The position numbers were made by a program, and so were the translations under genes. 64,000 bases of DNA from Hericium rajendrae (lineage: Eukaryota; Basidiomycota; Agaricomycetes; Russulales; Hericiaceae), in assembly GCA_033439255.1 (NCBI GenBank), contig CM065878.1, positions 2,728,001 to 2,792,000 of the forward strand. The letters run 5' to 3'. The notes below the pieces were generated by a model that searched no databases, had not been told where the DNA came from, and saw nothing but the letters and a program-made list of their open reading frames with translations. Positions 1-64,000 of the stretch are shown piece by piece. Numbering within the stretch: the stretch's first letter is position 1; every line of letters starts with the position of its first letter.

Positions 1-508
1 ATTTATTTAAAATCAAGACTAGACAAGCTATGCAACAACCTTGAAATCCTGACTCATTATTAATTATAAAAACAAAAGTTTAGATAAATTCAAAAGCATT
101 ATATTTATTATCTAATATAATATAACATATGATAAATATATACTACAACATCAACATTGATTACAATCTAAACATTAAAAACCTTACAAATACCTACAAA
201 GATAACAAATCATGAAGCAAACAACTACTTACAAATAAACAAAAAGCGAAATACAATCTATTAGAAAACATGAATAGTTAGCTATAAAAATAAGTTTAGA
301 AGACTATAACAGACGAAGACTTACCAAAATAAGATAAAAGCAAAATTGCAGCCCATAAGACTAAAACAAAGTAAGCAAGGCATAAGCATAGACTACAAAA
401 GAAATATGAAGAGACTTACCGAAAGTCTTAGCCAATAGAGAAGCTTGCGCGGAATGAGGAGGGATGGTGGGGGTTGAAGAGAGAGAGAGAACGCGCGTCA
501 TGCGAGGG

Positions 509-515
509 TTATATA
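509..515 (-). promoter_or_regulatory. Outward TATA box, left arm
   Basis: On the minus strand TATATAA is followed about 30 bases later by a TC-rich start-like tract and then a GTAAGT donor near 410-418. The same arrangement is found at 5,232 in the other arm. This suggests outward transcription from both arms with early splicing. No downstream protein was recognised on this side before the window begins. Confidence 0.4.
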
Positions 516-989
516 GGTGAGCGCGGGTTTGCCCGGCGGAGCCCCAAATGTGGCTGCCGGGATGCGGCCCGGGCACCGTGTCAGACGCCAAGTGCCAGAT
601 CTCATTAACTTCGTTCTGCATTCCAGTAGCTTATAGTATGCTAGTTAGACATGTGTCTCATTCGATCGAGCGATATAGATATACTCTGAATATATGCTTT
701 TTTTCAGAATTGTTTCGATTTTATTTGGTTTACTAAGTCGAGACACACTCAAACTCGCGCGTTCACTAATGTAGCTGCCGAACGCGCGTCGATAATTCGT
801 TCGACTTGTTGCTCTCGGTCCTCCGGCAGTGAGCACGCTCCTTTCACTCTCCTCTTCCTCTCTTCCCTTCCCTCTTCACTATTTGTTGCTCCTCCTCAAC
901 ATGAAGGATACGACGGGTTTGTAAGGGCTAGAGGGCTCCAGGTGCGTAAATAAAGCTTTTATCTCGTTGTACAGTAATCGACTAATCTT

Positions 990-1021
990 GAGAGTCTCGC
1001 TCGTTATCGAGCGAGACTCTC
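990..1021. repeat. Perfect hairpin 1, left arm
   Basis: Two 14-base arms, GAGAGTCTCGCTCG and its exact reverse complement, flank a TTAT loop. Its counterpart in the right arm (4,767-4,794) differs at two stem positions, and in both copies the pairing partner has changed as well. Confidence 0.85.
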
Positions 1022-1434
1022 GTTTTTACTAGTTCTTCGATACTCCACGACCCCCTGCATGCCCTTCGACATCCCATCTCACCTCTCGTGCACCGTCCGC
1101 ATCTTTTCCCTCCCCACGCCTTCTCCCTCCCTGCGCCTTCGACAACTCACTCCTGCGCCGCCGACATGTCATTCCACGGCCTCGCCACAGATCCTCGTCT
1201 GTCTGCCACAGCCCGCGGGTGTGCCGACATCCCGGTACGTCATCCCTTGCGGTATCAACGGGCCTCGTCCCACGGCACAGAGCTGCGACAACACGTGGGG
1301 GTTCCCATCGGCTCGCGCTAGGCCAAGACCATGCCCGGTCACCCCCAACACCCACACGCGGGCACTCTCAGCACTCGCACACGTGGCCTCAAGAGCGTGG
1401 CCACGTCCCGTGGATGGCCAGCAAGGCGAACGCC

Positions 1435-1462
1435 GAGTCTCGTTGCTATGGCAACGAGACTC
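1435..1462. repeat. Perfect hairpin 2, left arm (X-box-like core)
   Basis: GAGTCTCGTTGC and its exact complement flank a TATG loop. The centre reads GTTGCTATGGCAAC, close to the palindromic X-box GTTGCCATGGCAAC bound by RFX-family factors. The right-arm counterpart is at 4,444-4,469. Confidence 0.8.
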
Positions 1463-2289
1463 GACAATGTGTCGTGCGACCACGTACTGCACCGCCTGCT
1501 CCCTGCATGCCCATGCGTGCACGGCTCCGACGTCACGCCAGCGCAAGGCCACGAACACCTGCATGCGGGGCTGCTGGGTACGTGCGCATGCTGGCGCACG
1601 GCCCCGCTGCCCTGCGTGCGTATGGTACGCATGTCGTGAGACCCCCAGCCCAACCTGCACGGACTCAACGACCTAGGCATGGCCACAGCCCGTGTGCGTG
1701 CAACCCACACGCCTCACACATGGCCGGCAGCATATGCACGTTTGCCAATGCACGCCCCTGACTGCTGCACATGCGAGCATACCCCGACTACACGCGCATG
1801 CCCATGTACGGCCCTGCCGACTCCGCAAGGGTGCGCCGTTGGGTGCAGGGCCCTGTCGTCTCCCACACGGCCTTCTCGTAGGCGCAAGGCCTGCGTACGA
1901 CCCCCCGCAATACACTCGCTGCCGCGCACGTAGCGCACGGTCCCGCCATCTCGCGTACGGCTGCACCGTCTGGTATAGGGCCCTGTTGCCTTGCGCATGG
2001 CCTTCGCAACGCGCGCATGGCCGCCGTCTCTTTGTCATGTGTGTAGCCGGTGTGCGTGTGCGTGTCGGCCCTGCCTATGTACACACATCAGCACATGGCC
2101 CAGCTACATTCGCCCCGCCTTCGACTTCGACAATGTGTGACTAGTCATCACTCATTGTCTACCTTAGTTTTTACTTACCTAACTTCTAGTATAGTAGAAC
2201 TACTTTCTATTTGTATTCTAGAGTCTATAATATAAGATATCTTGAACCCATACATGTGGCTTGGGATACTCTTACCTCAATATACCTTT

Positions 2290-2480
2290 GGGGTCTAGGT
2301 ATGCCATGGTAGGGATCATAGCATTGATAGCAACACTATAATGTTACATAGCTGCCATAGCTGCCACTAATAACAATATAGCTCTATATATCCTCCACCA
2401 ACAGCTATGGAAGCTATGGTAGATCTCATAGAGCTATATAGCTGTGCTGTCAAAGCACATAGGGGTCATAGCACTACCAT
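2290..2480. repeat. AGCTAT-rich array (left of central element)
   Basis: Degenerate, largely self-complementary repeats of AGCTAT / ATAGCT (for example AGCTGCCATAGCTGCC, AGCTATGGTAGATC). The same family occurs at 3,360-3,560 and 5,930-6,180, always beside the edge of an element-like block. Confidence 0.7.
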
Positions 2481-2489
2481 AAGAATCAT

Positions 2490-3350
2490 ATTGTTGGCTG
2501 AGAGCTATGTAGAAAACAGATTTTTCAGATGTCTGGTGAAGCACACACCCACCCAGCTCTCGCATACCCACAAATCTCATCATTGAGGGGCGTATCGGGC
2601 AGGTATGGGACCAGAGGCTACAGCGCAGCATGGGGAAAAGGTGAGGTGCAAGGATGTCAAGGGCTTCGGGGAGAGGTTCATGTGTCCTGGGGCAGAATTG
2701 ACGATGGTGTTGTGCACACAGTTTCTCTTGTGTTCTTTTTCCTGCCGCTTTCCCTCATGCTCGTTGGGGGGGGAGGCACGAGGGCACGAGGGGGCATGTG
2801 AAGAATACACGTGACCACAGTCATAACCACACCACAAAGCCCGCAGCACATCCTGCTGCTATATCCCCAGAGACCTACATCAGGACTTTGAATTGCAGCA
2901 GCAGGCGGAATGATCGAGTACATGGTCTTCTAGTGTTACAAGTGCAATGGTATTTCTACTCCAAGAGGAGGATTGTCTCTATCGTCAGTCTCAGAGGGCA
3001 TCTTCATCTTCATGGGCGGACTGAGTGAGAAAGAATGTAGTGACTAAGATCGGAAAAGGGCATGAGGACATACCGATGAGGTGATGCCAGTGAGGAAGTG
3101 CTCCTCAGGAGATGGAGGAGATCCACTCAAGAGAGATGCTGGGTCGAGGATAAAACCAGCCCGAGAGATCGAGGACGTGTCGGCGTCTTCTTCAGTGGAG
3201 GTGTGCTGCAATGAATCAGGGAGAGCCGAAGAAGAGGTAGAAATGAGCTTACAATGTCATCAGAGGGTCCAGGGCCGGTAGAAATGGCACCGTGGGCCTC
3301 AAGCAGTACATTGGCCTATGCACATCATCTGAAAAATTGGAATTTTATAT
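2490..3350. mobile_element. Small central element with imperfect inverted ends
   Basis: The left edge reads GCTATGTAGAAAACAGATTT then TTCAGATGTCTGG. The right edge on the minus strand reads GCTATATAAAATTCC then AATTTTTCAGATGATG. These are imperfect inverted termini, each flanked by an AGCTAT array. The inside carries a short spliced minus-strand ORF remnant (2,991-3,315) and nothing else recognised. It sits at the centre of the large inverted repeat. It could be a deletion derivative of the element that starts at about 6,150, with which it shares the CAGATGATG-type edge; that link is inference. Confidence 0.4.
2991..3315 (-). CDS. Small acidic three-exon ORF remnant
   Basis: Three minus-strand exons (3,315-3,253; 3,205-3,074; 3,020-2,991) join in frame through introns with good borders (GTAAGC..TTGCAG and GTATGT..CTCAG). 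They give an acidic, Ser/Pro-rich tail of about 74 residues ending HEDEDAL before a TGA. Motifs such as TSTEEDADTSSISRAGF and SPPSPEEHFLTG look like real coding sequence. No in-frame start codon is seen at the 5' end, which opens at a possible acceptor, so it is likely a truncated gene inside the central element. Family not recognised. Its style (short, acidic, minus strand, near an AGCTAT edge) resembles the small ORF at 6,489-6,903. Confidence 0.35.
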
Positions 3351-3359
3351 AGCCAGAAG

Positions 3360-3560
3360 CCAGACTATGCATGCTATGAGAGCCCTATGCATGCTATGTG
3401 GCTGGCCTATCCAGCTAGTAGAGCTATAGAGACTATGATAGCTGCTATAGGAGTAAGTGTAAACTATATAGAGCTATGTACTTTCAATGGGACCCTATGA
3501 ATGCTATAGGTCCTCTATAGGCAGCTACGGTCACTATAGCTGTTACAGCAAGCACAGTAG
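3360..3560. repeat. AGCTAT-rich array (right of central element)
   Basis: Same degenerate AGCTAT/ATAGCT family as 2,290-2,480, also mixed with ATGCATGCTATG. With the left array it brackets the central block 2,490-3,350. Confidence 0.7.
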
Positions 3561-3689
3561 AAACCAGAATGACCAAGTCAAAATCTGTTATATTAAAGTC
3601 TACACTATTACAAGTAAGCTAAGCTAAAGTAAAGGAAGGCAGGTGTACAATAAGAATGTCATACACGGAGTGCGTGAGTCATTGAGCAC

Positions 3690-4170
3690 GCGTGCGGGGT
3701 ATTCTACACGCGTGCGGCGTGTCAAACGTACGTACGGGTCGTCGAACGTGCGTACGGGTCGTCGAACGTGCGCGCGGGTCGTCGGACGTGCGCGCGGGTC
3801 GTCGGAGTGCGCGCGGGTCGTCGGGCGTGCGCTCGGGTCGTTGGGCGTGCGCGCAGGTCGTTGGGCGCGTACGCCGGTCGTCGACACGCAGGCGGGGTCG
3901 GGCACGCAGGCGGGGTCGGGCACGCAGGCGGGTGGTCGAACAGGTGGGCGGAGTGTCGAGCACGCGTGCGGCACGTCGAGCACGCGTGCGGCACGTCGAG
4001 CACGCGTGCGGCACGTCGAGCACGCGTGCGGCACGTCGAGCTCGCGTGCGGCACGTCGAGCCCGCGTGCGGCACGTCGAGCTCGCGTGTCGGTCGTCGAG
4101 CGCGCGTGCCGGTCGTCGAACGGGCGTGCCGGTCGTCGAACGCGCGTGCCGGTTGTCCTGCACGCGCGGG
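3690..4170. repeat. Tandem array of about 24 GC-rich 20-bp units
   Basis: The unit is close to GTCGAGCACGCGTGCGGCAC, with regular 20-bp spacing. It drifts from CGTACGGGTCGTCGAACGTG at the left end to the GTCGAGC form in the middle (about 3,955-4,080, nearly identical copies) and to a GGTCGTCGAACGCGCGTGCC form at the right. Many units contain ACGCGT. Because 20 is not a multiple of three and the units lack stops, all frames stay open on both strands, so the long ORFs here are not evidence of protein coding. There are no unique spacers, so it is not a CRISPR array. Confidence 0.85.
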
Positions 4171-4443
4171 GGTTGTCATGCACGCCGTAGCGCACGCATG
4201 CGGGACATCGCGGCGAGTGCGCGGGGCGTTGAGCGGGGCACGCGAGACATGCGCGCGTAGGGGGCGTTGCGGGCGACCGCGGCGTTGAGCGCGAAACCAG
4301 GCGTCGCGAGCGGACCCGTATGGCCGTGGCGCGCGAGCGCGAGTCGCTAAACCCATATGCGAGGCGTGAGCGGTGAGTCGGGGCTTCGCGGGGCGTGGGG
4401 TCAGCGCATGAGGACGTGTGCGATGGGCGCGAACAACGTACCA

Positions 4444-4469
4444 AGTCCTGTTGCCACGGCAACAGGACT
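4444..4469. repeat. Perfect hairpin 2, right arm (X-box-like core)
   Basis: AGTCCTGTTGC and its exact complement flank a CACG loop, with the centre GTTGCCACGGCAAC. Compared with the left arm, two neighbouring stem positions differ, with matched changes on the other side of each stem. Confidence 0.8.
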
Positions 4470-4766
4470 CGACGGCGCTGGTACGCGCGGACGTCGAGGG
4501 CACGGGCCGTGACAGGGCCCGTGCGCGCACGTCGTTAACGACGCGCGAACGGCGCAGCACGGCGGGCGTGCGTAGTCCGTGGCCGGGTGAGCGAAAATGG
4601 GGACCGGTGTCGTGGCAGCGGTGGGTTGAGGTTGCGCGCGCGGGCAACCGGGGACGTTGGTGGCGTCAATGGGAGACGAGGAGGGCGGTGTGAAGGTGGC
4701 GGGGGCGACAGAGACGTCGGATAGGCGGTAGGAGGTGGTGGGGGGGCATCGTAGTGTCGAAACAAT

Positions 4767-4794
4767 AAGTGTCGCTCGAAAACGAGCGACACTT
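4767..4794. repeat. Perfect hairpin 1, right arm
   Basis: AAGTGTCGCTCG and its exact complement flank an AAAA loop. It is the counterpart of 990-1,021 at the same relative place in the inverted arm. Confidence 0.85.
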
Positions 4795-5231
4795 GATTAG
4801 TACGAAAAGACATGGAATACAATTTTTTTTGCTTACCTCGAGCCCTCTGCATCCCTGCTTACCCCGCTAATACGATTGGTTCGGCCAGAGAAAGAGGAGA
4901 CCGCGAGAAGGGGGAAGAAGAGGAGGAGGGAGGAGGAATGAGAGACAGAGCTGAGAGAATAAGTCTCGACGCGAGTCCGGTGCTTCAGCCACCGAACGAG
5001 CGAAGCTTTAGTTCTCGAGCCCCCACAAATCAAATCAAATCGTATAAATTAAACCAAAAACATTCCAACTATCTATTGTACATACAACACCAATATATGA
5101 GGCTTCTAGGTATCTACTACACGTCGCATCCCTGGGCAGCAAAAGCTAATTAGTTACGTCTGGCGTCCAGTCTCTGACGCGGCGCTCGGCAAGCACCCGG
5201 CAACCACAGTTCCCGGCGACGCCCGGAATTC

Positions 5232-5239
5232 TTATTTAA
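5232..5239 (+). promoter_or_regulatory. Outward TATA-like box, right arm
   Basis: TTATTTAA is followed by a GC-rich stretch, a pyrimidine tract and then TAG|GTAAAC at about 5,412. It is the counterpart of the minus-strand TATA box at 509-515. The downstream region 5,400-5,900 is AT-rich and has no credible open frame. Confidence 0.4.
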
Positions 5240-5929
5240 GGCGCGCGCGACGCGCATTCCCTCTTGCTCTTTAACCCCCACCATCTCCTGCCACGTCGAC
5301 ACCTTCGTCGTCGTTGTCTGCCTGCTCGTCGTTGCTGCTCCCTCTATCGCTACCTCCTTCGTGTTGTTGCTGCTCCCTCTGTCGGCATTGCTCGTCGTTT
5401 GTTACCTCTCTCATAGGTAAACATTTATCTTTAATCTCTTGCACCTTATACTAATGCCTTTGGTTATAATCTGGTTAGCTTTTATTTGTAGACTTTGAGT
5501 TTAAATTTCGCTTTTCTTTATACTTAGGTAAGCTATTGTGTTATACTCTTTGTGTTGTTATATTTATACTTTTTTGATAGGTTTTCGCTTTTTAAACAGT
5601 TAGGTAAGCATTTGTATCTACCTCTGATTACATTTTTGTACTAATGTCTTTCATTCTTTGTATAATGTGATTGAGTTGTAGTATTATCATATCATATATA
5701 ATATATATATTTTTAATCTATCAATATTAGTGTAGGATTGCATGTAATATTTATAATGCTTAATAAAATTGATATCTAATTGCTTTATTTATAACATATA
5801 TATTAAGCTATAATGTAAGGTTTAGATTGTTTGTAAAATTTTAAATTTCATCAAATAGATAAAATATGGCATCATAGTCTTGATAATTCTATATGGCATG
5901 AATAGTATATATATAGTCTATAATATGAG

Positions 5930-6180
5930 TAGCATACATACAATATATAGTTAGTATAGCTCTTATAGCTGTCTTATACTATGATACCTATACCTCATAG
6001 TAAGGTAGCTATGATAGCTATGATAGCTCTCTATAGCTGTCCTATTTGGCTCTATAGCTTTATATAGGTGACCTTCAAGCTATATAGAGCTATGAAGAAA
6101 AGGAGACAGCTATCAAGCTATTAGAGCTATGTAGCCGATATAGTGATATATAGCTCTGACAGATTTACCAGATGATGCAG
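5930..6180. repeat. AGCTAT-rich array (left of the DUF3435 element)
   Basis: Many copies of TAGCTATGATAGCT-like sequence. It ends at TAGCTCTGACAGATTTACC, which resembles the edges of the central element (AGATTTTTCAGATG at 2,518; the same type on the minus strand at 3,345). This suggests that the 6.15-kb boundary and the central element share an end sequence. Confidence 0.65.
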
Positions 6181-6188
6181 TTGATTGT

Positions 6189-6242
6189 GTGTAGCAAGGC
6201 GGCAAAAGACTTATGGTGTAGCAAGGCGGCAAAAGACTTATG
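6189..6242. repeat. 27-bp direct repeat, two copies
   Basis: A 27-base unit beginning GTGTAGCAAGGCGGCAAAAG occurs twice head to tail with no mismatch, just inside the left edge of the DUF3435 element. It may be a subterminal repeat. Confidence 0.85.
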
Positions 6243-6488
6243 GATGCAAAGAGTGACTCATACCCGGCAGGGGGGCCCTAGGGAGGGTAAGGGTATGATG
6301 GGGGATGGGATAAAGGGAGAATAAATGTAGTGGAGGTCGAACAGATCACGTTGGGTACCGTGGGCCATGAGGGTGTGTGCAAGGCAGCAGTTCTGGTGTG
6401 GGAGGAATGTCAGTGGGGCACAATTCTTTTGAGCATATACTTTGAGCACGTACTACGTAAAGCTCGGGGTTCTGTCACGAGAGGAATG

Positions 6489-6903
6489 TCAATTTATCAG
6501 GAATCGTTGGCGACACATCTGGCAATTCACCTGACAGGAAACAGGAGCTCTGAATGAATAGTGTTGGTAGACATCGGTGCCAACATCTCCAAGGACAGAG
6601 TCCAGGTCAGCATCACTGCTCAGTGCAGAGGCACGTGTAGAGAAACTGTCAATGTCAACATCCTCATCAGAGTCCTCGTCGGACTCGAGGTTGGGCATGT
6701 CAGTGTCCGTATCGGTGATGGAGTGTGGATTCTAAGGTGGGGTGAGGTGTAGTTCGGTGCATATATGCATGCAGACTCACGTTGCTGAGGGCTATAAGGT
6801 AGTGGGCATGTTCCAGGAGGGTAGCAAATTCATCGTCAGGGATGAGAGAGGATTGGCTGAGGTCCAAGTTGTCTGTTACAGGTTCAGTGGAAGTGGAAGG
6901 CAT
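6489..6903 (-). CDS. Small acidic two-exon ORF beside the recombinase
   Basis: Exon 1 (6,903-6,781) encodes MPSTSTEPVTDNLDLSQSS.. ending ALSN. The intron (6,780-6,732) has GTGAGT..TTAG ends. Exon 2 (6,731-6,489) continues in frame with DTDTDMPNLESDEDSDEDVD and ends MCRQRFLIN before a stop; total about 121 residues. It is strongly acidic in the middle. It follows the recombinase on the same strand and may be a second element-encoded protein or the end of a longer one. Family not recognised. Confidence 0.45.
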
Positions 6904-7489
6904 GGTTGGGATAGAGAAAGGACATGGAGGACGGGGAGTTTATATAGGGCAGGATGGACTGACCCAATGTGGATGGATGGGTGTCACGCAGGAGACGCGT
7001 AACATCACGTGACTGAAGATGACAGGGAAGTGGAGCTCCGAGCTGTATCTGAGAGATGACAGTTTCGTGTTGAGAATCAAAAAAAACAGTGAACGAGGCA
7101 TGTTGTAGGCACGGGGGGAGGTAAACATGCACAAATCCTACAACTCAAGGACCAAACTTGAATTCCATTGCAGACAGTAGGTGCGGAGCAGTATGAATAC
7201 AAACATGTACAAACCCCAGGACTCGGGGGCAAAAGGTACATTACAGCATGTATTCAGGGGACAAGGGCAAGATGCAGACAGTGTGGATATGAGCCAACAA
7301 GCACCAAGCAAAAGAGGCAAAGGCATTGACAAGAGACAGGAATCCGGAGGCCAACATGCACGAGAAAGATGGCAAGTTTTGTTGAAGAGGACTGGGATAC
7401 AGAAAGGCATGGACAAGAGATGAGAATCCGGAGGATGACACGCACGACAAAGACAGCGATAGTTTGGACAAAGAGAACTGGGTCAAAGG

Positions 7490-10400
7490 GCAGACACCGT
7501 GGTGGATTTTCCTGGAGACTGGGGAAGAAAAAGGTGCTGAACATTAGTATATACCTTGCCGCCGCAGGTGGGCAGGCAGTGAACAGTGATCAGGTGGTAT
7601 GTGAGATCACGAAGACTGCCATGGGCACGGATGCCGCATAAGGGAACGGGGCACTGCAGAAGGGCGGGGTGGGATGTGAGGTGTTGTTCGAGATGGGATT
7701 TGAAAGAGGCAGCATCGTCCCATCTGAAGGGTTTATAGGAAATGAGCGACCTACACAAGTGGATATGCACTGTTTCATCCTTTGCGAGAAGGAGATGGGT
7801 TCATCGAAAACACAATATGGGCAGAAGATGGGAGACATGGCAAGGGCAGGAAGGACCTCCCCATAGAACTCAGGAAGGAGGCCATGGAAACCTTGACAGA
7901 GATCGTACTCAATAGCATTATCCATGGGCAGAAGAAAGGCGATACCGATGGGTTGGATGTCGATGTCCTGAGCACGGGAGGAAAAGGGCCCGAACAGTTC
8001 ACCATAATGGTGTGCGCAGTGGTCGTCCCATTGGAAACCGTGGTAGTCATCGGTCCTGAGGGATGACGTGCAGAAAAAGAAAGTGTGCGATACAGAGGGA
8101 CGCACCATTCGTGGCAGAGGTAACAGTAATGGGATGTTATCATGGTTTGGACATTGAGGGCGTGCACTTCAGAGAAGTGGTGCTCCCAACTCTTGCAGTC
8201 AGTTTCTTCACAGGGTGAACTGCCATCGAGACGCCACTGACAGGCCGGTCCCTCCTGTGCCAGATCGCAGTTCAAGGTCTGGAGGTGTGCATTTTGGATA
8301 TGTGAAACAAATGCATGACGAGAGGGCCAGAGGGTATCAGAGAGAGTGCAGTGGAGCCACTGGCAGGTCTGGGGGTGGTACGTCTCAGTTGTAAGGGCTT
8401 GGACCTCGGTCTGGCACTGCTTTTCGAGACAGGCATGTATGTGGCATCCAACCCCACCTGTGCATTTCATGAGAGCGTCGCTGCTTGGGATGACTACATG
8501 GGAGTGTGGGAGAGTGGTGGGACTCACATGCAATGCTTTCCACACACAGGACACTTGTTGTCAGTGGTAGGACTTTCACCTGGATAGCATAGTGGGGAAG
8601 CACCGCTGGGAAGATCAAGATAGGCATGGACAGAGTCAGTCAGATTGTCAGGGGTGGAGGTCTGGGCATGGTAAAGGAGGTGATAGAGAGCATCGAGGGG
8701 ATCGGACATGGCCAGAGGGGTCTGCGCCGTGGTGCTGGTCGATGTCGCTGTCATCTGTGCATGATGGGCATGGTCGGCAAAGTGTTTCGTCCTATTTTCG
8801 GTGATCTTTTTGTGGGATTCGTAAAGCAAATGATTGTGATAGCGAGCCTGGAGGGTTTTGATGTTCGATGTGATCTCGCAAAGAGCAGCAGCCTGGACAG
8901 CAGGGGAGAGGGTATCGGGGCCTTGTTGCGGTTGAGACTTGATGAGAACGCACTTTTCCTGAAGCTAGTGTGTTGGGGTGGGTCAGGAGTGTCTTTGGCA
9001 CAGGGAAGAGGCATGTCTCACTGCACTTATTTCTTCCTGAAGCTGGAGAAAGTGGGGTTGGCCCCTCAGTGCCATGCGGTCTGCAGCGTTGAGGGTGAAA
9101 GGCGCATTGGGGTCAAGAAGGGTGGAGGAGCGAACAAGGCTCTGTCTGATGGTGTGAGCAGAGGAGTAGGCGTTGTATGGATTACGCATGCGCAATCTGG
9201 CAGTGGTGTCTGACAACTCTGCGTTGGATGCCTTGAGACCCTGCAAATCAACCGTGGATATAGAAGACTTGTAGTGTTTCTGCACAAGGGCATATTGAGC
9301 GTGGGGAGAGCAAAGGAGGTGTGGAAAAAATGTACAAAAAACATATCAGATTGGGGGCCATGGGCCATAAGGATCCTGCGCTCGTCGTCAGAAATCGAGC
9401 GAGCAAAGCACGCCACCGTGCCGTGGCAGATATCATAGGGGAGGACAGGATCTGTGGTGAAAGTTAGATTGGCAGGGGAAGGTGTCAAGAGAGGCAAGAC
9501 ATACGTGGAAATCCAGCAGCATAGGACATGGCAGTGAGCCATGTGCGAAAGGAATCATAGTGCAAGGCATGCGACGGGGAGATGGCCCACTGTCCATTGA
9601 CGCACTCCTCTGCACGGAATATGGGGTGGTCCTGCCACTCTATCTTGATGGGGAGATTGTAAGGGCAGGTTGAATGGACCTGTGGAGAGAGGATTTCCTC
9701 AATGCTGTCCACATGCTGAAAGATCGAGTCTTCCAAGGCAAGACACAGGAACGAGAACACAGGACAGGAAGCACAGTTTTCAGTGGGTTCAGCTTCAACT
9801 AGGAACGATTTGTTTCGAGATAGGTCGTCGCGGGATCCCTTCAGCAGGTCGATGGTGACAGCCATGGTGAGATGGGGATGGGCCCGATCCTCGTCATTGG
9901 GAAAGAGGTAAAAGGCACAATTTCTCCATAGGAGAGCCTGGTTGGTGCCCTGATGGCATGCACTCTCAATGATGGCGCCAATGCGCTCTGAGGACAGGGA
10001 GGCCACAGACAAGATGGAGTGCATCTGCATATGCATGCGCAAGGTGCAGAATTTGACACAATCATGCCAAATGGTGTGAAACAGGATATCGATGTCAACC
10101 TCATCACATATGCATTTCTCACATTCCGCTGTGGTGAGAGGCGTGCAGATGAGCAGATTCTTCGAGTTGATAAAGTTCTCCACGCCTTTTCTGACAGAAT
10201 GATCAATGCGGATCTGGGCATGACGTGGCCACAAGGTGAGGAATGTGTTCATGTATGACTCCAGAGTGTGTTTCTTTATGTACTCCTCAACACATCCGTG
10301 AAGGCTCAGGACAAGCCAGCATACAAAGTCTAGGATGATATCTAATGCACATATGAGCACGGGCTCAGAATGAGATGAGGGCACTGATGGAGGGAAGGGA

Positions 10401-10652
10401 CGTGGGAGCCAGGTTTGATGTCACTGGAGAGGTCAGCGACCTCTTGTGTGACCATGCCTTCGGCAATCGCATCGTGGAGAAATTCAGCCCAGTACTTTTG
10501 AATACGATCGTGGTGTTTGGTGGTGGGTACACCGATACGGGCTGCATGAATAATGCCCTTGTAGTTGGTCATGCAGAGTGTATGAATTCCTGGGTTTTCG
10601 GCCAGCCATCATTGCATGCATTCTTCACGAGAACAATTGGCAGAGCGGGCGA
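7490..10652 (-). pseudogene. DUF3435 (Crypton/captain-type) tyrosine recombinase
   Basis: On the minus strand: an N-terminal stretch (NYKGIIHAAR.. HDRIQKYWAEFL, 10,572 down to about 10,400); the large core exon (about 10,380-9,530) with the family pattern SSERIGAIIESACHQGTN, then LTMAVTIDLLKG and CPVFSFLCLAL; an exon with LPYDICHGTVA and ERRILMAHGPQS (about 9,505-9,340); an intron with donor GTACAT; an exon starting KHYKSSISTVDLQGL (the Tyr after HGPQSDMFF is the likely nucleophile); and a Cys/His-rich C-terminal part with CPVCGK and several CxxC..HxxxH motifs (about 8,830-7,490). The place where relatives have an Arg pair (Y-x-x-R-R-G) reads YDICHG, and a TGA lies between CMQ and WLAENPG near 10,612. 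All three differences are C-to-T changes at CpG, on one strand or the other. Another frame change lies near 7,765. Confidence 0.65.
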
Positions 10653-10881
10653 GCGGGCGGTCCATGATGGTGGGAGGAAAGAAGGAGGACAGTATGGGGG
10701 TGATGGTGAGAGGAGAGAAGAAATACGGTGGGGAGAGCCATTGGAGGAAGACACACTTGGGGTGCAGTGGGGGGCGGGCAGCTGGGGAGAGCCCCAGCAA
10801 CGAGGCGGGAGGCGGGATGACATCATGCGGAAATGAACAGGGCGGGAAAGTATGCGCCGGCGGGTCGTGGGAAAGTAAGCA

Positions 10882-10931
10882 CCTTTTTTGGCGCGGCCCG
10901 GGCGTTCCGCCCCCGGCCGCGCCAAAAAAGG
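10882..10931. repeat. GC-rich hairpin with 17-bp perfect arms
   Basis: CCTTTTTTGGCGCGGCC and its exact reverse complement flank a 16-base GC-rich spacer that is itself partly self-complementary. It lies between the 5' end of the DUF3435 gene and LSM1 and may mark the element end. Each arm contains TTTTGGCGCG, which also matches an E2F-type site; that reading is only a possibility. It is not a bacterial-type terminator despite the shape. Confidence 0.7.
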
Positions 10932-11135
10932 CGCCAAATCACTCGCCTTAACGACTCGGCCATATCAGCTTGTTTAGTTTTTGCATACCAAAATACTACA
11001 ATAAGCTCTCGTCTTGAGACTCGACCATATCAGATTTCACGAATCACTCTGCCCCGACTCGGACGCCGCAGCGGGCGCGTGCCGAAACTTGACCTTTCCA
11101 CTATCCGCCCGCCTGAGGGCAACCTCCCCAACACG

Positions 11136-11761
11136 ATGGATTCACTCATCCCATTCACAACGTCCGGGTCCCTTGTTGATTGTGTGGACAGTACGTCTGC
11201 CGACCCTGTTGCGCAACCCTCCAAACGTGAAGGCTGAGACTGCCGTCGTCCCTCCCCACCCACCCCACCGCTGCGTCTCTGTTGCACATGTAACCAGGAA
11301 AGATGCTCGTAGTTCTTCGGGACGGCAGGAAACTCCATGGCGTGCTGCGCTCTTACGACCAGTTTGGTGCGTCCGCCGGTGGCAAGCGTTCTGCGTCGAA
11401 TGTTTCGTGACACAGATTCTGCAGCGAACCTTGTGCTCGAAGATACGGTCGAACGGATCTATTCAGGAAACGCCTTCGCCGAGAAGTGGTGTGGCCTGTT
11501 CCTGATTCGGGGGGAGAATGTTGTTTTGCTCGGAGAGATTGTGAGTCTTCGTATGCGAGGGGCTTGGGTTTAGCTTGACTCGTCGCACAGGATCTGGATC
11601 AGGAGGACGAGGTTCCACTACGACAAGTGGACTATAACTTGCTCGACAGCCACCATCGACAGGAGATCGCCAACAAAAAGCAGCGAGACGAGTTGAAGGC
11701 GAAGGTGTTGTTCGAGCAGAAGGGATTTTGCAAGGAAGGCGGGGAGGGCGACGGCTACTGA
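11136..11761 (+). CDS. LSM1: Sm-like protein Lsm1
   Basis: Four exons (11,136-11,190; 11,298-11,366; 11,425-11,540; 11,591-11,761) join in frame to 136 residues. The Sm1 motif runs from about residue 12 to 45 (SLVDCVDRKMLVVLRDGRKL, then HGVLRSYDQFANLVL) and the Sm2 part contains GLFLIRGENVVLLGEI. The C-terminal tail (LLDSHHRQEIANKKQRDELK) is the long helix typical of Lsm1. In the family, Lsm1 joins Lsm2-7 and Pat1 in a cytoplasmic ring that binds the 3' end of deadenylated mRNA and promotes decapping in P-bodies. All introns have GT..AG borders and the start is the first ATG before the Sm fold. It is convergent with the SPP1-like gene, with about 280 bases between the stops. Confidence 0.93.
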
Positions 11762-12043
11762 TTTTCTGCTCTACTCTATTCCACTGTCTTATTCGGTAGC
11801 AGCTCTTTGGCAGATTCATCACGCCTTAAGAGCAGGACATACGAGTCACCAGGACGTTGTGTGTATCTAGGCTAATTTTACAGATTGAAGTCCCTGTACG
11901 CCCGCGTGGTTTGACTAAGGCAAGTTGAATTATGGAATGCTAAACATCGACAACAAAGCAGCGTGAAGACGAAACGAACGAAAGCACAATTAGCGTAACG
12001 AGAGGGAGGAAAACAGAATTACGATATTGATACACTTGTAGGT

Positions 12044-15000
12044 CTAAGTAACTGCAGACTTCCTTTTCTTGCCCTTCTTCAAAGTCGCCGTTCGGCTTTG
12101 TCTTCGCCTGTCCATTGGGCGCCGGTCTTTCGGCGGAGTTGTTTTCTGGGGCACTGTAGTGGACGTATCGTTGAAGGACGCGATTCGGGCTTTGGGATCG
12201 AGGATGTCCTCGATGCGCTTCCGGATCTCGCGCTCGCGGGTGGTGAGCTTCTGTAACGCTTGGCCTTTCATCTCCTTTTCATATTCGACTTCTGCAAGAC
12301 GGAGCTTCTGCCAACTGCAAACCGTATCAAAACGTGTTGTCTCGCTATAGAATATTGTTAGACTTACCCAGCATGTCTGTTGCACTTCTTCTTTCCAGTA
12401 CACCACCACTCGCCCTCATTCGTACTATCCACTTGCATGGAATCCTGCCGGTTATGACCGCCCTCATAGCTCTCGAGGACACCAGCCCCGAACTCCGCTA
12501 CATCCTCTTCACCAAAGCAGAGCCGCTGATCCCACCCGCACTCGTCTACCCCGTCCGATCGCCGAGCAGCATGCTCCGTGACCTTCTCCCGCCACAGCAC
12601 AACGTCCATCTCCTTCTTCACCGCCTCGCGCTTCTGCACCACCTCATCCAGCTTCGCATGGAGCCGCTCCAGCTCTCGGTCCCTCTTCGACTTTGCAGGC
12701 TTCACGATGCCTGGGACTGGACCACAATCACGACGATCCGAGCCCTTGGTGCTATCTCCGTCGACGTCCATCGCTGTCTGCTCCTCGCGCAAGCTCAGCC
12801 GAGACAGCCACGCCCTCTCGCTTCTCTGCATTCTTGACGCTCTCCCATAAGCGCTCTTTGTCACCGCCCTCTTCCGCCCAGTAGTTGATGCGCATGCGCA
12901 TGTACTTGACGCCACACTCGTCGGAGCAGTACTTCGAGAAGGCGCCGCGAGACGGCTTGTGGCAGGCTTCGGGAGACGCAGGGTTTCGCTGCTTCAGGCC
13001 AAAGAGGCAACGGCGCTTCCACGTCGTGCGCAGGGACAGGCCAGGATTTTCTGCAAGATTTCATGCATCAGCATTGTGCGTGCAGGTAGTCGGCGTGAGA
13101 CATACTCTTGATGCAAGGCGGACATATAAACTGATCCACCAAGTCAATCTCCAAGTCTGGCATATGGACACATGAAGTGTGATACCACTCGTCACAACTA
13201 AGCAGTCCATTGTAAGATGAGTTGATGACTATAGAAGCCGAACAGAAGAACGCGTACCGATCGCAGGCAATCATCACCCGGTCTTCATCGTAGTGCGTCT
13301 TGCATATGCAGTAAAGCTTATCCTCCGCCTCATCCTCGTCCTCGTCGGCAGTAGCCGCCTCCTTGTCCTTATTGTCCTGCTCCGCCTCTGGACCGACAGA
13401 TCCAGGGGGCATGACAGATGCAGATCGAGACCGGGCGGACGCAGCGGTTTTCTTAACAGCCGCCGTGGTCCCTGCCGGAAAGGGCGAACCCTTCTTCCCT
13501 TTAGCAGCAGGGCCCGCCCCGTCTTTATCTTTGATGACCTTGGCCTTGGACTTGGCTGCCCCAGTCGCTTTCGGCTTTCTTCGACGATTGACTCTGTTTC
13601 GACTGGCTCTGCTTTGGCTTCGCAGCCGCCTATTCAAGCCAGATTCAACGAAAAGAACGCATACATAAATACAAATAAACTAACCTTCTTCTTGGATGGT
13701 ACTGCTGGACGGTCCTCAGCCTTCGGAGTCCCAGTGCGATCGCTCATGGCGTCCATATCCTTGACCATCGGCGTGGTAGGCGGCGGAGGCATCGACTCAC
13801 GCTCAGATTTAACGAGAGCAGCCGACACGGCCCTTGACGGAAGCGACGGATGCGCCGTAGCAGGGGGAAAGGATGGCAACGCGCCAACATCCTGCTTCGC
13901 AGACGAGTGACGTATGGTGCTCGACGTCGATGCAACGTTGGGGGTGGCCTTCGGCACTCTAGCCTGTTGGGATTTCTCGCGAGGCCGAGAAGGCGCAGAA
14001 GAGCGCGAAGAAGTATCGCCCACAAGGCTGAGCAGTTCGTCGTCCACGTCTGTAGCTGTGTTAAACACCACTTCCGTCCGACGGTCGACCGGCGGCGTAT
14101 CGACAGCTGCAGCCTCCTCAAGTTCCCGCGCGATTTCCCCGTCCACATCGACGTCCATCGCGTTTGGCTCCGGGACAACGCCGGCGACCTCCTCGAGCTC
14201 CTGCTCGAGGGTGGGAGTCTGTACTGGTGCAACCACCTCCGGGCGTGCAGGGCTCGGAGCGCGCACGGAAGTTGTGTGAACCGGGGAACAGGCCGGTGTT
14301 GGCGCTCGAGGTGTTGGGTCAGAGACCCCGTCCATACGATGTTCCGTTGGCAAGGCAGCTGCCGGAGGTGGAGTAGCGTCCGGCAGAGGTTGACGGGAAG
14401 GAGATTCATGACGATGGGTGGGCGGGGAGGGACGTGGAGATACTTCTGGCGAAATTGGCCTGCGAGAAGTAGACTCTGCAACTTGGACAGGCTTGATCTC
14501 AGCTGTAGTCGCTGGTGAGGGTACTGGTGGTGATCGCTCCTCAGACTTCGGCGTCCGGGACGACGACACGAACGCGTCGACGTCATCCGTCTTCTGCGGC
14601 TGGGGTTCTCCTCTATCTTCAGACGCCGATCCTGACCGTGTATGGGGATTGGTAAGAGGAGCCAATTCTTCTAACCATTCCTTCCTCTGTACTTGCACCG
14701 GACTGGCAGCTACCAGGGTCTCGATCTTCGGCGGCATCACAGAGGGACGATGTGTTTCAGGAGATGGTCGTGAATTTGCATATGGTGAACTTTGCGCTGC
14801 GTGTATGCTCTCGTTCCCAGAATGAGAACCCGACCTACGTCGACGCTTCGGCGGTCGCGGATCCGCCCCCATATCCAACCTTCCTGTGACCTCCCCTGCA
14901 CCACGCGGTTCAAACACGTGCGACGTGATGGGCGACACCGACGGCGAATGGTGGGCATGCCTTGGAGCTAGTGTTTGAGCGGGAGCTGGATCGAGTGGTC

Positions 15001-16069
15001 TATAGGGAACATCAGGGCTTCGACTCGAACTGGAACGAAATCCCTCTGTCCTCCGCTCGCTCGTGAATGCCCCTTCACTACTCATTCGCCTACGCTCTTC
15101 GGTTGCAGCCTGAACCAATGCCTCCAGGCCACCTAAGGGAGACTGCATAGAGGGAGAAACAGGGTTGAGCAATGAGCTGGGGAAAGTCGACATGGATATA
15201 GGGATGGAGCGCGACAGGGTCGGTGAAAATGCTGAGGATGTTGGAGGGCTTGACTCAGGGGGTGCCGAGGGGCGACGATATTGAGGCGAAGGTGACGACT
15301 GATACGGTATTGGCTGAGGTGGTGGTGCCATTGGCGACGGGGAATGGTAGTGATTGAGTGGTGAGGCTGAGGGGCGTTGGGGAAAATATAAAGGGGACGG
15401 GTTTGTTTGGAGTAGAGGAATATTGGCTACCGGTCGTCCAATTGGTGAATGGGGAGTATGGGTTCGATGTGAGTGCGTTGGCGAGTGAGGATGAGGCGGT
15501 AGGTGTCGAGATGGTGAAAGGTGTTCTGACTGGGACGGGGAAGGGAAAAGTCGGTGGTGCGGACTGGGGAGGAAAGGTATTGGTTGATGTCGAGGTAGGT
15601 CGAGACGACCCTGTCGCTCTGCAGCTAGCGGGTCAAACGCGTCGACGCGATGGCTGACCAATGGTTGAGTGGAGATGGTGATCACAGGCTCCTCTCTGTT
15701 CTTCCCGTGCCTTGAATAAACACTTTGTCTGTCCAACGAATATTGAGCAGCCTGTAGCTGATCGGGAGGCGGCGTGCGGCGGCGGAGAGTCGTGCTCTGG
15801 AGAGACAAGGGAAGGAAGTCGCGGACCGACTCGCGCTTCTGATACAAATTGGAGGACGAGGCGCTTAGCTGCTCGCGCTCAGGGCGGTACTGGTCGTGAC
15901 GGTCGTGACGAGGGCGCAAAAGATGTGGAGCAAGGATGACAGTGTCAGTGTCGGGAGCGAGAAGCGATTTAGGAGGCGAGGGAACGGGTGACGACCGTGT
16001 GGCTGAAGATGAGGGCGGGGAGTCATCGTCGCACAGTAGCGAGGAGATAGCGAGGCGGCGCCCCGCCAT
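12044..16069 (-). CDS. PHD-finger protein, Spp1/CXXC1 type (COMPASS subunit)
   Basis: Exon 1 (16,069 to about 13,684) encodes about 795 residues, Pro/Ser/Arg-rich and probably disordered, starting MAGRRLAISSLL. Next come a basic linker and a PHD finger: YCICKTHYDEDRVMIACDR is joined through a short intron to CDEWYHTSCVHMPDLEIDLV and FICPPCIK. Then a Cys-rich segment (KRRCLFGLKQRNPASPEAC, YCSDECGVKYMRMRINYWAE), a coiled coil (DRELERLHAKLDEVVQKREA) and the end motif CTGKKKCNRHAGWQKLRLAE. This order matches Spp1/CFP1, which reads H3K4 methylation in the Set1 complex. Two joins do not resolve cleanly: the exon 1/2 boundary (13,684 to about 13,580) is out of phase with the best acceptor, and the frame changes between AEKREGVAV and EEQTAMDVDGD near 12,790-12,840. 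The long N-terminal extension is much larger than in yeast Spp1. Confidence 0.85.
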
Positions 16070-16282
16070 GGCGAGGAGGACTCCACGGGAGCCGGGGCTG
16101 GTGGTTGCGACGGCGACGATGTCGGAGACGGCGTCGAGGATGGGGGAGGAGGAGAAGAGAGCACTGGTCTGAGTCCGAAGGCATCGACGGTGAAAGAGGA
16201 GACGCGCGTGACTTGGTGTCCCTCGCTCAATCTCTCCCCAGTGTCCCGCTGCCCTCCTGCCAGCCTGTCCTCAGCGTCTCTG

Positions 16283-16500
16283 CCGTCATTTCCACTTGAC
16301 TGTTATCACTGCGTCAAAACCTATCCTTGGACCATCACCTGGCCCCTCTGTCCATATGCGCATATGCTGTACAGCATCCTCTTCGAGCCTCTCAGGTTCC
16401 GGATCATCCTTTAGATAGAAGCTCTCGATCATCTTCGTCATATCCATCCCCACGCGCCTCGCGATGCCGAAGGCTTCCATGCGAGATGCCTCATGACGAC
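16283..16500 (-). CDS. Unrecognised ORF, probable last exon
   Basis: A minus-strand frame reading EAFGIARRVGMDMTKMIESF, then YLKDDPEPERLEEDAVQHMR and ending DAVITVKWK before TGA has the composition of real protein. It opens at a possible acceptor (CATGAG|GCATCT). Upstream minus-strand pieces (16,796-16,710, QKHLDDDLPAFRGLVRVEDL) also look coding but no clean join or start was found, so the gene may be broken or my exon borders wrong. Family not recognised. It lies between the SPP1-like gene and the STM1-like gene. Confidence 0.3.
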
Positions 16501-17102
16501 GCCACACGAATGATTATCACACAGTGCAGACTTTGCAAACAGATGTAACATTAACGAGCGTGGAATGGTAAAACATGTACAACGGGACATTGCGACACAA
16601 CCCACACGGTAACCACGAAGAGTCAACCGCTGAGATAGATCCCAGCTTGCGCACGAGCGCGCCGCACCCAAGTCCCATCGTTCACAACCCGAAGGTCTTC
16701 GTACTCTCCAGCCTACTAGACGGTCTCAAGGTCCTCGACCCGCACCAGTCCTCGAAAGGCGGGCAAGTCATCGTCGAGATGCTTTTGCGAGGCTAAGAGA
16801 AGGAGTCAGTGAGGGCGCCTAGACTCGAGGAGAACACGAGCACACACCTGTGGTTTTTGCGTTAAGGAAAGAAAAAGCGCTGCAGGCCTTTTATAATTTT
16901 GAGCGCGGGAGAGAACTGTACAGCTGGAGGGAGTGGCTTGACGAGACCCCTAAAAGGGGTGGACGGGGTCCGGTACCGACGCTTGGGGCGCTGGAGACTG
17001 AAGTGATTGCGTTTTCAGCTCGTTCGCGACAACGCTCATTCATCGAAAAGATCTCCGTCAAAAGTCATCTACTGACTGTTCGTGATCAGGGCCCCGTCAA
17101 AC

Positions 17103-18542
17103 ATGTCGGTGGCCACAAAAAACCCTTTCGCCATTCTGGAAGGTATGTCCATCCCGTCTTTTCCCATTCTCCACCAATACCACCTTTATTCTCGAGAAAT
17201 TGGCGCTTTTTCTCCTACTTCCCTGACTCCATTTTGTGCCAATATTCACGTCAATATCTGACGCTCATTTATTTTACAGACGATTCGTCTCGTCCTTCCA
17301 CACCGGCTCCCGCTGCTAAGAAGACGGATGCCCCTGCTGCTACGACTGCTCCTGCCTCCCGCGGTGCTCCCAAATCCAGAGGGTCCCGCCGCGCGAGGTG
17401 GAAGGTACTATCAGCGGGGCGGTAAGGCTCCCAGGGAGGGCCAGGAGGCAGGTGCTGAGGAGGCTCCGGCCGATGGCGAGAAGAAGAAGTGTGAGTATAC
17501 AACGATCGTCTTTTCTAGAGGGTATATGTTGACTTGAACGTTGATCGCGCAGTCGAAGGCGAGGGCCGTGGACGGGGCCGTGGCAGGGGCCGTGGTGGTC
17601 GTGGAGGCGATCGCGGTGGTCGTGGTCGTCCCTTCGACAGGCACAGTGCAACGGGCAAGACGTACGTCGCCGCACTCTAGCTCTCAGTCAGCAGGAATTA
17701 ACTTCGTCTGAACAGCGATTCGGATAAGAAAGTCCACCAATCTTGGGGTGGCGACGACGGTACCACCGAGCTGAAGGCCGAGGAGGCCGCCGGTGCCGAC
17801 GCGCAGGCCGAGGTCGCCAACAACGACTGGGCTGGCACCCCCACTGCGGAGGCTGACCCGTGGGCCACCCCCGCAGGCGCTGAGACAGAGGCCGCCCCTG
17901 TTGCCGCAGAGGGCGACAATGCTGGCGAAGGTCGCAGGGGCCGCGAGGGCCGCGAGGGCCGCGAGCGGGAGCCCGAGGAGGAGGACAACACACTCACCTT
18001 GGACCAGTACCTCGCTCAGCAGCGCGAGAGCGAGGCTGCTGCCATTCCCAAGCTGGAGGGTGTCAGGGCCGCCAACGAGGGCGATGATTCCATCTTCAAG
18101 GATGCTGTTCAGCACCAGAAGAAGACCGAAGAGGATGACGCATACTTCGTTGGCAAGGTATGACAGCGTTTGGTCATCTTTAGTGCTTTCCCGAGTCTTA
18201 CTCCTTTTACTGTTTCAGACCAAGAGCGCGCACAAGACGCGCTCCAAGAAGGAGGAGAAAGTCTTCATCGAGATCGATGCGCGTTTCGAGCGCCCGAGCC
18301 GTGGTGGTCGCGGACGCGGCGGCGAGCGTGGCGGCCGTGGCACTGGCGAGCGTGGCCGTGGTGCCCGCGGTGGTCGCGGCGCCAGGCCGCCCCGCACGAA
18401 CGGCGCTACACCGGCCGTCAAATTCGACGACGAGACGGCCTTCCCTCCCTCTCGTAGGAGGCCGAACAACTCTCATGACCTGGTGCTCAAGTGGATTGGG
18501 TTAGGGCGCCAGGCTGAATCTCAATGCCAAAACCTGTCGTGA
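17103..18542 (+). CDS. STM1: Stm1/SERBP1-like ribosome-associated RNA-binding protein
   Basis: Five exons (17,103-17,142; 17,280-17,490; 17,553-17,661; 17,716-18,157; 18,219-18,542). It starts MSVATKNPFAILEDDSSRP (the Stm1 N-terminal motif), followed by Ala/Pro-rich sequence, RGG repeats, the HABP4/SERBP1 signature RPFDRHSATGKT-DSDKK with HQSWGG, an acidic region, TLDQYLAQQRESEAAAIPKL and a C-terminal RGG tail. Family members clamp the mRNA channel of idle 80S ribosomes. Exon 2 is 211 bases, one more than the phases allow: the frame runs well to GAPKSRG and then needs the next frame for AARGGRYYQRGGKAP, with an extra G near 17,380-17,395 the likely cause. At the 3' end FDDETAFP runs into a 24-residue extension, whereas a shift of one base would give the usual short FPSLS ending; that could also be an indel. 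Confidence 0.85.
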
Positions 18543-18891
18543 TTGTACGGTAATGCTGTACTGCGTCTTCGTGTCTTGTTGTTATGACGAGTTGTGTGCA
18601 TAATCTACATATCCTTTCTTCCTCCCTTATAACTTTGTTTCGCCCATCTGCTCGACTGCTGTATGTTTGCTATGCACTACTGAATCAAAAACATGAATCT
18701 CTTTCGACTCACATGAAATTTGCCGCAAGATGAGCTTTCTACATAAGCCGATCGAGATGCGATTTCGCGGTGCAATCGCGGTGTATCTGATGGGGCTCTT
18801 CGGAGCGGAGTCGAGCACAGCCACTGGACCTGGAAATTCCCGTCGACGGATATAGAGACCAGTCTTAGCCTAGATCAAGAACATTAGAGCC

Positions 18892-20041
18892 ATGGTAGAG
18901 ACACTCTACATCGTTAGACATGGTGAGACAAAGAATTGGTGACCTTGCGAGATGGCCGATATGAAGCTGATACTTGTGCCACAGGATTCCGACAGAACTG
19001 GGTCACGGATACCTGGTTAGTCCTCTCCGCACTGCATGACTATGTCTGTTTGACCTGATCATCGCCGGTTATCGTGAGTAGGACCAGCCCAACAGGCCTT
19101 CCTCGCGATCCACCTTTGGCAGCCTTTGGAGAGGTAATGTTGCATTGATGCTTGTGGTGCATAACGTGTTGAATATCAGTGCATTCAGACACAAGCCATA
19201 GAAGTCGCAGAATACTTCCTATCATTACCCGAGGAGGAGCGCCCCACGGTCATCTACTCCTCGCCTTATTGTGAATACGGTCTCGACCTCTCACTGTAGC
19301 CAATGTACTGACATAGTTCGCTGCGATGAGATCGATGCCTTCAGACAACCAAGCCCATAGCTGAGGCACTCGGGATCCCCATTTTTGTTGAGCATGGTTC
19401 GAGCTCTCATTCTCTGCTCGACTGTATCTATTGACACGCGACTGGAATTTATGCAGGAATCGCCGAATGGTATTCGCCTGTAGAGGAGGGTTCGGGGTTG
19501 CATCCTCGCCCGGGCTCGGCGACGGAACTAAGCGCCCACTTCCCTCAAATCGACGAGTCGTGGTCGTCGATGTGGTACGCCTCGCGCAAGGGCGAAGACG
19601 TCCCAGAAGTGCACGACCGCGCCGCGGGATTCCTGAAGGCATTCGTGCCAGAGGTACAGCGTCGCTTCCAGGGCGAGCACAAACGCGTCCTTCTCGTCAG
19701 TCATGCCGCCACGGTCATCGCTCTTACGCGGAGCTTGTCGGCGACAGGGAGCTGCCGTTGAAGGTGGGGACCTGCTCGTTGACCGTCATGCAGAAGAAGG
19801 CGGGCGTGCCTGAGGTGCTGGGAGGTTGGGAGGCGACAGTTCTAGCTGAAGGGGGCCACCTAAAAGAAGGATTGCAGAGAGAGTGGGGCTTCGAGGATAT
19901 TCAGATTGCCAATGGCAGGGTGCGTGAGAAGTCTGGCCTTTGCAACGAGATACTGAAGCTTATGCTGATCAGGTCGTCAATGATCATGGGGTCCGGGCAC
20001 CGAGAATGAGGTCGATGAACCCGTCGGCAACCAGCTTGTAG
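18892..20041 (+). CDS. Histidine-phosphatase (phosphoglycerate mutase-like) protein, possibly Tfc7-type
   Basis: It starts MVETLYIVRHG, with an intron directly after the RHG motif, then FRQNWVTDTW, TSPTGLPRDPPLAAFGE, CIQTQAIEVAEYFLSLPEEE, VIYSSPY and QTTKPIAEALGIPIFVEHG. A large exon carries IAEWYSPVEEGSGLHPRPG and the second catalytic His in VLLVSHAATVIALTR. At least seven short introns; the small exon after VIYSSPY (19,270 to about 19,345) is not resolved. The RHG motif and the later SHAA are the two halves of the histidine-phosphatase active site. A C-terminal extension of about 90 residues after the phosphatase fold resembles the arrangement in the TFIIIC tau55 subunit Tfc7, but I cannot separate this from other fungal members. 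The stop (20,039-20,041) lies inside a 12-bp tandem repeat. Confidence 0.75.
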
Positions 20042-20073
20042 ACCAGCTTGTAGACCAGCTTGTAGACCAGACC
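20031..20073. repeat. 12-bp tandem repeat spanning a stop codon
   Basis: The unit GACCAGCTTGTA occurs about 3.5 times. In the frame of the phosphatase gene every unit reads ACC AGC TTG TAG, so the repeat supplies three in-frame stop codons four codons apart. Confidence 0.85.
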
Positions 20074-20242
20074 TCACGGATGTGAGCTGCCGCATGAAGA
20101 TCTAGATGAGATGCGTTTTACATTGTGATTTCTGAAATACTTTCTACATTGCGCATAGAACTACACAGTAGTCTGCACGGGGTCATAGTGTAACAGGCTA
20201 ATCTTATACTTGTTTCAAGGCCTTCATTAGGGCTATATCATG

Positions 20243-21604
20243 TTAGACTGTCACGAACGCGCTGGCGTAGCTGACGCTGGAATCCTTCACGGAATGGCAC
20301 TTGCTGCTCTGCTCGTATCTCACCCATTGCAAATGAGGTGCTCTGTGATCGTTGTTCTGCAGGGCAGTGAGGGCGCCGAGAAGGACACCGATCGGATGCC
20401 GTCCGCAAATGGTGTTCTTCGTCCTCTGAAGGTACTCGGCAAAGAATGCGTGGGCTTCACAGGCGGTTGATGGTGGGAGTGTGAGCAGCTCCATGGCTTC
20501 GTGGTCAGGGCTGAGATCGACTCGTATATGGGGAATTTGGACAATGTTGGGGGAGGTGACGTCGTGCGTCCAAGCCGTACTGGGTTGGAGGAACACGATT
20601 CGGGATAGTAAAAGGTATATGAGAATCGCGTTCCCCTGAATCAATTTATTTAGAATGGGAAGATGACTGAGATCATGCACACTAACCAATGGCAAAAATC
20701 ACTGGAAATGACAAAGAACGTGTCATCCTGAGCCAGATACGGGGCGAGGAGTTTTCCAAATTTCTCTTCCTTCTCTTTACCTATTGCGCCCACGAGGATG
20801 GGAACGATGGAAATGTCGTGTCTGTGTACTCCGGTCACATACAGCAAATAGTTCGTGGATCCACCGGACTTACCCTTCGAAGACTTTGCGAATATACGGA
20901 AGATGCATCTCGATGCTATGCTCATCCTCGTCAGTGTCGATTTCCATGTCGCTGAACTTTCCTGTAGCTCTCAACTCAGCTACAGCTGTATCATACCTTA
21001 AAGTCAGATGTGCTTCGTTGTATATAACCGCGACCAGGACGTACTTCCGACCTCTATCGGTAGATTGCCGATGGGCGTTTCGTACTCCGTGCACTTGGTA
21101 AGCGCACATCCGTCCAGATACACATGATGTGAAGGACCGAGGACGAAGACCCGCTTGCTATGCAGGCCATCGTTCATGAGGCCTGAAGTCAGACAGTAAA
21201 CGGGACACTCACATGCCGTCCGTCTTGATGCTCTTGTATGCCCAGGCAGCAGTAGGCCCGGAGTATGAGTATCCCGCATGCCTATTTGCGAGGTAAGCCT
21301 AAACTTTTATGAACAGAAACTAAGGGATTGCTGACGGGGCTATGATGGCTTTTGATCCCTTCACTGGAAGGTCGTACTTATCCTTGGGACCGGGCTTTAC
21401 GGCAGCCAGCCAAGCAGATAATTCGGCATTTAGTTGATCGGCTGCGAGAGAGTCCTTGGATAAATCACAAGCAATGACGCATGGCACACGCCAGGCGCAC
21501 CGTTGCTTGTATACCAAGAACCGGCATGGGTAGCTCGTCTGAAGAAGTAGCAGTCGTGAGCAGCTCACTGGGGACGAGGGCAGCGACCCTTACCTGATAG
21601 CCAT
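20243..21604 (-). CDS. MHO1: MEMO1-family protein
   Basis: Exon 1 is only MAIR (start at 21,604) and is followed by [31 protein letters not shown] and [25 protein letters not shown], then [88 protein letters not shown] and the C-terminal pattern [15 protein letters not shown] with YEQSSKC and [13 protein letters not shown]. Every join is in frame using standard GT..AG borders. Memo proteins resemble extradiol dioxygenases; the conserved [21 protein letters not shown] and SSDFCHW blocks hold the metal-site residues. Yeast Mho1 and animal MEMO1 have redox and iron-linked roles. About 540 bases separate its start from the stop of RPL32 upstream. Confidence 0.92.
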
Positions 21605-22141
21605 CGGGGCAATACGGAAGGGAGATTGCGAAGTAGCTGAAGTTTGGGAAGTGGGAAGAGGTTCGCAATGGGTGGACGTGGAGTGAAGTGTAAAGAGGAA
21701 GCAAGTACTTGTAGATGAAAGAAGATGATACTGTGCGAGGGCGCTGTTGACCATAGAATAGCACCGAGAAGTATTTATCGGGTCAGACTACAAGCGCCAA
21801 GAAGAAAATGACGTCGATTGGTTTACAGTACAGTAAAATGCAACACCAAGCCTCTCGAGCCGGGCAGTGACGGACCTGGTCGTCCCGCAAGACGTGATAA
21901 CGAACGGAAAAGTGCTCATAGAGTCGAGTTGAAGCACACAAACATCGGGCATGCGGTCCAAAAAGATGAACTTCGTCTGATGCAAATCCCATTTCTGACA
22001 AACGCACGTTTGGGCTGTGCCAGATGAAGTCATGTAGTGTCATTGACATGCAGCATACTTGCTTGGCGGTGCTCTCGAGCATATGCAGAGGGAAGAGAAT
22101 ACATGGATAGCGATAGATGAAAGGACAAGGAAACAACCACT

Positions 22142-22692
22142 CTACTCCTCGGAGCGCAGGCGAGCTGCCGGGTTTGTGACCTTCAACCCCAACACCTTGG
22201 CCCTATACTGCCATGTTAGCGAATGTGAAGCGCCTACAATGTAACCGAAGCGTACCTCTCGAGAATTAAAGCACGGTTGCGGCTGCTGACGTTGTGTGCG
22301 ATCTCTGCCGCGTACGTTTTGTTGTGCATGAGCAGCAGCTCGACCTCCCGGATGTTGTTGACAAGGAACTTCTTCAGTCCACTGGGCAACAGATGACGGG
22401 TCTTCTTGTTGCTACCATATCCAATCTGCACACATGTCGGTTCACACAAAACACTGGTCCACAGAACAGAACACGTACCGACGGCATGGGCAGCTGGCCC
22501 TTGAATCGACGCCTGACTCTGTTGTCAATACCCTTGGGCTTGCGCCACGCCTCCTTCACGCCATGGTAACGGTCGGACTGATGGCGCCTGCAGAGAAATT
22601 CTGGTTCAGGACTGGGTCGCACAAATGAATAGAATTACACATACTTGAAGGGCTTCGTGCGCTTCTTTAACAATCGGCGTCTTGATGGCCAT
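22142..22692 (-). CDS. RPL32: Cytosolic ribosomal protein eL32
   Basis: Start MAIKTPIV (22,692), then KKRTKPFK in the next frame, an intron, [36 protein letters not shown], an intron, [57 protein letters not shown], an intron and [19 protein letters not shown]. This is eL32 from end to end at normal length. Exon 1 is one base too long: GTTAAAGAAGCGC gives KEAHEALQ, while removing one A restores KKRTKPFK with the correct phase for the next exon. A frame-shifted eL32 in a single-copy essential gene is unlikely, so a sequence error is likely. Confidence 0.92.
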
Positions 22693-23180
22693 TGTGGTCT
22701 GCAGACGAGAGTTTCAGAATACGGTCAGATGAACTGGAGATTGCTGATGTCGGATGGGAACGAAAGAGCTGGCCATTCAGGCCAACCACCACAGGATAGC
22801 CGCGCGAGGGTCATCCAGGTCTCTAATGCTGCATCCAACGCCTTCCCGCACTCCCAGTCTTCCAACCAACACACGAGCAACAGTTCTGGAGGCCTCAACG
22901 CGGAATACGATCCAAATGAACAAAAATGTCCCAGCACTCACATATTTTTGGGGCTTGAGGACGGCTGCTTCGCTGATGATACCAGGAGGCGTTGGGTTCC
23001 CCGGCCGATTTTGGAAAACAAACAACTGTCAACATGAGCTGTGAAGCTGATAAGATAAGATCTCTTGCGCGCTTAGCTACTAGTCCTTATATTGAGCTAA
23101 GTTACAATATATTTCTGAAATTCTGTACAATGCGACTGCGTAAGTCTAGCTACTCTAGTGCAAGGCACATAACACACGGC

Positions 23181-23244
23181 GAAGTAGCAGTCGTGAGCAG
23201 CTCACTGGGGACGAGGGCAGCGACCCTTACCTGATAGCCATCGG
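23181..23244. repeat. 64-bp exact copy of the MEMO gene start
   Basis: Positions 23,181-23,244 repeat 21,544-21,607 without a mismatch, in the same orientation. The copied piece covers the MEMO start codon, its tiny first exon, all of intron 1 up to its acceptor and the first base of exon 2. The flanks on both sides are unrelated. The surrounding 23,045-23,395 has no other recognised feature. Confidence 0.85.
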
Positions 23245-23395
23245 CGCAGCGGAATTGCTCAAGATTCTTATCCTCGGAGATGGGTTGAAGTCCGGACAGC
23301 CAGCCTGACACGGGCCAGGGATCACCTGGCGCTGGTTTGCCAAATCACTGCTTTGCGCGTGAGAGCATATCCTCCGCTCGCGTCGCGTCATTATA

Positions 23396-24152
23396 GCTGT
23401 TTGCAAAAGTGTTGGCGCGACGCGCGCCGCGTCGAAAGTGTCCACACGCGGCCCGTTGAGAGAAATTCTTGTATAGCCAGAACCACGTAGCGTAGACACA
23501 TAAAAACAACGGATTCGTGATCAGAGATTTATTTTAGTTCTCCTGAGACTCTTTTCGGAACGTTTGGACTCCACAATGAATTTCGGGCCTTGGAGAGGAA
23601 AATGTGGCATATCTCGAGGAATAAAATAGCTATTGGCAAACGGCAACCGCGACATGTTGACTGACATCTTCATCTACCATCTTATGAGGTTTCGCGATTT
23701 TAGAAGGCTTCCGTGTTGTGTTATGGGTCGGGATATGCAAACCCGGCCCATTACAGTGAAGCGCCCGCGGCGTCATTGCCATTTTGGGAATGCAAACTTT
23801 GGGTGGTCTTGCAACATAAGCTCACTGTGACACCACCAGGCCTCCTAAAATCACGAAATCTCGCAAGATGGTATATGCGGATCTCAGTCAACGTATCGCT
23901 GTTGCCGTTTGTCAATAGCTATTTTATTCCTCGAGATATGCCACATTTTCCTCTCCAGGGCCCGAAATTCATTGTGGAGTCCAAACGTTCCGAAAAGAGT
24001 CTCAGGAGAACTAAAATAAATCTCTGATCACGAATCCGTTGTTTTTATGTGTCTACGCTACGTGGTTCTGGCTATACAAGAATTTCTCTCAACGGGCCGC
24101 GTGTGGACACTTTCGACGCGGCGCGCGTCGCGCCAACACTTTTGCAAACAGC
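23396..24152. mobile_element. Foldback (MITE-like) element with ~320-bp inverted repeats
   Basis: The left end GCTGTTTGCAAAAGTGTTGG is matched in reverse complement at the right end. The arms (about 23,396-23,725 and 24,152-23,835) are nearly identical in the outer 240 bases and about 85% alike further in, around a loop of about 110 bases. No ORF of note. Possible target duplications are unclear; the flanks read TTATA and AATAA. Such structures are usual for non-autonomous DNA transposons moved by another element's transposase. It lies directly upstream of the N-terminally shortened kinase gene. Confidence 0.85.
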
Positions 24153-24155
24153 AAT

Positions 24156-26350
24156 AAACTGCGAGGGAACTGCTGCCATAGTCATGTCGCAGGAGAGCAG
24201 GCCTACATAATAGGTTGCACGCAGTCGGGTAGAGGCGACGCACGTGGACGATATATTGAGCGTGAGAACAGCGGGGCACCGCTGGCGCTGGTCTCAGATT
24301 CTTCAGTTGAAAGTTGAGACCTGTGTGTCGTTGTGGTCCCACAATCCGGTTACAGTCTATTTTTTCCCTCAACTGAATTCTTCACCTTTTTTCCTGTATT
24401 TTTAAATGCTTGCAGAGCCTGCTGTCGACATCACTTTCGACGACGATGACTGGGTGGCGCCGCCTGCCAGTAGACCGAAGCTAGAGAGACCCGCCGGCAT
24501 TGGGAATAGTTGGAGGGTCACGTCCATTGGTCGAGGATTCGACTGGTCTGGGAAGGGTGACGAGGCAGATGCAGAGGAGGACGATACCACGGCATCCGAG
24601 ACTGAACAGGTATGGGGCGAGCAGACTTTCATCGGCGATGGCGTACCGCGGTCGCCCGCTTTCACTGCGGAACCCATTTCCCCCACGACCATTTCGGGTC
24701 CTGCCCCGAGTTATCCCTTAACGACAGTCATTCCTCCAACCCCGTCATCCATCGCGATATCCAGATATTCAAAATTCACCACCGAGCCTCTGTCAATCTC
24801 GCCTGTCCATTCGCCTTCTATCTCGACGCGACCTACTACACCATCGTCCGGCTACTTTCCGGACCAACGACCATCACTCCCATCGCGCTCTCCGAGCTCG
24901 TCACGTCCACGGCGACGATCTTCGCAGCAACGTGTCTCTCTGATTGCAGGCCGTGTTTCCGTCGCTCACATCGAACCCCCTTCGCCGCCTCCCGTGGCGC
25001 CTCAGAAGCTAATCCGGTCTGGCAGCACCGCCAGCTTGCTGAGCGCTGCTGCTAGCACTGGTGTACCAATACCTGCAGCGTCCGTCGTTGGCGAGTCGGG
25101 AAATGAGCGTAGCATATCTGAGTTCATCATTCAGGGCGAATTGGGTAGAGGCGCTTATGGTTTGGTGAAGAAGGCCAGGGAGACATTGCCGGATGGATCC
25201 TTGGGGGTGAGGCAGTTCAGTCTGCGAAAACTTTTGAGTCAGTTTGATAAACTTCCCAACAGCCTCCTTTGGTTATCAAGCAGGTCATCAAGTCTCGCAT
25301 CTTAGCGGATTGCTGGAAGAAGCACCCTAAGTATGGCACAATTCCCATTGAAATCTATGTCATGTCAGCCATCTCCAATACCTCATACGTGCTTCCTCCA
25401 CCCCGGCCTTGGGATCCATCTCGCCTATCTAGAACAGACCCGACGCTTCCATGGGATCCCAGTTTTCACCCGCGTCAAACCCAGACGACTTCGAGTGGGT
25501 GGAGGGTAGGGTCGTCAGGGGCCATCCAAATATCTGTCCTCTCCTAGATTTTTTCGAAGATAACCACTACTACTACCTAATCCTGCCTTCAACTGTCCCG
25601 GAGCCGGCTCCAAACCAAACCATTCCACCCTCGGATCTTTTCGATCTCGTTGAGAGTTATCCAGACGGACTTCCCCCGAATTTGATACGCACACTCCTGG
25701 GTCAGATCGCAGACGCCCTCAGCTTCTTGCATTCGAAAGGGATAGGTAAGCCGTCCGCCGCCTGGTTAAAAAAGACATATTGCTGACATGGGCATAAATT
25801 CGTAGTACATCGTGACATCAAAGACGAGAACGTGGTACTGGGGCCTAAGGAAAGGTGCATCTTGATTGACTTCGGTAGCTCGGGTCTCGTAAAGAAGGGC
25901 GGATGGGACACGTTCAGCGGCACGTAAGTCATGATCCGGTTCATAATGAGATTTATGATCATCTCATATTTTCCCTACGCCAGTCTGGATTATGCAGGAC
26001 CAGAGATCTTACGGGGCGAGCGCTACCAGGGGAAAGAACAAGATGTCTGGGCGTTTGGAGTGGTGGCATATGTGATGCTTATCGGCGAATGCCCCTTCAC
26101 AACAGCTGCCGAAGCACAAGAAGGACTCGAATCACCATTTTCGAGCGCTTCTATCGCACTCGACGAGCGTTGCAGCGAAGGCCGAGAGCGAGATGGTGAA
26201 GAATCAGACGGTGGTGGAGCATTAGGTGATGCTGCAGCACTAGTCAGGGCTTGCCTTCAGCTCGACTTGACCGCTCGCCCTACCTTCGACCGAATCCTTC
26301 AATCTCGCTTCCTTGCGGGGGAAGGAGGATGGGGAATGGATAATCATTGA
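24156..26350 (+). CDS. PAS-kinase-type Ser/Thr protein kinase, N-terminal part missing
   Basis: A possible first exon runs up to about 24,312 (GAPLALVSDSSVE), joining at 24,416 to KPAVDITFDDDDWVAPPAS. Then comes a Ser/Pro-rich linker, then the kinase: IQGELGRGAYGLVKKARE (Gly loop), VIKQVIKSRIL (the ATP-site Lys), HPNICPLLDFFEDNHYYYLI, VHRDIKDENVVL (catalytic loop), LIDFGSSG, TLDYAGPEIL and KEQDVWAFGVVAYVMLIGEC, ending LTARPTFDRILQSRFL. Exons 25,263-25,388 and 25,433-25,745 join over a 44-base intron; others are 25,806-25,923 and 25,984-26,350. The kinase domain resembles PSK1/PSK2 and PASK, which couple nutrient sensing to glycogen and translation. PAS kinases carry a large sensory N-terminal half, which is absent: upstream coding stops at the foldback element ending at 24,152. 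No convincing start codon was found. Confidence 0.7.
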
Positions 26351-26899
26351 AGGTATAGTCGGAACGGCCTGGATCATGAAGCTTTGAAGTCTCGCGCCGG
26401 AGCTTCGCTCATGTGTCCAACTGTCAGATTATGCATCCTGAATGCGACCTATACGTGGACATCAATCGTCTCAGGCTTGATAGGACATCCCATCAGACGC
26501 ATGTATATCGGATGGCGGGGTTCAGGCTTCCCCAGACTATCTCGGTGCGGTAGATGTTCTCTTCATCTCGTTTTCATTCACCACGTGCTATTTATCATCT
26601 GCAATCACCGTCCTTGCTCCCGGTAATATTATCTCGTCTTCATCGTGGATTCCCCCGAGTCATGCGGTGAACTTATCCCTCCATAATTTCTTTGCCTCTG
26701 TTGGAATTAGAGGAGCTGCTTGGTCATCGCTTGTTCTTATACATGTACCCGCATAGCTGTAGCCTGTAATGGAGGAGAACAGAATAGGTATCAAACGAAA
26801 ACCTCGGAAGCTGCTGGAAGGGAGGACGGTGCGACCACGTCAGATTTGAGGCCGCGTCTTGGACGACTCGACGTGTCGACCGCGGCCGACGCTTATCCG

Positions 26900-27295
26900 G
26901 CGGCTACCGAGGGCGGTGGCCAAGTAGCCGGGTCTGTGGCGGTGGCAAGTTTATCGGATCTTGCAAAATCGATCAAGAAAATTTCCAGCGCCGCGCGTAT
27001 AACTAAGGCCAAACAGTTAGCTGACTTTTTGCTAACTCTTCTCTTGACCCCCTCCTCTGACGGTCTTCTGCCCTTTCTTTCACTTTCATTACCACATTTT
27101 CAGTGAGTATTCACCTCCTACAGCGTTCGGTGTCGAGCAGGCGAACCTGCCGCTCCTCTCTACCTTGCACAATGCGATGGATTGATTTTGCGTGGTCGAG
27201 ATGGAGATGCTTGTTTTCCTTTGCTTGCAATCACTCAGCACCCTCCTTGTGGCCTTCAGCCGATACTGACGCTTTCTATCCTCCAGAAACTCAAA
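26900..27295 (+). promoter_or_regulatory. TEF1 promoter and 5'-UTR intron
   Basis: A long pyrimidine-rich tract (about 27,020-27,100) leads to a likely start region, then ACATTTTCA|GTGAGT opens an untranslated-leader intron (27,103-27,286) closing at CCTCCAG nine bases before the ATG. A leader intron is common in fungal EF1-alpha genes. Upstream, 26,351-26,900 holds no supported gene. Confidence 0.6.
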
Positions 27296-29010
<1,715 letters not shown>

Positions 29011-29478
29011 ACATAGATGTAGAATCTAATTCCATTCCTCTACCCTCATTCTCATCTGTTTTACTTCTTTTGCTTGCTCACGGTATCAATACCTCGCATC
29101 ATTGTGTTTGTGGCATAACAATCCTGTACGCATTTTTACGACGATCAACGACGCAGGGTCATCTCAATGGGCTTCTCGTCGTGTATCCATAGCTTGCAGT
29201 GTTGTTTCATTTACGATCAGCGGAAGAATGATAATGTTGTGTTGTTACTGTTGACGTCTATTATCCCTTGTGCGACTTCAGTAACAAAGCTTTAGAGATT
29301 TCGAATCTTCCTCACACGGATGTCCAGGAGATTGGTCTTTTCATGCACCATCTACTGTCTTTGTTGTCGAGCTGGCTTCGTCGGCGCATCATTCGTTCAA
29401 GTGTTCGAGGACATCGAATTCGTTTACAACAGTCTTCTTACATTCACGAATACACTTCCTGTTCTACATGCACTTTAC

Positions 29479-30984
29479 TTAACATACGTGCTCGATCTCC
29501 CTGTTGTCTTCGACTCGCGGGCCCATGTCCCTGCCCACGGTCCTCTCGAAGACCTCGAGCATGAAGCTGAATAGCGACCGAGTAAGCGCGGCGTCCCAGC
29601 GGCCCTTCGAGGCCTCGTCGCGAATGAATGCATGCTGCGCCTGCACCTCCAGGAACTGCGAGGGACGCACGGTCAGTCGTGAGCACCGCCTGGAAGCGGA
29701 CGACGTACCGAGGCGGTGACACCGGCGTCTTCGAGTGTCTGGCGGATGAGGTCCCTGCCTGCGCGCGGGACGTGGGTGTCCTGGTAAAATCGGCATCACA
29801 ACGTGCACAATGGTGAGCGCGAATTTATATCTACCTGTTTACCGAAGACCATCTACGAACCGGGTGTTCAGCGCTCAGCCAGCGGACGGAATGGATGGAC
29901 GGGGCAGACTTACGACGAGCTCGCCCTTGCCCTTGAGGCCGCCAGCGCGCACTTTCTGGAGCGAGTCGTCGGTCTTGCCTTTGCCGAGCGTCGCGCTGTG
30001 GATGTCGGTCGCGAACCAGCAGAAGGTCGCGAGCACGCGGGGATCGAAAGAGGCCTGCGGGATGGGATTTAATAAGGTGAGAACCCGTCTGGCTGGTTTG
30101 ACGCACCCTGAATGCCTGTGACATCATGGTATACGGTTAGCGTTTGTGCGGGCGCGTCAAGTGGTATTAGAACTGACGACGTGTCCGCCGAGGCACATGC
30201 CAGTAGCTGGGCACACAATGCTTCAGCGTGGTATCGTAGGGCGCTGTCTCTGTTGACATACCTGCGATCCGCCCGTTGCAGTTCTTCAGCGAGCTGAGGA
30301 GGTCGATGGTAAGACTGATGTCCTGCACACCAGAAGGTATGTTGAGTCCGCGGTTAGGGCACGTGAACAGATCAAATCAACGCACTTCATCGTACGCAGC
30401 GACTTGTTTCTCAATCTGCAGCACCATCGCGTTAGTAGGGTATTTAGGGGGCATCAAGACGAAGCGGGCTGACCTTGAACGCATTTCCCCTGTTGGTGCC
30501 TACACGCACGATCAGGCTTCGCTGAGGGGTCAGCGGGAGACATCTTACCTTCATCGTCGTACGGGATCGCCTCTGGTCCCTGGAACTCGTGGTAGATCGA
30601 AGGGCACGCTAAGGCCTGATGTCAGAGGGGAGACAACGTGTGTCGAGATGGTGGGTTGCTCACCGACGACATAGCCGTGGCTGGCGATCTGGCCCGCAAC
30701 GCGCTCAACTGGGCCAGTCACCTGGTAGATCTCGCTGTAAAAGCGTCAGACGCATGCTTGACATGCAAGGCTGCGATCCAGCTTCACCTGAACACCACGA
30801 CGCCTTGCGATCGTGAGTTATGAGCGTGAATGCATGCGCTTAATTTTCGGATGAAATCGCACGTACCAGGAAACTTCGCCTCAGGGAAGTTAGGCACGCT
30901 GGGTGCAAGCACAAAAATGCGGATGGGCCTGCCGTTGGGATCCAGCTTGGATGGGACATCGTGGAAGGTCTTGGAGATCAGCAT
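29479..30984 (-). CDS. Dienelactone hydrolase family protein with micro-exons
   Basis: The start MLISKTFHDVPSKLDPNGRP (30,984) leads to IRIFVLAPSVPNFPEAKFPG, VVVFS, EIYQVTGPVERVAGQIASHG, YVVACPSIYHEFQGPEAIPY, DISLTIDLLSSLKNCNGRIA, TGMCLGGHV, AFR, ASFDPRVLATFCWFATDIHS, LVLVFGKQDTHVPRAGRDL and FLEVQAQHAFIRDEASKGRW. The Cys of GMCLGG, the Asp of GKQDTHVP and the His of QAQHAF form the family's Cys-Asp-His triad. About 11 exons. Two are tiny: 16 bases at 30,788-30,803 and 9 bases (GCATTCAGG, AFR) at 30,107-30,115, each with proper borders and needed to complete the family pattern. Members cleave cyclic esters such as carboxymethylenebutenolide. The substrate here is unknown. Confidence 0.87.
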
Positions 30985-31304
30985 CGTAAACTGTGGTCGT
31001 CGGTCGTCGAGTGGGAATGCTCGGGGATTCTGTGAGAGCCTTCCTTTATACACGATAATCTGCTACTACAAATTACACAATTTTAGCGCTTCCGTGCAGT
31101 CCAGACTCGGGGCAATAATGAGGAGTCGCGACCGGGGGAGTGAGTTCGATCTTATCTGATTCTCCCGAGCGTGGGGAGGGTCCATCTTATCTTATCTTAT
31201 CTATCTGCCTTTAATTTGACAAACGTGCGAGGACTGAATGCAATGTCCTCGTCGTTCGAGGAGGACGACGACGTGTCTCCGCGTCCGTCTCCTCCACCAG
31301 CACC

Positions 31305-32214
31305 ATGTCGCCCACCCCCCGCATCCGCGCCTACCAGCCCGCCGACGAGAAGCCCGTCCGCTTCATGGTCGGCCAGTCGCAGATGGAGCTGCTCGCCTTC
31401 GCGAACAACAACAGTGCGTCCGTTCCCTTCCGCGCCCTTCCGTGCCGCGCTCATGTGAACCCGCAGTGTACTTCCACCCCCTGACACTCGCGATATGGAT
31501 CGCCGTGTCCTCCATCTTCGCCCAGGTGATGCACTGGTGGCCCGAGGCGGGCCACTCCGTCTTCGGCTACCTCCGCGTGCTCCCCGCGTTCTTCGCGCCC
31601 GCGGTGCCCATCATGTTTTGGATCGATTGGTTCGCCTTTCCCTGCGTATCCCTCCCCATCTCAGTTATTCACGCGTGCACAGGAAAAACCGCGCGGATAT
31701 CGAGGCACGCACGGAGCAGGTCCTCCGCCGCCCGGACCTGCACGACCTCGGAGCGTACTACGCGCGCTCACCCGCTTCGGGCTTTTACGTCCTCGAGTTC
31801 GGCGCACAGCGCCTTATCGGGCTCGCCGCCGTTGACGCGTCGCCGAACGCGGATTCCGACGCAATCATCACGAAGGACTTGTCCGCGCAGGAGCTGCGCC
31901 CGCTGCTCAGCAGCAAGGGCACCGCGCGCGTCGCGACGCTGCGCCACTTCTTCGTCGAGGAGGCGTTCCGCGCGACCGGCGTCGATGGCGACCTTTTGCG
32001 CTTCGCGGTGCGCCGGACGTTCGAGGGGGACAAAACCGTGCGCGCGGTGCGTGTGCAAGAGTCGACGCTCCGCCCGCATGTGCTGCGGTGTTTGCGGGAG
32101 GTCGGGTTTGTGAAGAGCGAGAACGCGGGGACGATTGGCATCGCGTCGTGGGAGATCAGCTGGTGGACGCTGGACCGCAAAACATGGGAGGCTGCTGCTT
32201 CCAAGGAGACGTGA
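31305..32214 (+). CDS. Membrane-anchored GNAT-type N-acetyltransferase
   Basis: Three exons (31,305-31,413; 31,467-31,629; 31,683-32,214) give 267 residues. The N-terminal part RIRAYQPADEKPVRFMVGQ is followed by two hydrophobic segments, about residues 40-62 (LTLAIWIAVSSIFAQVMHWW) and 68-91 (LRVLPAFFAPAVPIMFWIDW). The acyltransferase part has FYVLEFGAQRLIGLAAVDA, then VATLRHFFVEEAFRATGVDG with DLLRFAVRRTF (the acetyl-CoA-binding stretch). The hairpin before the cat fold is as in NAT8-like enzymes. The substrate is unknown. An in-frame alternative ATG upstream was not preferred because this one begins the conserved RIRxYQPxD motif. The next gene, ELP5, follows 161 bases downstream. Confidence 0.8.
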
Positions 32215-32375
32215 ACGGGCATATAATATATCGTATGGGGGTTGGTGGATGGATCTCTTATTCTTGCAATGTATCTATACATTCATCTATGTGTAATGTG
32301 ATCGTGCCAAGTCACGGTATTGGTGGCGAATATTTCATGACCAAGACACGCGCGCCGCTGGACGGACGGAGCCAA

Positions 32376-33627
32376 ATGCCACTTCTCCTTCCCGCCATCA
32401 TCTCAAATTCTTCGCGCCCACACCAGCCATTCGTACTTCTCCAATCGGCCGTCACAGCGTCATGTCTACCCGTGCTTCGCGAGATCATCGCGCAGCATGA
32501 TCCAAGCAAAGGGCCACTGCTGCTTTTTTGCTTCCTGCACCAGCCCGCCGCGCTCGTTGATGATCCCGCGCTGCTGGACTCGGACACCCTACAAGTGTTC
32601 GACAGAACGGAGTGCGTACCGGGATATGATGACATCCCCTCCGATCCGCGCGATTTCATCCTCGAGACCGTGAAAAATGGTACGTGGTGCGCTACTGAAC
32701 CGAGCCCATACCGATCCTCGCGCAGCCCGGCCCGGCCCGCTCAGCGTGCTCATCGACTCCGCCGACACCCTCTGCGCGGACCTCGCCTCGCCCTCGAAAA
32801 CGCACGCCCTCATCGCTGCCCTCTCGCGCACATCAACACCCGCCCGCGTATGTGCCCTCCTCCTCTTTCCTCTTGCTCTACCCCATCTCACACCTCCCAG
32901 CCCCGTCCCGCCTCATCGTCCACATCCACACGCCCTCCCGGCTCCTCCCGCTCCTCCTCCCCACGCGCCTCTCCCCAACGCTAACCCACATAACCGCCCA
33001 CCCGCCCGCGCTCCTGACTCATCTTGCTTTGGCGGCGCTGACCCCACCCCCGCCACGCACGTCCCCCGCACGCTTCTGGCGCGCCTTCACGCCGCTCGCC
33101 GCGCGCGCATGGGAGGTCGAGCGCCTCATCTTCGGGCCCTCCGGCCCGGGTCCCATGGCGTACACGACGAGCTCGTGCTGGAGATCCTTCTCCGCGCGCG
33201 TGGTGCCGAGCGCGTGCTCGAGGGCTGGTCTCCGCGCGGGCCGTGCGCGCTCGAGGCGCTCGAGAGCTTGCGCGGCGCGTGGGGGCGCGCGGGTCCTGAG
33301 TCACAAGTACAGGTCAGTCGGTTTTCTGTCTTGCATGCGGCGGACGCTGATTCAGGGATTGCAGGCCGCGCCGGACCTGATGCAGAATGTGTCGTTTAAC
33401 CTTGGGCTCACGCTCGAGCAGCAGCAGTCGCGCGCCCAGGTGCCGCTGCCGTATGCGCATGAAGGTGCGTTTTGGTTTCGTTACGCGCCGTGGATTCGTG
33501 CTCATTTGTCATCGTAGGGAAAGCGCTGGAGGTGCAGGTACAGAGTGCGAGAAGTGCGATTCTTTACGATCCGGACTCGGCGGATGATATCGACGAAGAG
33601 GACCCGGATGAGGATCTGGATATATAA
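32376..33627 (+). CDS. ELP5: Elongator complex protein 5 (Elp5)
   Basis: Starts MPLLLPAIISNSSRPHQPFV with SAVTASCLPVLREIIAQHDP, then PLSVLIDSADTLCADLASPS, SRLIVHIHTPSRLLPLLLPT, FWRAFTPLAARAWEVERLIF, GVHDELVLEILLRARGAERV, APDLMQNVSFNLGLTLEQQQ and SRAQVPLPYAHEG. The acidic end DIDEEDPDEDLDI is typical of Elp5. Elp4-5-6 form the RecA-like ring of Elongator, which modifies wobble uridine in tRNA. Exons begin at 32,376, 32,726, about 32,900, 33,364 and 33,520. The frame changes near 33,150 (from GPSGPGP to GVHDELV), and the join near 32,847-32,900 is also off by one, so the assembled sequence does not give an intact reading frame. Confidence 0.82.
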
Positions 33628-33875
33628 CGAGGCGACGAGCAGATGTATGCGTGGCAGCTAAAAGTTCGTGATGTATTCTATGGTTTACGGTCATGCGTGC
33701 GGTATTGCGGTATAATGTATGCGCAAGTGTAGAGTAAGAGTCAATGACGCAAAAAATCCGAGAACAATGCAGAGATGAGAGAGGGCGAGAATTTTATGGT
33801 TTGTTATCGTCGAGAGACAGACGAATGACGGAACCCGAAAACAGCGAATCATAAACCGAGAAATCCACCTACTGC

Positions 33876-35714
33876 TCAAACACGCATCGCAGGCCCGCTG
33901 GCGGACCGCCCCCTCTCCATCCCCTGGCTCCTTCGAGCAAGATCGATCCCAAGCCCGCGGCCGACCTCCTCCGCGTCCGTCTGCATTCCCAATTCGCCAC
34001 TGCCCGCCCAGTCTTTCATCATACGATCTACTGCCCGCTGTGACTCTGTGCGCACACTCGCATGGTCCCCAGGAATCGGCAACGCGGCAGCGAGCACAGT
34101 CTCCGGAATCTGCGGTGCAGGCTCTGCGGCAGCTGGCGATGCCCGCTCGGACGGCGTGTCCGCGCGCGAGGACCCACGCGTACCGATTGCCGAACCCGAC
34201 GGCGACTGGCGCGCCAAGAACAGCGACGGAAGCGAGAAGCGGCGACTCTCCCTCAGCTTTACGCGCGAGCGTGGCCGGCGCATGCTATCTGTCCTCACGG
34301 GTGCAGGCGGTTCGAGAACTGGGTTCGAAGAGCCGGGAGGTAGGTCATTGTCCGTTTGGGGAGTCTGTTCATCGTGATCCGCACGCGAGGATGTGGGGCT
34401 GGCGGGCTCGGGCGTAGGGAGGGTGATGCTGAATGAGCGCGGCGATCTGCGGCGTGAGAGCAGTGAGGACGCAGCGCTATTCCTGCGAGTCGCGAGTGCG
34501 TGCGGCGGGGTTGGCTGCCGCTCATGGTGCGTGCCGCCCTTGAACAGATGCTTGATGCGGCCGCCCAATTTGCGGACTTTGTACAGGAAGCTGCGCTTCG
34601 GTGGGTGCGTGTCCACGTCTGGAAGAAGAGGGCATTGCTCGGGCGGTTGGTAGAGCGACGTTGGGTCAAAGTCATGACTATCATGACCGTCCATACCTAA
34701 GCGTCCCGGTGGAGAATGCAGAGAGGGTGGTCCGTGTTCCCTAGAGGGTGATGCGCGCGTCGAGATGGACCCGGGACTACCATTGCTGTCGAGAGTGACG
34801 GGATGACGAGCTTCGTATTGCACAGCAGGGTCGCAGAGTTCGAACTGGGACGAGGCCGGGGAAGCGAAAGCTATGATGTCATGAGCAGGGGAAAAGTGGG
34901 CCGAGTCTGGGGAGCGAGGTTCGGTAAGATTGAGGGTGATGGGTGAAGAAAGGGCAGTGTCTGTTGAAAGGAGGGCGGCCTGAGACTCATCGGTGTCGAT
35001 TTGAAGGGAATGGGATGGAGAACTGGACAAAGGAGCGAAAGAAACGGAGGGGAATGAGACTGCAGTACTGCTTGCCGCAGTTGAGAGCGACTGAGTAAGA
35101 GATGGGAGCTCAGGAATCGGGCGAGGGGAAGTGCAGACGATAAAAGGAGAGACAGCAGCCATTGAGGAGAAAGACATGGTAGAGGGAGGCGGGGTAGGGA
35201 GGCATCAGTGACACGAGGTTTGCGTGAAGGTAGAGCAGGCAGCTCAGTAGGCGTGTCATGTTTTTCACCATTGCTCTGCGGGGAAGCAGTTGGAGGAGAG
35301 TGGCCTTGTGCGGTGTCAATGCTGTCGGCAAAGGAAACGGCTCTGCGGACATGGGAAGACGACGAGGCATCCTGGGACAGCATGATTGGGAACGGTAGGG
35401 AAAATGAGCGGGAAGACCTACTGAAGGAGAGCATGAATGATTGACAGGCATCTGCGCATATAGTCAGTCCACGGACGTGCACAGACGACGCGAGAGAGAG
35501 ATACCATATTCAAGTTGGAGCTTGCGTCCTTCAAGGTCGAGGTCGTGGTGTGCATGGAGAGCGGGCTGGGCGGGCAGTCGAAATGGCCGACGATGGCCTC
35601 TGCTGGGGCGATATCGCCATTCTGAGCGTCGAGCGGGAAGGACGCATTGCTGGTGTTGACGGTCAGCTGCGACGAGCTGGGCCATCCACCTGGGATCGAC
35701 GACTTGGGAGACAT
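33876..35714 (-). CDS. Disordered basic protein of unknown function
   Basis: Start MSPKSSIPGGWPSSSQLTVN (35,714); then a short exon (MPVNHSCSPS, about 35,451-35,421), an exon beginning DASSSSHVRRAVSFADSIDT (35,370) and a long exon to 33,876. The protein is Ser/Pro-rich. The only ordered-looking part is a basic block, KRSFLYKVRKLGGRIKHLFK, near the middle, likely a membrane- or nucleic-acid-contacting helix; this is a guess. The C-terminal part has MKDWAGSGELGMQTDAEE. The frame changes at about 35,195: RKPRVTDASLP is followed by TPPPSTMSFSSMAAV in another frame. The alternative is that the gene simply starts at MSFSSMAAV (35,177). Family not recognised. Confidence 0.6.
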
Positions 35715-36542
35715 GGCGGTCCAAGTCAAGGACCATTCAACCGAATAAAACAGAGAAATACGTGAACAGCTGAAATGGAATCCTTCTTCTTCCGATCCGC
35801 GTCCGAATCTGACCACATCACATCCATTCTAGTCAACCCGACTACTTGTTTAGAGCACGGTCTTCTCGGTCATTCGGCACTCTTGGCAAAGTAGGTGATG
35901 GTATTTGTGTTGAATCCGCCGTCATGTAAATGTGCGCCTTTGTACGCAATGCATCCGTCCAGGCATTACTATAATGGCTAACATATTCAATCTGCTCGCG
36001 CATGCTGCATTGATCATTGAGAGACTGAAGTAGAAACACCAAGAACGGAATCGGCCAATTCGCCTGTGATGGCTTGCGACCACGTCAAGAAGGTGCACAC
36101 CATGCGAGGGGGTGTACACAATGCTGACCTACCTATATTCATTGCTACACGCCTGAAGACATGCATTGGATAAAATCGAGTGTCCTCGTCACCTACATAA
36201 GATAAATTGGATTGATTTTGACCTGATGTTTCCGAATTTGGTCTCAGGCTCGTGCTGTGTACGAGGCTGAATAACATTCGCGAGGGTCATGCATGGCGAG
36301 TTGAACGTTTACTTACGCGATTCATCCACCTGGAAACTGCAAATCGATATCCTTTTCACCGGCAAGATGAGTGATCAGATCTCACAAGAACTATCGATGA
36401 CATCGCCTGGGTCGGAAAGTGCAAAAGTTCTCCGCGCATCAGGAATTGATGAATTTATATCTTGATGCCAAATGCTTACCCAGCATTTACAAGCATGCTG
36501 CTAATGACTCGGCATGTAGGACGAGCATTCCTGATGCAGAAT
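35715..36542. other. Intergenic stretch without a recognised gene
   Basis: About 830 bases between the disordered-protein gene and the left edge of segment A. Short open frames occur on the minus strand but none shows a family pattern, a plausible exon structure or clear codon bias. Confidence 0.5.
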
Positions 36543-36692
36543 GATGCCAGTCGCTGAACCATCTCATCGCCTGGAAGCGGCGATGTGGATCGTGGTCCTG
36601 GGTGCTGTTATGGATCGGGTGGTGGAGGTACAGTAGTTGAGGGTCCACAGAACGGTCTGGATGTTCTGATCTTCCAGTCTAGGACGGCCTGG
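36543..36692 (-). pseudogene. NPL4 fragment (middle part) in segment A
   Basis: On the minus strand it reads GACTGGAAGATCAGAACATC then CACATCGCCGCTTCCAGG and ends at AGCGACTGGCATC, matching NPL4 48,171-48,312. It is joined directly to a Nudix gene fragment on its right. Too short to be functional. It proves the fused order inside A. Confidence 0.8.
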
Positions 36693-37035
36693 CGCACCTC
36701 TAGCGCCGTAGGACGGCGCGGATGCGCTCATATGGGTGCAGGCATTGGGCGAGGAAGGCGAGAATGAAGGCGGGCGCAAGCTGACACTCGGGGGCGCGGG
36801 CGACGCGCAGCCGTCGGGGACAGACGATCCTGGGAAGAAAGTCTACTCTGCCTCTGGGAGACTAATCAATGCACCTCCCAGCTTCAAGTCAGCGTGATTT
36901 TCCTCTCTGGATGTGAATGTCTGGATCTGGTGCGTGAAATCATTTCTGTAGTCTGATCTGTTTCGTTTGATTGTCATTTTCAGGATGTTTGGAAAGCGCT
37001 ATCATGAAGTCACCCGTGGATGGGAGGCTTCAAGC
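36693..37035 (+). pseudogene. Nudix gene 3' fragment in segment A
   Basis: It matches the end of the Nudix hydrolase gene (52,285 down to 51,978), for example GGCATTGGGCGAGGAAGGCG and GATGAAGTCACCCG-like sequence at about 36,995-37,025 (GGAAAGCGCTATCATGAAG). Several small insertions and deletions; no open frame across it. The catalytic Nudix box lies outside the copied part. Confidence 0.75.
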
Positions 37036-37644
37036 TACACAGTCGTATTACGCAGTAATTGCTGGATAGTACACTCAAACCGCCACCCGTCATCGTCAGC
37101 TGCGACTCTGATACACATTGTCATTGGTTAAAGCTAAATTGGAGACCCAGTGACGTCGTGCCTGCAGAGAGCCCAAGGAAATGTTCAAAATCTCAGTTCT
37201 TTCAAATTTATGCCGTGCCGCGCGTACGCGCGTAACGGCTGTTTCTTGATCGATCCGTGAAAACTGCCGTAGATCCATCTGGTAAAGTCGTAACAGCAGA
37301 CTAACTGTGATGTGCACCAAATGTGCCCTCGTCGATGCCCATTGCGCGCGGCTAATCAACATGGGTCGATTTACCGAGTCAACCCTGCTGACTTTCAGAC
37401 ACAGAGAAGCCGACGGCCATGCGCATTGTCAACCACTGATAGGAGACTTCCCATTTCGAGGTCACCCAGTCTGAGGTACGCAGGACATCCAGACTTCGAC
37501 GTTTGGACATGACCGATTTTCCCAGCTTCTCCTCATCGCAATGGCGGGATGTGAACGCGTGTCCACGTCTGACTCACCAACCAGTGGCCGAACGGTGTAA
37601 ACAAGAACTTGACAATGACCTGTTTCAGTCGATTGGGCCCGTCA

Positions 37645-37652
37645 TATAAATA
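37645..37652 (+). promoter_or_regulatory. TATA box of the reductase copy A
   Basis: GATTGGGCCCGTCATATAAATA lies about 90 bases before the ATG. The functional copy B has the same GATTGGGCCCG plus TATAAATA arrangement on its strand at 50,829-50,822, so the promoter was included in the duplication. Confidence 0.65.
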
Positions 37653-37740
37653 CGTCGTGGGTTGTTCGCTGATATTCAAGCAATCAGCGACAATCTCGAA
37701 AACAACCGTCCAAACTTTCTAAATCTTCTAAACTTTCGCA

Positions 37741-39356
37741 ATGGCTCAAGCTGCAAACCGCACCATGCCTTATGGTGAGATCATTCGAATACGGATACAT
37801 CTTGCAGCTGCTGATATTGCACACAGTTCGCCTCGGAAAGTCGGGACTCAAGGTCTCCAGGCTCATTTTGGGCTGCATGAGCTACGGCAGCCCTGTTTGG
37901 CAGGGCTGGGTCCTCGGCGAGGTCGAGGGAATTAAGCATATCAAGGCTGCGTAGGTTCTGATGGCTGCTCTTTGGCCTTTGACTCAAACCATTTCTCCTC
38001 AGTTATGATCTCGGTATCCAGACCTTTGACACGGCTAACGTCAGTCCTATGTTACCGTCAAAATCTGGATCGCTGAACCATTTACAACAGGTTTACTCCA
38101 ACGGTCTTTCCGAAGTGGTCCTCGGTAAAGCGATCAAGCAACACAATCTCCTCGCGATGAGATTGTCGTGATGACGAAGGTCGGTAACCTTCGTCTCTTC
38201 GAAGGGGTCGTATGGACGGTTATATATTTATGTAGTTGTTTGGAACCGTCTCAAGACAGATGGACCAGACAATGTTCGGTTCTGAAGGCGACAAACTCGG
38301 ATACGTCAATCAGCACGGTCTGAGCCGCAAGCATATCTTCGAGTCCGTGAAGCACAGCCTAGAACGCCTTCAGCTGGACTATATCGATGTTCTCCAGTGT
38401 GCGTCTGGCTAAATCGCTTATTTTAGGCTCGCGACTAAACTGCTCGTAGGCCACCGATTTGATCCGGACACGCCCATTGAAGAGACGGTAAGAACAGAAT
38501 TACCGCAGCGTGCACCGGAACTCACTGTGGTTTTAGATGCAAGCCCTCCACGATGTAGTTAAAGCAGGCTACGTTCGCTACATTGGGATGAGTTCCTGCT
38601 ATGCTTGGCAATGTACGTGTCTTCCATCCTCTGGCCAGCTTTATATTGACCTTTCCCCTTGCAGTCCACGTTATGCAGAGTGAGCCATTTTACTCGACCA
38701 TAGTTGCAAGCCGCTGACAGTCACTTGACCCCTGCAGACTATGCGATCAACAATAATCTCACGCCGTTCATCTCAATGCAGAACCACTACAACCTCCTGT
38801 ACCGTGAGGAGGAGCGCGAGATGATGCCGACTCTTGAAGTGATTGTCTTTTTCTCCCGCGCAACGGATCTGAACTAACTGTCTCCAGCACTTCGGCGTGG
38901 GCTCCATCCCGTGGTCCCCTTTGGCACGTGGTCAACTCACTCGCCCATTCGGCCAGGATTCGGCGAGGAGCGGCACTGACCCGTACGAACGAGACCTTAT
39001 CCATTCATGTTCTATCCTCACCTTTTCCCTCAGATTTATAAGTATCTACGGCGCTGGTGCCGTACAGAAGGCCATCATTGACCGGTAAGTTATTTATCAT
39101 GAACACTGCGTTCCTGTGCATGTCTGATGATCCGTGTCACAGCGTCGAGGAGCTCGCCAAGAAGAAGGGCGTGACCATGCCCCAGCTCTCGCTTGCGTGG
39201 ATGCTGCACAAGGACGTCGTTTCCGCGCCCATCATCGGCACGACCTCCGTCGAGAAACTGCATGGCCTGATTGGTGCTCTCGACATCAAGCTCTCGAAGG
39301 AGGAGATCAAGTATCTCGAGGAGGCCTACGAGTCCCGCACTGTCCTCGGTCATTGA
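37741..39356 (+). pseudogene. Aldo-keto reductase, copy A (frame broken)
   Basis: Same exon plan as the gene at 49,078-50,751: MAQAANRTMPYG, then VRLGKSGLKVSRLILGCMSY, YDLGIQTFDTAN, VYSNGLSEVVLGKAIKQHNL, GYVNQHGLSRKHIFESVKHS, LERLQLDYIDVLQ, ALHDVVKAGYVRYIGMSSCY, FISMQNHYNLLYREEEREMM and VEELAKKKGVTMPQLSLAWM. The Asp, Tyr, Lys and His of the reductase active site are all recognisable. Near 38,150 one C is missing relative to copy B (AATCTCCTCGCG against AACCTCCCTCGCG), so the frame runs into stops after KQHN. This could be a true loss of function or an assembly error. Copy A ends YESRTVLGH, whereas B has a longer tail. Confidence 0.75.
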
Positions 39357-39579
39357 GAGGTTTCCCATGGTCGATTTTAGTCTGATCATTTGTATTTTCT
39401 GGATATACTGTTGGTATCGCCAATAACAGCATGGCATGATTATGCACTCCTTGATCTGCGAGTGAATCTTACACAGAAGATGGTCATAGCCAGTCCTCGG
39501 AGCATACTTGTAGCTTCATGTGAACATCTCGAATGGCTAATCTCGATCGACCGAACAACACTACACGAGAATATAAGCT

Positions 39580-39889
39580 GGTGTGCGGTTATTTCAGTTC
39601 TACAGGCCTTACGACCTGGTCTCCACACCTCAAATACAACGGGAGGCCACAGACTTCGCAGTCAGTCCCACTGCCCGTGTTCTCGAATGTACAATGAGGG
39701 CACATGCGGATACCTGTGGCGATCAGCGGGTCGAGCATTGTCGGATTGTCAAGGCTTGGTGCCGAGACAACTCGCGCGAGGACTTTCATGTCGTCCTGCA
39801 GAAGTGATATGCACAAGTTAAACACGAAGATAACTGTACTAATACCTACTCTCACTACCGAGAAGTGTCTTGATGTTCGATCAGATGCC
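39580..39889 (-). pseudogene. NPL4 3' fragment in segment A
   Basis: The minus strand reads DDMKVLARVVSAPSLDNPTM, LDPLIAT and then directly GIRMCPHCTFENTGSGTDCE with VCGLPL. The intact gene has about 90 more residues between the two parts. The in-frame deletion keeps the RanBP2-type zinc finger. The upstream splice acceptor (CACTTCTGCAG) is kept. It is in the clean frame at the place where the full NPL4 gene (about 48,443) has one extra base. Confidence 0.8.
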
Positions 39890-40205
39890 TCAAGCAACAT
39901 ATGCGGCGGGCGCTAGTAAGCAATATGTATACATGCCCTTCATGCAGCACACACAAGCTCGAAATCCTCTTGCTAAAGAATCGTAGTTGTCAATACCGGT
40001 CGTTCTTCAGCCTCAATTGACGATAAGAGCGCGACGGAGGAAACGCCCCAAGCGCCTCGGATAGACAAGACGCGAGGTGCAACGAAGACCAGAAAGTGGT
40101 AAAGTGTTTTTATTGAGGAATCGGCAGATACAACCCCACATCCATCTGAGTTCTCGTTCATGGGCCACCGTACGCAAAACCTATCTCCAGTGCCAAGACA
40201 GATCC

Positions 40206-41268
40206 TTCAACCAATAACCAGCTTCTGGTCGGCCTCGCTGAAGTCGTACTGAGGGATCTCGAGATTCAGCTACGGGATCATCTCCGTCAGCGACTGAATG
40301 CTTCCGTGCCAGACTAAAACTTACAGGAGCAGGTCCCTTACGTGCGCGACCAGCTGGAAAATTAAATGCGTCAGCCACGGCGCATGGCATCACAAGACGC
40401 GACTCACAGATATCGTAGTGGGAGCCATGACACGGGCAGAACCTGAAATGCAGAAGAATTAGCACGATGTAGGGAAGAACGCGCCAGATCCCATTACGCA
40501 CCATCCTCCGTAATCACCCGCCTCACCGATGGGCACGCATCCCAAGTGCGTGCAGACGCCGAGCATGACGAGCCACTCGGGCTTCTTGACGCGATCCTCG
40601 TCCGACTGAGGGTCGCGGAAGTGCTTCCAGTCGACCGAACGCGCCTCCTCGATCTCCTGCTGCGTGCGATGGCGGATGAATACGGGCTTGCCGCGCCATT
40701 TGATGACGACGTTCTTGCCCTCAGGGATGCTAGCAAGCTCGACCTCGACCTTAGCAAGCGCGAGCACGTCGGCGGACGCGGCCATTGTTCTGAGGAACTC
40801 GGAGACGGTGGACTGTGCGACGGAGGCGGACAGCACGCCCATGGAGCCGATCATGAAATACGAGAGCGCGCGGTTGTTGGGCTCGGACTTCGCCGTGTAT
40901 GGGCTGAAGTCAGGAACTTCCGGAGCATCTTTGACGACGGCAGATGTGTGTAGGAGGCGGGGCTGGAAGGCACCAACGTTGCGCGCTATGAAAATTACCA
41001 TTCAGTTGGCCGTCCAGCGGCTGGGTCCTAGGACACTTACTGGTGATGTACGACTTGTTGATGAAGCCGTTCGAAGAGGCCTTGTATCCGCCAGTCCACT
41101 CCGCTGGGGAGTCGGACCTGGGGCCGGCTGCGCCGTGGCCGTGACCATGCCCTGACGCGACAGCGCGGGCAGCGAGGTTGACCGAGGCGCGCTGGGCACG
41201 CCGGAGGCGAGCGTGCGCACAGTCGGTGACAAGGTAGCGTACTTTTTGGCGGCGTGGACGGTAGCCAT
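40206..41268 (-). CDS. RIP1: Rieske iron-sulfur subunit of complex III
   Basis: Start MATVHAAKKYATLSPTVRTL (41,268), a mitochondrial presequence. Then SNGFINKSYITSARNVGAFQ, SEPNNRALSYFMIGSMGVLS with SASVAQSTVSEF (the membrane anchor), AKVEVELASIPEGKNVVIKW, IRHRTQQEIEEARSVDWKHF, CTHLGCVPIGEAGDYGGW, FCPCHGSHYDI, SGRARKGPAP and LNLEIPQYDFSEADQKLVIG. The two cluster-binding boxes, CTHLGC and CPCHGSH, are intact. It carries electrons from ubiquinol to cytochrome c1 in the inner membrane. Exon 1 changes frame between LASG (about 41,215) and AQRASVNLAARAVASGHG, a single-base break. It shares a 165-bp divergent promoter with the deaminase gene. Confidence 0.93.
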
Positions 41269-41433
41269 GGAGGTGAAGGGCAGCCCGGCGCTGTGACGGA
41301 GGATGGGAACGACGATGAGGTCGAGGACAGAGGAATTGTTGGCAGGCCAATTGCAAGCGCGGAGTTTCCCTCGCCTGAGCCGGCACCACCCGGTCCTCCC
41401 CGGTGGCGGCAACCACTCATCCAGCCTTCCGCC

Positions 41434-42018
41434 ATGGATCTCGGTTTGTCAATTCGTTCAGTCTCACCATGCACAAATAATCATCTGAATTACAGGTTCC
41501 GCTAAGAATCTCAAATATATGCGCGCAGCGCTGGACGAGGCCGCAAAATGCGAGCCGACTCCCACAGCCTTTTGCGTCGGATGCGTCCTCGTAACGTGCT
41601 TTCCATCCGACGCCGATTCCCGGTAATCTTGTCCACTAGGCTACTCGCGTGAGCTCCCAGGAAACACCCATGCAGAGGCCAACGCGCTGCAGAAAGCGCG
41701 GCAGCTGTCCCGTGAAGAGCTCGAGGCTCGCTTTCCGCCCACCGCCTATCCGGCGTATACCCTGGACGAGCTCCTTCGCCACACGGACGTGTACACCACA
41801 CTCGAGCCTTGCTCCGTCCGCACGTCGGTCTAGCGCCTTGTGCAGATGCGCTCATCGCTGCCGGTGTGCGCAGGTGCTTCATCGGTGTGGGCGAACCAGA
41901 TGACTTCGTAAACTGCGAAGGTGCCCAGAAGCTGAAGGATGCTGGCATAGACGTCATCTGGGTAAAAGGGCTCGAGGATGACTGCTTGACAGCTGCGAGA
42001 AGGGGTCACGATGCGTAG
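41434..42018 (+). CDS. Deaminase of the riboflavin-pathway (RibD/Rib2) type
   Basis: It starts MDLG (41,434-41,443) and continues after a short intron with [20 protein letters not shown] and [10 protein letters not shown]. Then [36 protein letters not shown] and [20 protein letters not shown], ending [23 protein letters not shown] and PCx8-9C ([14 protein letters not shown]) are the zinc- and proton-handling motifs of CDA-fold deaminases, and [13 protein letters not shown] plus EPCS fit Rib2/DRAP deaminase. It probably deaminates a pyrimidine intermediate of riboflavin synthesis; another CMP/dCMP-type substrate cannot be excluded. The join between CVLV (about 41,595) and GYSREL (41,639) is one base out of phase with the visible splice sites. 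The protein is about 165 residues, lacking the RNA pseudouridine synthase half of yeast Rib2. Confidence 0.7.
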
Positions 42019-42349
42019 ACGAGCCTAATACAGAACAGTTGCATCGGCGAGCTGTGAATCTCGTTCTGCGGTGTCAGTTTGATTATCCACGAAGCGCGAT
42101 GATAACCTCTTGAAGTTATCTGATTAGATGATTCAACGAACGGATGGATCGGTGACTTTGTGGTGGCCGGACCACAGCGTCTCAAGGTGGAGATATTTCC
42201 CGTCTAAGGCAATAGGAAGACGATCTCGAACAAAATGAACCACATAGCTGCCGTGAACATATGTCGTTTATGTAACTTGCCACGCAGCGAGCCCGGAGGA
42301 TTTAAAGAGGTCCTTCGGGGCTAGGGCGGGAAACGCTGACGCCCTCGCC

Positions 42350-43883
42350 ATGCTGCCTGTCCTCATCGTTGGTGCTGGAGTCGTTGGCTTGACACTTGCT
42401 CAAGGTTTGAAGAAGGTCGGCCGCTCCATCTTTAGATGGCGAACGAAGAGTTGACTATCTTTACAGCGTGGGATCCCCTACCTCATTTTCGAAAGAGATG
42501 GAGACGCCGGGGCACGAGGTCAGGGCTGGTCAGTCTCAGCATTCTCACCTACTTGCGACCATGCGATACATGGCTGACAGCAATTTGCGAACGCAGGGGG
42601 ATAACCCTACACTGGTGTTTGGGCACCCTGTACGAGACCTTGGACGAGAGCCTACATGAGAAGATACTGGACACGCAAGTTGATCCTGAACAGGGCAGAA
42701 GGGTCGATAAAGCAAACTTTCTTTACCTGAACGCATGTACAGGAGAGATCGTCTGGAAAATTCCTCCCAATCGAAACCTTCGTCTGAAGCGAGAGAGCTT
42801 CCGACAGCTGCTCATGCAGGACATAGATATACAGGTATATAGCACCCAAGCTAGCATAAAACCCTCAAGCCATTGATCGCTGATACTTGCTTACCTCCCG
42901 GATCAGTTCAACAAGACGTTCGCTCGCTTCGAAGTAATGTCCGATGGGATCGTTGCTTTCTTCACGGATGGGAGTTCGTACAAAGGGTCGCTGTTAGTTG
43001 GTGCGGATGGGTCAAAATCTTACGTGCGGAGACAACTGCTACCGGATACGTACCACCTGCAGCAACTGCCCATACGATTCATTGGTGTCTCTTATCGCAT
43101 TACGGAAAGCGCTGTTGAGCCTCTTCGGGCGATCGATCCTGTGCTGTTCCAAGGGACCAACCCACAGACCAATGATTTTATCTGTGAGTGTCTTGCAGCA
43201 CGATGACTTCAAAAACTGACATATACAATCGGGTCTGCAGGGTATTCGATCTTGGACACGCCTGCGACGAATGGAGGATCATACTATACTATACAAATCA
43301 ACGTATCGTGGCCTGTGAAATCGCCCGACGATGAAGTGAAAGCCACAAACGCAGAGCGGCTTGCAGACATGAAGCGTCGGGGCGCAGAGATGGCTGAGCC
43401 GATGAGATCTGCCATTCAAAATATCCCTGACGACACAAAAGTAATCGAAGTCAGGCTCGCTGTGAGTCTCAAGGGCTTACGCATGAGTCCAAGTACTCAC
43501 ATAAGAGCAGGACTGGCCATGCCTGGAGTGGGACGGAAGAGGCCGGGTGACGCTCATAGGAGATGCAGCGCATGCGATGACCATGTTCCGCGGACAGTAA
43601 GAACGGCCTTCGCTTCCTTCAAGTACACAGGCTCATGCTCCGAGAACTTGGCAGAGCTGCGAACCACGGCATCACAGACGCCTACAACATGTGCCTTATG
43701 CTGCAAAGAGCGCAACATAATCCATCGACGCTTGAAAGCGAACTGACGCAATACGAATCCGATATGCGCGAACGTGCAGCACCAGCGGTGCTTCTCTCCC
43801 GTCAAGCATGCATCGACGCACATGACTGGACCCGGTTGAAGGAAGGCTCACCCGCACTTGCCAAACGAGCACAGAAAGTATAG
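42350..43883 (+). CDS. FAD-dependent monooxygenase
   Basis: MLPVLIVGAGVVGLTLAQGL is the FAD-binding GxGxxG motif at the very start. After an intron comes RGIPYLIFERDGDAGARGQG, an intron whose removal gives W-GITLHWCLGTLYETLDE, then LLVGADGSKSYVRRQLLP (the DG motif), and VTLIGDAAHAMTMFRG followed by AANHGITDAYNMCLMLQRA (the GD motif). The C-terminal part ends SPALAKRAQKV. Seven or so exons, all in frame. The order GxGxxG, DG, GD is that of class A flavoprotein hydroxylases; the substrate is unknown. The predicted 5' UTR is short. No membrane segment. It follows the deaminase gene on the same strand with 330 bases between. Confidence 0.82.
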
Positions 43884-44024
43884 AAAGGACCAAGATTACG
43901 TGCTTTCGCACCATGCGGGCTTGGCTTCCATCGAAAGGGTTTCATTTTTCGTGTCTGCCACAGAGTGAAATATAATTGCAGAGGAGTGTACGAAACGTGG
44001 TATTGACTATGAGTGCATGCAACA

Positions 44025-44469
44025 TCATGTTGGACGATCCGGAGGGCTAGTCTTGCCCTCTGGTAGTGAGAAGTCGTTCTTCTCTGGTGGCGAAGTGTCG
44101 TTCTTCAGATTCGTCAAACCTAGATTCTTCCACTCATCGCGATCCATGAGCCCTCTTCCGGAAGAATAAGTGCGAATAATTCATCTCAAAGAATGATGGA
44201 ACGCACTTCTTCATGCGGCAGTCCAAGTAATCTCGTCCTAAGTGCCTGCATTCTGTCGAAGTGCTGGAGTTCTTGCGCATGCACTGCAGGTACGCCTTCA
44301 TGGTCTCCTTGCACTCCCCTGTCGCAGAGAAAGAATTATATCGCATCGACAATGAGAATATCACAGAATCATGCAATTATTTACCATAATGGTCGAGAGG
44401 GAATGAGCCACGGTCAGGAGGCGATACTTTGAAGCCGGTAGATATTGAAGGTGGTCGTCCAAATGACAT
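44025..44469 (-). CDS. COX19: Cytochrome c oxidase assembly protein Cox19
   Basis: Exon 1 (44,469-44,385) encodes MSFGRPPSISTGFKVSPPDR then GSFPLDHYG. Exon 2 (from 44,317) holds ECKETMKAYLQCMRKNSSTS and ECRHLGRDYLDCRMK. The last exon begins KGLMDRDEWKNLGLTNLKND and ends PDRPT. The twin Cx9C motifs (CKETMKAYLQC and CRHLGRDYLDC) form the CHCH fold imported by Mia40 into the intermembrane space. Cox19 helps deliver copper for cytochrome c oxidase. All joins in frame (GTAAAT..CGACAG, GTGCGT..CGGAAG). Confidence 0.93.
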
Positions 44470-44700
44470 CGTAGTAAGAGAGAAGCGTGGGAATCCAGAT
44501 AAGCGCCTACGGACCCTTGTTCGGTTGCGTTGCGCAAGGCGCTTGCAACATTCGTACAAAACGTAGAAACCGATGAACTTCATGACTACGGTAGGTATTG
44601 CAACGATAGCGAAACAACTGACAAATGCGACTTTACAGATGCAGAGTCATAGTGTTTTGGTAATATAATGTCCAAGACATCTAGATCATGAGCATGGCGG

Positions 44701-45829
44701 TCAGGACTTCTTATTGCTCCCTTCACCTTTACCGCCAGACTCCTCCTCCTTCTCCTCCTTCTCCTCCTCTTCGTCTGCGTCGTCCGCGTCAGCCTGGGTA
44801 TCTCTCTTGAAAAGGTCATTCGCCCCTCTACTCTTGAGCATGACGATTTCCTTTAACCAGATGTTCTCCTTTCGTAAGTCCGCCGCCTCTTGCTCTAGCT
44901 CGTCCACGCGGCCACTGAGGTCTGAAACGGTTCGTTCCAGGTTAAGGGTCTTCTGCTTCTTCTTTACTCTGAAGCGAGCTGGTACGCTTTCAGCCGACAC
45001 CCTGAATTTAAAGAACGGTAAAACACGCACCGGATGCTGCAGTATTTCGCCTCCGCTTCTCTTCCGAAAGGCCCAACTCGTTCTCTCCGGAACTTAGACC
45101 TGTAGGACCTTCGCCAGTAGCCGAATTTGGGATGGATGTCGAAGCCGGGAAGCTTGGCTGCCCAAGCTGAGTGTTTATATGAGGCGGGGGAGGTTGGACA
45201 AATTGGTTACCAGCGCCAAATGGAAATGGCGGTAGAGATGACGGGAACTGCTGTGGGGCTGGTTGTTGCTGCTGGGCTAGAGAAGCCTGCAGCCAAGGGA
45301 TCTGGGCATACAGATTCTGGGGGATTTGTGGCGGGTATGATGATGGATCTGGAGGAGCAGACATAGAGGGAAGCCAGGCTGCTGGGGAAGATAAGGGTAT
45401 GCATCCTGCAGAGCACGTAGAGCGCGAGCCAGCGCCTCATAGCCCTCCGCTGTATTTACAGGAGGCATGCCTGGAAGAGTATGTTGAACCACATGAGGAT
45501 TATGATTGTCACCCGGCGCGGCTGTCTAGGCGCGAAGGGCAGGATGTTAGACGGGGATACGACCAACGAGCTGTATCGAGACTCACCCTACTGGGTCCTG
45601 CAGCGGCATTAATCCCGTCAGACGACGTACGCACAGAGCGACTTGTGGAAGGTTTTGACCCTCGACCCTTGTCGTTGCCACCAAGTGGATTGCTCTGATC
45701 ATCAGGGTCCATATCAAAAGTAAAACTGAGATGCTCCCAAAAATCCAATTCAGCCTGAATGCTCGAGGAGTCGAACGAGGCGTGGAAGGCTTCTTCGCCT
45801 GAGACCTGCTCACTTTTGAGTGAGAGCAT
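44701..45829 (-). CDS. bZIP transcription factor
   Basis: The start MLSLKSEQVSGEEAFHASFD (45,829) is followed by AELDFWEHLSFTFDMDPDDQ, an intron, TAAPGDNHNPHVVQHTLPGM, GYEALARALRALQDAYPYLP, PPFPFGAGNQFVQPPPPHIN and GLSEEKRRRNTAAS|ARFRVK (basic region NTAASARFR), then KKQKTLNLERTVSDLSGRVD and ELEQEAADLRKENIWLKEIV (leucine zipper). An acidic and Lys-rich tail follows (DADDADEEEEKEEKEEE). The basic region with RFRVKKK resembles the Met4/Cys3/GCN4-like fungal regulators of sulfur and amino-acid metabolism; the exact role is not shown. The frame changes near 45,375 between QQPGFP and SMSAPPDPSSYPPQ. The start could instead be the internal Met of MDPDD. Confidence 0.85.
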
Positions 45830-46089
45830 GACAGAAGGACGTCAGATGGAAGCTTAAACCATCAGCGGGCCTGTCGCGCGGCTTATGATGCTGTAACGCG
45901 AGGACGCGATAATGCATGATGATCTCAGTGTAGTCTCGATTCGCAATAAAGACACAAGATTGCGCGACGTCTACCTTATACGATACCAAGTCGCGTCACA
46001 GCCACACGCCTGGCTCCACGCTGCTTTGCGTCCGTTGGAACAGTCCCCCGCATTGTGCAGGACTCGCGTCTTGGTCGCTACTCACCTCG

Positions 46090-46463
46090 ACGCGTCTTCC
46101 GCTGACTGGTGCTCGAGGATACGATGAGGATGAAAACAGGACGCGTTTACGTCAAGGATACCCCACGGGGTCCAATAGGGGATTGCTCCGAGCCTCTTGC
46201 ATACATGGGCAGAAGTACACTCAGTTTTTCTGGCGTTTGGTAGCACCTATCTAGATTTATGGCGCGTCCTGAACGACGTGGACAGCCACCAAGTTCATCT
46301 TCGTCTGGCATCACAAACTGAAGGAATTCCGAATTCATGACTGCAAAGTCTATTCACGTTATTCGGAATTCCCGCCAAGTTGGCCAGTCCGGGGGTAGCT
46401 TCCGTTTTCGGAGGCAGCAAGGATTTGTCAGCAAGTGCAATGACGCGTCGAGCGAGGACGCGT
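46090..46463. promoter_or_regulatory. Four ACGCGT boxes upstream of NPL4
   Basis: ACGCGT occurs at 46,090, 46,141, 46,443 and 46,458, the last two within 55 bases of the NPL4 start. ACGCGT is the core of the MCB element bound by MBF in yeasts. Whether it works here is unknown; the sequence is CpG-rich enough to produce some by chance. Confidence 0.35.
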
Positions 46464-46493
46464 CCTTCATCTCTACACAGTAGCTGTACCAAA

Positions 46494-48786
46494 ATGACGA
46501 TGGTAAGTTTCCAAGTTATAGTCTTATGCAATGCTAACAATTATCGATCTAAAGCTGGTACGAGTTAGATCAAGAGACGGTAATTTTCGGTTCGAATTGG
46601 AACCCAAAACAGACATTTCTGTCCTCGCATCCAAGGTATGGGCCATTGTGAAAGGCCAGAATAGGTCCTGAATATTCGCAGATGTTAGAAACGACCGTCG
46701 ATGCGGACCCATCTACTCTCACGATATCCAATCAGCCCCGAGGCAACGAGGTGCTAGTCTCGACACTCAAAGGCAGAAACCTGCAGAACCTGGGGCTTCG
46801 GTATGTTATCCACCTTGTCTCACCTCTTGTATTCTGATTCAGTGTCTAGTCATGGCGATCTCATTTTCGTCTCATATCAGCAACGTCCATCTACAAGCAC
46901 TACTCAAGAACAACCTGCTATCGTTCCAGAGAGCACGCGCTCAGTCGTGGTAGCTCCCAGCAAGCCATGGGACAGCGCGGTCGAGGATGCTGTTGATCAA
47001 TACTGGCGCACAAAGGACGGGAAGATTCCGCGAGGCAGAGACCCCAATTTCTGTAAACATGGCCCGAACGGCATGTGTGACCACTGCATGCCTCTCGAGC
47101 CATACGAGGCCTCGTATCACCAAGAACACAACATCAAGCACTTGTCATACCACGCATATCTCCGTAAACTTCTGCCAAAGACTTCATCCACAGCGGCTGC
47201 TTCTCTTCCGCCGTTGACGGTGCCGGATTACAGGGTAAAAGTGCCTTGTCCCACAGGCAGCCACCCCCCTTGGCCGACAGGAATCTGTACAGCGTGCCAG
47301 CCATCTGCGATCACTCTGCAGAGCCAACCATTCAGGATGGTGGACCATCTGGAGATTGCTTCCATGGAGGTTGTCGACCGTTTCTTGCAAGCTTGGAGAG
47401 TAACTGGTCTGCAGCGATTCGGTTGGCTCATTGGCCGATACGAACCCTACGACAAAGTCCCAATGGGTGTCAAAGCCGTCGTGGAAGCAATCCACGAACC
47501 TTCACAGGAGGGTGAGCTTGATGGTCTGTCGCTCGGCCTTCCATGGGAGGACGAGCCACGCATCAAGGAGCTTGCGAGCAACTTGACCGCGCCTCTCACC
47601 ATCGTCGGATACGTCTTCACCGACCTTGATCCAACGCCTGAAGACCGGACCAAAAACGTGTACAAACGCCATGCCAATTCATTCTTCCTGTCCTCGCTCG
47701 AGGTCATTTTCGCTGCCCATATGCAGATCGCTCACCCGACGCCCTCAAAGTCATCACCTACTGGAACCTTCTCTTCGCGCCTGGTTACTGCAGTCCTTAC
47801 CGGAACTGCAGACGGCGCAGTCGATATTTCAGCGTATCAGGTGTCACAACAAGCGGAGTCCATGGTACAAGCAGACATGATCGAGGCCAGCGTCGATCCT
47901 GGTATCATGCGGGTCAAGGAAGAGAACAGAGGTGAGGACGGCGACGCAACTAGATATGTGCCAGACGTATTCTTCCGATACCGGAATGAGTATAATCTTG
48001 AAGTCAAGAAAAGCGCAAAGCCTGCGTTCCCAGTAGAGTATCTACTCGTCAACGTAGGTATAATCCGATACTCGAAATGTATTCGCTCTGACAACAGTCC
48101 TCCAGGTCACGCATGGCTTCCCGCAGAACCCATCTCCTCTGTTCAAATCGAGCAACTTCCCCATCGAGAACCGTCCTGGACTGGAAGATCAGAACATCCA
48201 GGCTGTTCTGCGGAACCCTCAACGACCTCCACGCACCTGAGATTCAGCACAGTAGTCAAGATCACGATACTCATCGCCGCTTCCAGGTGATGAAATGGCT
48301 TAGCGACTGGCATCTGATCACATTTTTGGGGACTTCCGGTCTATTCTCGCCGGTGAGAGCAGGCGCGAATGCAGTTGTTCTCGCGTTTGCTTATGCATAT
48401 GACTTCTGCAGGACGACATGAAAGTACTCGCGCGAGTTGCCTCAGGCACCGAGCCTTGACGATCCGACAGTACTCGACCCGCTGATCGCCACAGACGGGT
48501 GGCAGACATTGATGACGTTCGCGCGCGAACATGCTCGTAAGTTGCTCTTCTCATTGATTTATAAATGCATCTGACAGGATATGGACAGCGCCTCCACGGC
48601 CCGAACTGCCAGCTCCTGGCGCCGCGCATCGTATGGATGAAGACATCCCGTCTGAGCTTTTCGACCAAGCAGCGGAAGCCGGCTGGCGATGGGGGCGGCG
48701 GCGGTATCCGCATATGCCCTCATTGTACATTCGAGAACACGGGCAGTGGGACTGACTGTGAAGTCTGCGGCCTCCCGTTGAATTGA
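46494..48786 (+). CDS. NPL4: Npl4, Cdc48/p97 ubiquitin adaptor
   Basis: Exon 1 is MTM only (46,494-46,502). Next LVRVRSRDGNFRFELEPKTD (ubiquitin-like domain), then exon 4 (46,850-48,053) with GRDPNFCKHGPNGMCDHCMP (zinc finger), VPCPTGSHPPWPTGICTACQ (second Cys cluster), FLQAWRVTGLQRFGWLIGRY and MGVKAVVEAIHEPSQEGELD (MPN-like NPL4 domain). The tail has MKWLSDWHLITFLGTSGLFS, DDMKVLARV, LDDPTVLDPLIATDGWQTLM and a RanBP2-type finger, ICPHCTFENTGSGTDCEVCG. Npl4 with Ufd1 brings ubiquitinated substrates to Cdc48. Two places need a frame change: 48,205-48,247, where a 43-base GT..AG intron would also solve it, and near 48,443 (TCAGGCACC), where copy A has one base fewer and stays open. Confidence 0.93.
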
Positions 48787-51700
48787 AGAAATGGAGACTT
48801 GGTCATAAAGGCTTGTAGAATGAAATCCGAAGCAAAAGATAGAAGTTGTGTAATTGTATAAGGTGATCTCAAGGATGGAGCGTTGTGATCCCTAAGCTAT
48901 CTTAAAGAATTGCATGCATGCTTATTTTCCTCGTACAGTCTTTGGATGACTGATATTGACTATCCCAGATGTTTAGATAAAGCTGCAGTTGCCCTTCAAA
49001 GGGGGGTCATGACCATCTTCTGTGTAACATCTAGAAGACCAAGAATGTGTAGTCATGCCACGCTGCTATTGGCGTTATCAATAGTACATCCAGCAAATAC
49101 AAATGGTCGGATTAATATCGACTACGGGAAAGCGCTCAGTGACCGATGATGGAGCGGACTCGTAGGCCTCCTCGAGAGACTTGATCTCATCCTCCGAGAG
49201 CTTGATGTCGAGAGCACCAACAAGGCCATGCAGCTTCTCGATGGAGGTCGTGCCGATGATGGGGGCGGAAACGACGTCCTTGTGCAGCATCCACGCAAGC
49301 GAGAGCTGGGCCATGGTCACGCCCTTCTTCTTGGCGAGCTCCTCAACGCTGTGACGCGCGATCATCAGACATGGGCGGGAATGCAGTGTTCATGACAACT
49401 TACCGGTCGACGATGGCCTTCTGTACAGCACCGGTGCCGTAGATGCTTGCCCAGCTGAGGGGAGCGTGAGCGCAGAGCTTGAATGGATAAAGTCTCGTAC
49501 GTACGCATCGGTGCCGGTCCTCAGTGTATCCTCACCGAATGGGCGAGTGAGTTGACCACGGGCCAAGGGAGACCATGGAATGGAGCCCACGCCGAAGTGC
49601 TGGAGACATTTAGTTCAGATCCGTTGCGCGGAGGAAAAGACAATCACCTTGAGGGTCGGCATCATCTCGCGCTCCTCTTCACGGTACAGGAGGTTGTAGT
49701 GATTCTGCATGGAGATGAACGGCGTGAGATTGTTGTTGATCGCGTAGTCTGTGGGGATCGAGCGACTGTCAGCGGCTTGCAGCAGTGGTCAAATAAAGGG
49801 ACTCACTCTGCATAACGTGGACTGCAAGGGGGGAACGTCAATTATTAAACCAACGGGCCAGAGAAAGGAAGACACGTACATTGCCAAGCGTAGCAGGAGC
49901 TCATCCCAATATAGCGAACGTAGCCTGCCTTAACTACATCATGGAGGGCTTGCATCTAAAATCATAATGAGTTCCGGTGCACGCCGTGGTAGTTCTGACC
50001 TTACCGTCTCTTCAATGGGCGTGTCCGGATCAAATCGGTGGCCTATGAGCGGTTCAATCGCGAGCAAAAAAGAGCGATTTAGCCAGACGCACACTGGAAG
50101 ACATCGATATAGTCCAGCTGAAGGCGTTCCAGGCTGTGCTTAACGGACTCGAAGATATGCTTGCGGCTCAGACCGTGCTGATTGACATATCCGAGTTTGT
50201 CGACGTCAACACCGAACATTGGCTGGTCCATCTGCCTTGAGACAGCTCCATATAGCTACATAAAAATATACCAGTCAGTACGACCTCCTCGAAGAGACGA
50301 GGATCACTGACCTTCGTCATCACGACAATCTCATCGCGAGGGAGGTTGTGTTGCTTGATCGCTTTACCAAGGACCACTTCGGAAAGGCCATTGGAGTAAA
50401 CCTGTTTTAAAGGATTCAGTCATGCAGATTTTGAGGGGATTGTAGGACTGACGTTAGCCGTGTCAAAGGTCTGGATGCCGAGATCATAACTGAGGAGAAA
50501 CGGCTTGAGTCAAAGACCAAAGAGCAGCCATCAGAACCTACGCGGCCTTGATATGCTTGATTCCCTCCTCCTCGCCGAGGACCCAGCCCTGCCATTCAGG
50601 GCTGCCGTAGCTCATGCAGCCCAGAATGAGCCTGGAAACCTTGAGCCCCGACTTTCCGAGGCGAACTGTGTGCAACGTTAGCAGCTACAAGATGTATCCG
50701 TAGTCGAACGATCTCACCATAAGACATGGTGCGATTTGCAGCTTGAGCCATTGCGAAAGGTTAGAAAGTTGTTTTCAAGGTTGTCGACGATCGCGTAAAT
50801 GTCAACGAAGCACCCACGAGGTATTTATACTCGGGCCCAATCGATGAAGACGGCTCATTATTTTCTTATTCACTGTCCAATCGTTGCAAGATTGCTGACT
50901 CGGATGTGGACGCGTGTTCACATCGTTCACATTCCGCCATTGCAATGAGAAGAAGCTGGGCAAATCAGTCATCTCGAATATCGGAGCCTAGACGTCCTGC
51001 GTACCTCAATCAGTGGCCTCGAAATGGGAAGCCTCGAATATCGGTAAGTGGTGGTCGACGCGCACTGTCTGAAGTCAGCAGGTTGACTAGGACTCCGGGC
51101 GCCGGGCCATATTGATTAGCCGCGCACAATGGGCATCGAGGAGGGCACATTTGGTTGCACATCACTTTTATTTAGTCTGTGAGGGTTTACCAGGTGGATC
51201 TGCAGCAGTATCCACGGACGGCCACAAGACAACCAAGAAACGGTCATTCGCTAGTACGCGTACGTACGCGCGTTTACGCGGTACGGCATAACTTGAAAAG
51301 GAAGTTTTGAAAATTCTTGTGGGCTCTGACCATTGATAATCTGTATCAGATTGTCAGCTGAAGATGATGACGGGGCGGTTTGGACGTACTATCTAGAGAT
51401 TACTGCGTACAGTGAGATCACAAATATCCCAGCCATGAAATCACCAACTCGGAGTTCACCGGTCACCGACAGCGCAAGTCATTAAAAATAGATAGTGCTG
51501 TTCCTTGGCTGCTCCAGAGAAAAAAGAGTGCGATATGGTATGTTATGTTATAAACGTAGACCGATTGATACTTCGTATCAATGGGCCTAGTTCGGTAACG
51601 GTCGTAAAGTAGTCTATGTGCAAACTGCTACACGGTAGCAACACATATTACAGATGTCCATTGGGAACTTCAAACCTGAATTAGGGCCGTACAGTTGTGG

Positions 51701-52285
51701 ATCCAGTTTTCGCGTGTAGTACTGTCCCTCTCGCTCCATTACGTGCAAGTTGCGAAACCACTCATCGAAGCAGCCACCAGATCACGAACGTCACGCCTGC
51801 AAGGAGACCGATGGCCCGCAAGACAAGAACGACGACGAGGGCCTTGCGTACGGCTGCGTAGAACGTCGTCAAGGCAGCACCTGTCCAATTTATTCTGCGA
51901 ACCAAAACATTCGTCAGATATGTCATAGCCAGCCAGCGCAGCAGACTGACCGCCTGTCATTTGTCCCATTCGCGCGTACAGAAGCTTCCCATCCACGAAT
52001 GACTTCACGATAGCGCTTTCCGAACACCCTGAAAGTCATGGATCAATGCGCAGAACCGGTCTACAGAAAGAATTCCACACACCAGATCCAGAAGTTCACA
52101 TCCGGATACGAAAACCTTGGGAACACGCTGGTCAAGCTAGGAGGTGCATTGATCCTACCCTTCTTCCCGCGCCCCCGACGGCCACGGCGCGTCAGCTTGC
52201 GCCCGCCTTCATGCTCGCTTTCCTCGCCAATGCCTGTGACACCCATGAGCGCGTCCGCATCCCATGGCGTAAGAGGTGCGCCAGG
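48171..52285. repeat. Segment B: source of the circularly permuted copy A
   Basis: This segment contains the 3' part of NPL4, the whole aldo-keto reductase gene with its promoter and the 3' part of the Nudix gene. The complete host genes cross both its borders, so B is the original place and A (36,543-39,889) the derived copy. The inferred circle is about 4.1 kb. Confidence 0.8.
49078..50751 (-). CDS. Aldo-keto reductase (intact copy)
   Basis: About 13 exons. The first encodes MAQAANRTMSYG (start 50,751), followed by VRLGKSGLKVSRLILGCMSY, GSPEWQGWVLGEEEGIKHIK, YDLGIQTFDTAN, VYSNGLSEVVLGKAIKQHNL, PRDEIVVMTK, MDQPMFGVDVDKLGYVNQHG, LERLQLDYIDVFQCHRFDPD, GMSSCYAWQ, FISMQNHYNLLYREEEREMM, HFGVGSIPWSPLARGQLTRP, IYGTGAVQKAIVDR and SLAWMLHKDVVSAPIIGTTS. 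Asp (FDTAN), Tyr (VYSNG), Lys (VVMTK) and His (MQNHY) form the AKR tetrad, and PIIGTTS belongs to the NADPH-binding end. It resembles aryl-alcohol dehydrogenase-type fungal AKRs with broad aldehyde substrates. The exon border GC|GTACGT..CCTCAG at about 49,505-49,455 restores the frame. TATAAATA lies about 75 bases upstream. Every join is in frame, unlike copy A. Confidence 0.87.
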
Positions 52286-53381
52286 GGCAGGTGCCATATA
52301 CGCCAGCAGGTCTAGCGTCATGCCGAGTGACAGGCCCCATAATTTGAGCACCTGTGATGACGCATAAGGTGGGCGCGCGCTGAACGTGCCGTTCTCGACT
52401 TCCAGCGATCCGCGGGGCTTCTCGTCTGTGTATGCGTCATGGATCTTAGTCTTAGAAACAATGAGAGCCGGGAACTGCATGTTTCCGACAAGGACACGCA
52501 TGAGCAGGCGCAATGCGGTGGAGTGCCGTGGGGCCAGGCGTGATGCTGTATCTACGGTCACCGTAGACCAGATAGGTTGGACAACGGGTTCAGCACCGAG
52601 ACCAGACAGTGTGGATGAAATGGACGACGGGAACGGAAGGAGAGATGCGAGAGGAATCCAGTGCAGGGTGGTCTCGGGTGCAGGATCCGTCGGTGCTTCG
52701 ACAGGCGTTAATTGAAGAAATACTATGAAAATTCCGTCAGTTGCCTGCGTATATGCGCGACCATTCCCAATTTCGTACCATAAGGAGACAGAATCATAAG
52801 CAACCGCTTGCCCAGCGAAGTGGTGATTTCACGATCGTCCAATTGGCCGACACATGTATAGTCTTTTTCAGCCAAATCGAGACCGATTTCTTCCCAAGTC
52901 TGCCGCATCGCTATACCGAAAGACAAAGATAAGAATATTTCTCAAAAATAAAAACGTACAAGATAAGACATACCCGTATATAGAGAACCCTCATCCCCTT
53001 CCTCCATACGTCCACCCGGGAATGCAACATGTGTGTCCCCAGTGCGTGCATCGTCACCTTCAGCTTTTGTGCGAAGGAGAAAGAGTATCTCTGGGCGAGC
53101 GGCTGGGTGCTTAACCCAGTCTAACTCGAAGAACTCGGAAAGAGATGGCGGGGTCGAAGAAACTGGTGGTAATTTGACATTCGGCGGGGGTACGACACGA
53201 AGAATGAGAGATACCGCAGCACGTCGAGGTTCTGAAGAGATACAGTGCAGTCAAAATCATGATAGCAAGCAGCTTGGGTAACTTTCAGCTCTGAGTGACA
53301 CATACGCGTTGGCGGCGAGGCAATAATCCTTGGGGGTGTTGAGCGTATTCGGTGCAACGCGCGCGAAAGCAGGCCAGTCAT
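51762..53381 (-). CDS. Nudix hydrolase (CoA-diphosphatase-like) with C-terminal membrane helix
   Basis: The start MTGLLSRALHRIRSTPPRII (53,381) is followed by AAVSLILRVVPPPNVKLPPV, LSEFFELDWVKHPAARPEIL, FLLRTKAEG, TGDTHVAFPGGRMEEGDEGS, then AMRQTWEEIGLDLAEKDYTC, VGQLDDREITTSLGKRLLMI, LHWIPLASLLPFPSSIS and a long C-terminal part. VAFPGGxxExGDxxxxxTAxR followed by TWEEIG is the CoA-pyrophosphatase form of the Nudix box. The usual E of RExxEE is Q here (AMRQTWEE). The last exon encodes ALVVVLVLRAIGLLAGVTFV then IWWLLR, a probable tail anchor. Six exons, all in frame. The copy in segment A has only the 3' part. Confidence 0.82.
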
Positions 53382-53770
53382 AGTTTTCGGTTCTGCAGTG
53401 ATTGTGAGCCATCGTATGCAGTTGAAGAAACGAAATACACTACCGGAATGGAAAGGAGCCATAGTGTAAAGATGAAGGGGAAAGGGAAGGGGAAGGAGGT
53501 GCTGGACTCGAAGGTCGTGTGCGATGCTGCTCAATTTGGTCGCCCATTCCGTTGGGGAATGACGTCGATCTCGTGACGACCAATCGTTCTGCAACAACTT
53601 TTCCCCACCTCTCAAGGAAGCTCGCAAAGTACTACTACTAGAAAGCACACAGGGCCTGCCACTAGTGCAAAATATGGTCATGCTAATCATTAGGTTGGTT
53701 GAGGTGTGAAACATCCAGATATTAGTGCACAAAAACGTCGGAAGACTCTGATCCCACGAGGACTCGCAAT

Positions 53771-55366
53771 CTAGAGTTCCGCCCATCCAGAATCCGCGTC
53801 TCCGCCGCTGAGGGCACCCAGCACGAACACAATCGCCCCTGCGCTTAGGCGCATACCAAGCCCGCGGTACAGTTGCCCCAGGCCGGTCCGCCTCCACCAA
53901 CTTGGTGAAATATCACCCTCGTCCTCGCCCTCGCCCTCGCCTTCTTTCGCCTTCTGCTTGCCCTTGGACTTCCGTCTCCGGCGCCGGATGGGTAGGTCTG
54001 ATCGTTCTTCCGTCAAAATATGCCACAACGCGTCGACAACCCCATTGTACGGCGCTGGACGAGTCTCCACGCAAGTCCTCAACGGCTTGGCCCTGCCTCT
54101 GACCTGCACCTGCAATCGCCTTCTTACTGTCTCGAATGGTAAAGTTACGAGTAATCCGACACAGCTGCTCGCAAATTCCACGAGAGCCCAAGACACAGGG
54201 TGTGTGTCGGCAGAGATGGGAGTAGAAAACAGTCGCGCTGCAAGCAAAGGTGGAAGTGCGAGCGAAATGAGAGGACGCAGCGTGTTGTCGATGATAGTGG
54301 GGATGAGAAGGTGAGGATGCAAATACATTCCCCGAAGTCCGCCCTCGTCTCGGAGTATTTGGCGAAACGCGTCAATGGGTCCTTTGTAAGTCCGATGTCG
54401 GGGGGAGGATGATTGAACGATGAGCCGGGTGCGAATGAGGTCCAAGGGCGAGAGTAAGAATCCCGTGATAAGGTGAGATGATACGGGGATCAAGAGAGAA
54501 GTGGTGTAAGACGGCACGTAGTAAGGCGTTAATTGAGATGCAGGCGCGAATAGTGTCTGAAACGACACATGGATGAGCGGTTGGAGGTTCTCGGAGAGGA
54601 TATCGGAGACACAGGATGTAAGAAGACCTAGACTCGTTTAACATTTGGTGGCGCGGTGACAGGGTAATACTCACCTTTCCAAAGTGCAAGCCAGCCCTCA
54701 TTCTTAAAGTGGCCAACACGCTTCATCATTCCCCATACACCATCTGCGCTTCCCACAGGAATAATATACTCTGGACGCGTACCCTCTTCCATCACGTTCT
54801 TCCGCAACACATAACCGCGGTCGTCTGAAGGGCGCGGTGCAGGGTAGCGAGACGGTCCCGAAGATGGACCCCAAGGGTCAGCAAAATATGAATCCTCGCC
54901 AGAGTCATCGCTGAGCTACAGAGGTATCAGTTAGGCTCGTTAGTAAGAGTGAATCCAGTTTATTTACCTCCTCTTCGACGACCTCCTGTGGTACAATCTC
55001 GTCATCGTTTTCCTCCGCATCTTCGACCTCGCCTGCGTCTCGCGGTACCCATTGAACCTGTAACAAGCACTTTCCCACTTCCCAGGGCATAGCAATTGCT
55101 GTACTTGTATATTCAAGGAATGCACTAGCCACCAGGGTCTTCAGAAGTAGGCGCACGTCCGTCCCGCCGGCATCGGCTAGACTTGGGGAGAGCTCAAATA
55201 TGGAATTCGTCGGGGGACGTGGGCGAGCTGGAAACGAATAAAATGGTGTCGATTGGGAGACATGCGACGATCCTGAGGATGGTGGATCGGATCCGGAGGG
55301 CGGTACGAATGTCCATGGCGAAGGCGAAGTGTTGTACAAGTCTCGAAGAGACGATGGAGCACTCAT
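53771..55366 (-). CDS. UGO1: Ugo1-like mitochondrial carrier-fold protein
   Basis: Three exons. Exon 1 starts MSAPSSLRDLYNTSPSPWTF (55,366) and contains LLLKTLVASAFLEYTSTAIA, MPWEVGKCLLQVQWVPRDAG. Exon 2 has LSDDSGEDSYFADPWGPSSG and VGSADGVWGMMKRVGHFKNE. Exon 3 (54,661 or so to 53,771) has LLTSCVSDILSENLQPLIHV, LITGFLLSPLDLIRTRLIVQ (the carrier PxD motif), YKGPIDAFRQILRDEGGLRG, LVTLPFETVRRRLQVQVRGR and GLGQLYRGLGMRLSAGAIVF. The repeats are degenerate and one carrier signature is P-W-E, as in Ugo1, an outer-membrane carrier-fold protein that links Fzo1 and Mgm1 in mitochondrial fusion. All joins in frame. It could be another modified carrier, but length and order fit Ugo1. Confidence 0.8.
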
Positions 55367-56480
55367 GGTGCCGCACTTGTCGTTGTAGTGAGAAATCAGA
55401 AAGAGTGGCCTTGAGCTTGATTGTGAAATGTAACTTGCAGCTTTTGGGGACTGCGCCCGTCAAGGATGCAAGCTGGGACGATGACGGCGCGTCGGCAACT
55501 TTCCGCTCGGGCGCGCCGAGGCGGTTATTTGTCTCTGTTTGTCGTTCTTCGAACATGTTCGCGAGTACTTATGACTGCGGTTATTGGTCCGTCATCGTTC
55601 GCCATGATGAGAAGACCCTTCATAGCTGGTGAACAGAGGTCAACATCTACTGCATGCAATATCCTGCCGATGCGCAGCATTCGTCTGTCGCTTCCCGACA
55701 CTCCTGATCACGATCAAAGTCGCTTGATCCACCAGTTTCAGGTTGATCCTGCACTCTTTCTTTTACGATGTCCTGGTCCATTCCGATCTATCTTCCCCAT
55801 TTCATTCTACGATGATCAGTGCCTAATAATTCTAATTTTAACCTCTGTGCAGCGTTTTTAACGCTCAACGGGTTGTGTAGCAACAGAATGGATCTCAATT
55901 GCATTTGCGGTACTACACTTGCAGCCTGATTTTCCCGACAGGGATATGGAGACGGTCTCCAGTCTTCAGTAGGTCGCATCATCTTATAATAGAATGTGGA
56001 CCCGACGCTGAGCCAGCATCATAATTAGATCCTGTCGGTATACTTATCATACATAGAGCCGGGCCTACGTTCGGTGGAGAGTGGCCCCATGGAGATTGCA
56101 ATGGGTTGGACCCTGGCATCGCCTGGTGGTGTTTAACCTGCATTCTCGAAACGGGTATGGCCCCTTCACATTGATATCAACACTATCGGCATAGTGATTG
56201 GGGTTCGCGGTTTTCACCTTCCTGAGAGCATATCCAAACCCATGGAGAGATTCTGTTAGCTCCCTATATCCCGTCAAATTTGTCTGCTGATACTTCGTGA
56301 GCCGTTGGGCTTGTCCATGTGTATTCGATGCTGTTCAACTTACGCCGTCATCTCCGGTAAATGTGGTTTCCGCTGATCGAGATTTGATGGTTTGCACGTT
56401 TAGAGCACTGATCTCCACCTTCCCTGACATGCACCGCCATAATTGTTGTATGAACGGGCACCGTAGCGTAGCGTGTTCCG
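55367..56480. other. Intergenic stretch without a recognised gene
   Basis: About 1.1 kb between the divergent UGO1 and secreted-protein genes. Short open frames exist (for example 55,466-55,861) but they show no family pattern and no exon structure. It probably holds both promoters. Confidence 0.5.
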
Positions 56481-56487
56481 TATAAAA
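56481..56487 (+). promoter_or_regulatory. TATA box of the secreted acidic protein gene
   Basis: TATAAAA stands in TCCGTATAAAAGGCGAGG, followed within 30-60 bases by a TC-rich start region and then by the ATG at 56,645. It is the clearest core promoter in the gene-rich part of the window. Confidence 0.65.
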
Positions 56488-56644
56488 GGCGAGGGCTGCT
56501 GTTTTCGATTCTCTAGCCTGGTTCGCTCATCCTTCCTCTTCACCAAGTTCATAGTGCTGGTCGCTTGAACAATTTTCGTTCATTCTTCATCACCAAAAAC
56601 TCCCGGCTTTGCTATACATTCACGTCTCTTAAATCTCTTTAGAC

Positions 56645-58009
56645 ATGCGTTCTTCAACTAGGACTGCTGCCGCCGTCACTGCGGCGATTTTCATCGCGAC
56701 GCATATGACATCGTCTCTCGCAATGCCAATCCGACCGTGAGTCATCTGAACATTAGCATGTTGGTATGTTTTCGCTGATCGGAACGATCCCCAGAGCACC
56801 GTCGGCGTTATCTTATCTGGGTCAAATGGGGACAGATGCTGCCAACCCTGCTCCAACAGCACTATCCAGTGTCAGCCATTTGCGCAGACAGGCGACCGAT
56901 TCTGCTGACCCTTCTACCACTGCTTCATCGTATGTTCTCAATCACAGCATCACTGAATTTGGGAGTCATTAAAACACTCATACAACAGTGACTTCGACAG
57001 TGCCTCGGACTCGGCTTCTGCAGACCCAACCGACGACTCCGGTTCAGCGTCGTCAGCAGGTTCTGCTGACGACCCGGACCCCACCGACACGACCGCGGAC
57101 GGCGGGTCCACTGACGCAGGCGGTGATGATGGACCGTCCCCTACAGACACCGACAGCGGATCTGCCCCCAGTCCTACGGATGCCTCATTTTCCGGCGGCA
57201 TCATTTCTGGGCCTCTCCCCACTCCCTCCGTCCCTGCTACTGGCACGAATGGTGCCGGTGGCTCGACCCCCTCGGGAGTACCCTGTCAGCATGGCTTCTT
57301 CCCCAACTTAAAGGGCCTCTGTCCTGATAGCCGGGGAAACTACCCCAATGCCAAAGGCCAGTATCCCGACGATCGTGGGAACTATCCCAACAGCAACGGG
57401 CAGTATCCTGACGAGCACGGGAACTACGCAGGCGGCTGCTCTGCGCAGGGCGGTGGCGGCGGCTCTGGTGACTCCACAGATGGCGGTGTTTCCCCCAGCG
57501 CTACTGGTTCAGCTATGCCGCCCATGGGCACCGACGACCCGACCGATCCCAGCGGTACAGATTCAGCCCCGGGAACGGTAGCCACCCCCTCCCCAGACGC
57601 TTCTGGTGGCGATGGCGGTGACGACGGTGACGGCGGCGATGGCGGCGACGGTGGCGACGGCGGTGACGGTGCTTCTACAGCGACGCCGACAGACGCGTCT
57701 GCTGCCACCGACACTGACGCGGCCGCGGCACCGACGGACACCCCAGACCCTTCGGACGGCGGTGATGCCACTGATAGCGTTTCGGACGCGACACCGACGG
57801 ATGCTCCTGATGCCAGCGGCACTGATTCGGCCGTAGCACCGACGAACACTCCAGATGATCCCACAGACGGCGGCGATGCTACTGACAGTGTATCGGACGC
57901 AACACCGACAGACACTCCAGATGACCCTACGGACGGCGGCGATGCCACTGACAGTGCATCAGACGCAACGCCGACGGACGCCTCTGACGCTTCGGCATCG
58001 GCATCATGA
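56645..58009 (+). CDS. Secreted acidic repeat protein (Asp/Thr/Ser/Gly-rich)
   Basis: Three exons (56,645-56,736; 56,795-56,929; 56,989-58,009) give 415 residues in one clean frame. The N-terminal MRSSTRTAAAVTAAIFIATH then MTSSLA is a signal peptide. After an RR site (LRRQATDSAD) comes a low-complexity acidic chain with three parts: Asp/Ser/Thr-rich; a short Cys-bracketed module with GNYPN-x-x-GQYPD repeats (NYPNAKGQYPDDRGNYPNSN, CQHGFFP at the front and GGC behind); and a long tail with GDGGDGGDGG and at least four copies of a DGGDATDSVSDATPTD-type repeat. No GPI signal is seen at the C-terminus, which ends SDASASAS. Very low pI and many Thr/Ser suggest a cell-wall or extracellular polymer that binds cations; this is inference. 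No known family recognised. Confidence 0.8.
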
Positions 58010-60154
58010 ACGTTCAACGTCAAGACGTCCATGTGTGTCTCCGTTCCGTCTCTCATATTTAGTACGGTCTGCTCATAACAATCGCAGGATCGTTAGACAA
58101 TGCATGTCGGGTTGCGGGATTTGAGACGGCTCTCTGGTGGTGTAGGAGTTCATTCCAGGTCCCTATGAACGTAGATTGGTATTACAGATGGTTGACGCCG
58201 AACTTTAGCTCCAAGTCGCATACTGTTGGGACTATAAATGGTCACGGACAATTGAACAGTATCGTCTCTCGGAAGATCGCCTTAGAGGCTCTCGAAATTG
58301 TGTCGAACATCGCTTATGCGACAACATGAACAGAGTGCTAGCAGAAGAGCCGATGTACATATATAATTGTTCAGTCCTTTATCAAATAGAAAGGTCACAG
58401 CACGTCTCAACAGACCGTAAGTAACCTAGTGGAACTTTATGATAAGAAGACTCGACTCAAAAGATGCGTCAAAAAAAAAGACACGATATGGCTGCAATTC
58501 CGATGCTGCATTCACACTTATCTCGGAGCTCTGTAAGCGCGACAGAATCGTTGCGTTCATTCTCGTGGCGAGCATTGGGCGGGATGGTAATAAATGCAAG
58601 GTGTCACGCAGTGAACTGGGATATTTCCAACAGACGTACTTTAAGCACGTACTTATGAAGTAAACTGAAAGCTAGCCCCAACATTAAATTATGTGATACA
58701 GTAAAGGTCATAAAACCATGGCTCTTGTAGACGTGTCGGTCGGGAAATCTCTATCTGCCAGTCCAAAGAAGCGCCATATCCCTGCCCTCGGAATTTTTGT
58801 CAAGGTGATGCTATGGAGCGAAATAAGTTCAAGACGTACGGGGAACATTTTATAAGAGCCAAACTCGAGAGTCGTGACGCGCTCGACAGCCACAGACGCG
58901 TGTTGGCGACATAAAAAGATGAGCCACGCTGCCCACACGCGGCGCCAAAGACTTAGCTAGCACCTAGCTGATTGAATTAAGTTGTTATTAACTTGGGTGG
59001 CCTTGTCCAATAGAAAGTGTGCTGACAGGTTGTGTCGAGAAGACGATCGAAAGCTTAATGGCAAAAGCGCGGGGGTACCATGATGCGACGGGTTGACAGG
59101 TTTGCGCGTTGCTAAGAGCGTTTTGCGGTGCGCTGCTGCGCAAGAAGAAAGAGTGCCGTACCTCTATGCCCAGAGTGTCGATAAGCGCCAGCACGACAAG
59201 AGCTTCATGGTGCCCATGCGGATTCAGCGCTAGGTCTTGCCGGTGAACAGGCATCAATAGCATAGGCTGGCAAGGATGATGCACCACGATAAGCGTCGGT
59301 TTCTCCAGGTCTGGCGAGCCCGTGTCGCGGCCATAGGTTCCGGAAAACAGCGGCCAGCGCAAAATGGTAAGTTCATCCATAAACTAACGACAGGAGACCC
59401 GGGAGTGGACCGGCATTGTGAGTCTGATAGGCCGAGCAAGAGCAGTATAGGACGAGAATCAGTGTAATAGCACTAGCATGGCGACCATTCTTCTGTTCTT
59501 GGAAGCCGAGGGAGGTGTGGGGTACTAGTGCGGAACGTGTTCGGCATATGCCTCAGATCGAGAGTCTGAAGACTTGCAAGATCGGAAGCCCGTGTTTGAC
59601 ATGCGGAACTGCGAGCACAGATGCGGCGGTTGTGCGGGGCGCCGCAAGCAATGGACATGATTAGAACAATGGCGACGAAGTGTGTAGGGCGCTGAAAAGA
59701 AATTGAAGTTGATCTTCCTGACAAGCTTCAAGAACAATCAGAGTGGCATCCGGGGTAAATGGGCAGATCTAAGAATGGCACTATTGTTGCGACGGTACTC
59801 CGCAGCTGTGTGCACGACGTGGCGTGAAGACATCGATACGTTGCGTTGTAGAACGTGCCACTATCCGGTATTGTCATTGTCGACCATGGCCGTGCCCTGC
59901 AGCGTCATTGACGTTGATGTCGGCGATGGCGGTCCCGGATGCCAAATAGAGGCAAAGAAAGGGCCGGGCTCACCGGCTCACCGGCGTCGGGTAGACGGAA
60001 GAGGAAGGGAGTGACATCAGGGATAATATGGACGCCGCTACGTCTCCGAGCTTTACAGCCCACTACACTCCTTCACTCCACCAGTCCATATCCCCTCTAC
60101 TTCCTCCATCACTGACTCTCCGTCCCACTGTAATTTACTTCACCCACTTCGCCA
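58010..60154. other. Gene-poor 2.1-kb stretch
   Basis: Between the secreted-protein gene and the tricalbin gene. The only frame with coding-like composition is on the minus strand at about 59,162-59,380. The rest is unremarkable, moderately AT-rich DNA; the last 130 bases are the pyrimidine-rich leader of the tricalbin gene. Confidence 0.5.
59162..59380 (-). CDS. Unrecognised possible exon
   Basis: The minus strand reads MDELTILRWPLFSGTYGRDT, then LIVVHHPCQPMLLMPVHRQD and EALVVLALIDTLGIE before a GTACGG donor. The composition is protein-like, but no following exon or family was found. It may be a relic. Confidence 0.25.
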
Positions 60155-63100
60155 ATGGCGACCTCTCTCCCGACCAATGGCGTACCCCCAGGGGCTCCCG
60201 CGCAGGCGCAAGCCAACAACATTCTGAAGCAGGACGCTGACAAGGCTAACCTCGCAGTGCACACTTTTGACCCTAATTCCTCCCCACAAGACAAGTCCAA
60301 GGCTGCAGGTGTTGGACGCGACCAGCTCAAGACTAAAGTTGATGCCGACAAGGATCAACTTGCCGGGAGAGGTACGCGCTCTTGCTTTTCGCAGCCTCTT
60401 CGGTCCTCTTATACATAGGCAGAGGTCCCTATCGATACAGGTGCCAAGGGTGTCGTTCCCACAATAACCATCGAGGATGTGGACAAGAAGCCTCCAGGTC
60501 CCGATGGACAGCCTGCCGCCGACGCAGGCCACCCCCAGACTCCGGGTGCTTTCCCTGCCGGTCGAGCGCCACCCATACCCGACTGGTACAAGATTGGCTG
60601 GCGTACTTTCACAGGCATCGACGTTGAAGAGGATGAAGACGAGAAGGACAAACGCATGCTTCATGCCTTTATTTCAGACCAGTTCTATGGTGACTGGTAC
60701 CATAATGCCACCATCATAATCTTCGTAGGTCCCGCCCTCTATTGTTTCCCCTATGGTTATGAATATCCATCCTCTAGGCCGTATTTGCCTCACATTTCCT
60801 CACGCGGTTCAGCTTTGGGTGGGGATGGCTCTTCATCATCCTCGCGGTCTGCAACACCTACTACGCTACCTCTATGGCACGTCTTCGTCGTCGCGCACGC
60901 GACGATATTCAGCGTGAGCTTGTCAAGACCCGTCTGGCATCCGAGCACGAGTCTGCTGACTGGATGAACGAGTTCCTCGAGCGCTTCTGGCTCATATACG
61001 AGCCCGTGCTCTCTGCTACTATCGTCGCCTCCGTCGACCAGGTCCTTAGCACAAACTGCCCACCCTTTCTGGAATCGATGCGTCTCAGCAGCTTCACTCT
61101 CGGTAGCAAGTCTCCGCGCATAGACAAAGTTCGCACGTTCCCGCGAACGGCAGAGGACATCGTCATGATGGATTGGGGCCTCTCATTCACCCCGAATGAC
61201 TTATCCGACTTGACACCGCGTCAGCAAGCAACAAAATGCAACCCTAAGATCGTGCTCTCCATTCGTGTCGGGAAAGGCGTGGCTGTCGCGTCCATGCCTG
61301 TCCTAGTGGAGGACATGACGTTCAGCGGGCTCCTGCGGATACGCATGAAGCTTATGACCAATTTCCCGCACATCCAGGTCGTGGACATCTCGTTCCTCGA
61401 GAAGCCTGTGATTGACTACGTGCTCAAACCTATTGGAGGTGAGACATTCGGGTTTGATATTGCCAACGTGGGTGAAAAGTGCTACTGAAATGATGCTGAG
61501 ATGTGAATTGATGCACCACCTGTCGATGCAGATTCCAGGCCTTTCATCTTTCATCCGCGACACGATCCATTCCATTCTAGGTCCTATGATGTACGACCCC
61601 AACGTGTTCACTTTGAACCTGGAACAACTACTGTCCGGCACGCCACTTGATTCTGCTATTGGTGTGGTCCAGATCACCATACACAATGCGCGGAGTCTCA
61701 AGGGGAGCAAGATTGGCGGCGGTACACCCGACCCATATGTCAGTCTCAGCATCAACAATCGTGCGGAATTGGGGAAAACAAAATACAAACATAGCACGTG
61801 AGTCATCCCGCGCGTTCCAGGTTGAAGAAAGTCTGTTGATAACCGTTGCTTCAACGCAGCTATAATCCTAGTTGGAATGAGACGAAGTTCCTGCTCGTTA
61901 ACAACCTCACTGAGAATCTTGTTCTCACATTATACGACTACAACGAGCACCGCAAGGACACGGAGCTCGGCGCTACCCTGTTCGAACTCAGCAAGCTTGA
62001 GGAAGACGCAACTCAGGAGGATCTCGAGATGCCCGTTTTGAAGGACGGCAAGGAGAGGGGCGAGCTGCGTTTCGACGTGTCATACTATCCTGTGCTGAAG
62101 CCTGAGATGAATGAATTTGGTGTGGAAGAGCTTCCGGAAAGCAGTAAGCACATGCTTTTCACTTCTGATCTGGTCTGGGTAGACGCTGACCACTTTGCAC
62201 TCTCTTCACAGCTGTGGGCATCGTCCGTCTAGTCGTCCACCAATGCAAAGACCTCGATTCGTCCAAGGTGCATACGACCGACCTGAATCCCGTTGCGAAG
62301 GTCTACCTTGGCGATTCGAAGACTCCTGTACACGAGACTTCCAAAGTCAAACACACGCTTCAGCCCGTGTGGGAGTCCGCGACCGAGTTCTTGTGCACGG
62401 ACCGCCTCTCGTCGGTCATCACCGTGAAAGTCATCGACGACCGCGATTTCCTTAAGGACCCCGTGATCGGCTACATGCGCGTGCGCCTCGAGGACCTGCT
62501 CGAGGCGCGCAAGGAGGCGGGCCGTGACTGGTGGCCGCTCAGCGCGTGCAAGACCGGGCGGATACGCCTTAGTGCCGAGTGGAAGCCGTTGAATATGGCG
62601 GGTAGCGTCCATGGGGCGGAGCAGTATGTGCCGCCGATTGGTGTCGTGCGGTTGTGGTTGAAGAAGGCAACGGATGTGAAGAACGTGGAGGCTGCTTTGG
62701 GTGGGAAAGTACGTGTAATCGGTGTTTTGTGCAGGCTGACGACTGAAATCTCGTTTGCAGAGCGATCCATACGTGCGTGTCTTAGTGAACAACACAATTC
62801 AGGCTAGGACGGAGGTGGTGAACAATAGTAAGTTCGCATACAGACGTGGTAGTCCAGGTTCATTGACTTCCTTTGCCTAGATCTAAACCCCGAGTGGGAC
62901 CAAATTATCTATAATCCAGTTCACTCGCTGCGGGAAACCATGCTGCTCGAGGTTATGGACTATCAGCATCTCACGAAGGATCGCACCCTGGGGACCGTTG
63001 AACTGAAAGTGTCCGACCTCGCAGTAGAAGCCAAAGAACCTAAAGACCCACGTTTCCACTACCAATCGACTGGCAAGAAAGATGCTGCAGACCCAATTCG

Positions 63101-64000
63101 CCTGGACCGCGGCAAGACATTCAAGGGCAACTTGCACTACGTCGCGGAGTTCGTGCCTGCCATCGCGCTGAAGGGCGTCGAGTTCGAGACCAAGCCCGCA
63201 GAGCTGGAGGCAATTGTGGAGGAGGTCGCGGAAGAGGGAGAGGGCGACGACGTGCCGGACGATGGCTTGTCGGTATCGAGCTCTAAAATCGACGCACAGG
63301 TTGTACCGAAGGGTATCACCGCGTCTGCACCGACATCTGAGAATGGGGACACGAATGCAAACGGAAATGCAAACGCAAACGGAAATGTGAAGGCGCACAA
63401 GAAGTCGAATTCGGCGGACACAACGCGCTCGAAGACGGAGTCAGTGCGCAGCGGGGAGACGGCGGAGACGAACCGGTCGAATAAGACAGGCGAGACGGGA
63501 CACACTGCGGAGACGGGCAAGACGGACATGTCGAAGCGGAATGAAGCAAAGCAAGAAGAGGAGGAGGGCGTTGAGATGAGCAAAGAGGAGCTGCTCCAGC
63601 AACGTGCGTTCCATCGGCTTGTTTGTTTGCTTCTATATCAGGATGCTCACATTTTCATGCTTATTCTTAGAGTCGGGCGTCATTGTGTTCCATGTCAGGT
63701 CGGGCGAGCTCACGAAGAAGGCGAGGCTCGAGGTTCTGCTCGACGATGCCTATTGGCCTGCGTTCAGCACGGCCAGAGCAACGGGCCACAAGGCGCATTG
63801 GGCACACGTCGGTGAAGGCTTCCTCAAAGAGCTCGACTTCGGCCGTGTGTGGCTAAGACTCAATGCGGCGGACGAAGGCGATAAGGATGACATTCTCGGC
63901 GAGTGGAAGGGCGACGCAAAGGCGTTCTTGAATAAGACTTTAGTGCGTTGCTTTTCGATCGACAGGTTTGGGCCGTCGCTGATTTTAGGGTTGTAGGATG
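60155..64000 (+). CDS. Tricalbin-like ER-plasma membrane tether (SMP and C2 domains), runs off the window
   Basis: Start MATSLPTNGVPPGAPAQAQA (60,155). Order: a disordered cytosolic N-terminus; WYKIGWRTFTGIDVEEDEDE; a membrane hairpin (ATIIIFAVFASHFLTRFSFG then WGWLFIILAVCNTYYA); the SMP lipid-transfer domain (WMNEFLERFWLIYEPVLSAT to KPVIDYVLKPIGGETFGFDI); C2 domains at about 61,650-62,060 (VQITIHNARSLKGS, GGTPDPYVSLSI, DYNEHRKDTELG), 62,214-62,560 (VRLVVHQCKDLDSS, VIDDRDFLKDPVIGYMRVRL) and 62,640-63,040 (VRLWLKKATDVKNVEA, SDPYVRVLVNN, DYQHLTKDRTLGTVELK); then a long charged linker (NANGNANANGNVKAHKKSNS, TGETGHTAETGKTD) and a fourth C2 start (SGVIVFHVRSGELTKKARLE). Some C2 loops keep the Asp residues for calcium. 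About nine introns so far, all in frame. The 3' end lies beyond 64,000. Confidence 0.92.

What the first reader, a model, noticed from the sequence alone, without database searches (positions are those of the whole stretch)
36543..39889. Circularly permuted inverted gene copy: trace of a reintegrated DNA circle
Segment A is an inverted copy of B (48,171-52,285), but its order is rotated. In B the order is NPL4 middle, NPL4 tail, reductase, Nudix tail. In A, read on the minus strand, it is NPL4 tail, reductase, Nudix tail, then NPL4 middle. The two outer ends of B are fused inside A near 36,692 (GTGCGCCAGG joined to CCGTCCTAGACTGG). Both outer ends of A map to one point in B, GGCATC at 48,308-48,313, and GATGCC is present at both ends of A. 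Excision as a circle of about 4.1 kb, opening inside NPL4 and insertion about 10 kb away in inverted orientation explains all of this in one step. Comparable circle-mediated translocations are known (the cattle KIT colour-sided alleles); I know of none described at base level in a mushroom.
Basis: partly seen in the sequence, partly recalled or inferred. Interest (0 to 1): 0.88.

Follow-up and report, generated by a model that had tools for sequence, protein, structure and literature searches.

The report
Gene copy carrying a circle's scar
A fungal gene was copied to a spot about 8 kb away in a rotated order that fits a DNA circle which closed, opened at another point and rejoined the chromosome; the route is known from cattle, yeast and human genomes, and here the copied gene seems to have stayed useful.

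Summary
Segment A (36,543-39,889) is an inverted copy of B (48,171-52,285) with its order rotated: minus-strand A reads NPL4 tail, aldo/keto reductase, Nudix tail, then the NPL4 stretch that should come first. B's outer ends are joined base to base inside A at 36,687|36,688, and both ends of A map to one hexamer of B, GGCATC at 48,309-48,314. This is the A-B/C-D to B-A/D-C flip published as the mark of duplication through a DNA circle. A 4,115-bp circle, blunt-joined and opened at a 6-bp sequence, is the best explanation (0.75). Template switching without a free circle is the main rival. No relative with an empty site was available, so the insertion step is inferred. I add that the circle carried a complete reductase gene: copy A keeps 12 exons and 11 GT-AG introns with one 1-base deletion, and dN/dS between the copies is 0.144, too low for a copy neutral since birth (0 of 300 simulations at each of two settings). 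It was probably a working duplicate for most of its history; an internal control on dead NPL4 pieces points the same way but is not significant. New member of a known kind; interesting, not startling.

The parts
36543..39889 (-). Segment A: inverted, circularly permuted copy of B (3,347 bp)
36543..36687 (-). Rotated piece of A: NPL4 stretch of B 48171-48314 placed after the Nudix tail
   Evidence: E 5e-30; 119 of 139 aligned bases alike; score 142, best of 200 shuffles 35
36687..36688 (-). Circle-closing join: B 52285 joined to B 48171, no microhomology or filler visible today
   Evidence: sequences
36543..36548 (+). GATGCC, one end of A (opening point of the circle)
39884..39889 (+). GATGCC, other end of A (same opening point)
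37741..39356 (+). Reductase copy in A: 12 exons, 11 GT-AG introns, one 1-base deletion in exon 4 near 38152; past it the frame ends ...ESRTVLGH*
36688..37031 (-). Nudix tail fragment in A
   Evidence: (250 of 291 aligned bases alike, 67 gap columns)
39591..39889 (-). NPL4 tail fragment in A, with a 209-base deletion relative to B
48171..52285 (+). Segment B: donor unit, 4,115 bp
46803..48783 (+). NPL4 gene at B (end read by eye); holds the first outer end of B
48309..48314 (+). GGCATC, the single point of B to which both ends of A map
49078..50751 (-). Aldo/keto reductase at B, 12 exons, 364 aa as read
52064..53250 (-). Nudix gene (approximate bounds, read by eye); holds the second outer end of B at 52285

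Best explanation
A 4,115-bp stretch running from inside NPL4 to inside the Nudix gene was copied into a DNA circle by blunt joining of its two outer ends (shown: the join; inferred: the circle). The circle opened at one point, GGCATC in NPL4, and went into the chromosome about 8 kb away in inverted orientation (shown: both ends at that hexamer; inferred: either 6-bp microhomology with the target or a 6-base micro-duplication of the opened circle). The donor stayed intact, so the circle came from a sister chromatid, another nucleus or a replication by-product (inferred). The circle held the whole reductase gene with its upstream region, so a complete gene was moved. That copy stayed under purifying selection for most of its history, while the NPL4 and Nudix fragments beside it are dead pieces (inferred from their being fragments).
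For: Rotated order and base-exact join. Both ends of A at one hexamer of B; two independent ends would fall within 6 bp in about 13/4115 = 0.3% of cases. A 6-bp overlap at a random join has a chance of about 0.0013 for even base use. The rotated and main NPL4 pieces are equally diverged, 119 of 139 against 236 of 272 alike, p=0.76, as one event requires. Introns are kept, 11 of 11, which excludes an RNA route. The pattern is the published criterion. For gene survival: dN 0.040, dS 0.278, ratio 0.144 over 329 codons; with A neutral since birth the ratio never fell to 0.144, 0 of 300 runs at each of two settings, minimum 0.259.
Against: No empty site from a relative was available, so the target side is unknown. 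A and B lie within 10 kb, which suits template switching and is unexpected for a free circle, although only copies inside one window could have been noticed. Takahashi and Innan warn that pairs on one chromosome can arise by nested events. GGCATC/GATGCC is about twice as common in the window as even base use predicts (58 against 31), so its presence at both ends is somewhat less telling than 0.0013. The mafft alignment made the rotated NPL4 piece look more diverged (p=0.016); pairwise alignment removed this. The control on dead NPL4 pieces is weak: codon positions 1+2 differ at 15 of 200 sites against 28 of 658 in the reductase, p=0.09; the mafft alignment had given p=0.00025. Copy A of the reductase has one 1-base deletion. 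With this much divergence a 1-2 bp microhomology at the closing join could have been lost from view.
Confidence: 0.75

Rival explanations
1. Template switching at a stalled or broken fork (MMBIR/FoSTeS) without a free circle: the broken target copied B from GGCATC to 52,285, jumped back to 48,171, copied on to GGCATC and returned to the target.
For: A is inverted and near B, as local switching gives; the hexamer at both ends could be the same microhomology used to enter and leave. PMC7450558 says breakpoint features do not suffice to tell end joining from MMBIR/FoSTeS.
Against: Leaving the donor exactly where it was entered after a 4.1-kb back jump is not expected unless the template was itself circular or tandem; the back jump shows no microhomology.
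Confidence: 0.14
2. Tandem duplication of the unit at B first, then loss of one unit by recombination between the repeats as a circle that reinserted (the circle is still the vehicle).
For: Gives the same join 52,285|48,171 and explains why exactly one unit moved.
Against: Needs one more step and leaves no trace at B (one search shows only A and B in the window).
Confidence: 0.06
3. Two separate duplications that happened to land side by side.
For: None direct; only the mafft alignment gave unequal divergence (p=0.016).
Against: The second insertion would have to start exactly at the end of the first and end exactly at the point of B where the first began; equal divergence of the pieces under pairwise alignment (p=0.76). 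PMC7188851 makes the same argument.
Confidence: 0.02
4. Assembly artefact.
For: Four 1-base frame breaks lie in the gene exons compared here, dead fragments not counted (NPL4 near 48216 and 48443, reductase end of B near 49155, reductase of A near 38152); they may be base errors.
Against: A and B differ at 9 to 32% of aligned sites, by the part, so A is not a misplaced copy of B's reads; no N in the window.
Confidence: 0.03

Closest known systems
Circular-DNA-mediated segmental duplications in the human genome (PMC7450558, parts 1-3 of 4 read; PMC7188851, abstract and sections 6 and 8 read)
   Same: Block flip A-B/C-D to B-A/D-C, ends of the donor joined inside the copy, joins without long homology, donor kept, some complete genes carried along.
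   Different: Human pairs are about 20 kb to 3.9 Mb, 90 kb to 58 Mb apart or on other chromosomes, with 1-2 bp microhomologies or short indels; here 4.1 kb, 8 kb apart, inverted, a 6-bp hexamer at the ends and much more divergence.
Colour-sided cattle KIT alleles Cs29 and Cs6 (Durkin 2012, not read; seen as summarised in PMC7450558 and in PMC12235870, passages)
   Same: Duplication through a circle; a 2-bp microhomology at the closing join and micro-duplications at the opening are reported in PMC7450558.
   Different: 492 and 575 kb, between chromosomes 6 and 29, with a visible trait.
Region B of wine yeast, from Zygosaccharomyces bailii (PMC3053389, passages and section 7 read)
   Same: A fungal case: circularly permuted insertions, 2-3 bp shared at four junctions, attributed to end joining of a circle.
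   Different: 17-kb foreign DNA with a replication origin that works, and several insertions; here a host segment, one insertion seen, origin not tested.

Membership tests
Duplication through a DNA circle | Block order flips from A-B/C-D to B-A/D-C | tested here: met
Duplication through a DNA circle | Outer ends of the donor joined inside the copy | tested here: met
   36,687|36,688 = B 48,171|52,285
Duplication through a DNA circle | Ends of the copy adjoin in the donor | tested here: met
   both at GGCATC 48,309-48,314
Duplication through a DNA circle | Only microhomology or short indels at breakpoints | tested here: inconclusive
   0 bp at the closing join and a 6-bp hexamer at the opening fit, but the target side before insertion is unknown
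Duplication through a DNA circle | Relative with an empty target site | not testable with these tools
   no genome held; one viral-contig scan with a reductase piece found no relative
Duplication through a DNA circle | Free circle observed | not testable with these tools
   needs circle sequencing of the organism
Retrocopy | Introns lost | tested here: not met
   11 of 11 introns kept in A
Helitron gene capture | 5' TC and 3' CTRR ends, insertion between A and T (recalled) | tested here: not met
   both ends are GATGCC on the + strand; read by eye; Rep/Hel genes were not searched for
Simple inverted duplication | Order of the donor kept | tested here: not met

The most novel reading that the evidence does not exclude
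In mushroom-type genomes small DNA circles cut in the flanking genes can carry complete genes with their promoters to new places, where they persist as working paralogs; this is one such gene, still or recently functional, and more would be found by scanning for rotated duplicates.
Probability: 0.45. Interest if true: 0.62.

Novelty: new member of a known kind. Interest (0 to 1): 0.5.

Why it matters
If true it gives a base-resolved example in a fungus of a gene duplicate born from a circle, with a copy that stayed under selection. It would tie the circles seen in fungal cells (for example Magnaporthe, PMC9694575, two passages read) to lasting gene duplication, and it gives a simple signature, rotated order with both ends at one donor point, that can be scanned for in fungal genomes.

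Tried and rejected
Collinear inverted copy: rejected by the order of the BLAST blocks. Retrocopy: rejected, introns kept. Dead pseudogene since birth: rejected by dN/dS and simulation, with the caveat that the NPL4 control is only suggestive. Different ages for the two NPL4 pieces: suggested by a poor mafft alignment (p=0.016), gone with pairwise alignment (p=0.76). Search for a relative: one viral-contig scan with a reductase piece, 6 pattern matches, none confirmed; the window's own genome is not held; genome contigs (bacteria and archaea) was not scanned. Literature: nine searches, some with more papers than were listed (for example 10 of 240, 20 of 53, 15 of 32). No title or abstract start in those lists named a circle-borne gene duplication in a mushroom; this says only that these term sets in that open-licence library did not show one.

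Full report
OBSERVATION. Read on the minus strand, A runs B 48,344-48,494, 48,703-48,826, 49,009-51,218, 51,329-51,409, 51,981-52,285 and then goes back to 48,171-48,314. The last block is significant by itself (E 5e-30; score 142 against a maximum of 35 in 200 mononucleotide shuffles). The change of block is exact: 36,688 matches 52,285 and 36,687 matches 48,171 with no shared or extra base (sequences). Beyond these ends the flanks of A show no likeness to B by eye. The hexamer is not rare in the window: 58 occurrences over both strands against 31 expected from even base use, one of them at 36,464-36,469, just outside A.

GENES. B's left end lies inside NPL4 (PF05021 and PF05020; best solved relative 6chs, E 2.7e-120). 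The middle is a complete aldo/keto reductase on the minus strand (PF00248; best solved relative perakine reductase 3uyi, E 6.9e-49). The right end lies inside a Nudix gene (PF00293, E 3.7e-6, on a hand-spliced piece; the 166-aa ORF 52,064-52,561 alone gave no Pfam match). Splicing with anchors chosen by eye gives 12 exons and 11 GT-AG introns for the reductase in both copies.

AGE AND FATE OF THE COPY. Reductase exons are 91.0% identical, introns 84.1%, the 0.47 kb upstream 76.7%. Over 329 codons (of the first 330 of B's 364; one broken codon and the last 34 left out) dN is 0.040, dS 0.278, ratio 0.144; differences at codon positions 1, 2, 3 number 19, 9, 53. Simulations with A free of selection since birth and B constrained gave ratios of at least 0.259, 0 of 300 runs at or below 0.144 in each of two settings; with both copies constrained, 267 of 300 and 259 of 300 runs fell at or below it (mean simulated dS 0.32-0.33, a little above the observed 0.278). 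So A's reductase was under selection for most of its life. The NPL4 pieces in A, which cannot work as fragments, are the natural control: positions 1+2 differ at 15 of 200 sites and position 3 at 15 of 102, close to the ratio of one half expected when one copy is free, against 28 of 658 and 53 of 329 in the reductase. The contrast at positions 1+2 is in the right direction but not significant (p=0.09; the poorer mafft alignment gave p=0.00025). Copy A has one 1-base deletion in exon 4. B has its own frame breaks: two extra bases in NPL4 (near 48,216 and 48,443) where A keeps the frame, and one missing base near the reductase's end where A reads ...VLGH*. Since NPL4 is essential in yeast (recalled), base errors in the assembly are likely, and whether A works today is open.

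MECHANISM. The join inside A and the single opening point are explained by a circle closed by blunt end joining and opened once. If the ends of A were independent they would fall within 6 bp of each other in about 0.3% of cases, and a 6-bp overlap at a random join has a chance near 0.0013 for even base use. The two NPL4 pieces are equally diverged, 119 of 139 against 236 of 272 alike, p=0.76; the mafft alignment, which gapped the rotated piece badly, had given p=0.016. Chicote et al. (PMC7450558; parts 1-3 of 4) define this flip as the mark of a circle and report joins with microhomologies of 1-2 bp or short indels; they note that breakpoint features do not suffice to tell end joining from MMBIR. 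Takahashi and Innan (PMC7188851; abstract, sections 6 and 8) argue that two separate insertions are very unlikely, but caution about pairs on one chromosome. Galeote et al. (PMC3053389; passages and section 7) describe permuted insertions in wine yeast with 2-3 bp shared at four junctions, so a fungal case at base level is in print. The nearness of A and B is a point for template switching; it is weakened because a window-based reader can only see near pairs.

LATER CHANGES IN A. Relative to B, A lacks 209 bases in the NPL4 tail, about 80 in the spacer after it and, close together, 438 and 116 bases upstream of the reductase. These last two together span the stretch between two copies of GCGTACA in B, at 51,405-51,411 and 51,974-51,980 (by eye). 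The 209-base loss takes in an apparent intron with exon on both sides (by eye), so it is not an intron-exact loss.

VERDICT. It is a new member of a known kind. What I add is that a whole gene was carried and stayed under selection. Without an empty site the insertion step remains inferred.

Noticed in passing
window 23391-24157: A long inverted repeat: arms of 318 bases 95.3% alike around a 131-base spacer, outer ends TTATAGCTGTTTGC and GCAAACAGCAATAA; looks like a foldback or MITE-like element (label recalled); the one ORF of 100 aa or more that lies wholly within it has 104 aa.
   Followed up: partly
window 21544-21611 and 23181-23248: A 68-base direct repeat, 98.5% alike, 1.6 kb apart; the second copy ends about 140 bases before the inverted repeat.
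   Followed up: no
window 48216, 48443, 49155: One-base frame breaks in NPL4 and near the reductase's end at B, where A keeps the frame; all three lie inside the duplicated unit, while about 1.3 kb of NPL4 upstream is open. Possibly base errors in the repeat.
   Followed up: partly
window 3684-4204; 7319-7482; 57686-57990: Degenerate direct repeats of 69-76% identity.
   Followed up: no
window 990-1021; 10879-10934: Short palindromes, 93.8% and 84.2% self-complementary.
   Followed up: no
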